Source: Lactiplantibacillus garii (GTDB taxonomy: Bacteria > Bacillota > Bacilli > Lactobacillales > Lactobacillaceae). From it: 64,000 nt of DNA. The notes beneath the pieces are model-generated. The model ran no database searches, was not told the DNA's origin, and was given only the letters and a program-made list of their open reading frames with translations. This document shows, piece by piece, positions 1 through 64,000 of the stretch; the stretch's first letter is position 1; every line of letters begins with the position of its first letter. Both the position numbers and the translations under genes were made by a program. Location of the stretch: positions 1-64,000 of the forward strand of contig NZ_QWZQ01000011.1 of the NCBI RefSeq assembly GCF_003885105.1, written 5' to 3'.

Positions 1-35
1 GTAACAGTTTATAATCAGAAAGGATCTGCACCACC

Positions 36-887
36 ATGACCGCACAGTTTCCATATGAAAAAAGTTTTACCAAACAGCTCCAAGCTAACGGTAAACAACC
101 TTCGACCATTGAGCAATACCAATTGACCTTAGCCGATTTTTTTAACTACGAACAACACTTCAACGAAACTTTTGCTAAGGACCAGTTACTAGCTGACTTA
201 ACTGAGAACGACGTTCAAACCTACTTGGATATGTTGCAAGACCAGCGCTCGTTCAAACGGTCTACGATGAACAAGGCACTCTCAAATCTGAACGGTTACT
301 TCAGTTATTTGTTTGAACACCGGATTATTACAACGTTGCCAACGTTTAGTATTAAGGGTAAGGCGCTAACTAACGATCAGCAGCTGTTACGCTGGCCTGA
401 CCAATTACCAAGCTTGCTCCAAAACGACGATTTGCACGTCTACACGCGGGCGTTCTTACTATTTACTTGCAAGGGCTTCACAACGGCTGAAATGTTAGCC
501 CCGGATTTTGAACAACAACTTAACCATATCACGTTCAGCGATAGCGAACAAGTGTTCTTGGAAAAGCTAATGACCTTTTTGCAACCACTGCGAACTAGCG
601 GTCAGTCCGGACTATTTTTAAAAGTCCGTCAGCGGGGTCAAGACGCCCACTTATCCTTAGCCGCGTTACACAAATACCTTGGCGGTGACAGCCAGCGCGT
701 CGGTTTACCGCTCAAGCCCGTGGCATTACGCCAAAGCTACGTTCTGTGGGTCTTGGATCAGCACCGCAACACGGATCCGGAAATTCTGATGCGGCGCTTA
801 AGGCTCGATGACAGCAGCTTAGCTTATTACCAAAACTTGCTGCGGCGTCAGGACTTACGTCAATTTAGAAATAATCCCCAGTCTTAA
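36..887 (+). CDS. Degenerate tyrosine recombinase-like protein
   Basis: The 283-residue product has the layout of a phage-integrase/Xer protein: an N-terminal SAM-like core-binding domain (about residues 5-100, with TIEQYQLTLADF and MNKALSNLNGYFSYLF) and a C-terminal part aligning with the catalytic domain. The active site looks broken. The box normally read as TG-R-SE is KGFTTAEML, so Arg I is missing. The HxLRH box is VALRQSY, which keeps Arg II but not the His. The later GH is absent, and a Tyr survives in SLAYYQNLL. It is therefore probably not a recombinase, though it may still bind DNA. TATAAT at 10-15 and AAAGGA at about 20-25 precede the ATG. No phage genes adjoin it. Family membership is fairly secure; the present role is unknown. 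Confidence 0.75.
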   Translation: MTAQFPYEKSFTKQLQANGKQPSTIEQYQLTLADFFNYEQHFNETFAKDQLLADLTENDVQTYLDMLQDQRSFKRSTMNKALSNLNGYFSYLFEHRIITTLPTFSIKGKALTNDQQLLRWPDQLPSLLQNDDLHVYTRAFLLFTCKGFTTAEMLAPDFEQQLNHITFSDSEQVFLEKLMTFLQPLRTSGQSGLFLKVRQRGQDAHLSLAALHKYLGGDSQRVGLPLKPVALRQSYVLWVLDQHRNTDPEILMRRLRLDDSSLAYYQNLLRRQDLRQFRNNPQS

Positions 888-1215
888 ACGGTTCAAACCG
901 GCATTGACGTAAATAATAAGTGTTGGGACCCAAATTCTTCCCAACACCCTTGCTGAATGCCTTTAGTTGTCTCCTGGCACACCCTTAACGGGGTGTGCCA
1001 GCTTTTTTAATTGACCAACAATTTTTTACCACGGTCGTTCGATTTTCATAATATTTACATTATTACAAAAACTTAACGAGACTTCACAAACCAATCACAG
1101 ACTTTACGGTTGATTTGCTACATAGTTAAGAAGCCTTAAAAGCCCTGTACAAGCGGCCCTGAGCCCGTTAAACTAGGTACATCTTGTTACTTAAGTTTTT
1201 GAAAGGATGACTCAG
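888..1215. other. Intergenic stretch, recombinase-like gene to YozE paralog
   Basis: This 328-base gap holds a hairpin at 920-947 (GTGTTGGGA / TCCCAACAC) with no T tract, and a strong intrinsic terminator at 974-1008. An AT-rich stretch then leads to the ribosome binding site of the next gene. I see no convincing open frame, tRNA or riboswitch in it. Confidence 0.6.
974..1008 (+). terminator. Intrinsic terminator after the recombinase-like gene
   Basis: An 11-bp perfect stem (CTGGCACACCC / GGGTGTGCCAG) with a TTAACG loop is followed by C and six T. It lies 87 bases past the stop of the preceding gene. Confidence 0.85.
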
Positions 1216-1416
1216 ATGACTTTTTATCGCTGGCTAGAACCATTTATTGACCAACGGGGCCCGTACGCTTCAGCAGCCTGCTACGCCCATTCTGATTTTG
1301 ATTTCCCATTAACTAGTGATGTCCGTGAATTATCCGATTACATTACTTATTTAAATATTCGCGACTCCGTTAAGCAATCATTCTATTCCGCCCTGGACGC
1401 TTACCAGGCGGCTTAA
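1216..1416 (+). CDS. YozE-like (UPF0346) small protein, paralog 1
   Basis: A 66-residue protein starting MTFYRWLEPF. The aromatic N-terminus, the FDFPLTSDVRELSDYI middle and the C-terminal YSALDAYQAA match the YozE SAM-like fold family of small Firmicute proteins of unknown function. An in-frame ATG nine bases upstream (1207) lies directly against the GAAAGG ribosome binding site, so the ATG at 1216, with a gap of about 8 bases, is the likely start. A second, clearer YozE is encoded at 24791-25012. It is followed by a terminator and converges with msrA. In Bacillus, msr genes and yozE also lie in one neighbourhood. Confidence 0.75.
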   Translation: MTFYRWLEPFIDQRGPYASAACYAHSDFDFPLTSDVRELSDYITYLNIRDSVKQSFYSALDAYQAA

Positions 1417-1429
1417 TACCAACCAAAAT

Positions 1430-1463
1430 AACCCCGTTAGCAATTTATGCTAGCGGGGTTTTT
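1430..1463. terminator. Bidirectional terminator between yozE-like gene and msrA
   Basis: A 12-bp stem AACCCCGTTAGC / GCTAGCGGGGTT with one wobble pair is followed by a T tract on the plus strand and preceded by A residues. It can serve both converging genes. Confidence 0.8.
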
Positions 1464-1474
1464 CATGTTTAAAA

Positions 1475-1993
1475 TTAAACTTGCCAGTGTTGTTTAATGA
1501 ACGTTTCCCGACCGCCCATTTCCTCAATCTGGTAACGAAACTGGTTTCGCCGGTAAAAGTCCTGGTGCTCCGGTTCCGCCGGGTAAAACGGTTTGGCAGC
1601 TTCAATTTGCGTCACGATGGGTTCTTTAAAGCGGCCACTCGTTGCCAGGGCGTTTTTGGACGCCGTAGCGACCCGCCGTTGTTCCGCACTATTCACAAAG
1701 ATTACCGGCCGGTAGCTATCTCCCCGGTCCTGGAACTGCCCAGCCGCATCGGTGGGATCGGTTTGACGCCAGTAAATTTCAACCAGTTGTGCGTAGCTGA
1801 TCATCGCCGGATCGAAGGTGATCTCAACGGCTTCCGTGTGCCCGGTCGTGTGACTAGCCACCTGCTCATAGGTGGGATTGGCGACCGTTCCGCCAGTGTA
1901 ACCCGAAACAACTTTCTGGATGCCCGGTTGCTGATCAAACGGCTTGACCATGCACCAAAAACAGCCCCCGGCAAAAATTGCGGTTTCCGTCAT
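1475..1993 (-). CDS. msrA: Peptide methionine sulfoxide reductase MsrA
   Basis: Reduces the S-epimer of methionine sulfoxide in proteins, with thioredoxin as the usual reductant. The 172 residues carry the GGCFWC motif with catalytic Cys11 near the N-terminus, then GYTGG and the conserved GHTEAVEI and FWRQTDPT-type blocks, here IYWRQTDPT. The length is normal for the family. Its ATG overlaps the stop codon of msrB by four bases, so the two are translationally coupled and together repair both epimers of oxidised methionine. There is no signal peptide, so it is cytoplasmic. Confidence 0.95.
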
Positions 1994-2445
1994 TGGTGAT
2001 CACCTTCAGACTTTGCGAATAAATCAACGTACTGGCCATAACCAGCCGCCCGCAACTCGGCTAGCGGAATGAACTTTAACGCGGCCGAGTTTATGCAGTA
2101 CCGTAATCCCCCCTGTGCTTGCGGTCCATCGGGAAAAACGTGGCCGAGGTGAGAGGCAGCTTGGGCACTCAGGACCTCGGTCCGGTGCATACCAAACGAC
2201 TCGTCGTGGTGCTCGGTTAGTTGCGCATTTTGAATTGGCTTCGTAAAGGACGGCCACCCGCAACCAGCGTCGTATTTATCTAACGAACTGAATAGCGGCT
2301 CGCCACTAACCACGTCAACGTAAATCCCCGCTTGGTAAAAATTATCATAAACACCACTGAACGGCCGCTCCGTGGCGGCTTCCTGAGTAACCGCGTACTG
2401 TTCCGGGGTTAACCGTTGTCGCAACGACTCCTTGTGTTCACTCAT
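1990..2445 (-). CDS. msrB: Peptide methionine sulfoxide reductase MsrB
   Basis: Reduces the R-epimer of methionine sulfoxide. From the chosen ATG the protein has 151 residues. It shows [12 protein letters not shown], the GCGWPSF box with probable resolving Cys62, and RYCINS with catalytic Cys117. The zinc-binding CxxC pairs of some MsrB forms are absent. The open frame extends 18 codons further upstream, but GAAGGGA lies about 9 bases before the ATG at 2445 and family alignments begin at [11 protein letters not shown]. It is first gene of an msrB-msrA operon with its own promoter. Confidence 0.93.
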
Positions 2446-2518
2446 CCAATCAGTCCCTTCTATTATATCAATCGATTGTGCATAATCAATTGTGCGCAAT
2501 CAATCGGCCCTAACGTAT

Positions 2519-2546
2519 ACTATACGCTACTTTTGCTTAATTACAA
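2519..2546 (-). promoter_or_regulatory. Candidate msrBA promoter with overlapping palindrome
   Basis: On the minus strand, TTGTAA (2546-2541), a 16-base spacer and TATAGT (2524-2519) precede msrB and would give a leader of about 65 bases. The -10 element sits in a near-perfect palindrome at 2511-2529, TAACGTATACTATACGCTA, a possible operator. Confidence 0.45.
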
Positions 2547-2580
2547 AAAAGAAGTTTCCGCAATTAAACGGAAACTTCTT
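2544..2580 (-). terminator. Intrinsic terminator of ppaC
   Basis: A 12-bp perfect stem (AAGAAGTTTCCG / CGGAAACTTCTT) with an 8-base loop is followed on the minus strand by T residues. It begins about 20 bases after the ppaC stop. Confidence 0.88.
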
Positions 2581-2601
2581 TGAATTGACAATTTAATTAA
2601 C

Positions 2602-3531
2602 TTAGGCGTTAAACGCGTCGGTCAATGGTGGTACCACTTGCTTCTTCCGTGAAACAACGCCTGGTAAACTTAAGCGGTTATTGGCCAGCTTCTTACCAAA
2701 GGCCTTTTCAACGGGTTCCGTTGGGGCCCCAACGACTAATAATTCGGAATCACTGTTTAAGATGTTGGTGGCCAAGATCAAGAACAGGTCGTAACCTTCA
2801 GCTTGGTTTTCATCCTTAGCAGCGGCTTCCAAAGCGGCTTGGCGCTTGAAAACGTCATCCAAATCAACCGTGTTGATTTGGGCAACGCGAACCGTTGAAC
2901 CGTTCATGTCAAACGATTTAGCATCGGCATCGATCAATTCCTTTTCGGACTTGCTGTCGATGTTGGTACCGGCTTTAAGCATTGCTAAGCCGTAAGTTTC
3001 GTAATCAACGTCGGCAATTTTAGCTAAGTCCTTAACGACCGCAACGTCGGTTGGCGTGGTGGTTGGTGACTTCAACAATAAGGTGTCGGAAATGATGGCG
3101 GATAACATCAAACCGGCTAACTTAGCAGGAATTTCAACGTGATTTTCTTTGAACAGTTTGTAAACAACGGTGCTGACACAGCCAAGTGGTTCGGCCCGGT
3201 AGAATAATGGTTGGGCGGTGTTAAAGCCAGCAATCCGGTGATGGTCAACCACGTGGGTAACCGTTACGTCGGCGATGTCGCTAACACTTTGTTGGGGTTC
3301 GTTATGGTCCACTAACATAACTTTGTCAACTTCGGGAGCCGCCTTAGTGATGACCCGTGGAGCTGGTTCGTTAAAGTGGTCCAAAACAAACTTAGTTTCT
3401 TCGTTTGGTTCGCCCAAAGCAACGGCTTCGGTATCGGCACCCAACTTATTTTCTAAATATGAAAAGGCCTTGGCCGCCACAATTGCGTCGGTGTCAGGAT
3501 TTTGGTGTCCAAAAACTAATTCCTTACTCAT
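2602..3531 (-). CDS. ppaC: Manganese-dependent inorganic pyrophosphatase (family II)
   Basis: Hydrolyses pyrophosphate to phosphate, pulling biosynthetic reactions forward in the cytoplasm. The product has 309 residues, the usual family II length. It shows the N-terminal metal motif [11 protein letters not shown], the VDHNEP motif, the DHH-family VVDHHRI motif and a C-terminal substrate-binding SRKKQVVP segment. A GTG six bases upstream is also open, but AAAGGAG lies 10 bases from the ATG at 3531, which I chose. It follows the LysR gene by 22 bases and probably shares its transcript, ending at the terminator at 2544-2580. Confidence 0.95.
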
Positions 3532-3553
3532 TAGCACAAAACTCCTTTAAAAA

Positions 3554-4513
3554 CTATTTTTGATTAATTTTTTGTAACCGTGAAATGTAATCGTCTTGGC
3601 GGAGATAGTTATCAAATTCGTCCAAGAAGTTCTTGATGCGCGGAATTTGGTCCTTATCTTTCCGGAAGACAAAGTTCAAGTCAAACTTGATGGCCGGTTC
3701 AAACGAAACCGTGTGGAGTTGATCCACCACCGGGTTAGCCACCATGAATGAGTTTGGTAACGCCGTATTGGTCTTAGTGGCCGCAACGAACCGGTAGATC
3801 TGTTGGGGCGTTGTAAACCGCGCAACCGCCGTTGGTAAATCGGCCATCTGGTTTTTGTAAGATTCCCGGATAACCTGATCCAAATAGTAGTTCTCGGGAT
3901 ACATGGCCCAAGGTTCGTCAATCGTATCCTTAAACTTAATCCGTTTCTTTTTAGCCTGCTTGGGATCACTAGAGATGAACAACAGCTCGTCTTGGATGAT
4001 TTTTTTAGACTGGTATGGTTTCCAGTTTTTGATGCTTTCATCCGGTAAGTACATGACCGCTAAGTCGATACGGTTATTTTCCAAACGTTCCCAAATCTCT
4101 TTACGCGTTAACATGTGAAACGAAATAATGACGTTCGGGTTAGCTTCATAGTACTTAATGGCGAAGTCTTCAAACACGTGATCTTCAATGGAAGCCAGGA
4201 TCCCGATGTTAATTGAACCCTGCGTTGCGCTGGTCGTTTGTTGAATCTCGTCCGTCGCTTTATTTAAAACGTCGTAAATACTATGCGTGGCGTTGAGCAT
4301 GGTGTAACCCGCATCGGATAAGCGTAATTTTTTCCCTACGGAGTAAAAGAGGGGCGCACCCACCGTGCGTTCCAGCTTCTTAATTTGTTGGGTTAACGCC
4401 GGCTGCGTGATTCCTAAAATCTGCGCCGCCTGCGTATAATTCATAGTTTCAGCTAATTGCAAGAAATAAGTCAAAGTTTTTGATGAAAAAATACTTTCTT
4501 GAGTTGTCTTCAT
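3554..4513 (-). CDS. LysR-family transcriptional regulator
   Basis: A 319-residue LysR-type regulator. The N-terminal winged helix-turn-helix spans about residues 12-70 (LTYFLQLAETMNYTQAAQ, then ITQPALTQQIKKLE), followed by a periplasmic-binding-like effector domain containing GSINIGILAS. The start at 4513 follows an AAAGGA site at a rather long 12-13 bases. Two in-frame ATGs at 4546 and 4543 lack a ribosome binding site. It is placed just upstream of ppaC on the same strand. Neither the regulon nor the effector can be told from sequence. Many LysR proteins act on their own promoter, and a palindrome lies over this one. Confidence 0.88.
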   Translation of the reverse strand: MKTTQESIFSSKTLTYFLQLAETMNYTQAAQILGITQPALTQQIKKLERTVGAPLFYSVGKKLRLSDAGYTMLNATHSIYDVLNKATDEIQQTTSATQGSINIGILASIEDHVFEDFAIKYYEANPNVIISFHMLTRKEIWERLENNRIDLAVMYLPDESIKNWKPYQSKKIIQDELLFISSDPKQAKKKRIKFKDTIDEPWAMYPENYYLDQVIRESYKNQMADLPTAVARFTTPQQIYRFVAATKTNTALPNSFMVANPVVDQLHTVSFEPAIKFDLNFVFRKDKDQIPRIKNFLDEFDNYLRQDDYISRLQKINQK

Positions 4514-4563
4514 GAATTTTACCTGATCCTTTCGTCTTATCATCATCTTATGATATCTATAAT

Positions 4564-4597
4564 ATTATACAAGATTAGATTTGAAAGCAAGCGCTTG
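4564..4597 (-). promoter_or_regulatory. Candidate promoter of the LysR gene with palindrome
   Basis: Minus-strand TATAAT at 4569-4564 lies 15 bases from TTGCTT at 4590-4585. The perfect 10-bp palindrome CAAGCGCTTG at 4588-4597 overlaps the -35 region and could be an operator. It resembles a catabolite cre site only weakly. Confidence 0.4.
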
Positions 4598-4731
4598 TTA
4601 TCGGTAAATAAACCTTAACTAATTATTAAACGATGAACCATACAACTATATCTTACAGCTAACGCCCATCCCCTGGCAAGCATGGGTACCGACCGGGTTT
4701 CCCCATTCTTTATCAAAACGTTACGCTATCT

Positions 4732-7182
4732 TTACACGGTTAGCGGTACCGGGTGACGCTGCATGGTCACCGGCGTCCCCTCCGTGTCCGTATCGATCAC
4801 GAAGGAGCCGTTTGAGTACCGCGCACTGACGGGGTGATCGTCACTCAGAATCGAATGCCGTTTACCACGGTCGGTCAGGACTTCCAGTGCGACGCCGGTT
4901 GCGGTCCCGTCGATCAGGACGTAGTCGGCAACGCGGTGAGGATTGTTCTTCAATTCCCGGAGCACTTGAACGCCCCGGCGCGCCCGACTCGTTACCGGAA
5001 TGTCCGCAACCTTCATCTTTTTAAACGAGCCCCGCTGGGTGATCATGGCAACTAAGTCCCGGTCATTAGCAACGACGACCCGTACGACGAGGTCGTCGCG
5101 AAGATCCATTGATTTAACTCCCACGGCTTTTGAACCGATCGTTGGCACTTCGCTTAAATCGTAGCGTAACCCGTAACCGTGCTGGGTGATCAAGACTAAC
5201 GTGCCGGTTGGGGCGGCCGGTAAGTACTTGACCGTCACCACTTCAGAATCGGCACCCTTTAACTTCATAAACTGACTGGCGCGTGTCTTATACGTCCGTC
5301 CGGGAACGTAGTCGGCAAAGGCGGTCTGCTTAACGTACCCGTCGTTGGTCGCCACTAAGAATTTCCCGGTTTCTTTCAACGTTGCAAAGCTAAAGACCCA
5401 GGTAATTCGTTCGTTATCGGCTAAGCCAATCGTTTGTGAAACGTGTTCCCCGGTATCCTTCCACTTAGCATCGGTAATTTCGTACACTGGCCGGTAGATC
5501 AAGTGGCCCAAGTTCGTAAACATCATCAGGTGATCGAGGGTGTTGTTCTTCGCCAAGTAAATTGGGAAGTCCTCGTCCTTTAAGCCGTTATCATCGGGAT
5601 CCGACGCCGAGTACGATCGCAGACTCGTCCGTTTAATGTACCCGTCGTGACTGATCATAACGACCACGTCTTCTTGGGGAATTACCACTTCGGTCTGGAC
5701 CTTCAACTCTTGAATCTCATTTTGAATTTCAGTTAGCCGGTTCGTCGGGTACGCCTTTTGAACGGCCTTTAATTCTTTACGTAAAACTTTGTCCAACTCT
5801 TTGGGTTGTTCCAAGATTTTGTGGTAACTTTCAATGGCCGCGGCCAGTTCCGCCGCTTCCTTTTCAAGTTGGGTCACGTCCGTGTTGGTCAAGCGATAAA
5901 GCTGCATCGTCACGATGGCTTCGGCCTGTAATTCGGTGAAGTCAAATTGGGCCACTAAGTTTTGCTTGGCGTCCTTCTTATCCTTACTACCCCGAATGGT
6001 TTTGATCACCTGGTCCAAAATAGACATGGCCTTGATCAGCCCTTGGACGATGTGCTGCCGGTCAGCCGCCTTTTTCAAGTTAAACTGGGTCCGGCGAGTA
6101 ATGACGTCGCGCTGGTGCTCCAAGTAGGCCGTTAGAATCGTCTTTAAGCCGACGTGTTCGGGCCGCTGGTGATAAATGGCCACCATATTAAAGTTATACG
6201 TAATTTGGAGGTCCGTATTTTTAAAGAGGTAGGTCAAAATTCCTTCCGCGTTCACGTCCCGCTTCAGTTCAATCACGATCGATAACCCTTGGCGGTCACT
6301 TTCGTCACGCACTTCGGCAATTCCTTCGATTTTTTTCATAATGCGAATTTCATCAATTTTTTTGACGAGTTGCGCCTTATTGACTTCGTACGGAATTTCC
6401 GAAACTTCAATTTGGGTTTTATTTCCCTTGATGGGAACGATCTTGGTCCGGGAACGAACGACAATGCGTCCGCGCCCAGTTTCATAAGCTTGTTTAATGC
6501 CGGCTAAGCCCTGAATGATCCCGCCCGTTGGAAAATCGGGTCCCTTAACAAAGTCCATCAGGTCTTCCAAAGTCGCCTTGGGGTGGTTCATCAAGAACAA
6601 TACCGCGTCGATGACTTCGGTTAAGTTATGCGGCGGAATTTCCGTTGCGTACCCCGCCGAGATCCCGGTTGCACCGTTAACTAATAAGTTCGGGAAACGG
6701 GCGGGCAACACGGTCGGTTCGTACTCGGTATCATCAAAGTTTAAGACCATGTCAACGGTCTTTTTATCAATATCGCGGAGCATTTCCCCGGCGACCTTGC
6801 TCAACCGGGCCTCGGTATACCGCATCGCGGCGGCCGGGTCTCCGTCCATCGAGCCGTTATTACCGTGCATTTCAATTAACGGTTCCCGCAGTTTCCAATC
6901 CTGACTCAGCCGGACCATCGCCTCGTAGATCGATGAATCCCCGTGGGGGTGAAAATTCCCCATGACGTTCCCAACCGACTTAGCGGACTTCCGAAACGCC
7001 TTATCAAAGGTGTTTCCATCCTGATTCATGGCGTACAAAATCCGCCGTTGAACGGGTTTTAACCCGTCACGGATATCCGGTAACGCCCGTTCTTGAATGA
7101 TGTACTTTGAGTAACGGCCAAAGCGGTCGCCCATGACGTCTTCAAGCGTTAGTTCTTGAATTTTTGGTTGTTCAGTTGCCAA
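4732..7182 (-). CDS. parC: DNA topoisomerase IV subunit A
   Basis: The breakage-reunion subunit of topoisomerase IV, which decatenates daughter chromosomes. The 816 residues contain the winged-helix/tower domain with catalytic Tyr122 in RYTEARL, and a C-terminal beta-pinwheel. The quinolone-determining positions in HPHGDSSIYEA are Ser83 and Glu87, the sensitive form. The start is TTG at 7182, set by AAAGGAGG eight bases before it. It lies 13 bases after parE, so the two form an operon. No clear terminator is seen downstream. Confidence 0.97.
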   Translation of the reverse strand: MATEQPKIQELTLEDVMGDRFGRYSKYIIQERALPDIRDGLKPVQRRILYAMNQDGNTFDKAFRKSAKSVGNVMGNFHPHGDSSIYEAMVRLSQDWKLREPLIEMHGNNGSMDGDPAAAMRYTEARLSKVAGEMLRDIDKKTVDMVLNFDDTEYEPTVLPARFPNLLVNGATGISAGYATEIPPHNLTEVIDAVLFLMNHPKATLEDLMDFVKGPDFPTGGIIQGLAGIKQAYETGRGRIVVRSRTKIVPIKGNKTQIEVSEIPYEVNKAQLVKKIDEIRIMKKIEGIAEVRDESDRQGLSIVIELKRDVNAEGILTYLFKNTDLQITYNFNMVAIYHQRPEHVGLKTILTAYLEHQRDVITRRTQFNLKKAADRQHIVQGLIKAMSILDQVIKTIRGSKDKKDAKQNLVAQFDFTELQAEAIVTMQLYRLTNTDVTQLEKEAAELAAAIESYHKILEQPKELDKVLRKELKAVQKAYPTNRLTEIQNEIQELKVQTEVVIPQEDVVVMISHDGYIKRTSLRSYSASDPDDNGLKDEDFPIYLAKNNTLDHLMMFTNLGHLIYRPVYEITDAKWKDTGEHVSQTIGLADNERITWVFSFATLKETGKFLVATNDGYVKQTAFADYVPGRTYKTRASQFMKLKGADSEVVTVKYLPAAPTGTLVLITQHGYGLRYDLSEVPTIGSKAVGVKSMDLRDDLVVRVVVANDRDLVAMITQRGSFKKMKVADIPVTSRARRGVQVLRELKNNPHRVADYVLIDGTATGVALEVLTDRGKRHSILSDDHPVSARYSNGSFVIDTDTEGTPVTMQRHPVPLTV

Positions 7183-7195
7183 TTTGCGACCTCCT

Positions 7196-9202
7196 TTAAT
7201 GCTTTAATTGTTGCGCTAACTCTTCGTCGGCCTGTTCGTGTGCCGATGAAACGGCCTCGTTATCTAACAGGGACCCGTCCTCGTCGAGGTTAAAGTGCAC
7301 GTTGCTTTCAATCCACTTCCGCCGCGGTTCAACCTTATCACCCATTAACGTCGTGACCCGCTTTTCGGCTAACGCCGCGTCGTCGATTCGAACCCGCACC
7401 AGTGTCCGCTTTTCGGGATCCATTGTGGTTTCCCAGAGTTGTTCAGCGTTCATTTCACCCAGCCCCTTGTAGCGTTGTAAGGCGTAGCCCTTGCCAAAAG
7501 TCTTGGTGCGTAGGGCGAGTTCTTCGTCGGTCCAAGCGTACTCGGTCCGCAGCTGTTTGCCCTGCTTCTTTTGCAGCCGGTACAGCGGCGGCAGCGCAAT
7601 GTAAATTTTACCCGCGTCGATCATTGGTCGCATGTACTTATAAAAGAACGTCAGTAATAAAATTTGAATGTGGGCCCCGTCGGTATCGGCATCGGTCATA
7701 ATGATGATTTTATCGTAATTGCTTGACTTCAAATCAAATTCCGGACCGACCCCGGCACCAATCGTGTAGATCATCGTGTTGATTTCTTCGTTTTTAACAA
7801 TGTCGGGCAGTTTAGCCTTTTCGGTGTTTAAGACCTTCCCCCGTAATGGTAGAATGGCCTGAAACTTACGGTCACGTCCCTGTTTAGCCGAGCCGCCGGC
7901 CGAATCCCCTTCGACTAAGAACAGTTCGTTTTTCTTCGCGTTTTTGGACTGGGCGGGCGTTAACTTACCGGATAATAACCGTTCCTGTTTACGCCGCTTT
8001 TTACCGTTCCGACTCTCGTCACGGGCTTTACGGGCGGCTTCCCGGGCTTGACGAGCCTTGGTGGACTTCCGAATCAGCATTTGCGCAAACTCGCCGTTTT
8101 CCATCAAGAAAAATTGGAGTTGCTCGCTAATCACGTTATCCACGATGGTCCGGGCTTCCGGCGTCCCGAGTTTTTCCTTCGTTTGGCCTTCAAACTGCAG
8201 TAAGTTTTCGGGAATCCGGAGGGAAATCACGGCGGACAGCCCCTCCCGCACGTCGGAACCCTCTAAGTTTTTATCCTTATCCTTTAATAAACCGACTTTA
8301 CGGGCGTACTCGTTAAAAGCCTTGGTCCAGGCACTGCGGAAGCCAGCTTCGTGGGTCCCACCATCCGGCGTCCGCACGTTATTAACGAAGGACAGTAAGT
8401 TTTCGGAGTAGCCGTCATTATACTGGGCGGCCACTTCTACCTCGACCCCTTCCTTCGTGCCGTCGAAGAACATGACGTCACCCAGGGTGTCCTTATCTTC
8501 ATTTAAGTAGCTTACGAAGGCCTTGATGCCGTCTTCGTAGTGGAACACGAGTTCCTGTTCCTGGCCTTCACGTTCGTCCGTCAGCGTAATTTTAACGCCC
8601 TTTAACAGGAAGGCGGATTCCCGCAACCGTTCGGCTAACGTTTGGAAATTATAAACCGTGGTTGTAAAAATGCTGGCATCCGGTTTAAACGTAATCGTGG
8701 TTCCGGTAGGCTTATTAGTCTTGCCCTTTTTCTCCAGGGTACCGACCGGGTGACCACCGTTTTTAAAGTGTTCCACGTAACGGTAACCGTCACGAATAAT
8801 GGTGACGGTCAGTTCGGTCGATAACGCGTTAACCACGCTGGCACCGACCCCGTGTAACCCCCCGGACGTTTTGTAACCGCCCTGGCCAAACTTACCACCG
8901 GCATGAAGGACCGTTAAAATCACTTCGGGTGTCGGGATCCCAGACGCGTGCATCCCGACCGGCATCCCCCGACCATGGTCCACCACGGTGATACTATTAT
9001 CGGCATGGATCACAACGTTGATCTCTTTACCGTAACCGGCCAGTGCTTCGTCGACCGCGTTATCAACAATTTCGTAAACTAGGTGGTGGAGTCCGCGACC
9101 GTCCGTTGAACCGATATACATCCCCGGTCGTTTTCGAACGGCTTCCAATCCTTCTAGGACTTGAATTGAAGAATCATCGTATTTTGGGCTTTTTTTTGCC
9201 AT
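7196..9202 (-). CDS. parE: DNA topoisomerase IV subunit B
   Basis: The ATPase subunit of topoisomerase IV. The 668 residues comprise a GHKL ATPase domain (EIVDNAVDEA with Mg-binding Asn48; GLHGVGASVVNALS), a transducer domain, and a TOPRIM domain with EGDSAGG and DADTDGAHI. The ATG at 9202 follows AAAGGAG at 8 bases; a GTG two codons upstream is less well spaced. It is the first gene of parE-parC and is transcribed from a strong promoter carrying a LexA-type box, which agrees with the known SOS control of parEC in Bacillus subtilis. Confidence 0.97.
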   Translation of the reverse strand: MAKKSPKYDDSSIQVLEGLEAVRKRPGMYIGSTDGRGLHHLVYEIVDNAVDEALAGYGKEINVVIHADNSITVVDHGRGMPVGMHASGIPTPEVILTVLHAGGKFGQGGYKTSGGLHGVGASVVNALSTELTVTIIRDGYRYVEHFKNGGHPVGTLEKKGKTNKPTGTTITFKPDASIFTTTVYNFQTLAERLRESAFLLKGVKITLTDEREGQEQELVFHYEDGIKAFVSYLNEDKDTLGDVMFFDGTKEGVEVEVAAQYNDGYSENLLSFVNNVRTPDGGTHEAGFRSAWTKAFNEYARKVGLLKDKDKNLEGSDVREGLSAVISLRIPENLLQFEGQTKEKLGTPEARTIVDNVISEQLQFFLMENGEFAQMLIRKSTKARQAREAARKARDESRNGKKRRKQERLLSGKLTPAQSKNAKKNELFLVEGDSAGGSAKQGRDRKFQAILPLRGKVLNTEKAKLPDIVKNEEINTMIYTIGAGVGPEFDLKSSNYDKIIIMTDADTDGAHIQILLLTFFYKYMRPMIDAGKIYIALPPLYRLQKKQGKQLRTEYAWTDEELALRTKTFGKGYALQRYKGLGEMNAEQLWETTMDPEKRTLVRVRIDDAALAEKRVTTLMGDKVEPRRKWIESNVHFNLDEDGSLLDNEAVSSAHEQADEELAQQLKH

Positions 9203-9309
9203 TCTCACAACTCCTTTAAATTTTGCGTTTTTACTTCTTTTTTTGACCTTAAATTTAATGAGCTTGATTTAACGGTCTTGACACCGCTAACTAAAGCTAT
9301 GCAAATTTG

Positions 9310-9315
9310 ATTATA
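9310..9315 (-). promoter_or_regulatory. Proximal extended -10 element of parE
   Basis: TGCTATAAT is read on the minus strand, with TATAAT at 9315-9310 and no clear -35. It would start a transcript with a leader of about 100 bases. Confidence 0.4.
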
Positions 9316-9443
9316 GCACAGGAAATTGATTTTACCGCGACTTTTTTGTGTTTGCGTGTGGCTCAGGCGAATTTTAAGTTCAACTTCAACCAGATTTTAA
9401 CGTAATTTTAAATTTATCCGCCTAAAGCCAGCTTACTAATATG

Positions 9444-9457
9444 CGAATGTACGTTCG
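9444..9457. promoter_or_regulatory. LexA-type SOS box at the parE promoter
   Basis: CGAATGTACGTTCG matches the Gram-positive LexA/DinR consensus CGAACRNRYGTTYG at 13 of 14 positions. It starts five bases downstream of the -10 element and covers the expected transcription start of parE. Confidence 0.7.
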
Positions 9458-9461
9458 CCTT

Positions 9462-9491
9462 ATTGTAGTAAGTTCGTTAGGTGTTTGTCAA
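9462..9491 (-). promoter_or_regulatory. Distal sigma-A promoter of parE-parC
   Basis: On the minus strand a perfect TTGACA (9491-9486) is separated by 18 bases from TACAAT (9467-9462). The LexA-type box follows immediately. Confidence 0.7.
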
Positions 9492-9578
9492 CTGTAAACT
9501 TTTTTGAACTCAGACCCCCCCATCATCCCTAAAGCATGCTAAAATATTGAAGTGATTCTATTGCAGGAGGAACTTATC

Positions 9579-10208
9579 TTGATTTTAAAACTATCCATCA
9601 TGCTGATCGTTGCCTACCTGATTGGCTCGATTCCTTCGGGGGTCATTATCGGCAAGCTATTCTTCCACACCGATATCCGACAAACTGGTAGCGGGAACAT
9701 TGGCACAACGAATACTTACCGGGTGCTCGGTCCAACCGCTGGGACGATCGTCATGGCAATGGACATTTTAAAGGGGACCATCGCCGCCCTCCAGCCGACC
9801 GTGTTATACCATTTGGATAACCGGTACACGTTGTTAGTGGGCTTAGCCGCGATCTTAGGCCACACCTTCTCCATTTACATCGGTTTTAAGGGCGGCAAGG
9901 CGGTCGCTACGAGCGCCGGAATCCTACTCGCCTATAACTGGGAATTTTTCTTAATTGCAAGTGCCATTATGTTTACCCTCGTCTATGTCACGAGTATGGT
10001 CAGCGTAGCCAGTATGACGTCGTTTCCAATCGTGACCTTAATTGCGATCTTTTATTACCGGGACCCGCTGCTTTCGATCGTCGCTCTGGTCCTAACGATT
10101 TTCATTTTTTACCGACACCGCAGTAACATCGCCCGTATCAAAAACGGTACCGAGTCACTGGTCCACTTTGGAATCGGTTGGCACCGCCGGCAAGCTAAAG
10201 ATAAATAA
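9579..10208 (+). CDS. plsY: Glycerol-3-phosphate acyltransferase PlsY
   Basis: Transfers the acyl group of acyl-phosphate to glycerol-3-phosphate, the first step of phospholipid synthesis, in the membrane. The 209 residues form about five hydrophobic segments and show the family motifs GSIPSG, GSGNIGTTN and the loop FKGGKAVAT. The start is TTG at 9579, eight bases after AGGAGG at 9565-9570; the upstream GTG at 9552 has no such site. An extended -10 element (TGCTAAAAT) lies at about 9537-9545. A terminator follows. It is divergent from parE. Confidence 0.95.
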   Translation: MILKLSIMLIVAYLIGSIPSGVIIGKLFFHTDIRQTGSGNIGTTNTYRVLGPTAGTIVMAMDILKGTIAALQPTVLYHLDNRYTLLVGLAAILGHTFSIYIGFKGGKAVATSAGILLAYNWEFFLIASAIMFTLVYVTSMVSVASMTSFPIVTLIAIFYYRDPLLSIVALVLTIFIFYRHRSNIARIKNGTESLVHFGIGWHRRQAKDK

Positions 10209-10215
10209 ATCAACG

Positions 10216-10245
10216 AAAGCCCACCGATCTTTTGGTGGGCTTTTT
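10216..10245 (+). terminator. Intrinsic terminator of plsY
   Basis: A 10-bp perfect stem (AAAGCCCACC / GGTGGGCTTT) with an 8-base loop ends in five T. Confidence 0.9.
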
Positions 10246-10346
10246 GTAACGATTTGATAAACTGGGATTGTTGACTAGGTGTTATTTAGTTTAGTTAAAG
10301 TAACGTGATACTATTCATCTTATCTAATCCGCCCGCTAACTTTCCC

Positions 10347-10382
10347 GTCAAAAAGGTCCTAGCCAATCTGACTAGGACCTTT
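10347..10382 (-). terminator. Intrinsic terminator of the epimerase gene
   Basis: An 11-bp perfect stem (AAAGGTCCTAG / CTAGGACCTTT) is followed by a T tract on the minus strand, just after the stop of the gene at 10390. Confidence 0.9.
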
Positions 10383-10389
10383 GGTTATG

Positions 10390-11268
10390 CTAGAAGAACT
10401 TAACTTGGTACTGGGCGTTAAACGTCTGGTTCGCGGCTAAGCGGTTGATGGCCATCTTGTGACTTAACTGACCATCCGCGTGCACGTTGTCCGCGATGCC
10501 CCACCACGGTTCGAGGCACACAAACGGGGCGTCGGCCGGGTACGGTGACCAAGTACCCACGTACGGGGCGTCTTCGATCGTCATCGCGACCCCGTGGTCA
10601 TCTAAATCCGAGCTGAGCATCAAAGTCGTTTCTTGGTGCTTCAAATCTAAAATGACCGCGTCGTCTTTAAAGAAATCCCGGGTTAACGGCAACGGTTTCG
10701 TTAAGTCGAGCTCGTCAGCGTTGTCGGCGTCGTTTAACGGTGCTTGTAACGGGATGTGCGGGTAAACCTGCTTCGGTGCCACCGTTAACGTGTAGTTTTC
10801 TAAGCGGCCCGCGGGATCGGCTAACGGCACGTTAAAGGCCGGGTGCCCCCCGATGGAAAACAGTAATTCTTGGTTGGCCGGGTTATGGACGTCGTAAGCC
10901 ACCGTCAATTCGTGATCCTTTAACGTGTAGATCAACCGCAAGCGGAAAGCGAACGGGTACATTTTCCGGGTTGCCGCGCTGTCCGTTAATTCCAAGGTCG
11001 CACTCGTGTCCGTGTGAGCGATGACCGTAAAGTCGTTGTCACGGGCAAACCCGTGCTGACCCATGTGGTACGGTTGACCGGCCACCGTAAACTGGTCGTC
11101 CTTTAAACGGCCAACGATTGGGAACAGGACCGGGGCGTGACGACCCCAAAACTTAGGGTTCGCCTGCCACATGTATTCAATGCCATCGGCCGACTTCACG
11201 CTGCTGAGTTCCGCCCCGGCTTCGTTAATTTTTACGGTTAAATACGCATTCTTTAGTTCTACTGTCAT
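10390..11268 (-). CDS. Aldose 1-epimerase family protein, LacX type
   Basis: A 292-residue galactose-mutarotase-like beta-sandwich protein of the LacX branch, expected to interconvert sugar anomers or bind a hexose-6-phosphate. Visible signatures are GAELSSVKS, WGRHAPVLFPIVGRL, HGFARDNDF with a candidate catalytic His, and IGGHPAFNVPL with a second His. It is cytoplasmic. It lies 25 bases after hslU, where many Firmicutes carry codY instead, so it probably reads through from the hslVU operon and ends at the terminator at 10347-10382. The true substrate is unknown. Confidence 0.85.
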   Translation of the reverse strand: MTVELKNAYLTVKINEAGAELSSVKSADGIEYMWQANPKFWGRHAPVLFPIVGRLKDDQFTVAGQPYHMGQHGFARDNDFTVIAHTDTSATLELTDSAATRKMYPFAFRLRLIYTLKDHELTVAYDVHNPANQELLFSIGGHPAFNVPLADPAGRLENYTLTVAPKQVYPHIPLQAPLNDADNADELDLTKPLPLTRDFFKDDAVILDLKHQETTLMLSSDLDDHGVAMTIEDAPYVGTWSPYPADAPFVCLEPWWGIADNVHADGQLSHKMAINRLAANQTFNAQYQVKFF

Positions 11269-11293
11269 TCGTTCAAACTCCCCTTAGTTTAAA

Positions 11294-12712
11294 TTATAAA
11301 ATGTAACGACTGAGGTCCTTGTCTTCGGCGATGTTACCGATGCGGTCGTTAACGTAGTTTTCGGTAATGGTCACTTCACCCATTTCCATGTCGGGACCTT
11401 CGTACAATAATTCTTCTAGTAACTTTTCAAGGACCGTGTGTAACCGCCGGGCCCCGATGTTTTGTGTTTCGTGGTTGACCTTGTAGGCAATTTCAGCAAT
11501 CGCTTCGATGGCTTCAATTGTGAAGGTGACCTTAATGTTATCCGTCCCAATCAGCGCAATGTACTGCTTGATTAGCGCGTTCTTTGGTTCGGTCAGGATC
11601 TTCACGAAATCGTCCTTGCTTAAGTCGTCGAGTTCGACCCGGATTGGGAAACGGCCCTGCAATTCGGCAATCAAGTCACTCGGTTTACTTTCCGCAAACG
11701 CCCCGGACGCGATGAACAGGATGTGGTCCGTATTGATGGGACCGTACTTCGTCGAAATTTGCGACCCTTCGACGATCGGCAAAATGTCGCGTTGCACCCC
11801 TTCACGGGAAACTTCCCCGGAATTTTGCTGCCCACCGGCCGTGATTTTATCAATTTCATCAATGAAGATGATCCCGGTATTTTCAGCCCGCACAATCGCG
11901 TCGTGGTAAATATCAGCGTTATTGACTAATTTTTCGGATTCTTCCTTAACTAAGATCTCGCGGGCTTCCGCCACCGGCATCGTCCGTTTGATCCGCTTCT
12001 TCGGCATGATCGAACCGAGGGTGTCGCCTAAGTCGATGCCCATCTGACCGAGCATGTTATTGTTACCGGCGGCCGCCTGTTGCGGATCATCCATCTCAAT
12101 GGTCACGTCGGAATTTTCCAACTGACCGGCCTTTAGCTGGTCGGCAACTGATAAACGTTGGTTGCGGACGTCGTCGGTGACCTCTTCGTTATTATTATCC
12201 TCGGCGTTCGGCATCTGGCCGTTTTGCAGCTGGCTAAACATGTTCATCATGTTCTGGAAATCGTTCCCGTTGCGGTTATTTTGCTTCTTTTGCGCGGGAA
12301 CTAACAGCTTAACTAGGCGCTTATCAGCGGCAGCCACGGCCCGGGAACGCACCCCGGAATAGGCTGACTGCTTTTCCATTTCAATGGCCACGTCAACTAA
12401 GTCACGCACCATTGATTCCACGTCGCGGCCCACGTAACCCACTTCGGTAAACTTAGTGGCTTCGACCTTCACGAACGGTGCCTGAACGATCTTGGCTAAC
12501 CGGCGGGCAATTTCCGTTTTCCCGACCCCGGTTGGTCCGATCATTAACATATTTTTAGGGGTAATTTCGTCCTGCATATCTTGGGACAGTTCCATCCGGC
12601 GGTAACGGTTGCGTAACGCAATCGCTACGGCCTTTTTCGCATCGGTTTGTCCAATCACGTAGTTGTCTAAGGCGGCTACGATCTGTTTAGGCGTTTTATT
12701 GATTGCTTCCAT
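11294..12712 (-). CDS. hslU: HslU (ClpY) ATPase of the HslVU protease
   Basis: An AAA+ unfoldase that feeds substrates to HslV. The 472 residues include Walker [10 protein letters not shown], the pore-loop region TKFTEVGYVGRD, an Asn/Gln-rich I-domain (about residues 140-180 and beyond), Walker B FIDEID, and the C-terminal tail DLSRYIL that docks into HslV. The frame is open 31 codons further upstream into hslV, but AAAGGAG lies 8 bases before the ATG at 12712 and family members begin at this Met. It is 16 bases downstream of hslV in one operon. Confidence 0.96.
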   Translation of the reverse strand: MEAINKTPKQIVAALDNYVIGQTDAKKAVAIALRNRYRRMELSQDMQDEITPKNMLMIGPTGVGKTEIARRLAKIVQAPFVKVEATKFTEVGYVGRDVESMVRDLVDVAIEMEKQSAYSGVRSRAVAAADKRLVKLLVPAQKKQNNRNGNDFQNMMNMFSQLQNGQMPNAEDNNNEEVTDDVRNQRLSVADQLKAGQLENSDVTIEMDDPQQAAAGNNNMLGQMGIDLGDTLGSIMPKKRIKRTMPVAEAREILVKEESEKLVNNADIYHDAIVRAENTGIIFIDEIDKITAGGQQNSGEVSREGVQRDILPIVEGSQISTKYGPINTDHILFIASGAFAESKPSDLIAELQGRFPIRVELDDLSKDDFVKILTEPKNALIKQYIALIGTDNIKVTFTIEAIEAIAEIAYKVNHETQNIGARRLHTVLEKLLEELLYEGPDMEMGEVTITENYVNDRIGNIAEDKDLSRYIL

Positions 12713-12728
12713 CAGTGATTCTCCTTTA

Positions 12729-13271
12729 TTATAAGGCTTCGGAAATGACGTTATGGTTGGTAAAGATGTCGATGTCGCCAGCGATGTTGATGGCGGCTTC
12801 GGCAATTTCTTGCGCGCTCATATCCGGAGCGTGCATTTGCATCCCGCGGGCGGCAGCCAGTGCAAAGTTACCACCCGAACCGATCGCTAACACGTCGTTA
12901 TCGGGACTGATGACTTCACCACTCCCGGAAACTAAGAACATTTCGTCCTTATCCATGACGATCAGTAGGGCTTCCAGCTTTTGTAACGCCTGGTCACCAC
13001 GCCATTCCTGCGCGAGTTCCACGGCGGCCCGTTGCAGATTACCGGAATATTCGTTGAGTTTCTTTTCAAAACGGTCTTCCAAGTTAAAGGCGTCCGCCAC
13101 GCTGCCGGCAAACCCAACGACAACTTGGTCGTTGTAGATGCGCCGGACTTTGTGCGCCGTCCCTTTCATGACGACTTTTTCACCCATCGTCACCTGACCG
13201 TCGCCGGCCATGGCGTTATGTCCGTTTTGACGAACGGCACAAATGGTTGTTGCTTCAAATTTCATTGGCAT
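12729..13271 (-). CDS. hslV: HslV (ClpQ/CodW) proteolytic subunit
   Basis: The proteasome-like peptidase of HslVU. The 180 residues have the core [30 protein letters not shown] and the [13 protein letters not shown] region. AAAGGAG lies 7 bases before the ATG at 13271. The N-terminus is [11 protein letters not shown]. coli HslV uses Thr right after the initiator Met, and Bacillus CodW is reported to use a Ser at the mature N-terminus. Here neither Ser nor Thr follows Met, so the nucleophile would require removal of about seven residues. It sits between xerC and hslU. Confidence 0.94.
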
Positions 13272-13288
13272 AGTTGATCTCCTTTAAG

Positions 13289-14200
13289 TTACTTCCGCGT
13301 TGCCCGCGGGAAAAAGTTACGGTAATCCTGTTGTAAGTGTTCCTTAGTCACGTGCGCGTAAATCTGGGTAGTCGATAAACTGGTATGTCCCAGTAATTCC
13401 TGGACCGTCCGTAGATCCGCCCCGTTGTTCAGCATCTGGGTGGCAAACGTGTGCCGCAGCATGTGGGGGTGAATGTCGGCCGTCAAACTGCTCTTTTTTA
13501 CAATCTGGTTCAAGACGTATTCGATCCCGCCACCGGTAATTGCCCCACCGTGCCGGTTAATGAACACCGTTTGGTGCTGCTGCGCGTATTTAGCCATGAC
13601 CGGCGTACGGCAAACTTCGTAGTAGTGTTGCAGGGCCGTCGCCGCGTACCGTCCGAACGGGACGTAGCGTTCCTTATCGCCCTTCCCACGAATCAACATC
13701 ATCTTCATTTCAAAATCGACGTCGGTCAGTTGGAGGTCAACGCACTCGCTTAGCCGAATCCCGGTCCCGTACAGGACTTCCAGGAGGGCCGCGTTGCGCG
13801 CCCCCATCACGCTATCATCCGCGTAAACGGTTTTAAACAAGACGTCCAGTTCCTTCTGGTAAAAGAACCGCGGTAACCGCGCGGCGTGTTTTTTTAACTG
13901 AACGTAAACGAACGGATTGACCTTGGCCAGGTCGTTTTTGACTAAAAAATTATAAAACGAACGCAGGCTCGACACTTTCCGCGCAATCGAATTGCGCGTC
14001 AAGTGCCGGTCATACAGGTGGCTCAAGTAAACGTTCACATCCAGATGGTCAACTTCAGTATACGCTTTCGCACCGCCATTGGCCGTTAAGAAATCGTTAA
14101 AAGCCTGAATATCTTCCCGGTAAGCCGCGGCGGTCTCGTCTGAATACTGCCGTTCAACCCGAATGTACTTTAAAAAGAGGGCTAAATAGTCTGTTTCCAT
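13289..14200 (-). CDS. xerC: Tyrosine recombinase XerC
   Basis: Acts with XerD at dif to resolve chromosome dimers. The 303 residues contain an N-terminal core-binding domain and a catalytic domain with Arg in GTGIRLSE, Lys in RGKGDKERYVP, HMLRHTFA, LLGHTSLSTT and the nucleophile Tyr in QIYAHV, so all catalytic residues are present. The ATG at 14200 follows GGAGG at 7 bases; 17 upstream in-frame codons are rejected. The order trmFO-xerC-hslV-hslU is the conserved Firmicute block (gid-codV-clpQ-clpY). Confidence 0.95.
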   Translation of the reverse strand: METDYLALFLKYIRVERQYSDETAAAYREDIQAFNDFLTANGGAKAYTEVDHLDVNVYLSHLYDRHLTRNSIARKVSSLRSFYNFLVKNDLAKVNPFVYVQLKKHAARLPRFFYQKELDVLFKTVYADDSVMGARNAALLEVLYGTGIRLSECVDLQLTDVDFEMKMMLIRGKGDKERYVPFGRYAATALQHYYEVCRTPVMAKYAQQHQTVFINRHGGAITGGGIEYVLNQIVKKSSLTADIHPHMLRHTFATQMLNNGADLRTVQELLGHTSLSTTQIYAHVTKEHLQQDYRNFFPRATRK

Positions 14201-14267
14201 ACAAAAACCTCCATACGTTGCTACTTTAGCAAAGTATGGAGGAAAACACAATTATGCGCCTTATCGG

Positions 14268-15608
14268 TTAGTTTTCACCGGTCACGGTCGGCGCTAGCGT
14301 TTCGGCCCGGAAAGTTTCTAGGTCGGCTAAGGCCCGTTCGGAAATCGCGGTGTTCCGTTCCCGTTTGTCCCGGATTCGTTGTTTTAATTTTGGAACGATC
14401 CCAAAGTTGGCGTTCATCGGCTGGAAATGACTCGCGCTAGTATGGGTGATGTAGTGGGCCATCGCCCCCATCATCGTATCCGTTGGGAAAACGACCGGTT
14501 CAAGACCGAGTGCCAAGCGGGCGGCGTTGGTTCCCGCCACGATCCCGCTAGCCGCACTTTCAATGTAGCCTTCGACCCCGGTCATCTGGCCGGCAAAGAA
14601 TAAGTTCGGCCGTTGCTTCGTTTGGTAAGTCGGTTCTAGCAGTTTTGGGGACTTCATAAAGGTATTGCGGTGCATCACCCCGTAACGCACAAATTCGACG
14701 TTTTCTAGCCCGGGGATCATTGAAAAGACCCGTTTCTGTTCGCCCCATTTTAAGTGGGTCTGGAACCCAACGATGTTGTATAAGTTCCCGGTAGCGTCGT
14801 CTTGCCGCAACTGCACGACGGCAAACGGCTGCTTGCCGGTCTTCGGGTCTTCTAACCCGACCGGCTTCAACGGGCCAAACAACATCGTTTGGCGACCGCG
14901 TTGGGCCATCACTTCGATCGGCATGCAACCTTCAAAAACGTCGGAATTTTCAAAGTCGTGTGACTCCGCCATTTCGGCGTGGATCAACGCGTCGTAAAAG
15001 GCGTCAAACTCTTCTTCGGTCATCGGACAGTTCAGGTACGCCGCTTCACCGCGGTCGTAGCGGGACTTTAAGTAGACTTTGTCCATGTCAATGGAGTCCT
15101 TGGTCAAAATCGGGGCGGCCGCGTCAAAGAAGTGCAGGTCGTCTTCATCGTTAAATTCTTGAATCGACTTAGCCAACGACGCTGCGGTCAGGGGACCGGT
15201 TGCCACGACGGTGATGCCATCGGTTGGTAAACTGGTTATTTCCTCGTTGATCACTTCAACGTTGGTTAAATTTGTAATCGCTTCGGTGATTTCCGCCGAA
15301 AAGGTGTCGCGGTCGACCGCTAAAGCGCCTCCCGCGGGTACGGCGTGGTGTTCGGCCGCTTGCATCACGATCGAATCCATTTGCCGCATTTCGGCCTTTA
15401 GTAGTCCGGCGGCGTTGGCGAGCTGGTTAGCCCGCAACGAGTTGGTACAAACTAGTTCGGCAAACTGACTCGTGTGGTGCGCCGGGGTCATTTTGCTCGG
15501 GCGCATTTCGTATAAACGGACGTTGACGCCCATATTGGCAATTTGCCACGCGGCCTCGGAGCCCGCAAGCCCCGCGCCGATAACGTTAACAGTTGGTATT
15601 GATGCCAT
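14268..15608 (-). CDS. trmFO: Folate-dependent tRNA uridine-54 methyltransferase TrmFO
   Basis: Makes ribothymidine at tRNA position 54 using methylenetetrahydrofolate and FAD. The 446 residues start with the FAD-binding Rossmann motif [14 protein letters not shown] and have [13 protein letters not shown], whose Cys is conserved, and the C-terminal [18 protein letters not shown]. The ATG at 15608 follows AGAGGA. It leads the trmFO-xerC-hslV-hslU operon. In related genomes topA lies directly upstream; here a secreted amidase gene lies between them. Confidence 0.96.
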
Positions 15609-15837
15609 CCTGAATTCCTCTTTTCATTAAAAAGCCATACCATTGATAGTATTATCGTAATCATACCGAAGATCCCATTAGATTACAAACGTCCCTTTCG
15701 ATTGTTGCATCCGTTTACCACGGTATTTAGCCGATAAAACCGAACTTTAAATTTTTAAGGTGTGAGTTTTCTCGGTAAATCATCCATAAATAATTTTGTT
15801 TTCTTAACTTTATACTGTCTAAAATCAATGATTGTTA

Positions 15838-15876
15838 ATAAAAAGCCGTATCCAGGCCAACGTCTGGGTACGGTTT
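15838..15876 (-). terminator. Intrinsic terminator of the secreted amidase gene
   Basis: A 10-bp stem (CCGTACCCAG / CTGGATACGG on the minus strand, one wobble) is followed by CTTTTTATT. It ends the gene at 15887 ahead of trmFO. Confidence 0.82.
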
Positions 15877-15886
15877 ACTAGGCCTA

Positions 15887-17656
15887 CTAAGCCCTCAATC
15901 GATCGTATAAGCGATAAACGTGGTAACTCATTTTACCGTGTTCTTTGTAGTACCAATTATACTTAAACTCTTGGATAGCCTGGTGGTAAGCGTCGTGATT
16001 CCAGCCACAAGTTGAAATAACTGAAGCTTTCTTACCACTACCGTTAGAAACAACCATGGTGTGCCCAGCACCTCCAGTTGCATCGCCCCAAATCACAATG
16101 TCACCCCACTTAGGTGCATAAGCCTTAGCCGTCTTAGCGTTTCCGTTAGCGGCGTTAAAGTACCCATTGCGCAATAACCACGGTCGAATTGAGATGGTGT
16201 TGTAGCCACCGTAACGCATGTTTTCAGCAGCGGGACGACTAGCACCCGCTTTCCAAACGGCCTGGGTCATTGAACCAGAGCAGTCCGCCGTTCCATCTCT
16301 TCCCGTCCGTGAACCGAGCATTGAATACGTAATTTTGCCTCGCCGCTTCAGGAACCAACTGATAACCCGGTTAGAGAAGCTTCTCAAAACACCCTTACTA
16401 CCAAAGTAATAGGAACGGGTTTTAATCCGGTGCCAACCAATAAACCGACTGCCAGTTTTACGACTAAAATAGTACATGTGGTGACGCAGCTGTTGCCAAC
16501 CGTGAACCATGTGACCCTTTTTATTATAATAAACCGTCTTCTTCGTGCGCTTAGTTGCCTTCACTTTATGAAAACCGGTCTCCATCGCACCACTCTTTTT
16601 GTTGAACAGGTACCAATACTTTTTAATGTGGTGTTGATTGTACAACATCCGGCCTTTCTTGTTATAGTAAACGGTCTTTTTCTTCTTACCAGAAGCCTTT
16701 ACTTTATGGAAACCAGTTTCCATGGCACCGGTCTTCTTATTGAATAAATACCAGTGTTTTTTAATTTTGTGCTGGTTGTACAGCATCCAGCCTTTTTTAT
16801 TGTAGTAGACTGTTTTTTTCTTTTTACCAGAAACCTTCACTTTATGGAAGCCAGTTTCCATCGCGCCACTAGCCGCGTTAAACAAATACCAATGTTTCTT
16901 GATTTTATGCTGGTTGTACACCATCCAACCCTTTTTATTGTAGTAGACCTTTTTGGGCTTATTATGATCCCCATTAACGGTTTGAAACCCCGTTTGCATG
17001 ATACCGGTACCCGGGTCAAACAAGTACCAATGGGACTCAATGTCTCGCTGACCACTAGCGCGTTCCGCGGTCGTCGGATCATAATAATAAGTATTAGCTG
17101 ACTCATCCGTATAAAATCCAGTAACGTTTTGCTGCGTTGCATTATCAAATAAATAAGTCTTCCCGTTTTCTACTTTGGTCTGCTTTCCCGTAGTTACGGG
17201 TGCCGCGCTGCTAGCAGATTGATCATCCACAGCGACGGCTGGCGCTGCCAATCGTCGTTGAGCCTGACTCGTCGGAGTTACTGCAGATGCTGCTTCAGAC
17301 TGGTTGGAACTAGCCGTTTGCGCCGGCACCGCTGCACTAGTTGACTGACTATCAGAACTCGTTGCCGCGGTAGATTGTTGATCCACAGCAACGGTAGCTG
17401 ACGTCGCCGTAGCACTGGACGCCGACACCGCATGTTCTTCATCCTGACTAGGATCTTCCTGACTACTGTTCGATGAACTGGCATCCCCTGCAGCCGAGCT
17501 AGTGCTAACCGCAGTAGTCGTTACTGGTTTAGCCGTTTCATCAGCCTGAACAATCTTTGACTGCAACAAAACAACTGAACAAACTGATAACATTGTTAGG
17601 CTCGGTAATAAGCCTAACGTACACCCCTTATGTAACTTATCCATTAAAATTCCCAC
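15887..17656 (-). CDS. Secreted peptidoglycan amidohydrolase with wall-binding repeats
   Basis: A 589-residue exported protein. Residues 1-38 form a signal peptide ending near VQA-DE. Residues 40-160 are a Ser/Ala/Thr-rich linker. About 165-425 are aromatic cell-wall-binding repeats, with four 46-residue units at 222-405. From about 432 there is a catalytic domain resembling phage-type amidase (Amidase_5, NlpC/P60-like), with candidate Cys459 in TADCSGS and His532 in GAGHTMVV, plus WGDIVIWG. It probably cleaves peptidoglycan cross-peptides. GTG at 17656 has AAAAGGA 6 bases upstream; ATG at 17644 is the alternative start. It has its own promoter and terminator, is flanked by AT-rich DNA, and splits the usual topA-trmFO neighbours, suggesting later insertion. 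Confidence 0.85.
   Translation of the reverse strand: MGILMDKLHKGCTLGLLPSLTMLSVCSVVLLQSKIVQADETAKPVTTTAVSTSSAAGDASSSNSSQEDPSQDEEHAVSASSATATSATVAVDQQSTAATSSDSQSTSAAVPAQTASSNQSEAASAVTPTSQAQRRLAAPAVAVDDQSASSAAPVTTGKQTKVENGKTYLFDNATQQNVTGFYTDESANTYYYDPTTAERASGQRDIESHWYLFDPGTGIMQTGFQTVNGDHNKPKKVYYNKKGWMVYNQHKIKKHWYLFNAASGAMETGFHKVKVSGKKKKTVYYNKKGWMLYNQHKIKKHWYLFNKKTGAMETGFHKVKASGKKKKTVYYNKKGRMLYNQHHIKKYWYLFNKKSGAMETGFHKVKATKRTKKTVYYNKKGHMVHGWQQLRHHMYYFSRKTGSRFIGWHRIKTRSYYFGSKGVLRSFSNRVISWFLKRRGKITYSMLGSRTGRDGTADCSGSMTQAVWKAGASRPAAENMRYGGYNTISIRPWLLRNGYFNAANGNAKTAKAYAPKWGDIVIWGDATGGAGHTMVVSNGSGKKASVISTCGWNHDAYHQAIQEFKYNWYYKEHGKMSYHVYRLYDRLRA
16442..16993 (-). repeat. Four 138-base tandem repeats in the amidase gene
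   Basis: Four 46-codon units encode TGFxKV...VYYNKKGxM...HWYLFNxxxGAME. The middle two are the most alike and the last is divergent. They encode aromatic wall-binding modules. Such repeats commonly change in number by recombination. Confidence 0.85.
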
Positions 17657-17717
17657 CAGAATTCCTTTTGTTTTATTAGAATAAATAATTAATTTAATTA
17701 AATATAATAATATAATT

Positions 17718-17746
17718 ATTCTATCATCGCTTTAAACGATTAACAA
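17718..17746 (-). promoter_or_regulatory. Candidate promoter of the secreted amidase gene
   Basis: TTGTTA (17746-17741), 17 bases, then TAGAAT (17723-17718) on the minus strand, followed by a very AT-rich leader to the start codon. Confidence 0.5.
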
Positions 17747-17780
17747 GCTCATCTATTGAGAATTTAAACGGCTGGCTCAA

Positions 17781-17822
17781 TAAAAAGGACCAAGCTACGT
17801 TAGTATCGTAGCTTGGTCCCTT
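17781..17822 (-). terminator. Intrinsic terminator of topA
   Basis: A 12-bp perfect stem (GGACCAAGCTAC / GTAGCTTGGTCC) is followed by TTTTTATT on the minus strand. It separates topA from the downstream amidase gene. Confidence 0.9.
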
Positions 17823-17835
17823 AACTGTAGACAAT

Positions 17836-19998
17836 TTATTTTTGAACGTTTTCTGAGTAGTCGCCGTTTGGACATAGCACTTGTTTGCCACCCTTGACCT
17901 TCTTTTCGACCAAGTAATGACCATCCTTCGGGCAATCCCGCCCAATCGGCTTATCCCAAGAAACAAAGTCACAATCGGGGAAGCGCGAACAGCCGTAAAA
18001 TAACCGGTTCTTCTTGGACTTCCGTTCAATCACTTGCCCCTGTTTACACTGCGGGCAAACGACCCCAATTTCCTTGACGATTGGCTTGGTATTGCGACAA
18101 TCCGGGAAGCGCGAGCAGGCGTAAAACTTACCGTAACGGCCCATTTTAATGACCATCGGGGCCCCACAGATATCGCAGTCGAAGCCGGCCAGTTCGTCTT
18201 TGATCTGGATCTTCTCCATCCCTTCTTCGGCCTTTTCAACTTCCTTAGAAAACGGCTTGTAGAAGGAATCAACCACTTCGACCCAATTTTCCTTACCGGC
18301 TTCGGTCGCGTCTAACTGTTCTTCTAAGTTAGCCGTAAAATCGACGTTGACGACGTCCGGGAAGTATTCCTGGATGATATCGTTGACGATTTCGCCCAGC
18401 TCCGTCGGGACAAGCCGGCGGGATTCAAGCTTCACGTAGTAGCGCCGCTGAATCGTATCCAACGTTGGCGCGTACGTGGATGGACGCCCCACGCCGTTTT
18501 CTTCCAGTGCCTTGATCAAGTTGGCTTCGGAATAACGGGCCGGTGGCTGAGTGAAATGTTGTTGCGGGTCGGTCTTACTTAACTTAACGACGTCGCCTTC
18601 ATTCAAGTCCGGTAAAACGTTGTTCTTTTCGGTCTTATCATAAATCTTAGTAAACCCGGCGAACTTAGTCTTCGAACCGTTAGCCCGGAACTGGACGTCG
18701 TTTTGATCGATTGTGACCGCCATCGTGTCCAAAATTTCGGGGGTCATCTGACTCGCTACGAACCGGGACCAGATCAATTGGTATAACCGGAACTGGTCCC
18801 GGTTTAAATACTCCTTAATGCTGGCGGGTGTCCGAAAAACGGAGGACGGCCGAATTGCTTCGTGGGCGTCCTGGGCGCCTTCTGGTAACTTTCCCTTGAC
18901 CGGTTTAGTTGCCGCGTATTCGGCCCCGTATTCTTTGTGTAAAAACTGGGACGCTTCGTGCTTGGCAATCGACGAGATCCGGGTCGAGTCGGTCCGCATA
19001 TAGGTGATCAGCCCAACGTTACCGTCTTTTCCCACGTTGATACCTTCGTACAACTGTTGCGCGGCCATCATGGTTTTACGCGTCCGGAAGTTTAACTTAC
19101 GGTTCGCGTCCTGTTGCATGGTGGAAGTCGTAAACGGCGGTGCCGGGAAGCGTTTACGTTCCTTTTTGACCACTTTGGTGATATCAAAATCCCCGTTACG
19201 GTCCAGTTGCTTAAGCACCTTTTGCACGGCGGCGTTGTCGTCTAGCGGCATCTTTTTGCCGTGGGTGCCGTAAAAGTTCGCCATGAACTTCGAACGGCCC
19301 TTTTTAAACTCACTTTCGATCGTCCAGTACTCTTGGGGAACGAAGGCCTTGATCTCATTTTCACGCTGAATGATCAAATCCAGTGCAATTGATTGGACCC
19401 GCCCAGCGGACAAGCCCTTCTTAACCTTTTTCCAGAGTAACGGACTAATCGAATACCCCACCAGCCGGTCGAGAATTCGCCGGGCCTGTTGAGCGTCAAC
19501 TAAGTCCATGTCGATCGAACGGGGTTCTTTAAAGGCGTTTTTAACGGTGTCCTTGGTAATTTCGTTAAAGACGACCCGGTTCTTATCCTTCGGGTCCAGT
19601 CCTAGCAAGTAGGACAAGTGCCACGCGATGGCTTCCCCTTCACGGTCGGGGTCAGATGCGAGGTAAACGGCTTTAGCCTTCTTAGCTTCTTTACGCAGGC
19701 CCTTGATAACGTCACCCTTACCTCGAATCGAGATGTAGTGGGGTTCGTAGTCGTTTTCAACGTCGACTCCCATCTTACTTTTCGGTAAATCCCGGATGTG
19801 ACCGAGACTGGCGACGACCTTGTAGGAACGGCCCAGGTACTTTTCAATGGTTTTCGCTTTGGAAGGTGATTCCACGATCACCAATTTTTTTGCAGTGGAT
19901 CGCGTTTTACGTTTAGGTGTTGCTTTGGCTTTGGTTGTCTTTTTAGCCGCGGGCTTACGTTTTGCCGCCGGCTTAGCTTTGGTTGTACTAGCAGCCAC
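17836..19998 (-). CDS. topA: DNA topoisomerase I
   Basis: Relaxes negative supercoils. The 720 residues start with a 37-residue Lys/Ala/Thr-rich tail, followed by the TOPRIM domain ([16 protein letters not shown]), the catalytic Tyr region [12 protein letters not shown], and C-terminal zinc ribbons. Two ribbons have complete cysteine pairs (CDICG...CSRFPDC and CPQC...CSRFPDC); the third (DCPKDGHY...CPNGDYS) is incomplete. The start is GTG at 19998, 8 bases after AAGGAG. It follows dprA in the order rbgA-rnhB-dprA-topA and ends at a strong terminator. An imperfect palindrome (about 20021-20042) lies just upstream. Confidence 0.96.
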
Positions 19999-20086
19999 TA
20001 GATCAGCTCCTTACACTTTTGATCATAAATATTATGGATCAGGTTCTGACAAATCCATGTAATCATATTTCAAAAGTTTCAGCTTG

Positions 20087-20953
20087 TCAAATTATCGGTA
20101 AAAACTCTTCTATTATATGCCGAGAATTTAGCACCGGTTTGGCTCCTGCGGCAATCAGTTGATTACAACCAACCGACAACGGTGCGTCAATTGGTCCGGG
20201 GACCGCCAGCACGTTACGGCCGTTTTGTAACGCTAAGTTGGCCGTGATTAAGCTGCCGGAACGCTCGCGAGCTTCCACGACCAGGAGCGTCTGGCACAGC
20301 CCGGCAATGATCCGGTTGCGTTCCGGAAAGCGAAAGCGCGCGGGCCCGGTTCCCAGCGGATACTCGCTCATTAATAAACCAGCCTTACTAACTTGTGCTT
20401 GCAAATCGGCGTGCACTTTAGGATACGCCCGGTCCAAACCGGTCCCGATGACCGCAATCGTTGGTAACCCACAAGCTAAAGCCGTTTGGTGCGCGTAACC
20501 GTCCGTGCCGGCAGCCAAGCCACTAACGATCGTTAACTGCTCGGTCGCAAGCGGCGTCAGTAGCCGGGTCACACAACGCAGCGCGTACGGCGTCGCCTGC
20601 CGTGCACCAACCACCGCCAGTTTGCGCCCCGCTAGCAACGCCCGGTTGCCCTTTAAAAATAGGACGATGGGCGGGTGAAAGCCCTCCAGCAATCCCAACG
20701 GATAATCGGCATCCACGATCGTTAGGACGTCTAAGGCCGCGTGACGGGTGCACCGCCGGGCAAATTCGGCGCTTTGCCAGTCGGCCAAAAAAATTGCCAT
20801 GTGGCGGTGATCAAGCTGGGCTAAAGTTCCCAAAAGGCCCGCATCCGTGACCACCACGTGTTGGTGCACGCAGTGTTTTAAGATGCGGGTAATCGCCCGG
20901 TAACTAAAACCGTGGACGAGGGTCAAACGAATTAATAGGCTCCGTAATTGCAT
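20087..20953 (-). CDS. dprA: DNA-processing protein DprA
   Basis: Loads RecA on incoming single-stranded DNA during transformation. The 288 residues have a short N-terminal helical region and the DprA Rossmann-like domain, with VVGARQATPYA, SGLAAGTDGYAHQTAL, the conserved RFRFPERNRIIAGL and EARERSGSLITANLA. The ATG at 20953 follows AAAGGGA at 9 bases; a GTG nine bases upstream sits against that site. Its presence alone does not show that the strain is competent, because dprA is kept widely in non-competent lactobacilli. Confidence 0.93.
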   Translation of the reverse strand: MQLRSLLIRLTLVHGFSYRAITRILKHCVHQHVVVTDAGLLGTLAQLDHRHMAIFLADWQSAEFARRCTRHAALDVLTIVDADYPLGLLEGFHPPIVLFLKGNRALLAGRKLAVVGARQATPYALRCVTRLLTPLATEQLTIVSGLAAGTDGYAHQTALACGLPTIAVIGTGLDRAYPKVHADLQAQVSKAGLLMSEYPLGTGPARFRFPERNRIIAGLCQTLLVVEARERSGSLITANLALQNGRNVLAVPGPIDAPLSVGCNQLIAAGAKPVLNSRHIIEEFLPII

Positions 20954-20987
20954 AAACTTCACTCCCTTTATTTAGGAAGCTCCGCAA

Positions 20988-21755
20988 TTACCGCCGAATT
21001 GCGTTTTGGACCGGTGAAAACGACCGCCGGTGAATCGGGGTCACGCCGAGTTGTTGCAAACCGGCCAAGTGTTTGGCCGTACCGTAACCCATGTTATCGG
21101 CAAAGTCGTAACCGGGATAAACTTGGGCGTAAGTCGCCATCAAGTGGTCCCGGGCAACCTTTGCCACGATACTGGCCGCCGAAATACTGGCACTCTTAGC
21201 GTCCCCCTTAATTAAACGGGTCTGCGGGATCGGCACCGGAATCTGCATGGCGTCAACTAGTAACCGGGTCGGTTGCACGCTCAAATTATTGACCGCTTGC
21301 GCCATGGCCACCCGGGTTGCTTCGTAAATGTTGAGCTGGTCAATTTGTTGGGGACTCGCCACGCCCAAGCTAACCGCGACGGCCTCTTCCAAAATTTTAG
21401 GCATCAGTTCCGCCCGCTTTTTAGCCGTTAACTGCTTAGAGTCGTTGACTTCTAACAAATCAAAGTCTTGCGGTAACACCACCGCGGCCGTCACGACTGG
21501 CCCGGCGAGCGGGCCGCGCCCCACTTCGTCGATCCCGGTAACGTATTGGCCACCGTGGGCCCAAAAGTCCCGTTCTAACTGCATGTGCCGGTTAAAGCGC
21601 GCTGTCAGTGCGGCGACTTTTTCCCGTTGCTTTAAGTAGCGCCGGTACACCTGTTGAACGCCCTTCCGTTCATCCGTTAAAGCGGCTGCCAAGACGGCGT
21701 CACTAGGATGATTGGCTAACAACCGCTTAAAATCGGCAATCGTGTACTCAGGCAT
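20988..21755 (-). CDS. rnhB: Ribonuclease HII
   Basis: Removes ribonucleotides embedded in DNA and RNA of RNA-DNA hybrids. The protein has about 255 residues. The acidic site begins in [14 protein letters not shown] (Asp-Glu), with a further Asp in [28 protein letters not shown] is also present. The gene overlaps the end of rbgA. Two starts are possible, ATG at 21764 and ATG at 21755 (MPEYTIADF); GGGG about 9 bases before the latter favours it slightly. dprA follows after 34 bases. Confidence 0.94.
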
Positions 21756-22602
21756 CGGCACCATCCCCGGTCAAGTCAAGCGTAAAGCGACCCAGTCGGC
21801 CCTTACGAATATCTAACAAAAAGGCCACGCAGAAACGTTCCCAGTCGTCACGCATGCCGGCGTTCTTAGTCATGGCGACTAGCAAGTCCGGATTTTCTAA
21901 TGCCAATTGCGCTTCCGTTAATTTGTAACGTTCGATCAACCGATTCGCGTAGTGGTGCTTAAAAAAGTCTAAGGCGTAGAGTGCCACGTCGTCGTTCGGG
22001 TAAATATTTTCCTTAATGGCCCCGGTGACGGCTAACTTTGTCCCCACGACCTGGTCTTCAAACTTCGGCCAAAGGATTCCGGGTGTGTCAAGTAATTCCA
22101 ATTTATTGGAGGCCTTCAGCCACTGCTGACCCTTGGTAACTCCGGGCCGGTCGCCCACCTTGGCAATCTTTTTGTTAACGATGTGATTCAGCAGGGTCGA
22201 TTTACCGACGTTGGGGATGCCAACACAGACCGCGCGAATTGGCCGGTTCGTGATCCCGCGAGCCGCAATTTTAGCTAACTTATCCGCCAGCATTTCACTA
22301 GCCGCCGTCGTAATTTGTTTGGCGGTGGTGCGGTTTCGTGAATCGACCGCGATGGCCGTTTGCCCCTGAGCTTCGTAGTGTGCGACCCAGTCGGCCGTTT
22401 TTTGCGGGTCGGCCAAGTCCTTTTTTGTCATAATGAGTAAATGCGGTTTTTGTTGAATGACTTTTTCAATATCCGGATTACGGGAGGCCTCGGGAATGCG
22501 GGCGTCCACGAGTTCAAAGACAATGTCTACGAGGTGTAAGTTGTCTTGAATTTGGTGGATTGCCTTGGCCATGTGCCCGGGATACCATTGAATGTTTGCC
22601 AT
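21748..22602 (-). CDS. rbgA: Ribosome biogenesis GTPase RbgA
   Basis: A GTPase required late in 50S subunit assembly. The 284 residues show the circularly permuted order of GTPase motifs: G4 (TKKDLAD) comes before G1 ([12 protein letters not shown]) and G3 (DTPGI), followed by a C-terminal RNA-binding domain. The N-terminal [10 protein letters not shown] is diagnostic of the family. GAAAGGA precedes the ATG. It is first in rbgA-rnhB-dprA-topA. Confidence 0.96.
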
Positions 22603-22694
22603 AAATAAATCTTCCTTTCACCCGTTACGGGAGACGTTCGTTAAAACACTGTTTCCATCATACCGGCAAATGACTAAAAACACCAGCACGACCG

Positions 22695-23180
22695 CTAGTT
22701 AACGTCTTTTTCAAAGTAAATCACGGTCATCCCCGGTTGGATAACGGTTTGTTTTCCCAAAATTTGGTGATAACCCAGCTTCGTGTACAGGTGCACTAGT
22801 TTGGTTTCCTGGGCAATCGTGTCGACGTGCCAAGTGTGCACGTTTGGGTAACGACCTTCGATTTGACTTAACGCGGCCGCGGCCAAGTGGTGCTCCTGAA
22901 AGGACGGCAAAATTAATAACGGTGAAATGCGGGCTTGTTTTGGCGCTTCACCCGTGATGACCCGGATCAGTCCCACCACCGTCGCCCCGGTTAAAATTGA
23001 CCAGTAAGTACTCCCGGGTCGGACCACCTTGGCCGCCACGCTCGTCGCCGTTTCACAGTACGGATTCGTTGCCGTATCGCGGTAACGGGCGTACAGGTCG
23101 GCAAAGCTCTGGTGATACATCACTAAAATCTCGGCAACGTCGGCTGCCGTTAACTTTTTAAACTGGACGTTCGGTAACAT
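22695..23180 (-). CDS. GNAT-family N-acetyltransferase
   Basis: A 161-residue protein with a GNAT-like fold. FKKLTAADVAEILVMYHQSF begins strand 1 and helix 1, a central GLIRVITGE strand follows, then ISPLLILPSFQEHHLAAAAL in place of a classic Q/RxxGxG/A loop, and KLVHLYTKLGYHQ near the C-terminus. The substrate is unknown. The ATG at 23180 follows AAAGGGA at 9 bases; nine upstream codons are rejected. A terminator separates it from ctpA upstream, and rbgA begins 92 bases downstream. Confidence 0.75.
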   Translation of the reverse strand: MLPNVQFKKLTAADVAEILVMYHQSFADLYARYRDTATNPYCETATSVAAKVVRPGSTYWSILTGATVVGLIRVITGEAPKQARISPLLILPSFQEHHLAAAALSQIEGRYPNVHTWHVDTIAQETKLVHLYTKLGYHQILGKQTVIQPGMTVIYFEKDVN

Positions 23181-23212
23181 CCAACCACTTCCCTTTACGT
23201 CGATCATAGTCT

Positions 23213-23243
23213 AAAAAACACCCAACGGTAACCCGCTGAGTGT
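23213..23243 (-). terminator. Intrinsic terminator of the CtpA gene
   Basis: An 11-bp stem (ACACTCAGCGG / CCGTTGGGTGT on the minus strand, two wobble pairs) is followed by six T. Confidence 0.85.
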
Positions 23244-23254
23244 CTTTCGTTAAA

Positions 23255-24760
23255 CTATTTTGTATTTTTGATCAATTTCATGGCCGCGTCGTACGCTTTG
23301 TCATTATCACTGATCTTAGTGGCTAGTTCAGTTTCAACCTTGGCCAGCGTCTTTTTATCAACTTTCCCAGTGGCCGTTAACTTCGCGTGCTTCTGGTAAG
23401 CCTTGACCGCCGTAGTCGTGGTCGTCCCAAAGTAACCGTTAGCGGTCCCTTTGAAGTACCCCAAGGCTTGCAAGTACTTCTGGAACGTCTTGACATTTTC
23501 GTTGACCTTGTCCGCCTGCAAATCACTTAACTTGCTGACGATCGTCAAACTGGCGTAACTCGGTTCAGCCGCCTTAACGTCCGGTGTTAAGCCCTTCTTG
23601 TTGATCCAAGTACCGTTAGGCGTTAACCACTTGGCCACCGTGATCTTCATTTCGGTCTTATCACTAAACGAAGTGACCGTTTGAACGGTCCCCTTGCCGT
23701 ACGACTGGGAACCGACCAGCTTAACCCCGGCCGACTGGTGCAGCGCCGCCGAGAAGATTTCCGCCGCCGAAGCACTCCCACCGTCAATTAACACGGTCGT
23801 CGGTTTGGTTTCTTTGAACCCGCCATCGTATTTCTTGCCGGCCACGTATTTTTCAGCGGAACCGTCGCGTGCTTGGACCTGCATGATGGTTTTGCCGTCC
23901 TTAATGAAGTACGAAGCCATCTTTAAAGCCGCCGTCATTAACCCGCCCGGATTGCCGCGCATGTCGATGACCAGCTTCTTGGCACCCTTTTTGTCGAGCG
24001 CCTTTAACGCGGTCTTAAATTCCTTCGCCGTGTTGGTTGAGAAGGTCGAGACGGTAATGTAACCAATCTTTTGACTGCCGCCAACCAATTTGTAATCAAC
24101 GGTCGTTACCGGGATCTTCGCCCGCTTTAACGTCACGTTAAAGGTCGAAGTCCCACGCTGAATGGTCAAATTGACCCGCGTGCCAACCTTACCGCGCATC
24201 ATGTTGACTGCTTCGGTCAGGGTCTTGCCGGCGACCGACTTACCGTTGACCGCTTTAATCACGTCCTTCGGCTTTAAACCGGCCTTCTTAGCGGGCGTGC
24301 CAGCAATCGGCGAAATGATCTGCAGGTAACTGCCCGACTTCTGAACCTGCGCCCCGATGCCGGAAAACGAACTGTCAATCGTGTCGTTTAAGCTTTCAGT
24401 TTCGCTCTTATCCATGTATTCGGAGAACTTATCGCCCAATGAATTAACCATCCCGTTGATCGCACCGTTGGCCAGTTTATTGGCGTTGACCGGCTGGTAA
24501 TAGTTATCACTAATGGTCTCGTATACCGACTGGATCTTTTTCATGGCACTGTTAGTCTGTTGCATACTGCTAAGTTGCTGACTAACCGCGCGACCGATGA
24601 ACCAGTACGTCCCACCGACCCCGACGCCTAGCGCCACGACAATTGAAATAATGTAGGTCCATAGACCAACGCGCCGTTTAGGGTGCTTCGGTTTATTCTT
24701 CAGGTGCGGATTAGTTTTGGGTGCGTCCGTCTCCTGGTGCTGCTTTGGTTCCTCTGGCAT
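23255..24760 (-). CDS. S41 C-terminal processing peptidase (CtpA-like)
   Basis: A membrane-anchored serine protease acting outside the cell membrane. The 501 residues contain a Lys-rich cytoplasmic start, one transmembrane segment (about 33-55), a PDZ domain (GIGAQVQKSG, AGLKPKDVIKAVNG), the S41 catalytic domain with Ser in DGGSASAAEIF and Lys in SYGKGTVQ, and a C-terminal peptidoglycan-binding domain (YFGTTTTTAVKAYQ). The length and order match Bacillus CtpB-type proteases. It is followed by its terminator and preceded by yozE, ypmS and the SGNH gene. Confidence 0.93.
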   Translation of the reverse strand: MPEEPKQHQETDAPKTNPHLKNKPKHPKRRVGLWTYIISIVVALGVGVGGTYWFIGRAVSQQLSSMQQTNSAMKKIQSVYETISDNYYQPVNANKLANGAINGMVNSLGDKFSEYMDKSETESLNDTIDSSFSGIGAQVQKSGSYLQIISPIAGTPAKKAGLKPKDVIKAVNGKSVAGKTLTEAVNMMRGKVGTRVNLTIQRGTSTFNVTLKRAKIPVTTVDYKLVGGSQKIGYITVSTFSTNTAKEFKTALKALDKKGAKKLVIDMRGNPGGLMTAALKMASYFIKDGKTIMQVQARDGSAEKYVAGKKYDGGFKETKPTTVLIDGGSASAAEIFSAALHQSAGVKLVGSQSYGKGTVQTVTSFSDKTEMKITVAKWLTPNGTWINKKGLTPDVKAAEPSYASLTIVSKLSDLQADKVNENVKTFQKYLQALGYFKGTANGYFGTTTTTAVKAYQKHAKLTATGKVDKKTLAKVETELATKISDNDKAYDAAMKLIKNTK

Positions 24761-24790
24761 GCCGAACTTCCTCTTTCCTACGAATTAAAT

Positions 24791-25012
24791 TTAAGCTTCA
24801 CTGGCTAAATACGCCTGCCACGCGTCGTCAAAGATCGTCATCCCGGGCAAGTAACCCGCGTTAAGTTCTAAATACTGTGAAACTTCGTGAAAATCCTTAC
24901 TCTGCTTAGGAAACGACTGGTCGAAAAAGGCGTTATTGGCGAATTCGGCTAACGGCGCGGTACTGTCCGGATTCCGCTGCGTCATTAAATACTGATAAAA
25001 CGTTTTGTGCAT
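24791..25012 (-). CDS. YozE (UPF0346) family protein, paralog 2
   Basis: A 73-residue protein, [15 protein letters not shown]..., with the typical YozE pattern: [26 protein letters not shown], then DDAWQAYLA. The family has a SAM-like fold and no established function. It lies 9 bases after ypmS, as in Bacillus-type neighbourhoods, and is more canonical than the paralog at 1216-1416. Confidence 0.9.
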
Positions 25013-25021
25013 AGTTCACCC

Positions 25022-25681
25022 CTAATTACTGCTACTGCTTGGAATGTGCATTTCAAACTTAAAGCTGTTGTTCTTCAAATCAACTTTATCCACACTATAC
25101 CGCACATCGTGTTTGCCGACCAATTTATTCAAGTATAAATTGATGGTCTTATTCTTGGCGCTTAAACTGACCCAGCTTGGAATCTTGTAATTATTATTGA
25201 TGTAATTGATCACAAAACTAATCGGGATCGACATCGTCCCCACCGATAACTTGGTTGCTTTGAGCGAGATGTTCCCGTTATCGATCACGCTTGGTTGCAT
25301 CGTGATCACAAACGACACGTTTTGCCCAAGCACCTTCGTCGTCCCGAGTAAGTAGGCGGCGTCTTCCCGGACGACAAAGCGGTACTTCAAGTCCTGACCC
25401 TTTTGCAAGTCGGCCAAGTAGTAACTGGCTAAGGCGTTCAGTTGTTGCCGGTTCATTTCAATGGGAACGCTCGCCGCGTCCGTGTTACTAGTCTTCGTTA
25501 GCGTCGTGGCTTCGCTTGGTGACCGGAAAATCTGGGTCCCGACGTAGGCCCCGGTCCCAACGACCAGGGCAATCAAAACGATGGCGACCCATTTCCAAGC
25601 GTTAAATGGCCCGCTTGGTCGGGGAGTTTTAAGTTTCGTTTTTGCATCCGTTACTTTTTTACTGCGTTGCGCTTCCCGCAT
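25022..25681 (-). CDS. YpmS family membrane-anchored protein
   Basis: A 219-residue protein of the YpmS family (DUF2140). A basic N-terminus is followed by one transmembrane segment (about 30-50) and an extracytoplasmic domain with the family pattern (PIEMNRQQLNALASYYL, NISLKATKLSVGTMSIPISFVINYI). The function is not established. It lies 12 bases after the SGNH hydrolase gene and 9 before yozE. The ypmR-ypmS order is conserved with Bacillus, which suggests a joint envelope role. AAGGAGG precedes the ATG. Confidence 0.88.
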   Translation of the reverse strand: MREAQRSKKVTDAKTKLKTPRPSGPFNAWKWVAIVLIALVVGTGAYVGTQIFRSPSEATTLTKTSNTDAASVPIEMNRQQLNALASYYLADLQKGQDLKYRFVVREDAAYLLGTTKVLGQNVSFVITMQPSVIDNGNISLKATKLSVGTMSIPISFVINYINNNYKIPSWVSLSAKNKTINLYLNKLVGKHDVRYSVDKVDLKNNSFKFEMHIPSSSSN

Positions 25682-25693
25682 GCCATTACCTCC

Positions 25694-26635
25694 TTAATTT
25701 TTTAGCAGCCAGGCGTCGTGTGCCATCATTGTCTGGTATAACTTCGTTGAAAAGACCCGGTAACCCTTCTTATTCGGGTGGAAGTTATCACTCGTTGAAA
25801 TCAAGTTATTGACCTTGCTTTCAGCCGATAGTGCACTGGTGATGGCCGACGCGCTGGTCAGGTTTGTCAAAGTGGTTGCCGAAGCCGCCTGCTTTAACTT
25901 TTTGATTTGCGCGGCCGTCTTGTACTGCCCGTGTGACATGGTTTTGTTGATATCCATGAAATAGGTGTGGTCGTACTGGCTCACGGTCGTCTTGGTCTGA
26001 TCATTCCACTGGCTGACGTAGCGGGTGATCGACGTGACGTTCGGGAAATTCACGTAAATCGGGTTATAAATGCTAAAGACAAACACCGACGCTGATTTAT
26101 TTAAACTTTGCAATTTATTAAACAACGTCGTCAATTTCTTAGCGTAGGCGGTCTGCGCTTTAGCCACCGTTGAATTATTTTTAGCGGTGTTATTGGACGT
26201 GATCGAACCTTCCAGCGTTTGTAACAAGTCGTTGCCACCCACGGTCACCGTAATAACGTCCGCCTGGGCGATTTTTTGTTGGAGCTCCTTAGACTTGTTG
26301 ATCCGGGCTAAGATCTGATCACTGCGATCACCGGACTTACCCGCGTTGGTCGTCGTCACCTTTAGATGCTGCTTTTTGGTGAGGGTTTGTTTAATTTGAC
26401 CCACGTAGCCGCCTTCGGACTCGTCCCCAACCCCCTCGGTCAGCGAATCCCCGACCGCGACTAACTTAATGGACTTCTTGTGAGGTGTCGCTTTGCTAGC
26501 CGTTTTAGTGGTTTTAGGTGTTGTGGATTGCGAACTGGACTGTGGGTGCATGAAATGGTTGACCCCGAAGAAGACGGCTCCGGCCAACACCACCACGATT
26601 ACGACCACTTTAACGGTCTCCCAGATTTTTGACAT
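25694..26635 (-). CDS. SGNH/GDSL-family hydrolase (YpmR-like)
   Basis: A secreted or membrane-tethered esterase-like enzyme of 313 residues. It has an N-terminal hydrophobic segment (about 8-28) and a Lys/Thr-rich linker, then block I VAVGDSLTEGVG with the nucleophile Ser, block III GGNDLL with Asn, and the C-terminal DNFHPNKKGY providing Asp and His. The ATG at 26635 follows GAGGGG at 8 bases; a TTG two codons upstream is less likely. It heads the ypmR-ypmS-yozE-ctpA cluster. The substrate, possibly a lipid or wall-polymer ester, is not known. Confidence 0.88.
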   Translation of the reverse strand: MSKIWETVKVVVIVVVLAGAVFFGVNHFMHPQSSSQSTTPKTTKTASKATPHKKSIKLVAVGDSLTEGVGDESEGGYVGQIKQTLTKKQHLKVTTTNAGKSGDRSDQILARINKSKELQQKIAQADVITVTVGGNDLLQTLEGSITSNNTAKNNSTVAKAQTAYAKKLTTLFNKLQSLNKSASVFVFSIYNPIYVNFPNVTSITRYVSQWNDQTKTTVSQYDHTYFMDINKTMSHGQYKTAAQIKKLKQAASATTLTNLTSASAITSALSAESKVNNLISTSDNFHPNKKGYRVFSTKLYQTMMAHDAWLLKN

Positions 26636-26673
26636 TGGCAAAACCCCTCTCGTATTGATTTTAGTTTTGACTA

Positions 26674-26704
26674 ATAAGAAAAGGGGGCGCTGCTTGGCGT
26701 CCCC
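26674..26704 (-). terminator. Intrinsic terminator of the DegV gene
   Basis: A GC-rich 8-bp stem with one mismatch (GGGGACGC / GCGCCCCC on the minus strand) is followed by TTTTCTTATT. Confidence 0.7.
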
Positions 26705-26710
26705 ACGTTT

Positions 26711-27562
26711 TTAAGCTGGTGTTTGCGTGTGGTATTCCACCGCAAAGGCTCCCGGACCACCATGGGTCGCAATGATCGGTACCGTTGGTTGGACACTGAC
26801 CTTGAGACTAGGTAGCGCGGCCTGCAAGCGGGCTTTATATTCTTCGACCCGTTCGGTTGCCCCTACGTGTGAAATGGCAACTTCGACCACGTTCGGGGTG
26901 GCGATGATATCGTCTAATACCTTGTCAAAGAATTTATTGATGGCTTTGACCCCGCGCCCCTTCATCTTGACGTCGAGTGTCCCGTCATCAACTTCTAAGG
27001 CAATCTTCACGTTTAACAGGGTACTAATGGCCCCAGTCAAACGGCTGATCCGCCCACCGGCTACTAAGTTATTGAGCGTCATCACGCCCATGAATAGCTT
27101 CGTGTGTTCCTGCGTCGCGTGCACGGCGTCGATCACCGCCTGCTTATCCGCCCCGGCTTGGGCGAGTTTCGCGGCCGTGACCACTTGAAACGACATGGCC
27201 CGGTCGGTCGTCTTGGCGTCGATCACCGTTACGTCGGTCTTAGAAATCGAAGCCGCCTGTTCCGCCGTGTGGACCGTACCCGAAATGGCTTCGAGCATGT
27301 TGATGCAAACAACGCTGCTGCCGTCCGCGCCCAACTTGTCAAAGGTTTCAATGAAGGTTCCCAGGGCCGGTTGACTGGTCTTAGGCAACGACTTCGCAGT
27401 TGCCATCTTACTAATGAATTCTTCACGCGTGATCGTTTCGTCTTCCACGTAAATAGTCCCATCGATCATGACGGTTAACGGAATCACGGTAATATCGTAC
27501 TTTTGAACCTCTTCGTCCGTTAAATTTGCCGAAGAATCGGTCACAATCTTGATTTTCGTCAT
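26711..27562 (-). CDS. DegV family fatty-acid-binding protein
   Basis: A 283-residue DegV/FakB-type protein. Members bind a fatty acid, and FakB proteins present it to a FakA kinase; whether this one does is inferred. Motifs are TDSSANLTDEE at the N-terminus, KTSQPALGTF and a GGRISRL-type segment (NLVAGGRISRLTGA). The ATG at 27562 gives the standard start MTKIKIVTDSS, although its ribosome binding site is weak. The frame runs 13 codons further to a TTG without a better site. A terminator follows. Confidence 0.9.
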   Translation of the reverse strand: MTKIKIVTDSSANLTDEEVQKYDITVIPLTVMIDGTIYVEDETITREEFISKMATAKSLPKTSQPALGTFIETFDKLGADGSSVVCINMLEAISGTVHTAEQAASISKTDVTVIDAKTTDRAMSFQVVTAAKLAQAGADKQAVIDAVHATQEHTKLFMGVMTLNNLVAGGRISRLTGAISTLLNVKIALEVDDGTLDVKMKGRGVKAINKFFDKVLDDIIATPNVVEVAISHVGATERVEEYKARLQAALPSLKVSVQPTVPIIATHGGPGAFAVEYHTQTPA

Positions 27563-27625
27563 ACTTTGCCACGCTTTCTTATGGTTGTAAGGTTTACCCA
27601 ACCGTTACAATAAATTAATGCTTTC

Positions 27626-27631
27626 AGTATA
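27626..27631 (-). promoter_or_regulatory. Extended -10 element before the DegV gene
   Basis: TGCTATACT is read on the minus strand (TATACT at 27631-27626). No clear -35 is seen. Confidence 0.35.
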
Positions 27632-27667
27632 GCAGAAATGCCCGTTAGTTTCACGGTTCGAACCGAA

Positions 27668-28159
27668 TTAACGGCGGGTAAAATCATCAAAACTGAACGG
27701 ATAGCGATTTTTAGCATCCACCATCCCGTCAACGTGACGACTTAACTGCCACTGTTCATAATCCACCGTGGGCATCCAAGTATCACCGCCGTCAAAAGCG
27801 TGCTTGATCTTGGTTCGGTATAACCGGTCGGCGGATGGTAATACGGCCTCAAACACCCCGGCCCCGCCAATCACAAAAATCAGTTCATTGGGCCGCTCAG
27901 CGTTCAGCGCCCACAGTTCATCTAAATGACGCAACTGCTTAACGCCCACCGGCAAAGTCAAGTCCCGGTGTGACAGCACCCAATTCGTACGGTGTGGCAG
28001 GGGACGTTTAAAGCCGTCAAAGGTCTTGCGGCCCATCACCACGTCGTGATTAGTCGTCAAAGTTTTAAAGCGGTGCATGTCGGCCGGTAAGTGCCACGGT
28101 AACTGCCCGTTGGCCCCGATAAGTCCATTTTGGTCCTCAGCCCAGATCAGTGCAATCAT
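27668..28159 (-). CDS. folA: Dihydrofolate reductase
   Basis: Reduces dihydrofolate to tetrahydrofolate with NADPH, regenerating the folate consumed by thymidylate synthase. The 163 residues show the N-terminal IWAEDQNGLIGANGQLPWHLPADM with the catalytic acid in LPADM, then VVMGRKTF and VIGGAGVF. GAGGAGG precedes the ATG. In many lactobacilli it follows thyA directly; here a secreted-protein gene lies between. A -10-like element (TGTTATATA) lies upstream, so it may be transcribed independently. Confidence 0.95.
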   Translation of the reverse strand: MIALIWAEDQNGLIGANGQLPWHLPADMHRFKTLTTNHDVVMGRKTFDGFKRPLPHRTNWVLSHRDLTLPVGVKQLRHLDELWALNAERPNELIFVIGGAGVFEAVLPSADRLYRTKIKHAFDGGDTWMPTVDYEQWQLSRHVDGMVDAKNRYPFSFDDFTRR

Positions 28160-28217
28160 TAAGTTCCTCCTCGTTAAGCAACCAATTAAACCAGTTGCAA
28201 TTTTTTCCTATCTAAAT

Positions 28218-28223
28218 TATATA
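28218..28223 (-). promoter_or_regulatory. Candidate extended -10 element of folA
   Basis: TGTTATATA on the minus strand, with TATATA at 28223-28218, lies about 60 bases before the folA start. The -35 is unclear. Confidence 0.3.
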
Positions 28224-28337
28224 ACAAATTTTTAACCACACCGTTTGATGCAAGTAAAAATAACCAAATTGAAAGGAATTCAGCGTCACTTAATTAGAGA
28301 GCCTTAAAAGACCAACCATTAAAATTACAAACCGGCC

Positions 28338-29480
28338 TTACTTTGCGGCGCCTTTGGCAACGTGCAACCGGTGCTCCACGCGGTTGAGCACCGTGAACAG
28401 GTAGCGCTGGTTAGCACGACCATTGGAATCCTTCATTTGAACGTAACCGTCATAAAGGGCCGCGTACTCACCGTACAAAGTAACCATGTGAGCCTTGCTT
28501 AAGCGCTCGCGGCCAAGCAGCCGCTTTGGATCATTTTTCAGTAAGTAGCCCATCCGGTTAAGTTTACTGCGAATGGACCGCATCCACCGCTGCTCATAAG
28601 TTTTGGCGGGCATCGCATCCGCAATCAGGTAAACCGGCTGATGGGCTGGCTGGGGGTACCGTTTATGACTAGTTTGCAACAGCCGATAACGGTACGTCTT
28701 TTTTTGAACACTTAATTGATTGGAAACTCGGGGCATTTTAACCCGTTTCGTTTTCGTCGTCGGGTAGTTGATTTTCCCCCGTAACTGCGACGCTAAAACC
28801 CAGCCTTTAACCCCTGCCCGCCGATTATAAACGTAGCGATAACGGTAGCGTTTTGCACCGCCGTCCTGAACGTCATTACTACTGCCAGCCGTCCAATAAA
28901 ACTCAGTGGATTCGTTCGAAGTGACGACCGACAAGTGGCGAACCGTTTTAAAGTGGGTCAGTAAGCGGGACGTGTAGACTTTGATTTTTGCTGGCTTGAC
29001 GCGTAGCCGTGTGGGCGCATAACAAATATCCTTAGCCTGTTCCGTAAACGGTGTTGCGTGGCGGACGGTGCCGCTTAAATGGGTTGCGCTGACCCAACCG
29101 TTCGTGAAATGAGCACTTTGACCACCGTAAACGTAACGATACGTCACGTGACGCCCATTTTTTAACGTCATTCGCACACTTCTTTTAGAGCGGAGCGTGG
29201 TTTCCTTTAATCGCTCCGGTGACGTTAAGTCAACATTCCCATAAATCACGTTCCGCCGGCCGTGCGTGAGTACCTTAAACTCGGTTTCAGGATACTTGAC
29301 ACCCCCGTTAACGTCCTTGACCTTCGCCGCTTTGGCCGCAATCTGAGCCTCACTAATCTGCGGGTCCCGCTTGAGAATTTTCTTAAGCGACAACGTTTTG
29401 GCCCCAGCAGTTACCCCGATTGTTGCCGTTGATACCCCCAGCAACAACGCGAGCAACCACTTTAAATCGTTTCTTTGCAT
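28338..29480 (-). CDS. Secreted protein of unknown function, between thyA and folA
   Basis: I do not recognise the family. The 380 residues begin with a signal peptide (cleavage probably after AGA, residue 27). The mature part is strongly basic and Tyr/Arg-rich. Two similar modules (about 113-137 and 213-235) read YRYVY...GWV.A..L.G, resembling GW or SH3-type wall-binding repeats. The C-terminal third (about 300-380) is predicted helical and holds no known motif. AAGGGGG precedes the ATG. It probably sits at the cell surface, bound to wall polymers. It breaks a usual thyA-folA pair, hinting at insertion. Confidence 0.75.
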   Translation of the reverse strand: MQRNDLKWLLALLLGVSTATIGVTAGAKTLSLKKILKRDPQISEAQIAAKAAKVKDVNGGVKYPETEFKVLTHGRRNVIYGNVDLTSPERLKETTLRSKRSVRMTLKNGRHVTYRYVYGGQSAHFTNGWVSATHLSGTVRHATPFTEQAKDICYAPTRLRVKPAKIKVYTSRLLTHFKTVRHLSVVTSNESTEFYWTAGSSNDVQDGGAKRYRYRYVYNRRAGVKGWVLASQLRGKINYPTTKTKRVKMPRVSNQLSVQKKTYRYRLLQTSHKRYPQPAHQPVYLIADAMPAKTYEQRWMRSIRSKLNRMGYLLKNDPKRLLGRERLSKAHMVTLYGEYAALYDGYVQMKDSNGRANQRYLFTVLNRVEHRLHVAKGAAK

Positions 29481-29829
29481 CCCCAGTTCCCCCTTAAATT
29501 TAAATCGGATTAAGTTCCGCTAGTTTCAAACCGATCCGCTTAATTGCAGACTAGGCTTAGCGGTCCCCATCCGGACAGCAATTTTATTAACGCTTACTTA
29601 AACTATAGAATTAATTTGAACCGATAAAATCATTTATGCAAAAAAGGCCGTTTAATTAGCGTTACCGTCCGTTAAATCATTTAAAACCAGCCAATTAGTA
29701 TTTTTTTCACGCAAAAAAACATTACTTGATAGCCGATTTGGCTGCCAAGTAATGTTTAATTAACCATCATTAATTATTTTATATTAGCCATAAACTGGTA
29801 ATAACCACTCAGACTCTTAATCATCACCG
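29481..29829. other. Intergenic stretch between thyA and the secreted-protein gene
   Basis: The 349 bases hold the thyA terminator (29711-29757) and an AT-rich region likely containing the promoter of the secreted-protein gene. A TATAGT on the minus strand near 29600 is a possible -10. I see no open frame or RNA gene. Confidence 0.5.
29711..29757 (-). terminator. Intrinsic terminator of thyA
   Basis: A 12-bp stem (AAACATTACTTG / CAAGTAATGTTT) with an inner AGCC/GGCT helix is followed by a run of T on the minus strand. Confidence 0.88.
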
Positions 29830-30780
29830 TTAAATGGCGACCGGGGCCTTAATGGCCGGGGCCGGGTCGTAACCGACCAGCTTGATATCCTTCATTTCGT
29901 AGTCAAAAATGCTGTCGTGCGCACCGCTCAACTCTAATTGGGGTGCCGGCTTAGGTTTACGGGTCAACTGTTCCTTAATTTGATCCAGATGATTCGTGTA
30001 AATGTGGGCGTCGCCCAACGTATGCACGAATTCTCCAACCTGCAGACCGCATTCCTTAGCAATTAGGTGGGTCAATAACGCGTAACTCGCAATGTTGAAC
30101 GGAACGCCTAAGAACACGTCCCCGGAACGCTGGTATAACTGACACGACAGCTTACCGTCCGCCACGTAAAACTGAAACAGCGTGTGACACGGTGGTAAGG
30201 CCATACTGGGCACGTCTTCCGGGTTCCACGCGGAAACGATCAGCCGCCGCGAATCCGGCGTCTTTTTGATCATCTCGATCACGTTGGCAATCTGATCAAT
30301 CGTTTCCCCGTTACGGGTCTGCCAGTGGCGCCACTGCGCGCCGTAAACGTCACCCAGGTTGCCAAACTTGGCCGCAAAGGCGTCGTCGTTTAAGATCTGG
30401 TCGTCAAACTGCCGCTTGGTCTCTTGATAAACCGGGGCAAAGGCCGGGTCGTCTAACCGCCGGTGCTCAAAGTTATGCATGTCCGGGCCGGTGTATTCGG
30501 GCGCGTTGACCCAATTTTTAAAGGCCCATTCGTCCCAAATGTGGTTATGGTGCTGGAGCAGGTACTGGATGTTCGTGTCCCCGTGTAAAAACCACAGCAA
30601 CTCACTCTTGATCAGGCCAAACGGCACCTTCTTAGTCGTCAGCAACGGGAAACCCTTACTCAGGTCAAACCGCATCTGGTACCCAAAGATACTGTACGTC
30701 CCCGTGCCGGTGCGGTCATCCTTATAGGTTCCGTGGTCGAGGATCGTCCGCGCTAATTGTAAATAACTATCTTCTAACAT
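29830..30780 (-). CDS. thyA: Thymidylate synthase
   Basis: Converts dUMP to dTMP using methylenetetrahydrofolate. The 316 residues are the long L. casei-type form, with an insertion of about 50 residues around [20 protein letters not shown]. Catalytic Cys lies in [13 protein letters not shown], and the phosphate-binding Arg in [19 protein letters not shown]. It starts 13 bases after the ABC-F gene and is followed by a strong terminator, so it is co-transcribed with that gene rather than with folA. Confidence 0.97.
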
Positions 30781-30793
30781 CCGTGCGCTCCTT

Positions 30794-32704
30794 TCAGGCC
30801 TCCGCGTACTGGCTTAAATAGTCCCAGCGGTCCATTTTTTCGTTGATTTCGTTTTCAGTCTTAGTCAGTTCCTTTTGCAGGTCGGCCAACTTACCGTAAT
30901 CGCTAGCGTTATCGGCCATCGCCTGCTCAATTTCGGTCTTATGACCATCGAGTTTTTCGATGACGCCCTCAATTTTATCGTATTCCAACTGTTCAGCGTA
31001 GGTCAGTTTGACCTTTTCCTTGGGTTTAGCCGGTGCCGCCGGCGTATTAGTGGTTGTCTTTGTTTTAGCAGCAGCTGGCGCCGGATTGTCCGCGGCCTTT
31101 TGGGCCTGTTTCTGATCCTTTAAGTAGCTGGAGAAGCGCCCGGCGTACCGTTCGATCTTGCCCTGACCGTCAAAGATCAGTAACTTAGTCCCGACCTTAT
31201 CCAGGAAGTAACGGTCATGGGAAACGGTAATGACGGTGCCGGCAAAGTCACTCAGGTAATTTTCCAACACGGTCAACGTCCCAATGTCCAAGTCGTTGGT
31301 CGGTTCGTCTAGTAGCAGGACGTTCGGTTGTTGCATCAGCAATTTCAGCAGGTACAACCGCCGCTGTTCACCACCGGAAAGTTTGCGGATCAGCGTTCCG
31401 TGCATCGAACGGGGGAACAAAAACTCTTCCAACAGTTCGGTTACCGACACGTGCTCGCCCTGCTTATTCAGCACGGTTTCACCGACGTCTTGTAAATAGT
31501 TGATGATCCGCTTATCACCAGGAATTGGTTCGGTCTGTTGGGTGTAGTAGGCCATTTTAACGGTCTCACCGATCGTCACGGTTCCCGAATCTAACGGTAA
31601 GCGCCCGGCAATTACGTTTAACAAGCTGGATTTACCCGCCCCGTTCAACCCGGTGATCCCGATCCGGTCGTTGGCCTGAATCAGCATTGAAAAGTCCTTC
31701 AAAATGGGGTGCCCGTCAAACGCCAGACTGGCATCCTTTAATTCAATCACCTTTTTACCTAAACGTTGCTGCCCCAGCGAAATATCCACGTCACTATCGA
31801 CTTGGAGCGTGTTTAAATTGTCCTTTAAATCGTTAAAACGGTTAATACGACCCTGCTGCTTAGTGCTCCGGGCCGGGGCCCCCGCGCGCATCCAGGCCAG
31901 TTCCTTTTTATAGAGCTGCTGCTGTTTATGCTCAGCAGTCACGTCCCGGGCGACCCGTTCGGCCTTAGCCTGCACGAAGTCCTGATAGTTCCCGGTATAC
32001 TTGTAAAGTTCACCAAACGAAAGCTCAAACATTTGGTTCGCCACCTGGTCCAGGAAGTACCGGTCGTGGGTAACGACGATCAAAGCGCCCTTATACGAGG
32101 CCAAGTAAGATTCCAGCCACTCGATGGAATCGAAATCCAAGTGGTTGGTGGGTTCGTCCAATAACAATAAATCGGGGGCTTGAATTAAAACTTGGGCCAA
32201 GCCGACCCGCTTTTGTTGTCCCCCGGACATGTGTTTCACGACTTGTGTCAGGTCCGTGATGTGCAACTGCGTTAAAATCGTTTTGACGTCACTTTCAGCG
32301 GTCCAGGCATCTTCCTGATTCATGCGGTCTTCCGCATCCGTGTAGGCCCGTTGCGTGGCGGGATCTTCCGGCCGCTTAGCGTAAGCGGCCAGCGTTTGTT
32401 CGTAATGCCGAATCGTCCGAAAAACCTGCTGGCTCCCGGCTAACACCGCGTCAATCACCGTCAAGTCTTGATTCAACGCTGGTTTTTGTTTTAAATAACC
32501 GATCGTGTAATTCTTGGGTTTGACCAGTTCCCCGGCTTCCGGCGCGGTGACCCCGGCCAAAACGTCCAACAAGTTGGTTTTACCAGACCCGTTGACCCCG
32601 ATCACCCCGATCCGGTCGTGTTCGTTCACGATAAACGAAATATCGTGAAATAACGTCTTCTCACCGTAAGTTCGGGTCAGATGTTCCGCTCTTAATGTTT
32701 GCAT
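30794..32704 (-). CDS. ABC-F family ATPase (Uup-like)
   Basis: A soluble ABC-F protein of 636 residues with no membrane domains, probably acting on the ribosome or on DNA intermediates. It has two nucleotide-binding domains: Walker [10 protein letters not shown], signature MSGGQQKR and [12 protein letters not shown] in the first; [18 protein letters not shown] and [12 protein letters not shown] in the second. An interdomain linker (about 230-310) and a C-terminal extension follow, with an Ala/Pro/Lys/Thr-rich spacer and a coiled coil (about 575-630), as in Uup. A resistance role is not suggested by context. Confidence 0.9.
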
Positions 32705-32811
32705 ATTCTACGATCCACCCTTTTTCATCATTACGTTCTATCTTAGCTAGAAAACGGTAAAAACACAACCGTCAACCGTCTTGCCAAGTAGTCCACACTA
32801 ATCGACACACT

Positions 32812-32850
32812 AAAAAGCCCGCTGCCGGAAATTTCCGGACACGGGCCTTT
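32812..32850 (-). terminator. Intrinsic terminator of the hypothetical gene at 32881
   Basis: A long hairpin pairs GCCCG with CGGGC around an inner CCGGAAATTTCCGG palindrome, followed by TTTTT on the minus strand. Confidence 0.82.
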
Positions 32851-32880
32851 AAACTTACGCATATTCAGTTAACGCCCCTG

Positions 32881-33348
32881 CTAAACCGCACCGGGCTTAT
32901 CGGTGTCGCCGTATACGTCGATCACCGTTCGCGTATCGTCCACAACTAGGTGCAGGCGACCGTCCTTGGAAATTGAACTGGTTTGATAAACGTTATCGAT
33001 GCCGTCAACGTCCTTAGCTTTGAACGGTAAGTAAACTTGTTCACTACCCCGTTCGTCACCGAACAAAATATCGATTTTTTCAATGTCTTGGTAATGGGTG
33101 ACCCGTTCAAACATCCCACTCGTCACCGTTGATAACTGGGTCGATTCAGGATCGACCGCGTCAGCATCCGGTTTGAATTCAGCTTTGAATGATTTGCAAG
33201 GGTGAATGATGGTCATCTTGCCACCCTTGATCCGGCCGTAACTCGTGGTAACCCGGCCAATCCATAAATCGGAGATGTCTTGATGATTGACGACCCACGT
33301 GTCACCATTGCGGAAATGAAATTGTAACGCTTCTAATGCTCTTTCCAT
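32881..33348 (-). CDS. Conserved hypothetical protein of lactobacilli
   Basis: A 155-residue soluble protein without signal peptide or membrane segment. I recognise no catalytic motif. It is rich in beta-strand-like segments (FHFRNGDTWVVNH, RLHLVVDDTRTVIDVYG) and acidic residues. The ATG at 33348 follows GAGGTG at 6 bases; a GTG inside that site is rejected. It lies 57 bases downstream of cca and has its own terminator, so it may close the dapB-cca operon. The function is unknown. Confidence 0.7.
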   Translation of the reverse strand: MERALEALQFHFRNGDTWVVNHQDISDLWIGRVTTSYGRIKGGKMTIIHPCKSFKAEFKPDADAVDPESTQLSTVTSGMFERVTHYQDIEKIDILFGDERGSEQVYLPFKAKDVDGIDNVYQTSSISKDGRLHLVVDDTRTVIDVYGDTDKPGAV

Positions 33349-33405
33349 TTTAATCACCTCATTGAATTAGTTTCAACTTTAATCGTACCAGATTAATAGA
33401 AAATA

Positions 33406-34629
33406 TCAATTGTTTTTTGAATCCGCTACCATCCGCGCAAAATCAAGTAATTTTGCGGGTTCATTGCTAACTTGACCGGTGATCACGGCCCGCAGACACG
33501 CCGCTAAAACTTGGCCCATGGCCGGACCGGGCGTGACCAGCTGGTGTTTCAGCAAATCACCACCGTTGATGGCCAGTTCGTGTTTGTCATGGATCGGTAA
33601 CGCCGCGTAGACCGCGGCTAACTTGGCCTGGGACTGTCCAAAGCCAAGTACGGTCGCAACCTGATTTGCCGTTGTCAGCGCGTCTAAGCCAGTATCAAAG
33701 TTTTCCTGACTAGTTAGTTGGCCGTTTGCTTGCAACGCCGCTAGCGCGACGACGGCGGCCGTTACGTGGGTAATCAGGTCGTTGCTCGTTTTCCAAACCT
33801 TTAAAAATTGACGCACGCTGGCAACGCTGCGCCGCTGTGTCAACCAACAAAGTAGGGTCCAGGCGCTCTCCACGGTCGTCAACTGCCACGCGGGTAGCGC
33901 CACTAACCGTTCTAGGGCCGCACGCTGGTCAGCCATTAGCGGCATGTACTGGTACAGTCCCGTACTTAATAACGCGTTCAACCCGCGGACCGGGGTCTGA
34001 CCAAGCAACAGCTTTTCCCACTCAACGCGGGTCCGTTCCACGGCGATCTTCGTCAACAAAGCCGCGTTGTCGGTGACGGCTTGCAAGGTCGCGGGTTCAA
34101 TTTTAAAGTCCAGCTGACTGGCAAACCGGACCGCCCGCATCATCCGCAAAGCGTCTTCGTGGAAGCGGTCTTCCGCCACCCCCACGGCGCGCAGGACCCC
34201 AGCCTTTAAATCACTCAGGCCGTCGAACAAGTCGATGACTTCCCCGGTCGTTTTCATGGCCAGGGCGTTGATCGTAAAATCCCGCCGCTTAAGATCTTCT
34301 TTTAAGGAACGGACAAAGGTCACTTGATCTGGTCGCCGAAAGTCCTGGTACCCGGACTCGGTTCGAAACGTGGTCGTTTCGTAACCATTACCGTGGTCTA
34401 AGATCATGACGGTACCGTGCTCAATGCCGGTATCCACGGTTCGTTTGAACAACCCCTTAACCTCGGCCGGAAACGCGCTGGTCGCGATGTCGACGTCGTG
34501 TAGTGGTTTGCCCAAAATCGTGTCACGCACACAGCCCCCCACGAAGTACGCTTCGTAACCGGCCGCCTCGATCGTCTCCAAGACGGGCCGGGCCGCTTCA
34601 AAAGCCGCCGGTAACTGAGTCAAAATCAT
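33406..34629 (-). CDS. cca: CCA tRNA nucleotidyltransferase
   Basis: Adds or repairs the 3'-CCA end of tRNAs. The 407 residues match the class II bacterial enzyme, with [22 protein letters not shown] carrying the metal-binding Asp pair, the flexible [11 protein letters not shown] motif, and [22 protein letters not shown]. The ATG overlaps the dapB stop by four bases, so translation is coupled. The dapB...cca association is also seen in Bacillus subtilis. Confidence 0.96.
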
Positions 34630-35411
34630 AGAAGGTGCTCCAGACCAACGAAGAGTTCGTGGTACTGGTTCACTTTTTCCACGGCCACTTTAACACCGGT
34701 CATGAACGAAATCCGGTCGAAGGAATCTTGGCGAATCGTTAAGCCTTCACCAGGGCCGCCAAACATGACTTCTTCGTGGGCCACTAACCCGGGAAGCCGT
34801 ACCGCGTGAATCCGCATGCCTTCGTATTCGGCACCGCGGGCTCCCGGAATGGTTTCGGTCGCGTCCGGATTCCCCTGTTCCTTCGGCTTCCGAACTTCAG
34901 CAATCTTCTTAGCGGTACTGATGGCCGTCCCGCTAGGTGAGTCAATTTTATCGTCGTGGTGCATTTCAATAATTTCAACGTCTGGGAAGTACTTCGCCGC
35001 CTGTTGTGCAAACTGCATCAACAGTACCGCACTGATGCCGAAATTCGGTGCGATCAGACCACCGACTTGCTTTTCTTTTGCCAGGGCCTGTAATTCTTGG
35101 ACCTGCTGATCGGTCATCCCGGTCGTCCCGATAACGGGAGAAATGCCGTGATTCAAAGCAAACTTGGCGTTTTCAAAAACCGCCGTGGGGATCGTGAAAT
35201 CGATCCAAACGGTCGCAGCGGTCTTGATTTGGTTTAAATCGTGAAACGCGGGAACGTCCTGACCCTTAAAACGGTCGTCCTCACCTAAATTCTGTTCCTG
35301 ACTACGCGCGTCGTAAACGCCCACTAATTCGAAGTCCGGGTTATCGATCACCATTTGCGCAGCGGTGCTGCCCATCCGGCCCTTATAGCCGGCCACAATT
35401 ACTTTTACCAA
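34626..35411 (-). CDS. dapB: 4-hydroxy-tetrahydrodipicolinate reductase
   Basis: A reductase of the diaminopimelate/lysine pathway supplying peptidoglycan precursors. The 261 residues show the dinucleotide-binding [11 protein letters not shown], the IDFTIPTAV and GTTGM segments, and the catalytic [15 protein letters not shown] with the His pair and Lys. The start is TTG at 35411, 7 bases after GAGGAGG. Other dap genes are not in this window. Confidence 0.96.
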
Positions 35412-35442
35412 AATAATTCCTCCTCAAGGTTAATCTAAGACT

Positions 35443-35448
35443 ATTTTA
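35443..35448 (-). promoter_or_regulatory. Extended -10 element of dapB
   Basis: TGCTAAAAT is read on the minus strand about 30 bases before the dapB start. No clear -35 is seen. Confidence 0.4.
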
Positions 35449-35530
35449 GCAGACAATCTTCAATTACGGCAGGTTAATCCCTTGAAAACGGGGCGGCCCG
35501 TGAAATAAGTCACCGGCGCCTCCCCCTAAT

Positions 35531-35563
35531 AAAAAAACTTTCCGGGGCATCATTCCCGAAAAG
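35531..35563 (-). terminator. Intrinsic terminator of the HAD hydrolase gene
   Basis: A 9-bp stem (CTTTTCGGG / CCCGGAAAG on the minus strand, one wobble) is followed by seven T. Confidence 0.85.
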
Positions 35564-35602
35564 TGATTAAAACGCTAATTAATTTTTATGGTAACCCCGC
35601 CA

Positions 35603-36406
35603 TCAGATCAACTGATCAATGGTGGCGAGCACCCCGTCGTGGTTATTATCCAGTTTCGTTTGGAACCGGGCAACTTCCTTGACCGGGGCAATTGCGTTTT
35701 GCATGGCGTAACTATAATCGGCTTCCCGCAGCATCTCGAGGTCGTTACCGTTATCGCCAAACGCCGCCGTTAAACTAGCGGGAACCTGCCAGTGCGTTTG
35801 CAAGTAGGCCAATCCGGCCGCCTTGTTCACGTGCGGTGGAATCACGTCTAAGCCGTTACCACCACTGACGGTGGCCCGTAACCGACCAGCAAACTGCTGA
35901 TTAATGGCCGCAGCGTGCCAATCAGCACTGGCGTCGGCGTCCGGCCAACTAAAGGTCGCCTTATACACGTGGTCGTCGATCGCCGATAAATCTGAAACAA
36001 TTTGCAGGTTACTTAAAAAGTACCGCATCACGGCACTGTCGTCCACCGGCCGGATGTAGGCCCCGCGTTTTCCGGACACGGAGATCTGTGCCCCGCTTAG
36101 TGCCGGGGTCGTCGCCACAAACGTCAGTAACTCCTGCAATAGGTCCAGGTCAATTAGGCTTTCGGATAACGGCTGGCCGTTACTATCGATCACGAGCCCC
36201 CCGTTTTCCGCAACGTAGGTCAGCTCACCCGTAATACCGTCCAGCACGTCAATGCAGTGCTGCAACTGGTTACCACTAGCAACAACGAAGTGTTGGCCCT
36301 GGTGATTCATCTGGTCCAGCTGGGCCTGAAACCGCCCGCGGTCAAACTGGTGATCATCACGTAAAAACGTGCCGTCCAGGTCGGTCGCAATAATTCCAAC
36401 TTTCAA
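35603..36406 (-). CDS. Cof-type HAD-IIB phosphatase
   Basis: A sugar- or nucleotide-phosphate phosphatase of 267 residues. HAD motif I is TDLDGTFL with the nucleophile Asp, motif II includes VASGNQ, and motif IV is AFGDNGNDLEML, where C2-cap (Cof) enzymes bind Mg. The C2B cap lies between. The substrate is not predictable from the sequence. It is downstream of the TPR gene by 64 bases and is followed by a terminator. Confidence 0.9.
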   Translation of the reverse strand: MKVGIIATDLDGTFLRDDHQFDRGRFQAQLDQMNHQGQHFVVASGNQLQHCIDVLDGITGELTYVAENGGLVIDSNGQPLSESLIDLDLLQELLTFVATTPALSGAQISVSGKRGAYIRPVDDSAVMRYFLSNLQIVSDLSAIDDHVYKATFSWPDADASADWHAAAINQQFAGRLRATVSGGNGLDVIPPHVNKAAGLAYLQTHWQVPASLTAAFGDNGNDLEMLREADYSYAMQNAIAPVKEVARFQTKLDNNHDGVLATIDQLI

Positions 36407-36470
36407 AAAACCACTCCTTCTTCATCCGGTTCATATAAGTTCATTTTACCAAACTTGAAAGGGGTTTCAA

Positions 36471-37739
36471 CTAGTAACCCTGATCCTCAAAATCTTCTAA
36501 CATAGCGACCATTTCACCGTCATCCGGCACGAGCGCGACGTAGTTCCGTAAAGCCGCCACCGTTTCCGTCACCATTCCGGCTTCCCTAAAGAAGTAAATG
36601 GCGGGTTTCAAAAAGTCCACGTTATGTTCAAAGAACGGGTACGCGGCCAGGTAGTTGTCCTTGGCTTCTTTAAAGTGATCCAAATGGTCGTTTGAAACGG
36701 CTAAGTTCCAGTAAAATTGGGGATCAAATTCATTGATCTGCAAGTACTGGTCCAATAATTCAACGTTGTCCTGGTAACGCTCCTGCTGAACCAGTAAGTT
36801 GGACAGTTCCAGTACGGTCGTTAAATTATCGGGGTCAATGCTGAGCCCTTCCCGTAAGTACTTTTCAGCGAGGTCCTGATCGTCCAATTTAAGCGCTAAG
36901 CGGGCCGTACGCAAGTAGAGTTGCTCATTGTACTGGTCCACCGCCAAACCTTCTTGCAGCGTTAGCAACGCCTGATCCAGCTGATGCAAGTTTTCCTGCG
37001 CTTCGGCTAAGTACGGGTACACCGTCGCGTACTGGGAATCCTGTTCCCGTAATTTGTTAAAAATATCAATGGCTTTGCGTGGTTCGTCTAGCTGTAAGTA
37101 GGTAAAGCCCAGTTCAAACTGACTATCGGGCGTTAACTTGGCCGGTTTGATCTGTTCCAAATAACCCACCGCCTGTTCAAAGCGGCCGGCTTCCGCGTAC
37201 GACACCCCGAGCCGTTCGACCAAGTTGACCTTGGAAATTTCTAAGTGGCCCTTTTTGATCAGGTCTAAATAAAAATTGATGGCCTTATTATAGTTTCGAA
37301 TCAAGAAATAGAACTCCGCCAACGCAAACTCCACGACGGGTTCGTCCGGGTCGATCCGGTAAGCTTCTAATAACTTTTGTTCACTGACTTCAAACAGTTC
37401 CTGCGTTTGGTACAAATCGGCTTCAACCAGCAAAGCTTGTACGTACGCTGGTGAATCGGGCTTGACCTGGTGCAAATAATCCAACGCAAGATCACTATCC
37501 CCTTCGTCAATGGCAATGTCCGCCAACCCGGTTTTTAAATCATCTTCGTTGGGATACTTTGCTAATAATTTTTTATAAGTGCGGGCGGACTGCTTTAAAA
37601 AGCCCAACCCGTAGAGCTCCTCGGCTAGGCTAAACAACGTGTCATCGTCATCTTTGCGCAGTGCCCAGGCAAAGTGTTTTTTAGCCGTCTCCAGTTGCCC
37701 GTTGGACAGTGCGGCCAGCATTTTTTCTGAGTAAGACAT
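36471..37739 (-). CDS. Tetratricopeptide repeat protein (YpiA-like)
   Basis: A 422-residue cytoplasmic protein built almost wholly of TPR-like helical repeats, with AEELYGLGFLKQSARTYKKL, LLEAYRIDPDEPVVEFALAE, LREGLSIDPDNLTTVLELS and others. It has no enzyme domain and is probably a protein-interaction scaffold. The ATG at 37739 follows AAGGGG at about 6 bases; 19 upstream in-frame codons are rejected. Its place between HU and dapB-side genes matches ypiA in Bacillus. Its partners are unknown. Confidence 0.85.
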   Translation of the reverse strand: MSYSEKMLAALSNGQLETAKKHFAWALRKDDDDTLFSLAEELYGLGFLKQSARTYKKLLAKYPNEDDLKTGLADIAIDEGDSDLALDYLHQVKPDSPAYVQALLVEADLYQTQELFEVSEQKLLEAYRIDPDEPVVEFALAEFYFLIRNYNKAINFYLDLIKKGHLEISKVNLVERLGVSYAEAGRFEQAVGYLEQIKPAKLTPDSQFELGFTYLQLDEPRKAIDIFNKLREQDSQYATVYPYLAEAQENLHQLDQALLTLQEGLAVDQYNEQLYLRTARLALKLDDQDLAEKYLREGLSIDPDNLTTVLELSNLLVQQERYQDNVELLDQYLQINEFDPQFYWNLAVSNDHLDHFKEAKDNYLAAYPFFEHNVDFLKPAIYFFREAGMVTETVAALRNYVALVPDDGEMVAMLEDFEDQGY

Positions 37740-37859
37740 GGATACACCCCTTAAAGTGGTCGCCACGCGGACTGCGCGTACGTCATCGGTGCGCAACCAC
37801 GGTTTAACAATTTCATTACGTGACGCCGTTTCGACTAACTATCATAACGCAAACGACAA

Positions 37860-37894
37860 CAAAAAAGCCAGTATAACGGTTGCTATACTGACTT
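37860..37894 (-). terminator. Intrinsic terminator of the HU gene
   Basis: A stem built on CAGTATA / TATACTG, with flanking pairs and one mismatch, is followed by six T on the minus strand. Confidence 0.8.
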
Positions 37895-37915
37895 AAAAGT
37901 TTGCACTTTTGAAAA

Positions 37916-38191
37916 TTATTTAACTGCATCCTTTAAAGCTTTCCCTGGCTTAAATGCAGGTACTTTGCTTGCTGGAATTTGGATTTCGTCACCAGTTTGT
38001 GGGTTACGGCCCTTACGAGCAGCACGTTCACGTACTTCGAAGTTACCAAATCCGATCAGTTGAACTTTTTCACCCTTTGCAAGAGTGTCTTGGATTGATG
38101 CAAATACTGCGTCAACTGCAGCAGTTGCGTCTTTCTTAGTTAAGTTAGTTGCCGCAGCAACGTTGTTAACTAATTCAGCTTTGTTTGCCAT
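37916..38191 (-). CDS. hup: DNA-binding protein HU
   Basis: A histone-like nucleoid protein of 91 residues. Landmarks are [12 protein letters not shown], the helix pair [37 protein letters not shown] with the DNA-binding arm, and the tip motif [19 protein letters not shown]. The ATG at 38191 follows GGAGGTG; four upstream codons are rejected. It has a strong promoter and a leader of about 120 bases with hairpins. Confidence 0.97.
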
Positions 38192-38215
38192 GTTTGAATT
38201 CACCTCCCCTTTGCA

Positions 38216-38319
38216 GAGTGAAGATGTAGAAGTCTTTTTTTAAATGACGTACATCCAGATGATCATTTTTGAGTGGTCCAAAAATGAGAGAAACGATGAC
38301 AAGCATCATTTCTTCATCA
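38216..38319 (-). other. Structured 5' leader of the HU gene
   Basis: Two hairpins can be drawn in the leader: GAAACGATG / CATCATTTC around 38290-38312 (one mismatch) and CATTTTTG / CAAAAATG around 38264-38287. No T tract follows either, so they are not terminators; they may protect the mRNA. Confidence 0.4.
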
Positions 38320-38348
38320 AAGATAGCATAGGAATGCTGTAATAGCAA
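38320..38348 (-). promoter_or_regulatory. Promoter of the HU gene
   Basis: TTGCTA (38348-38343), 17 bases, then TATCTT (38325-38320) preceded by TGC, on the minus strand. Confidence 0.6.
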
Positions 38349-38445
38349 GCTTTTTTAGGGTTTTTGACTAAAATAGCGCCAATGAGCAATAATTATTTAC
38401 AAGCTCAATCGATTGTGCTAAAATGCCGGTTTAACGCGCTTTTGA

Positions 38446-39756
38446 CTACTTCCGGCGCCGTTCGATCATGTGGATCGGCGTCCCAGTAAAATCAAAGGCG
38501 TTCCGAATTTGATTTTCCAAGAACCGCTCATACGAGAAGTGCATCATATCGGGGTCGTTCACGAACACCACGAAGGTTGGCGGCTGAATGGCTACCTGGG
38601 TCGCGTAGTACACGCGCAGCCGCTTTCCGTTGTCACTCGGCGTCGAGTTCATGGCAATGGCGTCCATGATCACGTCGTTCAAGACAGACGATTGAATCCG
38701 CCGCGTGTGGTTGGTATTGACCTTTTTGATCAGGGCCGGTAACTGTTCCAAACGCTGGGTCGTCTTGGCGGAAACGAAAATAATCGGGGCGTAGGCCAAG
38801 TACACGAACTGGTCGCGGATGTAGGCTTCAAATTCCTGCATCGTATGGTTATCCTTTTTAACCAAGTCCCACTTGTTGACCACGATAATGATGGCCTTAC
38901 CCGCTTCATGCGCGTAGCCGGCCACCCGCTTATCCTGCTCACGAATACCCTCTTCACCGTTAATAACGAATAACGCCACATCACTATTATCAATGGCCTT
39001 AAGGGCCCGCATCACACTGTAACGTTCGGTATTTTCGTAGACTTTACCCTTTTTCCGAATGCCGGCGGTATCGACCATCACAAAGCGGTCCCCGTCCTCA
39101 TCGGTAAACTTGGTGTCAATGGCGTCCCTGGTCGTACCAGCGACGTCGGATACGATCACGCGGTCTTCACCCAACAAAGCGTTAACGATCGAAGATTTCC
39201 CAACGTTCGGCCGACCAATCAAACTGAAACGAATCGTGCCGGGCTCGTCTTCACCGCTCTTTTCAGGGAAGTTCTTAACGACGGCGTCCAATAAATCCCC
39301 CAAGCCTAAACCGTGGGAACCGGATAACGGGTACGGGTCGCCAAAGCCAAGTGAATAAAAATCATAAATTTCGGAACGTAATTCGGGGTTATCAACCTTG
39401 TTGACCCCCAAAACAACCGGTTTATCCGACCGGTATAAAATTTGGGCCACGTGTTCGTCCGCGTCGGTGACCCCTTCCTTAATGCTGACCAAGTAAATGA
39501 TCACGTCGGCTTCGTCAATCGCAATCTCGGCTTGTTCCGTAATTTGCTTAATGAACGGGGCGTCGTCAATGTCGATTCCCCCGGTATCAATCAAACTAAA
39601 CTGTTGACCGAGCCACTCACTATTGGCGTAGATCCGGTCACGGGTCACCCCCGGAGTGTCTTCAACGATTGAAATCCGGTCACCGGCGATGCGGTTAAAA
39701 ATTGTTGATTTACCAACGTTGGGCCGCCCAACAATGGCGACAACTGGTTTTGCCAT
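38446..39756 (-). CDS. der: Ribosome biogenesis GTPase Der (EngA)
   Basis: A tandem-GTPase factor for 50S assembly. The 436 residues carry two G domains, each with GRPNVGKST or GRPNVGKSS, then DTPG or DTAG and NKVD or NKWD, plus a C-terminal KH-like domain ([24 protein letters not shown]). It lies 87 bases after rpsA, beyond a terminator, in the order rpsA-der-hup seen widely in lactobacilli. Confidence 0.97.
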
Positions 39757-39790
39757 CTGAAATCCTCCCTTACGTAAAAATCCTAATCAT

Positions 39791-39830
39791 AAAAAAATAT
39801 CCTTCAAGGCAAGCTTGAAGGGTATTTTTT
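39791..39830 (-). terminator. Intrinsic terminator of rpsA
   Basis: A 12-bp stem (ATACCCTTCAAG / CTTGAAGGATAT on the minus strand) is followed by seven T. The A/T runs on both sides also make it bidirectional in form. Confidence 0.87.
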
Positions 39831-39843
39831 ACTCAATCAATGA

Positions 39844-41133
39844 TTACTTTTCATCATTGTTGTTTTCAGCGTTCTTCAATTCGTTACCGATCAAATCGCC
39901 TAAAGTAAAACCACTTTGTTCTTCAGGAGCGTTAGCCGTTGAACGTTCGCTAGCAGTCCGGTTGTCGCGGTTGTTGTTGCGACGACGGTTGTTGTTACGA
40001 CGTTCTGGTTGAGCTTCTTCTTCGCCTTCAGCGGCTTGTGGCTTTTCTTCCAAAGCTTTAATGGATAAAGCTAAGCGCTTTTCGTCAGGACGAACGTCTA
40101 AGACCTTCACCTTAATTTCTTGGCCAACCTTCAAAACGTCGTTAGGCGTTGCAATGTGTTGGTGTGAAATTTGTGAAATGTGAACTAAACCTTCAACCCC
40201 AGGGAACACTTCAACGAAGGCCCCAAAACTGGTCAAACGTTTAACTTTACCGTCAAGCACGGCACCTTGTGGGGCTTTTTCTTCAATGCCATCCCAAGGT
40301 TCTGGTAAAGTGGCTTTAATTGATAATGAAACCCGTTCGCGGTCTGGGTCAACGGATAAGATCTTAACCTTAACTTCTTGACCAACTTTCAAGACGTCAG
40401 CAGGCTTTTCAACCCGTTCGTATGAAATTTCAGAAACGTGAACTAACCCGTCGATACCGCCAAGGTCAACAAAGGCCCCGAAGTTCGTCAAACGAGCAAC
40501 TTTACCTTCAACCGTTTCGCCAGCTTGTAAAGTCTTCAAAGCTTCTTCACGTTGAGCTTCGCGTTGCTTTTCAACGACGGCCCGGTGAGATAAGATCAAA
40601 CGGTTTTCGCTAGGTTCGATTTCAATAATCTTAAGTTCAAGTTCTTGGCCCTTGTAGGCGTTTAAGTCTTCAACGTAATGATCATCAATCATTGAGGCAG
40701 GGATGAAGCCACGAACACCAGCGTCAACGACTAACCCGCCCTTAACAACTTGCGTTACCGGAGCTTTAATCGTGTGACCTGCTTCGTATTCTTTTTCAAC
40801 ATCGTCCCAAACTTTGCGAGCTTCTAACCGACGATGTGACAGTAAATAACTGCCGTTTTCTTTGTCGCTGCCAATCCGAGAAATGACAACCAAGTCTAAG
40901 ACGTCACCAACTTTGGCAACTTCGTTGACATCGTCGACCCGTTGAGTTGAAAGTTCCTTCAAAGGAACAACCCCTTCAACACCGGTACCTTGGATCCCAA
41001 CAATAACTTGCTTATCGTCGTCGATTGCTAAGACTTCACCCTTAACAACGTCACCGACGTTAACTTCTTCAACGCTGTTTAAGGCGTCTAAAAGTTCTTT
41101 TTTCTCATTTTGACTGTTTTCGTTTTCACTCAT
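39844..41133 (-). CDS. rpsA: 30S ribosomal protein S1 homolog
   Basis: An RNA-binding protein with four S1 OB-fold domains at about residues 25-102, 118-184, 205-273 and 290-359. The third and fourth have the canonical LTNFGAFVDLGGIDGLVHVSE-like pattern. It is shorter than the six-domain E. coli protein but normal for lactobacilli. The tail (360-429) is unusual: Glu-rich, then an Arg/Asn block (about 378-392), then an acidic Asn-rich end. It is preceded by cmk, as in Bacillus cmk-ypfD. GGAGGAA precedes the ATG. Confidence 0.93.
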   Translation of the reverse strand: MSENENSQNEKKELLDALNSVEEVNVGDVVKGEVLAIDDDKQVIVGIQGTGVEGVVPLKELSTQRVDDVNEVAKVGDVLDLVVISRIGSDKENGSYLLSHRRLEARKVWDDVEKEYEAGHTIKAPVTQVVKGGLVVDAGVRGFIPASMIDDHYVEDLNAYKGQELELKIIEIEPSENRLILSHRAVVEKQREAQREEALKTLQAGETVEGKVARLTNFGAFVDLGGIDGLVHVSEISYERVEKPADVLKVGQEVKVKILSVDPDRERVSLSIKATLPEPWDGIEEKAPQGAVLDGKVKRLTSFGAFVEVFPGVEGLVHISQISHQHIATPNDVLKVGQEIKVKVLDVRPDEKRLALSIKALEEKPQAAEGEEEAQPERRNNNRRRNNNRDNRTASERSTANAPEEQSGFTLGDLIGNELKNAENNNDEK

Positions 41134-41222
41134 GCAAATTTCCTCCTGTCAACAATAACTCTAACCTATATCATAGCTGAAAACTCTATGAAAAGCTAGC
41201 TAAAAGCATTAAGTTAATGCAA

Positions 41223-41906
41223 TTAGATTGCTGAACTTTGTTTTTTTATAATATTAGCGATCGTATCAACCACTTGTTCAATCGACATCGGGGTCGTATC
41301 AACCAGGACGGCATCGGCCGCCTGCGTCAGTGGTGAAACCTTCCGAGTGGAATCCTTGTGGTCCCGTAACTCGATTTCGGCCTGTAATTGGGCCAGGGGC
41401 GTTTCAATCCCCTTTTTAACGTTTTCGGCGTAACGGCGCTTGGCCCGTTCCGCGGCGGAAGCAACTAAGAAAATTTTGACTTCCGCGTGGGGTAAGACGG
41501 TCGTGCCGATGTCCCGACCGTCCATCACGATGCCCCCGGCATTGGCCATTTCCCGCTGTTGGTCGGTTAAAATTGTCCGTACCTTGGGTAAGGCCGCAAT
41601 TGTCGAAACGTTGTTAGTAACGTCCGGCTGGCGAATTGCCTGGGTAATGTCCTGCGCGTTCGCGAAGACCAGTTGATCCGGCTCCCCCGGTTTAAAACTG
41701 ATTTTTAACGACTGCATGGCCGTGATCACGGCCGCTTCGTCAGTTAAGGTCACGCCGTGTTGCATGGCCCATAAAGTGACGGCCCGGTACATCGCACCGG
41801 TGTCGACATAAATATAGCCAAACCGTTTTGCAACCAGCTTGGCCACGGTACTCTTACCAGCCGAAGCCGGTCCATCGATGGCTACTTGAAGTGCTTGTTC
41901 AGCCAT
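41223..41906 (-). CDS. cmk: Cytidylate kinase
   Basis: Phosphorylates CMP and dCMP. The 227 residues carry the P-loop AIDGPASAGKST, YVDTGAMYRAVTL, MDGRDIGTTVLP and the RKVSPL segment. The ATG at 41906 follows GAGGG at 8 bases; five upstream codons are rejected. rpsA follows 89 bases downstream. Confidence 0.96.
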   Translation of the reverse strand: MAEQALQVAIDGPASAGKSTVAKLVAKRFGYIYVDTGAMYRAVTLWAMQHGVTLTDEAAVITAMQSLKISFKPGEPDQLVFANAQDITQAIRQPDVTNNVSTIAALPKVRTILTDQQREMANAGGIVMDGRDIGTTVLPHAEVKIFLVASAAERAKRRYAENVKKGIETPLAQLQAEIELRDHKDSTRKVSPLTQAADAVLVDTTPMSIEQVVDTIANIIKKQSSAI

Positions 41907-41939
41907 TAATAATACCCTCACTCTTCAAAATTCGTGTTT

Positions 41940-42560
41940 TTAACGGACACGTAACCGTTGCCCCGCCGAAATGGTGGCGCCCGAAGACAACCCGTTTAGT
42001 TCCAAAAGCTTGTCCACGGAAATCCCAGCATTCGTCGCGACCCGGTAGACCCCTTGACCGGCTTCTACCGTGACGTACTTAGTTCCGGAAGTTGAAGAAC
42101 TACTGCTGCTTGCTGAACTGGAACTGCTCTCAGTACTCGCAGCGTCTTCGCTTTCAGACTTAGCGGCCGCTTTACTACTGGCAGCTTTAGAACTAGCCAG
42201 TGCTAAACTGCTGCTTTTTGCGGCGGCCTTTTTCTTAGCCGCAGCTTGGGAGGCACTCTTTTTACTAGCCGCGTTCGACTTATCAGCCACACTCGTCGAC
42301 TTTTTCGAGCTTGAACTAGCAACTTGTTCGGTCTGTTGCGGATTATTGAGCGAATTTTTCTTCACCAAAAAATAACCAATTGGTGCTAAGGCGAGCAACA
42401 AAATTAAAACCACTAAAATGGTGGTTAACGTTGAATTACTATTGTCTTGTTTGCGTTTTTGAGTCCGCGATAAATTGCCCGAGTCATCCCGATCGTCTTC
42501 AAAAGTTTTATCCCAGGGCTTGTCCGCCTGAGGCTTATTATTATCATTTTTTTGACTCAT
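41940..42560 (-). CDS. LysM-domain membrane protein (YpbE-like)
   Basis: A 206-residue protein with a charged cytoplasmic N-terminus (about 1-43), one transmembrane segment (about 45-66), a long Ser/Ala/Lys low-complexity spacer (about 80-155), and one C-terminal LysM domain (YVTVEAGQGVYRVATNAGIS..., LLELNGL) that binds peptidoglycan. No catalytic domain is present. Its place between recQ and cmk matches ypbE of Bacillus. It probably tethers the membrane to the wall. Confidence 0.88.
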   Translation of the reverse strand: MSQKNDNNKPQADKPWDKTFEDDRDDSGNLSRTQKRKQDNSNSTLTTILVVLILLLALAPIGYFLVKKNSLNNPQQTEQVASSSSKKSTSVADKSNAASKKSASQAAAKKKAAAKSSSLALASSKAASSKAAAKSESEDAASTESSSSSASSSSSSTSGTKYVTVEAGQGVYRVATNAGISVDKLLELNGLSSGATISAGQRLRVR

Positions 42561-42621
42561 AGGGTGTTCCTCCTCAAAAAACTTTCACCCAATATTGTAA
42601 CATAACCCTCAACTGATTTCT

Positions 42622-44061
42622 TTAAGAATTTAGTAAAAACAACCGGCTTAAAGCTTTTACCCAGTCGGTATCGGTGGTCACGGTGGGGGTCGCCGAACGG
42701 GTTAGGCCCAATGCCGCTAGCGGCAGCGGGGCACCGTCTAACTGACAGCAGCGTTCATCGTGTTGCGGTGCCGTTTCATCAAAATACGTCAGCATGACCG
42801 CCCGGCGGCAGGTTGAACTGGTTACGTAAGCCATCAGTGCTTGCAGCTCCCGTTCCTTAGCCCGGGCCCGTTTTTCAAACAGCTGGCTGACCGTGGCAAC
42901 GTCCGCCCCGTGCTGCCAGTAGTATTGCAAGACTTGACTCACTTCACTTGCCGGTTCCCGTTTATGAGTAAACCGGTCAAAATCAAGCGCGATTTCGTTG
43001 GGACTCGCCGCGGTTAGTTCATTCAAATTACGGACTAAGTTTTCGTCGCCCGCGACGTATAAAATCATCGCCAACGACGGTTCACCGTCACGCCCCGCCC
43101 GACCAATTTCTTGTACGTAGTCGGCTAAAGTCGTTGGCAAGTGGTAGTGGATCACCATCCGAATATCCGCTTTATTAATCCCCATCCCAAACGCCGACGT
43201 TGCACAAATCACGTCCAAGTCGCCGGCCATGAACTGTTGCTGGATCTTAAAGCGGTCTTCCGCGGACAATCCCGCGTGGTAAGCCGCGACCCGCAGCCCC
43301 GTTTGCTCACGGAGCCAGTCGGCCGTTAAATCGGTTTGTCGCTTGGAACTAAAATAGACGATGGCCGGACCGCGGACCCCGGTCACTAACTGTTGTAAGC
43401 GGGCCCGTTTAGCCGCTTCATCGCTTAAGGTCGCGACGGCTAAATAAATGTTTGGCCGGTTCACCGAATATAAGACCTGTTGCGCACCGGGAACGCCCAA
43501 CTGGGTCACAATATCGTGACGAACGTGCTGGGTCGCCGTCGCGGTCAGCATGAGGGTCCGCGGCTGCCCTAACGTGGTGCGCAGTTGTCCTAGCGACTGG
43601 TAATCAGGACGAAAATCGGGTCCCCACGTCGAAATACAGTGGGCCTCGTCCACGACAAACAGCGCCAAAGGAACCGTCGTTAAGGCGGTTAAAACGGCCG
43701 GTTGACTGAGCATTTCGGGTGACACGAATAAGTATTTAATGCTGGTTAAGTGGTTTAACAGGTGCTGGCGCACCCCAAACGCCAATTGGGACGTTAAAGC
43801 GGCGACCCGCTTTTCACCCTGATAATTTAGACGGGCAACTTGATCCTGCATTAACGAGATCAGGGGGGACACGACCACCACGAGGCCGGAAACGACACTA
43901 CCGACGAGTTGGTAGATCAGTGACTTTCCCGTACCAGTCGGTAATACGGCCAAAACGTCCTGGCCGTTTAACAGTTTGCTGATCACCTCAAGTTGTCCGG
44001 GACGGAAACTTGTAAACCCGTACTTGGCCCTTAATAACCGGTATAACTCATCGTTAGTCAT
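42622..44061 (-). CDS. RecQ-family ATP-dependent DNA helicase
   Basis: A 3'-5' helicase of 479 residues. Motif I is TGTGKSLIYQ, motif II VVDEAHCISTWG, with the RecQ motif 0 around FRPGQLEVI and motif VI QEIGRAGRDGE. A zinc-site cluster (CRR...ERCCQLD) ends the protein. The HRDC domain is absent, as in the short RecQ/RecS of Bacillus. It overlaps ypbB by eight bases, so the two are translationally coupled. GAGGTG precedes the ATG. Confidence 0.93.
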   Translation of the reverse strand: MTNDELYRLLRAKYGFTSFRPGQLEVISKLLNGQDVLAVLPTGTGKSLIYQLVGSVVSGLVVVVSPLISLMQDQVARLNYQGEKRVAALTSQLAFGVRQHLLNHLTSIKYLFVSPEMLSQPAVLTALTTVPLALFVVDEAHCISTWGPDFRPDYQSLGQLRTTLGQPRTLMLTATATQHVRHDIVTQLGVPGAQQVLYSVNRPNIYLAVATLSDEAAKRARLQQLVTGVRGPAIVYFSSKRQTDLTADWLREQTGLRVAAYHAGLSAEDRFKIQQQFMAGDLDVICATSAFGMGINKADIRMVIHYHLPTTLADYVQEIGRAGRDGEPSLAMILYVAGDENLVRNLNELTAASPNEIALDFDRFTHKREPASEVSQVLQYYWQHGADVATVSQLFEKRARAKERELQALMAYVTSSTCRRAVMLTYFDETAPQHDERCCQLDGAPLPLAALGLTRSATPTVTTDTDWVKALSRLFLLNS

Positions 44062-45088
44062 GCTGACACCTCATAATCTGAAATAACCGAAAGTAAAAGA
44101 AGTCTAGTTGGGGGGCTACGCGTTGGACCTGGTCAAATCGCCAGCTCGTCAAGTCCGGCTGATCCGCAAAAACCGTAGTTAGTTGGGTGATCAACGCTGG
44201 CGAAAGCAACTGGTCAAAGGGAAACTCCGGGGTTAGAATAGCGACTTCCAATAGGTGTTCCCGAACGGTGCTGAGTTTCAATTTCCGGCGCTGTGCAATG
44301 GCCGCCAAGTCCCCGCCCCGCAAAAATTCCTGCAATGTTTGCTGGGCACTGTCGCTCACCGGTGAAGCCTTCACTAACGGTGCCAACAACGCCCACAACG
44401 GGTCTTGCGGGTGGTGCTGTAACCAAACGATCCACCGGCAGGTCAAATCCCTTCGAATGACCAATAGTTCCACCGGCTCCCGGTTAAACTGTGCGGCTAA
44501 CTGGGCATCGGTTTGCCCCGGAAATTGGTAGCCCGTCAAGCTTTGAACGAAGATCCGTGCCAGTTCGTCCGGTAAGGTCGTTAAAAATGCCTTTAACGCG
44601 GCAAAAATGGTCGGTGCTAACTCCGGTCCGCGGTAACGACGAAACCAGGCTTTCACCGTAGCTTGCACGCCCGGGTCAGTCGTGACCGGGTAATAGCGAT
44701 TTTCGTGGTGGGCCGCTTCGGACACTACTTGCAGGGCTAACTGGCTAAGCGCAGCAAACCGGCGAACGGCGACCGTTTGAAAAGTCACGGATGCCACCGG
44801 CTGATACCGCTCCTTTTTAAGGGCGCGCTGATGAACCATTCCTTGAGCCGTTAACTGGTAGTAGCCGGCCTCAGGGCTGGTCAAATCACCGGCGGTTACC
44901 AGTTTAGTCGTCGTTGCCAAAAACGTTTCGAGCGGGACACCGTGCCAACTATCCAGTTGATCCAGACAACCGTAAGTTAGGCCGGCAAACAGGGTGGACA
45001 CGGTCCGGCGCCCCCGTAACACGTTAAAAATCCCCTTTGCGCGCCGGGGTGTCGGGGCGAATAGTAATAGTATGTAATCAGCAAACAC
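44054..45088 (-). CDS. YpbB-like helix-turn-helix protein, recQ partner
   Basis: A 344-residue protein of the YpbB type that precedes recQ in many Firmicutes. A C-terminal RQC-like/helix-turn-helix segment (about 255-285, EFLRGGDLAAIAQRRKLKLSTVREHLLE) resembles the helicase-associated HTH of RecQ, so it may supply a DNA-binding module that RecQ here lacks. This role is inferred. The start is GTG at 45088, 7 bases after AAAGGAGGG. Conserved residues elsewhere are few. Confidence 0.82.
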   Translation of the reverse strand: MFADYILLLFAPTPRRAKGIFNVLRGRRTVSTLFAGLTYGCLDQLDSWHGVPLETFLATTTKLVTAGDLTSPEAGYYQLTAQGMVHQRALKKERYQPVASVTFQTVAVRRFAALSQLALQVVSEAAHHENRYYPVTTDPGVQATVKAWFRRYRGPELAPTIFAALKAFLTTLPDELARIFVQSLTGYQFPGQTDAQLAAQFNREPVELLVIRRDLTCRWIVWLQHHPQDPLWALLAPLVKASPVSDSAQQTLQEFLRGGDLAAIAQRRKLKLSTVREHLLEVAILTPEFPFDQLLSPALITQLTTVFADQPDLTSWRFDQVQRVAPQLDFFYFRLFQIMRCQHD

Positions 45089-45141
45089 CCGGACTCCCTC
45101 CTTTCAATCTATTTAGCATAGCACGCACCGTCCGTTTGAAC

Positions 45142-45183
45142 AAAAAGAGTGCCCACTAATCAATTGCGTGAAAAGTGGACACT
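45142..45183 (-). terminator. Intrinsic terminator of ribU
   Basis: A 10-bp stem (AGTGTCCACT / AGTGGGCACT on the minus strand, one wobble) is followed by CTTTTTG. Confidence 0.8.
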
Positions 45184-45200
45184 AACGGTTAATTTTTTAG

Positions 45201-45785
45201 TTAAACCCGACTCGCCAGTTGGTTATGGTTGCCCAACCACTTTGCCAAGCGTTGATAAACTAGCCAGAATACCGTTCCTACGAGGACGCCCTTAATCAAG
45301 TTGAACGGCACGACCACGAACAGAACGAAACTATTTAATGACAAGCTCAAATTGAAGCCCATGACTTGTAAGTAAAACGGGAGTACAAACGTTAAATTAG
45401 CGACCGATTCGACCACGGTCAGAAAAATCGTTGCCAGCCCCACTGCTAGTGGTAACCGGTACTTCGCATTGCCTTTAAAATAACGTAAAACTAACGCAAA
45501 CACGATAATCAAACTAGCTGAACCTAAGAAACTAGCGAGTGAACCGATCAAGTCATAGATGGCAAACCCCATCGTCGCGGAGTGAATCACCAGTTTTAGA
45601 ATCGTGATGGTAAACGCACCACCGACTCCGTAAAGGATCAATCCAATCAAAATCGGAATGTCGGAGAAATCAATCTTCATCCAGCTGGCCGCCGGTAAAA
45701 TCGGAAACTCCAGTAACATCAAAATGTATGCACACGCGCCGAGTAAGGCAATGCCCACTAGTCGGCGTAGCGTTGTTTGTTCCAT
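45201..45785 (-). CDS. ribU: Riboflavin ECF transporter S component RibU
   Basis: The substrate-binding membrane subunit of an energy-coupling-factor transporter; it takes up riboflavin with shared EcfAAT subunits encoded elsewhere. The 194 residues form about six hydrophobic helices. The N-terminal LLEFPILPAASWMKIDFSDIP is the RibU signature. The FMN riboswitch immediately upstream strongly supports riboflavin as substrate. AGGAGGG lies 6 bases before the ATG. A terminator follows. Confidence 0.94.
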   Translation of the reverse strand: MEQTTLRRLVGIALLGACAYILMLLEFPILPAASWMKIDFSDIPILIGLILYGVGGAFTITILKLVIHSATMGFAIYDLIGSLASFLGSASLIIVFALVLRYFKGNAKYRLPLAVGLATIFLTVVESVANLTFVLPFYLQVMGFNLSLSLNSFVLFVVVPFNLIKGVLVGTVFWLVYQRLAKWLGNHNQLASRV

Positions 45786-45836
45786 AACGCACCCTCCTAT
45801 GGGTCATCTTCAATTGAACCCCTTGTCATGACTATG

Positions 45837-45881
45837 TAAAAAAAGCCGCTCGAATAACCGTTAAACGTCATCCGGGCGGTC
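45837..45881 (-). terminator. Riboswitch expression-platform terminator
   Basis: CCGCCCGGA pairs with TTCGAGCGG (one C-A mismatch, one wobble), followed by seven T. It lies between the FMN aptamer and ribU and would end transcription when FMN is bound. Confidence 0.8.
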
Positions 45882-45910
45882 TTATCTGCAAGTTTATGGC
45901 AAATAAGCTC

Positions 45911-46027
45911 GATCTTCTTTATACCAGACTTTACTGTCGACTTTGGAATTGCACCAAATCACTATGCCACTGCATAGGTCGCGGGTTTTTACCGCCGGTC
46001 GGGAATTGCACCCTGCCCTGAAGATGA
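45911..46027 (-). ncRNA. FMN riboswitch (RFN element)
   Basis: Read on the minus strand it starts with ATCTTC and GGGCAGGGTGCAATTCCC, continues with GACCGGCGGTA, a variable arm, then TTGGTGCAATTCCAAAGTC and GACAGTAAAGTCTGGTA, and closes with AGAAGAT pairing with the start. These are the invariant blocks of the FMN aptamer. It senses FMN and controls ribU through the terminator downstream. Confidence 0.96.
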
Positions 46028-46047
46028 ACCAAATATTTATTTTTACA

Positions 46048-46075
46048 ATTATATTTTAAACACAACGCTCCCAAA
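46048..46075 (-). promoter_or_regulatory. Promoter of the riboswitch-ribU transcript
   Basis: TTTGGG (46075-46070), 16 bases, then a perfect TATAAT (46053-46048) on the minus strand. The start would fall about 14 bases before the aptamer. Confidence 0.55.
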
Positions 46076-46084
46076 ATGCAAGCG

Positions 46085-46801
46085 TTATCTTTCACCCTTT
46101 AACTTACTAATTTCAATTGGTTTAAGTTTGCGGTATTCGCCCGGTTGTAAACTTTGTAAATCTAAAACCCCGTACCGTTCCCGCTTTAGCTTGGTTACCG
46201 GGTGTCCAATGGCCGCCAGCATTTTCTTTACTTGGTGATTATGCCCCTCGTGAATCGTCAGCTGTACTAAAGCATTATTTTTTTTATGATCACTATCCAA
46301 CAAGTTGGATTTTGCGGGCGCGGTCGTCCGGCCGTCGATCTCAACCCCTAAACGTAACTTTTTAAGGTCGGCGTTAGTTGGGACTCCTTCAACCTTAGCT
46401 AAGTAGGTCTTTTTAACTTCAAACTTCGGGTGGGTCAGGCGGTTGGCTAACGCCCCGTCGTTGGTCATGATCAGTAGTCCGGACGTATCATAGTCTAAAC
46501 GGCCGACCGGGTAGATCCGCTCGGGGACGTCTTCAAAGAAGTCCATGACCGTTTTACGGCCCTTCTCGTCGTGGACGGTCGTGACCACGCCCCGCGGTTT
46601 ATAAAAGAGATAATAAACCAGTTTTTCCGCGTTTAACGGTAAGCCGTCCACTTCCACGTGGTCGCTTGGTTCAACCTTGACACCTAGTTGGGTCACGGTT
46701 TGACCGTTAACTTTAACGTGACCGGAAGTGATTAGGACTTCCGACTTGCGCCGGGAAGCGACCCCCGCTTCCGCCATTACTTTTTGTAAACGTTCTGCCA
46801 T
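46085..46801 (-). CDS. rluB: Pseudouridine synthase RluB
   Basis: Modifies a uridine of 23S rRNA. The 238 residues have an N-terminal S4 domain ([21 protein letters not shown]) and a catalytic domain with the Asp-containing GRLDYDTSGLLIMTNDG; HQVKKMLAAIGHPVTKLKR lies near the end. It overlaps scpB by one base (ATGA-type junction) as in the conserved scpA-scpB-rluB order. Confidence 0.95.
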   Translation of the reverse strand: MAERLQKVMAEAGVASRRKSEVLITSGHVKVNGQTVTQLGVKVEPSDHVEVDGLPLNAEKLVYYLFYKPRGVVTTVHDEKGRKTVMDFFEDVPERIYPVGRLDYDTSGLLIMTNDGALANRLTHPKFEVKKTYLAKVEGVPTNADLKKLRLGVEIDGRTTAPAKSNLLDSDHKKNNALVQLTIHEGHNHQVKKMLAAIGHPVTKLKRERYGVLDLQSLQPGEYRKLKPIEISKLKGER

Positions 46802-47409
46802 TAGTTTTCCTCTCGATCTTCATGTTCGCCCTGCAATTTATCCTGAAACGCGTTTAAAAACAAATCGGTCTCGGGCGCCGGATGTTCGGCGTCGCTCAAC
46901 GCGTCCAGGTCGATTGCGGGCAAGTCGTCTAACGTCTTTAAACCAAAATAGTCTAAAAATAGCTCCGTCGTTCCGTATAAAATGGGCCGTCCGGGTTCAC
47001 TCAAACGTCCGGTCTCGGTGACGAGTTGGCGTAAAACCAACTTCTGAATCGTCGACCCGCTCTGAACCCCGCGAATTTCGTCGATCTCAATCCGGGTCAA
47101 CGGTTGCCGGTACGCAATAATTGCCAGTACTTCTAACGACGCCTGTGACAGACTCGTCGATAACGGCGCTTCAAAGTAACGTTTGATGACCGGCGCAACC
47201 GCCGCTTTCGTGGCTAAGCGGTACGTGTTTTCCGTTGATAACACCGTTAAGGCGCTGTCCGGATCCTGCTCGTACTTCGCGGCTAACGTGGTTAGCATGG
47301 TGGTGATCGCCGGCTTAGCAAAACCGGTCGCGTGTTCGATTTCAGCCACGTTGATGCCCTCATCACCGGCGACAAAAAGCAGGCCTTCAATTTGTTCAAT
47401 GTTCGTCAT
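46801..47409 (-). CDS. scpB: Segregation and condensation protein B
   Basis: The kleisin-associated winged-helix subunit of the Smc-ScpAB condensin complex. The 202 residues contain [13 protein letters not shown] at the start, [25 protein letters not shown] and [18 protein letters not shown]. The acidic C-terminal tail is typical. It overlaps scpA by 14 bases. Confidence 0.95.
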
Positions 47410-48163
47410 GCTGTTGATCTTCCCGTCTTAAAGATAAATGAATCGGTCCAAATTGATCACTTTGGGTCAGTTTGATCTGGGCCTGTTTGGTTAATTCTAG
47501 TACGGCCATGAAGGTCGTGACCAGCATTTCATCGCTCGCTTCCGGCGTAAACAGGTCCGCAAACACCATTTTAGCGTGGTGGGCCCGCAATTGCGACTTA
47601 ATTTGGTCCATACGCACGTCAATATTGACGTTTTCGGCGACCACCGTTTTCGTCACTGGCCGGGCCCGCCGCCGTTTAGCGACGAGTTGGCGAAACGCCG
47701 CCTGTAGATCGGCCACGGTAATGCCTGCGGTTAACTTTGGGGTGGCCAGGTCGCTGGGCACTAACATTGCCTCACGCGTAAAGTGTTGGTGCCGCGCCCG
47801 TTCCTTGACCCGCAGCTCCCCCGCTGCTTCCTGGTAAACCTTATAAGCCAATAATTCCGCTACCAGCGAATCCCGCGGATCGTCGGCTTCTTCTTCCTCG
47901 TCTTCCACCGGCTCCGGCTGTGGCAAGAGGTAGCGGCTTTTAATGGTCATCAAAGTGGCGGCCATTACCAGGTAGTCCCCGGCAATGTCTAATTTTAAAG
48001 CCCGCATAGAATGCAGGTAATCCAAGTATTGCTGGGTAATGGCGGCGATTGGAATATCGTAAATATCCATTTTGTTTTGCCGAATTAGGTGTAATAACAA
48101 GTCGAGGGGACCCTCAAATTCAGAAATTTTAATGGTGATCGGTTGTTGTTGATTGTTTGTCAC
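47396..48163 (-). CDS. scpA: Segregation and condensation protein A
   Basis: The kleisin subunit that bridges Smc heads. The protein has 255 residues from the chosen start, with [28 protein letters not shown] and [18 protein letters not shown] at the N-terminus and the C-terminal winged helix. The start is taken as GTG at 48163 because GGGAG lies 7 bases upstream; the frame is open seven more codons to a TTG with no site. It overlaps the end of ribT by 35 bases. Confidence 0.93.
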
Positions 48164-48512
48164 GATTTCGCTCCCACTCGCCAATAATTGGCGCCATTTC
48201 TAAAGTTCCCATGACCCGCTTATGGGGGTACAGTGCCGCTAATTCGTCTAACATCTGCTGCTGGTTTTGCGCGGTCCGCTCTTCCGGTGATAACGAGTCG
48301 TGGTGGACCAAAATAAAGTCGGGACCAATTTCGATTCCAATAATGCCACTAAAATCACCGTCGGCTTGCCGCCATAGCAACAATTGATGGTCGTCGGCAG
48401 CTAAGTACCAGCGCATTTCAGTTTGCAAATGAGCGATGTCTTTAAAATCGGGAACGAAGGAAAGCAGTCCCATCGCGACCTTTTCGTAATCTTTTCGGTA
48501 TTTAACTAGCAA
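48129..48512 (-). CDS. ribT: RibT-like GNAT-fold protein
   Basis: A 127-residue protein resembling Bacillus RibT at the start (MLVKYRKDYEKVAMGLLSF) and along its length, including a GIIGIEIG strand. RibT has an acetyltransferase-type fold but no demonstrated reaction. In Bacillus it closes the riboflavin operon next to scpA. Here no ribDEAH genes accompany it, although ribU lies 2.3 kb away. The start is TTG at 48512 after GGAGG. The classic acetyl-CoA loop is not evident. Confidence 0.82.
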   Translation of the reverse strand: MLVKYRKDYEKVAMGLLSFVPDFKDIAHLQTEMRWYLAADDHQLLLWRQADGDFSGIIGIEIGPDFILVHHDSLSPEERTAQNQQQMLDELAALYPHKRVMGTLEMAPIIGEWERNRDKQSTTTDHH

Positions 48513-48526
48513 CCTCTGCCTCCTAA

Positions 48527-49444
48527 CTAAGCGCGCGGATGGTACTTATTGTAAACTTCCGCCAGGCGCTTTTTAGTAATGTGCGTGTAGATTTGGGTCG
48601 TCGAAATGTCCGCGTGCCCCAATAATTCCTGAACCACCCGTAAATCCGCACCGTTTTCCAAAATGTGGGTGGCAAACGAATGGCGCAACGTATGCGGGGT
48701 CACGTTTTTTTCAATGCCCGCCGCGCGCACCTCGGCTTTTAAATTCTTCCACACTCCTTGTCGGGTCAACTGCCCACCGTGATTGTTCAAAAACAGGTAG
48801 GTGTTGCGCCGTTTGGGCGAGACCAGCTTCGGTCGGGCCGACTTCAGGTAGCGGTCCACAAAGTCAATGGCAACGTCCCCAATGGGGATGATCCGTTCCT
48901 TATCCCCCTTCCCAATCGTTTGGATCAGGCCGAGGTCCAAGTGTAAGTCGTCCATTTTTAAATTGATTGTTTCGCTGACCCGTAATCCGGTCGCGTACAT
49001 CACTTCTAGTAGTGTCCGGTCACGCAGCCCCAGGGGTGTGTCGAGCTTGGGCACCGCTAAGAGCCGTTCAACCTCGTGGGGCGATAGCACTTGGGGCAAA
49101 TGTTGGGCCCGTTTGGGGGTGTCAATTTTGATCATCGGGTCACTGTCGACCTGGTGCATTTGGGCCAAGTATTGAAAAAACTTCCGTAAACTCGAGACAC
49201 TATGAATAATCGTGTTACGTGACTTACCCGTTTCGTCCAAAAATTGCAGGTAGTTTAGCAAAACGTAGCGGTCCACCTGATTATAATCGGTGATCTTTTG
49301 GGTCATTAAGTACTGACTAAACTCCGTTAGATCCTGCGAGTAGCTTTTAATGCTATTCGTCACTAAGCCGCGCTCAACACGCAAAAAATGCAGGTAATCA
49401 GCAAGCTGGTCCTGCATTCGTTGCTCAATCTTGGGTTTGTCCAT
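48527..49444 (-). CDS. xerD: Tyrosine recombinase XerD
   Basis: The partner of XerC at dif. The 305 residues contain the core-binding domain (YLHFLRVERGLVTNSIKSY), Arg I in ATGLRVSET, Lys in GKGDKERIIP, HTLRHSFATH, LLGHADISTT and the nucleophile Tyr in QIYTHI, so the site is complete. The start at 49444 has GGTGG about 9 bases upstream; an ATG at 49417 would give the 296 residues most usual for the family. It overlaps cvfB by 20 bases with the longer start. Confidence 0.94.
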   Translation of the reverse strand: MDKPKIEQRMQDQLADYLHFLRVERGLVTNSIKSYSQDLTEFSQYLMTQKITDYNQVDRYVLLNYLQFLDETGKSRNTIIHSVSSLRKFFQYLAQMHQVDSDPMIKIDTPKRAQHLPQVLSPHEVERLLAVPKLDTPLGLRDRTLLEVMYATGLRVSETINLKMDDLHLDLGLIQTIGKGDKERIIPIGDVAIDFVDRYLKSARPKLVSPKRRNTYLFLNNHGGQLTRQGVWKNLKAEVRAAGIEKNVTPHTLRHSFATHILENGADLRVVQELLGHADISTTQIYTHITKKRLAEVYNKYHPRA

Positions 49445-50312
49445 CAGCTTGTTCCACCAGCTTGATTTCACCGGGCTGCTGACTGATCAACCGCTGCTTC
49501 AGCAGGTTACCGATTGCCCGTTTGAACTGGGACTTACTAATGCCAAAGTACGTCCGGATATCTTCCGGATCACTCTTGTCCCAAAACGGTAAGGTGTGGT
49601 CCGCCTGATGTTGGAGTGCGGCCAACAACATCTGTGCGTCGTCACCAATTTCTTCGTAACCCCGGGGCTTCAAGGATAAGTTCAATTCGCCGTCCCGTAA
49701 GTGCCCAATGACCCGGGCTTTGAGGTGCTGACCCAACCGCGGTTCTTGATCCCGCTCGGACGGGTGCACAAATCCCAGGTGATTGTCATCGGTAATCACC
49801 GACGTACCGGCCATTTTCAGCCGAAATACGGTGACTTCAGTATCTTGATTTTTAACCTGTTCCCGGTCATACGGCTTCGCCAACGCCTGAAAATCCGTCA
49901 TTTCGGCTAAAGTTCCCCATAACCGTTGCTTGTTATCACGCGTTAACTTAACGTACAGCCGGTCGTCCTTTTTAGGCCAGAGCCGACTGATCGTTGGCAG
50001 TTCGTCAAGTGAAACTACGAGGTCCTTGTTGGGTAAGCCCACGTCAACAAACACACCCAAATCGTGCCGTGTCCGGACAACCGTTCCCCACACAAAGTGG
50101 TCAAACGAAATCTCCGGGACGTGCCGGGTCATTTGTAAGTGGTGGTCCTCATTTTCATACACAAAACCTTCGTAGAGGCCGCCAATGTGCAGCGGCTTTT
50201 CGGGCTCCGCTTTATCGACCCACAGGGTTTGTCCGTTAACTTGTACAAAGTACGCGTCATCATTTTCATCGGTTACCTTTGCCGTAACCACCGTTCCCAT
50301 AATACTATCCAT
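49425..50312 (-). CDS. cvfB: S1 RNA-binding protein CvfB (YitL-like)
   Basis: A 295-residue protein with several S1-like OB domains followed by a C-terminal winged helix (DPEDIRTYFGISKSQFKRAIGNLLKQR). The motif DLGVFVDVGLPNKDLVVS marks an S1 domain. CvfB affects virulence gene expression in staphylococci; the molecular role here is unknown. The ATG at 50312 follows AAAGGAG at 8 bases; a TTG one codon upstream is possible. It is upstream of xerD. Confidence 0.9.
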   Translation of the reverse strand: MDSIMGTVVTAKVTDENDDAYFVQVNGQTLWVDKAEPEKPLHIGGLYEGFVYENEDHHLQMTRHVPEISFDHFVWGTVVRTRHDLGVFVDVGLPNKDLVVSLDELPTISRLWPKKDDRLYVKLTRDNKQRLWGTLAEMTDFQALAKPYDREQVKNQDTEVTVFRLKMAGTSVITDDNHLGFVHPSERDQEPRLGQHLKARVIGHLRDGELNLSLKPRGYEEIGDDAQMLLAALQHQADHTLPFWDKSDPEDIRTYFGISKSQFKRAIGNLLKQRLISQQPGEIKLVEQADGQTQD

Positions 50313-50330
50313 CAATTTTGCTCCTTTAAC

Positions 50331-50789
50331 CTACGAAATACTGAGATGTAGGACTTGAATAATGCAATAAGTAATTCCGGCCGCAATAATTGGACCGGCG
50401 GCAATCCCTTTTAACAAAACAACCCCCATAATGGTTCCAAAAACGAGGGCGACCGTAATTTCCGGCGTGGCTGATAATAAGCCCACCCCGTGAAAAGACA
50501 GTACTGAAACCAGAACCCCACAAGCGACCGCGATCCATCCGACCGGCGATTTAAACGCGTGTAGTAAGTCCCGAAAACCAATTTGACCAGTCGCAATTGG
50601 AATCAAAATGGCAACGGTGATCACCGTGACGCCCCAATTGATTCCCTTTTGACCAATCGTCGTTAATAATTTATTGGTATTTGGAATTAACTTGATCAAC
50701 AAAACGACCACCGTTGCAATTTGTAACGACTGATTTTTACCCAGCCACGCAACGAGTAGAATTGCTAATAAAAACAACCAACTTTCCAT
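50331..50789 (-). CDS. DUF441 family membrane protein (YtwI-like)
   Basis: A 152-residue integral membrane protein with about four hydrophobic segments. The length and [21 protein letters not shown] plus [22 protein letters not shown] fit DUF441. No function is established. It lies near pyk, as ytwI does in Bacillus. The ATG at 50789 follows GAGGTG; a GTG four codons earlier lies inside that site. Confidence 0.88.
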
Positions 50790-50888
50790 ACGACACCTCA
50801 CGTGATATTTATTGTAACTGAAAACGCCCCAAATTACGAGGATTCCCGGTGATTCCTACCGAAAAAGTCGCACTTAGTCCTATGTAAA

Positions 50889-50919
50889 CGAAAAAGCCGC
50901 CGCAAAGCGACGACTTTTC
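50889..50919 (-). terminator. Intrinsic terminator of pfkA-pyk
   Basis: An 11-bp stem (AAAGTCGTCGC / CGGCGGCTTTT with wobble pairs) around TTTG, then T residues on the minus strand, 21 bases after the pyk stop. Confidence 0.85.
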
Positions 50920-50940
50920 GTAATCAAATTTAATTTGATC

Positions 50941-52701
50941 TTAAAGGGCGTTGGAAGCACCGCGATAAACGATCCCACGACGTGAATCAACGGTGATCAA
51001 TTGACCATCGGCAATCACAGTAGTAGCATCCTTAACACCAACGATAACTGGAATACCCATTGAGATACCAACAACGGCAGCGTGTGAAGTTAAACCACCA
51101 TTTTCAACAACTAAAGCACTAGACTTTTCGATTGCTGGTAAGTAGTCTTTGTCGGTCGTCTTAGTAACTAAGATGCCGCCTTCAACAGCCTTGTCAATAG
51201 CTTCTTGTGCTGACGTAGCGATTACGGCTTTACCGATAACCGTTTCATCACCAACACCTTGACCATCAGCTAACTTAGAACCAATTAATTGGATCTTCAT
51301 GATGTTAGTCGTCCCGCGTTCACCAACTGGCACACCGGCAGTAATCAAGATCAGGTCACCTTCCTTGGCAAAGCCAAGTTCAACGGCCTTCGAAGCAGCT
51401 AAGTCAAACATGTCATCAGTGGTTTCTGGTTTGTCAGCCACGATTGGTTGAACACCCCAGTTAACCATTAAACCACGTTGAGTCCGTTCGTCAAAGGTAA
51501 TTGCTAAGATATCAGCATTTGGACGGTACTTCGAAATCATCTTAGCCGTGTAGCCAGATTCAGTCGCAGCAACGATCGTCTTGATGTTTAAGTTCTTAGC
51601 AGCCCGCGCAATGGCGATACCAATGGTTTCAGTAACACTAGTCTTGTCGAAACGGTTTAATTGTAAGTTACCGTTTTCGGCTAACGTGTTTTCAGCCTTT
51701 TCGTCGATCTTAGCCATCATGGCAACTGATTCAACTGGGTAAAGACCGTTTGCACTTTCACCAGAAAGCATCGTTGCGTCAGTACCATCAAAGACGGCGT
51801 TGGCAACGTCAGATGCTTCGGCACGCGTAGGACGTGGGTTTTCTTGCATGGAGTCTAACATTTGAGTGGCCGTGATAACGGGCATCCCTAAAGCGTTACA
51901 CTTCTTGATCAAGCTCTTTTGTACCAACGGCACATTTTCAGCTGGAATTTCAACACCCATGTCACCACGAGCAACCATCAAACCGTCACAAACCTTCAAG
52001 ATTTCATCGGCGTTGTCGATACCTTCTTGAGATTCGATCTTAGGGAAGATTTGAACGTGTTCCATGTGCTTTTCTTCGAGTAATTCACGAATGTCTAAGA
52101 CATCTTGTGGCTTACGAACGAATGAAGCAGCAATGTAGTTAATTTCGTGATCCAAACCAAAGCGAATATCGCTTGAGTCCTTTTCAGTAATCCCAGGTAA
52201 GTTGATAGAAACGCCAGGAGCGTTAGTACCCTTACGTGAGCCTAAAACACCGGCGTTTTGAACGGTGGTAACCAATTCACGGTTAGCATCGTCCTTTTCG
52301 TCGATCTTCATGTCTAATAAACCATCATCGAAGAGGACATGACCGCCAACATGAACATCGTCATAAAGGCCATCGTAGGTAACAGCAATTTTGTCATGAG
52401 TTGATTCCAAAGAATCGTCCATGGAAATACGTACCTTATCACCGATCTTGTATTCAGACTTTCCGTCCTTTTGAACGGTCGTCCGAATTTCAGCACCCTT
52501 GGTATCAAGCATGATACCAACAGTCTTACCCGTAATCTTTTCTGCTTCGTGAACCTTGTTTAAACGGTCCAAGTGTTCCGCATGGTCACCATGTGAAAAG
52601 TTGAAACGGAAAATATTTGCGCCGGCTTCGATTAATTTAACAATAGTGTCAGTATCGGTGCTGGCAGGACCAAGTGTTGAAACAATCTTGGTTTTCTTCA
52701 T
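50941..52701 (-). CDS. pyk: Pyruvate kinase
   Basis: Converts phosphoenolpyruvate to pyruvate with ATP formation. The 586 residues are the long Bacillus/Lactobacillus form. The catalytic TIM barrel contains KKTKIVSTLGPAS, IFPKIESQEG and MVARGDMGVEIP; an allosteric C-domain and an extra PEP-utiliser-like C-terminal domain (about 475-586, VVENGGLTSHAAVVGISMGIPVIVG) follow. It lies 86 bases after pfkA and ends at a terminator. A weak hairpin lies in the pfkA-pyk gap. Confidence 0.97.
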   Translation of the reverse strand: MKKTKIVSTLGPASTDTDTIVKLIEAGANIFRFNFSHGDHAEHLDRLNKVHEAEKITGKTVGIMLDTKGAEIRTTVQKDGKSEYKIGDKVRISMDDSLESTHDKIAVTYDGLYDDVHVGGHVLFDDGLLDMKIDEKDDANRELVTTVQNAGVLGSRKGTNAPGVSINLPGITEKDSSDIRFGLDHEINYIAASFVRKPQDVLDIRELLEEKHMEHVQIFPKIESQEGIDNADEILKVCDGLMVARGDMGVEIPAENVPLVQKSLIKKCNALGMPVITATQMLDSMQENPRPTRAEASDVANAVFDGTDATMLSGESANGLYPVESVAMMAKIDEKAENTLAENGNLQLNRFDKTSVTETIGIAIARAAKNLNIKTIVAATESGYTAKMISKYRPNADILAITFDERTQRGLMVNWGVQPIVADKPETTDDMFDLAASKAVELGFAKEGDLILITAGVPVGERGTTNIMKIQLIGSKLADGQGVGDETVIGKAVIATSAQEAIDKAVEGGILVTKTTDKDYLPAIEKSSALVVENGGLTSHAAVVGISMGIPVIVGVKDATTVIADGQLITVDSRRGIVYRGASNAL

Positions 52702-52787
52702 AAGAAAAATCTCTCCCTTGAAAGTTTTTTATAAAAAGACATTAACGTCATTTTTATCAAAGTTTAGTTATAAAGTGGTTACCGTTT

Positions 52788-53750
52788 TTAGTGAAATGAA
52801 ATTTCTTCATTCAACTTGCTGAGCGATAATTCCGCCTTATGTTTGGAATCGAATAGATCTAACATGTTATGGGTAACCAATTGGTTGTTTTGAATCCCAA
52901 CGGCTAAGCCACCCTTACCGCTAAGTAAGAGTTCAATGGCGTAAGCCCCCATTTTACTTGCTAAGACCCGGTCTTTAGCCGTTGGTCGGCCACCACGTTG
53001 CATATGACCAATGGTGTTGGCACGTGCGTCAAAGTCACCGTATTGTGATAACTTTTCAACGAATTCATCAGCGCCCATCACACCTTCAGCCAAGACAACG
53101 ATGTTGCAACGGTGTCCGTTGGCACGGTTATGCTTGATCTTGTTAGCAATGGTTTCCATGTCCCATTCCAATTCAGGAATCACAATTGCGTCGGCCCCGG
53201 CAGAAACACCGGCCCACATGGCAACGTCGCCGGCACCACGACCCATAACTTCCACAACGAAAGTCCGGTCATGACTGTGCGCCGTATCATAAATGCGGTC
53301 AAGGGCTTCTACGTCGGTATTAACCGCCGTATCAAAACCAATCGTGAAATCAGTAAATGGAATATCATTATCAATTGTTCCGGGAAGCCCAATCGTGTTG
53401 TAGCCGTGTTCAGTTAAACGTAAGGCCCCGTGATAAGAACCGTCGCCACCAATAACGACCAGGGCATCGATACCGAAACGTTTCAGTTGTTCGATTCCCT
53501 TTAATTGACCTTCTTCATGAGCAAACTCAGGATAACGTGCGGAATATAACAAGGTACCACCTTGGTTGACCACACCGTCAACGTCTGCTGCTTCGATTTT
53601 ATGAATGTCACCAGCAACCAACCCGGCAAAGCCGTAATTGATGCCGTATGCTTCTAACCCTTCGGCCATTGCTTTGCGAGCAACGGCACGAACGGCCGCA
53701 TTCATACCAGGAGCGTCGCCGCCACTGGTTAAAATACCAATGCGTTTCAT
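52788..53750 (-). CDS. pfkA: ATP-dependent 6-phosphofructokinase
   Basis: The committing step of glycolysis. The 320 residues show [19 protein letters not shown], the ATP-binding GGDGSYHGA, the catalytic [11 protein letters not shown] and EVMGRGAGD. Its presence argues against an obligately heterofermentative lactobacillus, since those usually lack it. GAGGTG precedes the ATG. The possible promoter has TAGAAT as -10 near 53795, and a cre-like site lies upstream in dnaE. It is co-transcribed with pyk. Confidence 0.97.
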
Positions 53751-53863
53751 TTTTTCACCTCAGGCAATAAATTGAGTTCGTAACTCCATAAGTGATTCTA
53801 ACACTTTTAAATCTGGTTGTCTGTTATTTTCGCAAATTAAATCATGGTGAAAACGCCGTCACA

Positions 53864-56800
53864 TCAAGGGGTTACGTTCTTCATCACCACATTATCGCGA
53901 CCTAATAACGTTGTAAGCGCTCCAAACAAATCATCATTTTCAGCGACCCAATACTGTGAATTTAGTTCAACTGTCCGGTGGGCGCTGGCGGAATAGATCA
54001 AAACCGGGTTAGGCCCCGGGTAACGGCGCAGAAGCGCTAAAATCTTTCTTTGAATTTCCGCACCCGCCTGTTCTGGCTGTAACCGCAAAAAGAGTTGACC
54101 GGCCGGTTTAGGAAACTGATCCGCAAGTTGCCAATTATCCACAATAACTTGTAAGCCCCGCTGCTGTTCGACCTTTCCCGTGATCAAAACGATACTTTCC
54201 GGTTGTAGTTGTGCTTGCAGCCGTTGGTAAGTAGTCGGAAAAATTGTCAGGTCGATTTCGCCCGAGAGGTCACTCCCGGTCGCAAAGGCCATGGGCTGAC
54301 CACGCTTGGTCCGAATCGTCCGTACCTTAGTGATATAGACTAACAATTTGACCCGCTGCTCATTAGTGAGCGTACTGATCAAACGCGTTCGCTGTTGCTG
54401 AGCCAACCACTGGTAGGTTTCGACCGGGTGACCCGAAACGTACGTCCCCAAGTACTCGGCTTCCTTAGCCAGCCGTTCTGCTAGTGGCAATTCGGGCTGC
54501 TTCTTGATCTTCGGTGCTAACGATGCGAACAAACTCATGCTGTTACCCGCGAGTTCCGCGCTGGACATCAATTCCGGCACGCTCGTCAACAGCTCGGCCC
54601 GGTTCAAGCCAAAGTGGTCAAACGCCCCGGCGTAAATCAAAGCCGTCATTAAATCGTCCTTTAACCACTTCGGGTCAACGCGCTGCATGAACTGCTGCAA
54701 GTTTTTGAACGGTCCGTTAGCTTGGCGCTCGCTGATGACGCTTTGAATGAAGTCACGACGTAACCCCTTGATTGAACTTAACCCAAAAATCAGCTGCTGC
54801 CCGTTCCAGTCAAAGAACTGCCCACTGCGGTTGATATCCGGTGCGACGATTGCCACGTGGTGTTGCTTGGCTTCCGCTAAGTACTGCTTTAGTTTCGTTC
54901 CGTTACCCAACACGGAATTCATTAACGACGTAAAAAAGGCACCCGGAAAATGGACTTTCAGGTAGGCCAGTTCAAACGCCATCTTACTATAAGCTACCGC
55001 ATGTGAGCGATTAAATCCATAATTTGCGAATTGTTCGATATATTGATAAACCTGGACCGCAACGTCCGGCGCAAAGCCGTTTGCTTCGGCACCGGCAATA
55101 AACTTTTGCCGCATTTCATCGATGACGGCCCGTTTCTTCTTACTCATGGCCCGCCGCAGTAAATCGGCTTCACCTAAACTGAAGCCCCCCATTACGGCGG
55201 CAACTTGCATGACTTGTTCCTGATAAACTAAGATGCCGTACGTTGGACCCAAAATCGGGGCCAGCTCCGGTGCGGGATAGTTCACGGGTTCCTGACCCCG
55301 TTTACGCGCAATAAAGTGGTCAATATTTTCCATGGGACCCGGCCGGTACAGGGCGTTGACCGCGGCTACCAGTTCAAAATTATCGGGGTGTAACTTCCGC
55401 AAAACGTTCCGGATGCCCGCCGATTCAAACTGGAAGACCCCGGTCGTATCCCCCGCCTGAAACAGTTTTAACGTTTCCGGATCGTTGAGGTCGATCTTGG
55501 TAATTGCAAACGGCTGACCCGTTTGGCGCTGAACGTAGTGTAAAGCACTCGCCATCAAAGACAGGTTCCGCAGCCCTAAAAAGTCCATTTTAAGTAACCC
55601 GACCGCTTCGACGGTGTCCTTGGTGTATTGGGTCATCATCATCGTTTCACTACCCGCTTGCAAGGGGACAATCGTGATCAATGGTTGCTGACTCAACACC
55701 ACGCCGGCCGCGTGAGTCGAATAGTGGCGCGGCAAGCCCTCTAACCGTTGGGCGGTTTCAAATAACAACCGGTTCTTACTCGAATCTGCGACCATGTTTT
55801 GGAGCCGCTGCGAACCAGCGTACGCTTGTTTTAGCGTAATGTGCAGTTGGTTAGGAATCGCCGCACTCCAGTCACTCATTTCAAAGGTCGATAAACCAAA
55901 GACCCGGCCGACGTCGCGTAAAGCCTGTTTTGCAGCGAGCGTTCCGAACGTGATGATCTGGGCGACCCGGTCATGACCGTACTTATCGTGTACGTACGCC
56001 AAAACTTGTTCCCGCCGGTTATCCGGAATATCCAAGTCAATATCGGGCATGTTCGCCCGCTTGGCATTCAAAAACCGTTCAAATAATAAGTGGTACTTGA
56101 GCGGGTCCACGTCAGTGATTTTTAAAACGTACGCAACCAGCGACCCGGCTGCGGACCCCCGCCCCGGCCCCGTCATAATGTCGGCCTGGTGGGCAAAGTT
56201 CATCACGTCCCACACGATGAGAAAGTAGTCGTCAAAACCCATTTGGTCGATGACTTTCAGCTCCCGCTCCAGCCGTTGTTGGTACGGTTGGGCGTCGGTT
56301 CCGGGAGCCATCGCCGCCAACCGTTCCTGTAAGCCAGCCGTACACAGCTCCCGTAAATATTGGTTTGCCGGTTGTTGCTGTGGTGTCGGGTACTTTGGTA
56401 ACTGGGGTTGCTGAAAGACTAGCTCCACGTGACACGCCGACGCGATTTTCCCGGTCGCAGCCACCGCCGCCGTTAAATCAACGTTTTGATAATCTTGGAT
56501 GACCGTTGCCGCCGGTTTTAAGTAGTGCGCCCCGGCCAGCCCCCGTAATTGTTCCGGGTGCTCGATCTGCTGGCCACGTTCAATTGCCCGCAGGACCGAT
56601 ACGGCAAAGTAGTCGGTCGGCTGCACGTAATCCACCGGGTCAAGGGCCACGATGGGCAACCCCACCTGGTCAGCAAAAGTAACGACCGTACTCCGCATGG
56701 CCGGTGCCTGGTCTAACGACACCCCTAAATATAGGCTGTTCGGATCAACTTGGGCTTGCAACTGCTGTACCCAGTTCGTCACTTGCGAACCAGCGTCTTG

Positions 56801-57214
56801 CATAAGTAGGGCCGTCAATTCACTGTCCTTAGCCGGCGTTAAAACGATCAAATGGTGTAAATGTGGTAACACCGCCGTCAGCGTGAGCGGCTGATCCGTT
56901 GGTGCCGTTTGTTTCATCGTCGAAAGGCGCATCAGTGTTTGATAACCATCCCAGTCCTTAGCTAACACGACCAGGCTAAACGTTTGGTCGGTCAACTGAC
57001 TCCCGACTAAGTTCAGGGTAATTCCTAAAATCGGGGTGATTTCGGCTTGCCGACAAGCGTTATAAAAATCCACGATACCGTACATGACGTCCACGTCCGT
57101 CAGTGCCAGGGCCGGGTAACCCTGCTGCTTAGCAGTTTGAACGAGTTCGTTAATCGTACTCGTACTTTGTAACAAACTGAACGTGCTGAGCACTTGTAAG
57201 GGAACGTACTGCAT
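53864..57214 (-). CDS. dnaE: DNA polymerase III subunit alpha (DnaE)
   Basis: A replicative polymerase of 1116 residues. In order: an N-terminal PHP domain (LALTDVDVMYGIVDFYNAC, whose usual metal-binding His is lost, as in other Firmicute DnaE), the catalytic palm with MPDIDLDIPDNRRE supplying the Asp residues, fingers with ANYGFNRSHAVAYSKMAF, a helix-hairpin-helix region and a C-terminal OB fold. The start is at 57214 with AAAGGAG 9 bases upstream; 49 upstream in-frame codons are rejected because they overlap the opposite promoter. It is divergent from the DUF2929 gene. Confidence 0.96.
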   Translation of the reverse strand: MQYVPLQVLSTFSLLQSTSTINELVQTAKQQGYPALALTDVDVMYGIVDFYNACRQAEITPILGITLNLVGSQLTDQTFSLVVLAKDWDGYQTLMRLSTMKQTAPTDQPLTLTAVLPHLHHLIVLTPAKDSELTALLMQDAGSQVTNWVQQLQAQVDPNSLYLGVSLDQAPAMRSTVVTFADQVGLPIVALDPVDYVQPTDYFAVSVLRAIERGQQIEHPEQLRGLAGAHYLKPAATVIQDYQNVDLTAAVAATGKIASACHVELVFQQPQLPKYPTPQQQPANQYLRELCTAGLQERLAAMAPGTDAQPYQQRLERELKVIDQMGFDDYFLIVWDVMNFAHQADIMTGPGRGSAAGSLVAYVLKITDVDPLKYHLLFERFLNAKRANMPDIDLDIPDNRREQVLAYVHDKYGHDRVAQIITFGTLAAKQALRDVGRVFGLSTFEMSDWSAAIPNQLHITLKQAYAGSQRLQNMVADSSKNRLLFETAQRLEGLPRHYSTHAAGVVLSQQPLITIVPLQAGSETMMMTQYTKDTVEAVGLLKMDFLGLRNLSLMASALHYVQRQTGQPFAITKIDLNDPETLKLFQAGDTTGVFQFESAGIRNVLRKLHPDNFELVAAVNALYRPGPMENIDHFIARKRGQEPVNYPAPELAPILGPTYGILVYQEQVMQVAAVMGGFSLGEADLLRRAMSKKKRAVIDEMRQKFIAGAEANGFAPDVAVQVYQYIEQFANYGFNRSHAVAYSKMAFELAYLKVHFPGAFFTSLMNSVLGNGTKLKQYLAEAKQHHVAIVAPDINRSGQFFDWNGQQLIFGLSSIKGLRRDFIQSVISERQANGPFKNLQQFMQRVDPKWLKDDLMTALIYAGAFDHFGLNRAELLTSVPELMSSAELAGNSMSLFASLAPKIKKQPELPLAERLAKEAEYLGTYVSGHPVETYQWLAQQQRTRLISTLTNEQRVKLLVYITKVRTIRTKRGQPMAFATGSDLSGEIDLTIFPTTYQRLQAQLQPESIVLITGKVEQQRGLQVIVDNWQLADQFPKPAGQLFLRLQPEQAGAEIQRKILALLRRYPGPNPVLIYSASAHRTVELNSQYWVAENDDLFGALTTLLGRDNVVMKNVTP
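53912..53925. promoter_or_regulatory. Candidate CcpA (cre) site upstream of pfkA
   Basis: TGTAAGCGCTCCAA agrees with the cre consensus TGTAARCGYTWWCA at 11 of 14 positions. It lies inside the 3' end of dnaE, about 160 bases before pfkA. It may be chance. Confidence 0.25.
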
Positions 57215-57254
57215 TGCTACCGACTCCTTTCCATCATGATTTAAAGTTACTCCC

Positions 57255-57260
57255 ATTATA
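57255..57260 (-). promoter_or_regulatory. -10 element of dnaE
   Basis: A perfect TATAAT on the minus strand about 40 bases before the dnaE start. The -35 is weak. Confidence 0.4.
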
Positions 57261-57295
57261 CCAAACAGTTGTTCTTTACGGCAGTGATAACCTGA

Positions 57296-57324
57296 TTGGA
57301 TTTTCAAAGTGGTTGTGCTAAAAT
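57296..57324 (+). promoter_or_regulatory. Promoter of the DUF2929-type gene
   Basis: TTGGAT (57296-57301), 17 bases, then TAAAAT (57319-57324) preceded by TGC. RBS and start codon follow within 30 bases. Confidence 0.6.
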
Positions 57325-57349
57325 AACTTTCATTGGGAGGTGTCGGAAG

Positions 57350-57550
57350 ATGATGAAACAACTTACAATTATCGTTTGGGCGGTTTTGTTCGGGGAAGTG
57401 ATCGGTTACATCGGTGGTGCCCTCGAAACCTTATCTTGGAACCCCGGTGAAATCGGGATCATTTCAGCCGTCTTTGCGCTGATCGTGGTCAACGGAATCA
57501 CCCTAATTACTAACCATTCCCTACCCGTTAAAGGTTCTGAAAAAAAGTAA
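57350..57550 (+). CDS. Small membrane protein, DUF2929 (YjzD-like)
   Basis: A 66-residue protein with two hydrophobic segments (IIVWAVLFGEVIGYIGGAL and IGIISAVFALIVVNGITLI) and a charged C-terminus. The arrangement resembles DUF2929/YjzD. Its function is unknown. GGGAGGT lies 8 bases before the first of two adjacent ATGs (57350); the frame is open 18 codons earlier but that region is its promoter. It has its own promoter and a strong terminator, so it is an independent unit. Confidence 0.75.
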   Translation: MMKQLTIIVWAVLFGEVIGYIGGALETLSWNPGEIGIISAVFALIVVNGITLITNHSLPVKGSEKK

Positions 57551-57556
57551 TCTAAA

Positions 57557-57602
57557 ATAAAAATCCGCGGTAATCAAGCATTTGATTACCGCGGATTTTT
57601 CT
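57557..57602. terminator. Bidirectional terminator between DUF2929-type gene and clpB
   Basis: A perfect 17-bp stem (AAATCCGCGGTAATCAA and its complement) with a 4-base loop, flanked by A and T runs, serves the converging genes. Confidence 0.95.
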
Positions 57603-57618
57603 ATTGATAACCGCACCC

Positions 57619-60228
<2,610 letters not shown>

Positions 60229-60257
60229 AAATCGTAACCTCCTCAAATTCGGTTAGC

Positions 60258-60280
60258 AAAAAGGCAGCTATCCAGCTGCC
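60258..60280 (-). terminator. Terminator-like hairpin in the clpB leader
   Basis: GGCAGCT-GGAT-AGCTGCC is followed by TTTTT on the minus strand. It lies after the predicted clpB start site (about 60303) and before its RBS, so it is either the pepT terminator placed inside the clpB leader or an attenuator. Confidence 0.65.
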
Positions 60281-60287
60281 AATTTTA

Positions 60288-60304
60288 TTTGACCTTTATT
60301 GACT
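60288..60304. promoter_or_regulatory. CtsR-type box 2 at clpB start site
   Basis: Read on the minus strand, AGTCAATAAAGGTCAAA compares with the heptad repeat GGTCAAA-NAN-GGTCAAA; one half is perfect and the other has two mismatches. It covers the predicted transcription start. Confidence 0.5.
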
Positions 60305-60309
60305 ATTGA

Positions 60310-60339
60310 ATTATATAACGGATGGTCAAAGAAGGTCAA
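60310..60339 (-). promoter_or_regulatory. Promoter of clpB
   Basis: TTGACC (60339-60334), 18 bases, then TATAAT (60315-60310) on the minus strand. The -35 lies within CtsR box 1. Confidence 0.6.
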
Positions 60340-60340
60340 G
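60324..60340. promoter_or_regulatory. CtsR-type box 1 at clpB -35 region
   Basis: GGTCAAAGAAGGTCAAG fits the CtsR heptad repeat GGTCAAA-NAN-GGTCAAA at all but the last base. Confidence 0.8.
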
Positions 60341-60343
60341 AAT

Positions 60344-61582
60344 TTAGTTTTGATTATAATTGTCCGTTACAATTTGCAACACAACGTCCACGGCCTGGGC
60401 CATAACTTGTTCCGAAACGTATTCAAAGCGTCCGTGCATGTTCTCGCCGCCGGCAAACAGGTTGGGCGTCGGTAAGCCCATAAACGAGATCTTTGAGCCG
60501 TCGGTGCCCCCGCGGACGGGGAAGATCAACGGTTTAATATCAAGTTTTAACATGGCCTGCTTGGCCAGTTCAACGACGCCCATGTCCTTTTCAATGACTT
60601 CCCGCATATTGTAATACTGGTCCTTCACGTCAACCTGCACGTACTGGCCACCGTGAGCTAAGTTAACTTGGTCGGCATCCGCGACGATCAAGCGTTTGCG
60701 CGCTTCAAACTTTGCCCGGTCGTGATCCCGAATGATGTAGGTCAACTTGGCCCCGTCAACCGTCCCATCTAACGCGAGTAGGTGGAAGAAGCCTTCACGC
60801 CCCGCCGTTTTTTCCGGAACGTCGTGGGCTGGCAAACCATCTTGAAATTCAACCGCCAGTTGTAACGCGTTGACCATGACGCCCTTAGCCGAACCCGGGT
60901 GCACGTTGACTCCTTTGATGGTGACTTCGGCCTGCGCCGCGTTAAAGGTTTCGTATTCCAGTTGGCCTAACGGACCGCCGTCAACCGTGTAGGCGTAATC
61001 GGCCGCAAACGCGGGCACGTTAAAGTGATCCGCCCCGGTCCCGATTTCTTCATCGGGACCAAATGCAACCCGAATTTTACCGTGTTTAATTTCAGGATGG
61101 GCTAGCAGATATTCCATCGCACTAATAATTTCTGCCACCCCAGACTTATCATCAGAGCCTAATAACGTGTTCCCGTCGGTGGTGATCAAGGTGTGGCCCG
61201 TGTAATTTTTTAAATTAGGAAAAACTTTGGGATCCAACTGATAATCACTTTCACCGAGCGGAATCACCGAATGGCCGTCGTAATTTTCCACGATTTGTGG
61301 GTTAACGTTTTCGGCGTTAAAGTCCGCCGTATCAATGTGGGAAATAAAACCCAGCGTCTTGACCGGTTTATCCGTATTGGCGGGCAGCGTCGCAAATACG
61401 TACGCACTTTGCTGGTCCTGCGTTACGTCGCTTAAACCGACTGCTTCTAACTTCTTCATTAATTGGTTTAAAAAGGCCGTTTCCCGGGGTGACGACGGAA
61501 CCGTCGTGGAATTTTCGTCGGAACGGCTGTTAATTTTAACGAAACTGAGAAAATCTGAAATCAAATGCGGATATTTTGTCAT
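60344..61582 (-). CDS. pepT: Peptidase T (tripeptidase)
   Basis: A zinc aminotripeptidase of the M20 family, releasing the N-terminal residue of tripeptides in the cytoplasm. The 412 residues contain [10 protein letters not shown] with metal-binding His and Asp, [26 protein letters not shown] with the catalytic Glu, and [26 protein letters not shown] near the end. It lies 21 bases after the Nif3-like gene and probably ends at the hairpin in the clpB leader. Confidence 0.95.
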
Positions 61583-61603
61583 CTTACAAACTTCCTTTCA
61601 AAG

Positions 61604-62629
61604 CTAAATAAAGGTAAACGGATCAGTATTTAATTGGGAGGCTACAAACTCGACTTGCCAGTCATTTTCCGCCTGCCACCGTTTAAAGAGCTGGGTTAAA
61701 TGTGCTTTGCAAATACTTTCCACGTGGTGGCCCGGATCAACCACCGTGAGTCCGGAAGCCAACATGTCGTGCACGGTGTGGTAGTATACGTCACCCGTCA
61801 CGTAAGCTTGCGCTCCCGCTCGAAGCGCATCCGGGTAAAACTTGCCACCGTCGCCACCTAGTACGGCGACCCGTTTGATCACTTGTTGCGGTTCTTGACA
61901 AACGAGCCGTAACCCGTCGACGTGAAAAACGGTCTTACAACGTTTGGCAAAGTCCAGCGCAGTCATTGGTTGCGGCAAATTACCGACCCGCCCCATGCTG
62001 TACTGGTGACCACCAGTTAATAACGGTTCCACTTGGTAGTCCCAGTCATCCCCGGAAACGAAGCGGTTGATGCCCGCAACCGCAGGCTTAACTTGATCAG
62101 CCATCAAGTTAACGGTAAACTGCTCGCCGGAATTAAACGCGTACCGGTTTAGACTAGCGTGCCAAGTCTTGGTTAAATATTCCTGGACCGCTTCCACTTG
62201 GGCGGTCGGCACGGTCACGGTCATTTTAACGGCCGCCTCTTCGTAACCAGCGACTAAACCGGTTACGCCGGTCAATCCCAATTCGGCCGCTAACCAGTCG
62301 TTCATGCCGCCATCCGCGCTGTCCAGGTTGGTGTGGGCCGCGTACACGAGAATGTGATGTGCCGCAATGTCGGCGTACATGGCTTTTTGCGGGTCCTGAT
62401 AATCAAGGTTGTTCGCCGGGTGAAACATGACCGGGTGGTGCGCAAAAATCATGTCCGCCCCAATTTTAACGGCCTCTTGCACGACTTCGGGTCGAACATC
62501 TAACGTGACCAACACCTTATGGATCGCCTGTTTAGGATCCCCAATTTGCAGGCCGCTGGGATCACGATCCCACTTTAATTTCAAAGGTGCAAACCGTTCA
62601 AAACGACTAATTAACTCATTTGCCAACAT
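61604..62629 (-). CDS. Nif3-like dinuclear metal centre protein (YqfO-like)
   Basis: A 341-residue member of the Nif3/DUF34 family, hexameric with a two-metal site; the reaction is not firmly established. The metal motifs are IFAHHPVMFHP and AAHTNLDSADGGMNDWLA in the first half and PGHHVESICK near the end. Between them lies an insert (about 130-230) similar to the PII/CutA-like domain of YqfO. It overlaps trmK by 14 bases, the order trmK-yqfO conserved in Firmicutes. Confidence 0.92.
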   Translation of the reverse strand: MLANELISRFERFAPLKLKWDRDPSGLQIGDPKQAIHKVLVTLDVRPEVVQEAVKIGADMIFAHHPVMFHPANNLDYQDPQKAMYADIAAHHILVYAAHTNLDSADGGMNDWLAAELGLTGVTGLVAGYEEAAVKMTVTVPTAQVEAVQEYLTKTWHASLNRYAFNSGEQFTVNLMADQVKPAVAGINRFVSGDDWDYQVEPLLTGGHQYSMGRVGNLPQPMTALDFAKRCKTVFHVDGLRLVCQEPQQVIKRVAVLGGDGGKFYPDALRAGAQAYVTGDVYYHTVHDMLASGLTVVDPGHHVESICKAHLTQLFKRWQAENDWQVEFVASQLNTDPFTFI

Positions 62630-63323
62630 CCGCTAAGACTCCCTTAATTAAATTAATTTTGGCGTTCGCCGCGGCTAACTGAGCCGTGGGAACCACTTTA
62701 GCTCGTTGCATCTGATCAACGGCCCGTTCTGACCGTTGTAATTCACGGTGCCATTTGGCGATGAACACCGGAGATTTTTCCTTTAATAGGAACGGTCCGA
62801 ATAATAACTCCGCTTCTGAGTAATGGACCGCGTGCGTTACCCGGTCCGCACACAGCACTTCGTACGTATGACCATCCTCCGCTAAAATCCGTTCAGCGGT
62901 AATTTGAAACTGATTAGCCGCCAGCCAAGCGCGAACCGTGGCTTCGCCAACGTTGGGTTCTAATACGAGGCGTTGCACCCCGTTTAAACGCTGCGGCTCA
63001 GCTTCTAAAATGTGTCGAATCAACGGCCCACCCATGCCCGCAATCGTGACCGTATCAATGCGATCCGCTGGTAAAATCGCGGCTAATCCGTCCGCTAAGC
63101 GGGCCTCCAGGACGGCATTTAAGCCTAGTTTATTGATCTCGTGGCGCGCGTTTTCAAAGGGCCCCTTGACCACTTCGCCGGCCACCCCCCAACTAATCCG
63201 TTGGTTCAATGCCAAATTAGCTGGTAGGTACGCGTGATCGGACCCAATGTCAGCCACGCGAGCCCCCGTTTTTACAAACGCCGCCACCGTGGCTAACCGT
63301 TGCGATAATTGTTTAGCATCCAC
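62616..63323 (-). CDS. trmK: tRNA (adenine-22-N1)-methyltransferase TrmK
   Basis: Methylates A22 of bacterial tRNAs using S-adenosylmethionine. The 235 residues have a Rossmann fold with ARVADIGSDHAYLPANLA, TIAGMGGPLIRHIL and LEPNVGEATVRAWLA, and a C-terminal coiled coil (about 185-230). The best start is GTG at 63323, 8 bases after AAGGGG; ATGs at 63344 and 63329 are badly spaced. It overlaps the Nif3-like gene by 14 bases. Confidence 0.93.
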   Translation of the reverse strand: MDAKQLSQRLATVAAFVKTGARVADIGSDHAYLPANLALNQRISWGVAGEVVKGPFENARHEINKLGLNAVLEARLADGLAAILPADRIDTVTIAGMGGPLIRHILEAEPQRLNGVQRLVLEPNVGEATVRAWLAANQFQITAERILAEDGHTYEVLCADRVTHAVHYSEAELLFGPFLLKEKSPVFIAKWHRELQRSERAVDQMQRAKVVPTAQLAAANAKINLIKGVLADVGK

Positions 63324-63572
63324 ACACATAACCCCTTTTTTCATCTTAATAATGAAGTTTAACTAATCACATTCTAACATGTCCAGCCCACGAAACGGCT
63401 TTCAGTAACGAAAAAGTTCACAAACATCCTAAGTTAATCTAAAGGACGCTAAATTTTTCTTAACCCGCCCTTTTTCTTAACCATTTTTCATCATACTGAA
63501 ATAATTAGACTGTGGTGATTCGGCACGTCCCGCAGCTACAAAACGTACTTTAATGAGAGAAAGCTTGATGTT

Positions 63573-64000
63573 ATGCATAATCGTGATTTATCCGCACCCC
63601 GATTGCTGAGTGGGCTCAAATTACTCGCCATCTTACCGCCCGTCGGCATTGCGTGGCTAATTTACCTCAGCCGCTGGCAATGGTTACACCTGATCAAACG
63701 GCCAGCGGCGGCCGGTCGAGACCCGCTGTTAGCCTTCATTCTGTTGTTAATGGGCGTCACCGGGCTAAACCTGAACCACCATGACTACCGGAGTGTTTGG
63801 TTATCATTATTGATGTTATTTGTATTACTCAATTTGTGGTTGCTATGCCGTCAAACGACCCAAATGATTTCCTTACACGCCCTCAGAAAGTTCATGATCC
63901 AATTTGGATTGTATATTACAATTAGTGGCAATTTATTTCACTGGTTAAACCAGTGGCTCACCCTGCCCACCTGGCTCAAATTCATGCTGGGAGACCTTTT
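63573..64000 (+). CDS. Membrane protein, 3' truncated by the window edge
   Basis: A frame open from ATG at 63573 to the end of the window encodes 142 residues with no stop. It starts MHNRDLSAPRLLSGLKLL and contains at least three hydrophobic segments: LLAILPPVGIAWLIYL, LLAFILLLMGVTGLNL and WLSLLMLFVLLNLWLL. A GAGAGAAAG sequence precedes it at a loose spacing. It resembles the N-terminus of polytopic O-antigen-ligase-type or polymerase membrane proteins, but I cannot confirm the family. It is divergent from trmK. Confidence 0.6.
   Translation, partial: MHNRDLSAPRLLSGLKLLAILPPVGIAWLIYLSRWQWLHLIKRPAAAGRDPLLAFILLLMGVTGLNLNHHDYRSVWLSLLMLFVLLNLWLLCRQTTQMISLHALRKFMIQFGLYITISGNLFHWLNQWLTLPTWLKFMLGDL

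Follow-up and report, generated by a model that had tools for sequence, protein, structure and literature searches.

The hairpin between pepT and clpB

A hairpin followed by a run of T lies between pepT and clpB in Lactiplantibacillus garii, and the question raised by this locus is whose RNA it ends: that of pepT, that of clpB or both. Read along the minus strand, the window (the whole stretch of DNA analysed, 64,000 nucleotides) carries in order a Nif3-like gene (61604..62629, TIGR00486), pepT (60344..61582, stop codon 60346-60344), the predicted clpB promoter, the hairpin, a T5 tract, a Shine-Dalgarno sequence (GAGGAGG, 60244-60238) and clpB (57619..60228, ATG at 60228). The pepT and clpB genes were above the cut-offs of NCBIfam TIGR01882 and TIGR03346, respectively, and the Nif3-like gene and pepT are, judging by their spacing, probably in one transcript. 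The stem-loop (GGCAGCT-GGAT-AGCTGCC, 60280-60263, minus strand) has a 7 bp stem, a 4-base loop and a stem energy of -11.1 kcal/mol at 37°C, and begins 63 nt behind the pepT stop codon. With TTTTT following at 60262-60258, a GC-rich stem stands directly before a T tract, as in an intrinsic terminator, over 60280-60258.

In the window sequence on its own the hairpin would not stand out from chance. Terminator-like sites in 3 kb numbered 9, versus 5.0 (sd 2.3) expected, and folding of the whole clpB leader gave z = -1.56. A chance hairpin was ruled out by its presence in 21/21 genomes of the window's genus (g1). A known Rfam leader was ruled out as well, since all six matches of Rfam families to the locus, with E up to 5, fell below the gathering threshold. 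A repeated terminator sequence of the host genome was also rejected, the exact pattern (loops 2-5) matching this copy only.

The predicted clpB promoter consists of a -35 element TTGACC (60339-60334) and a -10 element TATAAT (60315-60310) on the minus strand, which together hold 11 of 12 consensus letters; genus members have TATAAT, TATACT or TACAAT at the latter. The +1 was predicted at 60303 (minus strand), 7 nt behind the -10 element. Two putative CtsR boxes of the heptad direct-repeat form of the CtsR regulon were found, with 0 and 1 mismatch: box 1, GGTCAAAGAAGGTCAA, on the plus strand over the -35 element (60324..60339), and box 2, AGTCAATAAAGGTCAA, on the minus strand over the predicted +1 and first leader bases (60289..60304). 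Because the CtsR pattern with up to 2 mismatches matched 3 times in the window versus 2.02 by chance, the CtsR claim is carried by position and conservation. The letters of box 2 are mostly invariant in the genus alignment, while for box 1 a search allowing up to 2 mismatches came up empty in some genus members. With the CtsR-controlled promoter placed within the 63 bases that separate the pepT stop from the terminator, the latter would be inside the clpB leader. The stem starts about 23 nt behind the predicted +1, at about +24, and the predicted terminated RNA is about 46 nt long.

The first-pass annotation had reported a hairpin with five T at 60258-60280, and exactly these coordinates were recovered on the minus strand. 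Its placement of the hairpin between the clpB start and RBS is true when "start" is taken as the predicted transcription start (+1 at about 60303). Its claim that clpB RNA must pass the hairpin follows from the predicted promoter position in 21/21 genus members, because the terminator lies behind clpB's own predicted promoter. The comparison of leaders among relatives that it had proposed found the hairpin and T5 kept in all 21 genus genomes, always behind a same-strand pepT.

Over these genomes, 146/147 stem cells paired (1 of 500 shuffles was as high); six of the seven pairs were intact in 21/21, and the loop-adjacent pair failed in one genome. One pair was changed on both sides, C-G in 19 and U-A in 2 genomes, so that the genus alignment contains a stem kept through paired change, although the number of such pairs is weak, with 99 of 500 shuffles as high. 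The loop is variable and TTTTTG invariant; the T tract is modest, T5 and then G, and never longer.

The leader terminator and the pepT neighbour in related bacteria

The clpB start was read in 168 loci: 21 of the genus, 68 of 69 non-genus loci from a 161-genome search (75 genomes matched, 6 of them genus members), and 79 of 80 regions from a 397-genome search (195 matched), picked by genus and not at random among the matches listed. Dropped from the survey were L159, in which no start was found, and L257, which had no clpB start; in a first set of 80 clpB loci, upstream DNA was read for L006-L009 only. pepT was scored as present when on the same strand within 900 bases upstream of clpB, and a CtsR box when matched with up to 2 mismatches.

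By this rule, pepT was upstream in 113/168 loci, and 94 of these had a CtsR box. Among the 94, the only terminator lay behind the box in 83 and in front of it in 8; terminators were on both sides in 1 (L129) and on neither side in 2 (L216 and L222, where a stem was visible by eye with a broken T tract). The figure of 83/94 does not represent 83 independent events, many loci being close relatives, and the pattern rests on six pepT genera (seven with g37). In the 19 loci with pepT in which no CtsR box was found, a terminator was present in 15 and none in 4. Terminators occurred between pepT and clpB in four loci with no CtsR box found, L225 (g14) and L150, L246 and L247 (g23), whose clpB may be reliant on read-through.

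The contrast of loci with and without pepT is the informative one, its counts ignoring kinship. A leader control was run from box to ATG and required a box within 260 bases, which holds for 81 of the 83 "behind" loci and 92 of the 94 loci with pepT and box. Leaders carried a terminator in 82/92 loci with pepT versus 1/29 without (0.5 expected from shuffles). By class, a leader terminator was present in 81/81 "behind" loci, by definition (6.15 expected in shuffles), in 0/8 "in front", in 0/2 "neither" and in 1/1 "both". L109 was counted as lacking pepT though a pepT lies farther up; having no box, it is outside the 29-locus control. The sole exception without pepT was L165, in which the upstream gene, read by eye, ends like Nif3.

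These comparisons indicate that the hairpin in the clpB leader goes with the upstream neighbour or its transcript, not with clpB. Because it tracks the neighbour, it is best read as a putative terminator of the pepT transcript, and the annotation's suggestion that it may end pepT transcripts is thus well supported by the contrast of 82/92 with 1/29. The letters of the hairpin differ between genera. The distance from pepT stop to terminator had medians of 53-70 nt in five of the six "behind" pepT genera (63, 62, 70, 53 and 53.5) and 137.5 nt in the sixth, g34. Exceptions to this spacing argument were five g21 loci of the "in front" class, whose terminators follow the stop by only 5-9 nt. In the three g23 "in front" loci the terminators may serve something else, because 443-579 bases separate pepT and clpB. 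Genus means of the T score were 3.18-4.93 behind versus 3.80-5.03 in front, with overlapping ranges (first 89 loci).

Judged from the sequences, read-through is not always kept out of clpB, as seen in the exceptions g21, g5 and g27. Nine g21 loci without pepT had a CtsR box and no leader terminator. In seven g5 loci and one g27 locus, the upstream gene ends a few dozen bases from clpB with no terminator between (L258-L260 by eye).

Proposed fate of pepT and clpB RNA at the putative terminator

We consider it quite probable that the nif3-pepT transcript ends at this hairpin as its intrinsic terminator, with the CtsR-controlled clpB promoter nested before it and clpB RNA partly terminated. pepT RNA would be released at the T5 tract and read-through kept out of clpB, an exclusion that would protect the tightness of CtsR repression. 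RNA from the clpB promoter would also form the full hairpin and be released in part at about +46; clpB output would be cut by a roughly constant factor, and only RNA reading through would yield ClpB. The position of the hairpin, its conservation and its dependence on the pepT neighbour rest on sequence comparison; what we infer is that RNA is terminated here at all, with what efficiency and to what use, and that the factor is constant. The locus would then show how a repressed heat-shock gene is shielded from its upstream neighbour, and the price of that shielding.

Attenuation of clpB is likely passive and partial. The annotation had proposed attenuation in addition to CtsR repression, which holds up solely as passive partial termination. 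The 12 leaders folded showed nothing that competes with the hairpin, and family members that lack pepT, or have a terminator further upstream, do without the hairpin in most cases.

In E. coli, terminators a few base pairs behind a translated stop codon are repressed and distant ones work: a terminator 28 bp behind the stop codon reached about 90% termination, one 5 bp behind it less than 10%, and the repression was relieved on removing translation (PMC4824070). With the pepT stop 63 nt away and the clpB leader untranslated, both RNAs should therefore meet a working terminator.

The promoter-terminator layout recurs in related lactic acid bacteria, and the arrangement is of a known type. In E. 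coli frd-ampC, the downstream promoter precedes the terminator of the upstream operon, which reportedly sits in the leader of the downstream gene and lowers its output. The present locus is similar in that the predicted clpB promoter precedes pepT's only terminator. It differs in having the promoter between the stop codon and the terminator instead of within coding sequence, and in the control of that promoter by a heat-shock repressor; no growth-rate effect is known. Part of frdD lies within the ampC promoter, which also has an attenuator (PMC11796351). In E. coli, 3' end mapping placed many RNA 3' ends in 5' UTRs (PMC7815308). The clpB terminator, like those of premature termination in E. 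coli 5' UTRs, is in a leader; unlike them, it is tied to a neighbouring gene and not to a known ligand or leader peptide. A literature search of open-licence papers found no paper on a terminator in a clpB leader.

The possibility was considered that polymerase, after ending pepT RNA, restarts at the clpB promoter beside the terminator. Restart in vitro at the nearest promoter, upstream or downstream, has been described for bacterial polymerase (PMC11347151), and the distance between terminator and promoter here is about 45 bp. However, by that paper's own account the process lacks an in vivo demonstration, and CtsR would be expected to block the clpB promoter in unstressed cells, so that recycling of this kind appears very unlikely.

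Returning to termination at a shared hairpin, the fate of clpB's own RNA would depend on where transcription starts relative to the stem. Counted from the predicted +1, the stem began at a median distance of 24 in g1 (23-24; 23 in the window), 19 in g34 (18-20), 7 in g16 (6-17) and 4 in g14 (3-14). L189 was omitted from this geometry for its long insertion. Variable extra DNA of tens to hundreds of bases was observed between the leader terminator and the clpB RBS in eleven g16 loci (L112, L189, L191-L195, L197, L199-L201). The short distances in g14 and g16 fit the alternative that the hairpin is a 5' stem-loop stabilising clpB mRNA, the T tract being incidental. Known 5' stabilisers have the stem close behind +1, as in these two genera. 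This alternative is very unlikely, however, given that T5 is invariant in 21/21 genus genomes and that the hairpin is absent where a terminator precedes the promoter (0/8) and in 28/29 loci without pepT.

In three genera the predicted clpB start falls inside the 5' arm of the stem: g24 (L117, L121, L123-L125, L226-L236), g33 (L132, L137) and g37 (L165). By an energy scan, the stem in all 19/19 loci began before the predicted +1, by 5-8 bases in g24, 9 in g33 and 8 in g37. At every -10-to-+1 spacing from 5 to 9, clpB RNA of these loci would lack at least 2 bases of the stem base, versus 0/64 loci in the other four genera by the same rule. With the predicted start inside the stem, clpB's own RNA should therefore escape the terminator. 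Stem pair 4, whose 5' base precedes +1, was C-G in 10, T-A in 8 and T-G in 1 of the 19. The pattern used for this count left pairs 1-3 little freedom, with most of their letters set in advance, and at pair 4 accepted C or T facing A or G and nothing else; it was matched by all 19 loci, among which only six different arms occur. Conservation of pairs beyond the reach of clpB's own RNA points to read-through RNA as the selected target. The terminators of g24, g33 and g37 seem to stop read-through RNA alone, and the window's genus differs. The three genera can serve as a ready-made comparison, since their terminator should not respond to clpB's own RNA.

Possible regulation of clpB beyond CtsR

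The hairpin might also be a regulated attenuator, with heat or a factor relieving termination; induction of clpB would then combine two steps, release of CtsR and read-through. In L. plantarum WCFS1, clpB (lp_1903) is under CtsR, as predicted for clpB here; its RNA, by our reading of the table, increased 7.01-fold on loss of ctsR at 28°C and 4.24-fold at 40°C (PMC3842655), and ClpB protein was 10.74-fold up in ctsR mutants (PMC3472708). Without ctsR, ClpB protein still rose 2.93-fold on heat, the residual rise being lower for ClpE (1.26) and ClpP (1.65); for such genes the authors suggest a control independent of CtsR (PMC3472708). However, GroES, GroEL and Hsp3 rise more in the same mutant (PMC3472708), other regulators could explain the leftover induction, and the presence of this leader in WCFS1 is presumed. 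Neither regulon paper (PMC3842655, PMC3472708) uses the word "terminator" in its main text. A second, unnamed heat control on clpB would be compatible with the L. plantarum data, and the hairpin is a candidate, simple and open to test, for the heat induction of ClpB that persists there independently of CtsR.

CtsR-like places with up to 1 mismatch numbered 7 in the window's genome versus 3 in a reversed-pattern control. One was the clpB locus and two preceded an ftsH-like (L177) and a clpE-like (L179) gene, names that, like hpt-like below, come from reading the proteins; this pattern gave no hit at clpP, clpC or hsp1. By the rule used for the clpB leader, no terminator was found in the ftsH-like and clpE-like leaders behind the boxes, a result that fits the reading of the hairpin as a pepT terminator; the absence from the clpE-like leader also agrees with a regulated attenuator. 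In L177, the CtsR-like box (1501-1516) lies between the end of an hpt-like gene and the ftsH-like gene, with no terminator behind it or in the 200 bases before.

Folding also bore on heat-relieved termination. Warming from 30 to 42°C weakens the stem energy from -12.4 to -10.1, but in the 12 of 21 leaders folded the stem remained formed from 20 to 48°C (pairing at least 0.97) with no competing or antiterminator fold. Neither an alternative fold nor a leader peptide was found, no conserved leader peptide frame being apparent in the genus alignment as judged by eye. Without a sign of an antiterminator, and with a stem that persists up to 48°C, the folds do not support a regulated switch. With the hairpin also missing from 28/29 leaders without pepT, regulated attenuation is unlikely. 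A broader version would make the start site decide the fate of clpB's own RNA: clpB RNA of g24, g33 and g37 would escape, and in the window's genus the whole hairpin in clpB RNA would be a second, heat-relieved brake, explaining the heat induction left in ctsR mutants. This nested device is likewise improbable.

Furthermore, an RNA thermometer was considered, in which a TAACC/GGTTA helix hides the Shine-Dalgarno sequence with the upstream hairpin as scaffold. TAACC (60251..60255, minus strand) can pair with GGTTA (60239-60235) over the end of the Shine-Dalgarno sequence, a weak lead only. GGTT occurs in the Shine-Dalgarno sequence of 11/13 TAACC genomes and GGTA in that of 4/8 TACC genomes, and the tree requires several switches. 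Predicted Shine-Dalgarno opening rose with heat in L088 (0.36 to 0.66), L100 (0.24 to 0.64) and L103 (0.37 to 0.61); L099 was excluded from these values, the wrong Shine-Dalgarno sequence having been taken, and its pairing was set by hand. Against this, only 3 pairs are kept in five of the 21 genomes and only 2 in one, and opening in the window leader was flat, 0.48 at 20°C to 0.51 at 48°C, so that the site was not hidden in the cold and open in the heat. Some genus members may form a Shine-Dalgarno helix; a thermometer with the hairpin as scaffold is highly improbable.

Another kind of control may act on clpB in two of the surveyed genera. No CtsR box was found in nine g31 loci. A box CGAACRNRYGTTYC, which we take to be the LexA/SOS consensus, was matched with up to 2 mismatches upstream of clpB in 6/7 g34 loci (L128, L134, L139, L146, L238, L239) and 7/9 g31 loci (L135, L149, L156, L157, L240, L241, L263), as well as in L142 (g11). 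Over the 168 clpB loci it occurred in 16 versus 4.7 expected from mononucleotide shuffles, suggesting that clpB may be responsive to DNA damage in the g34 and g31 loci that carry it.
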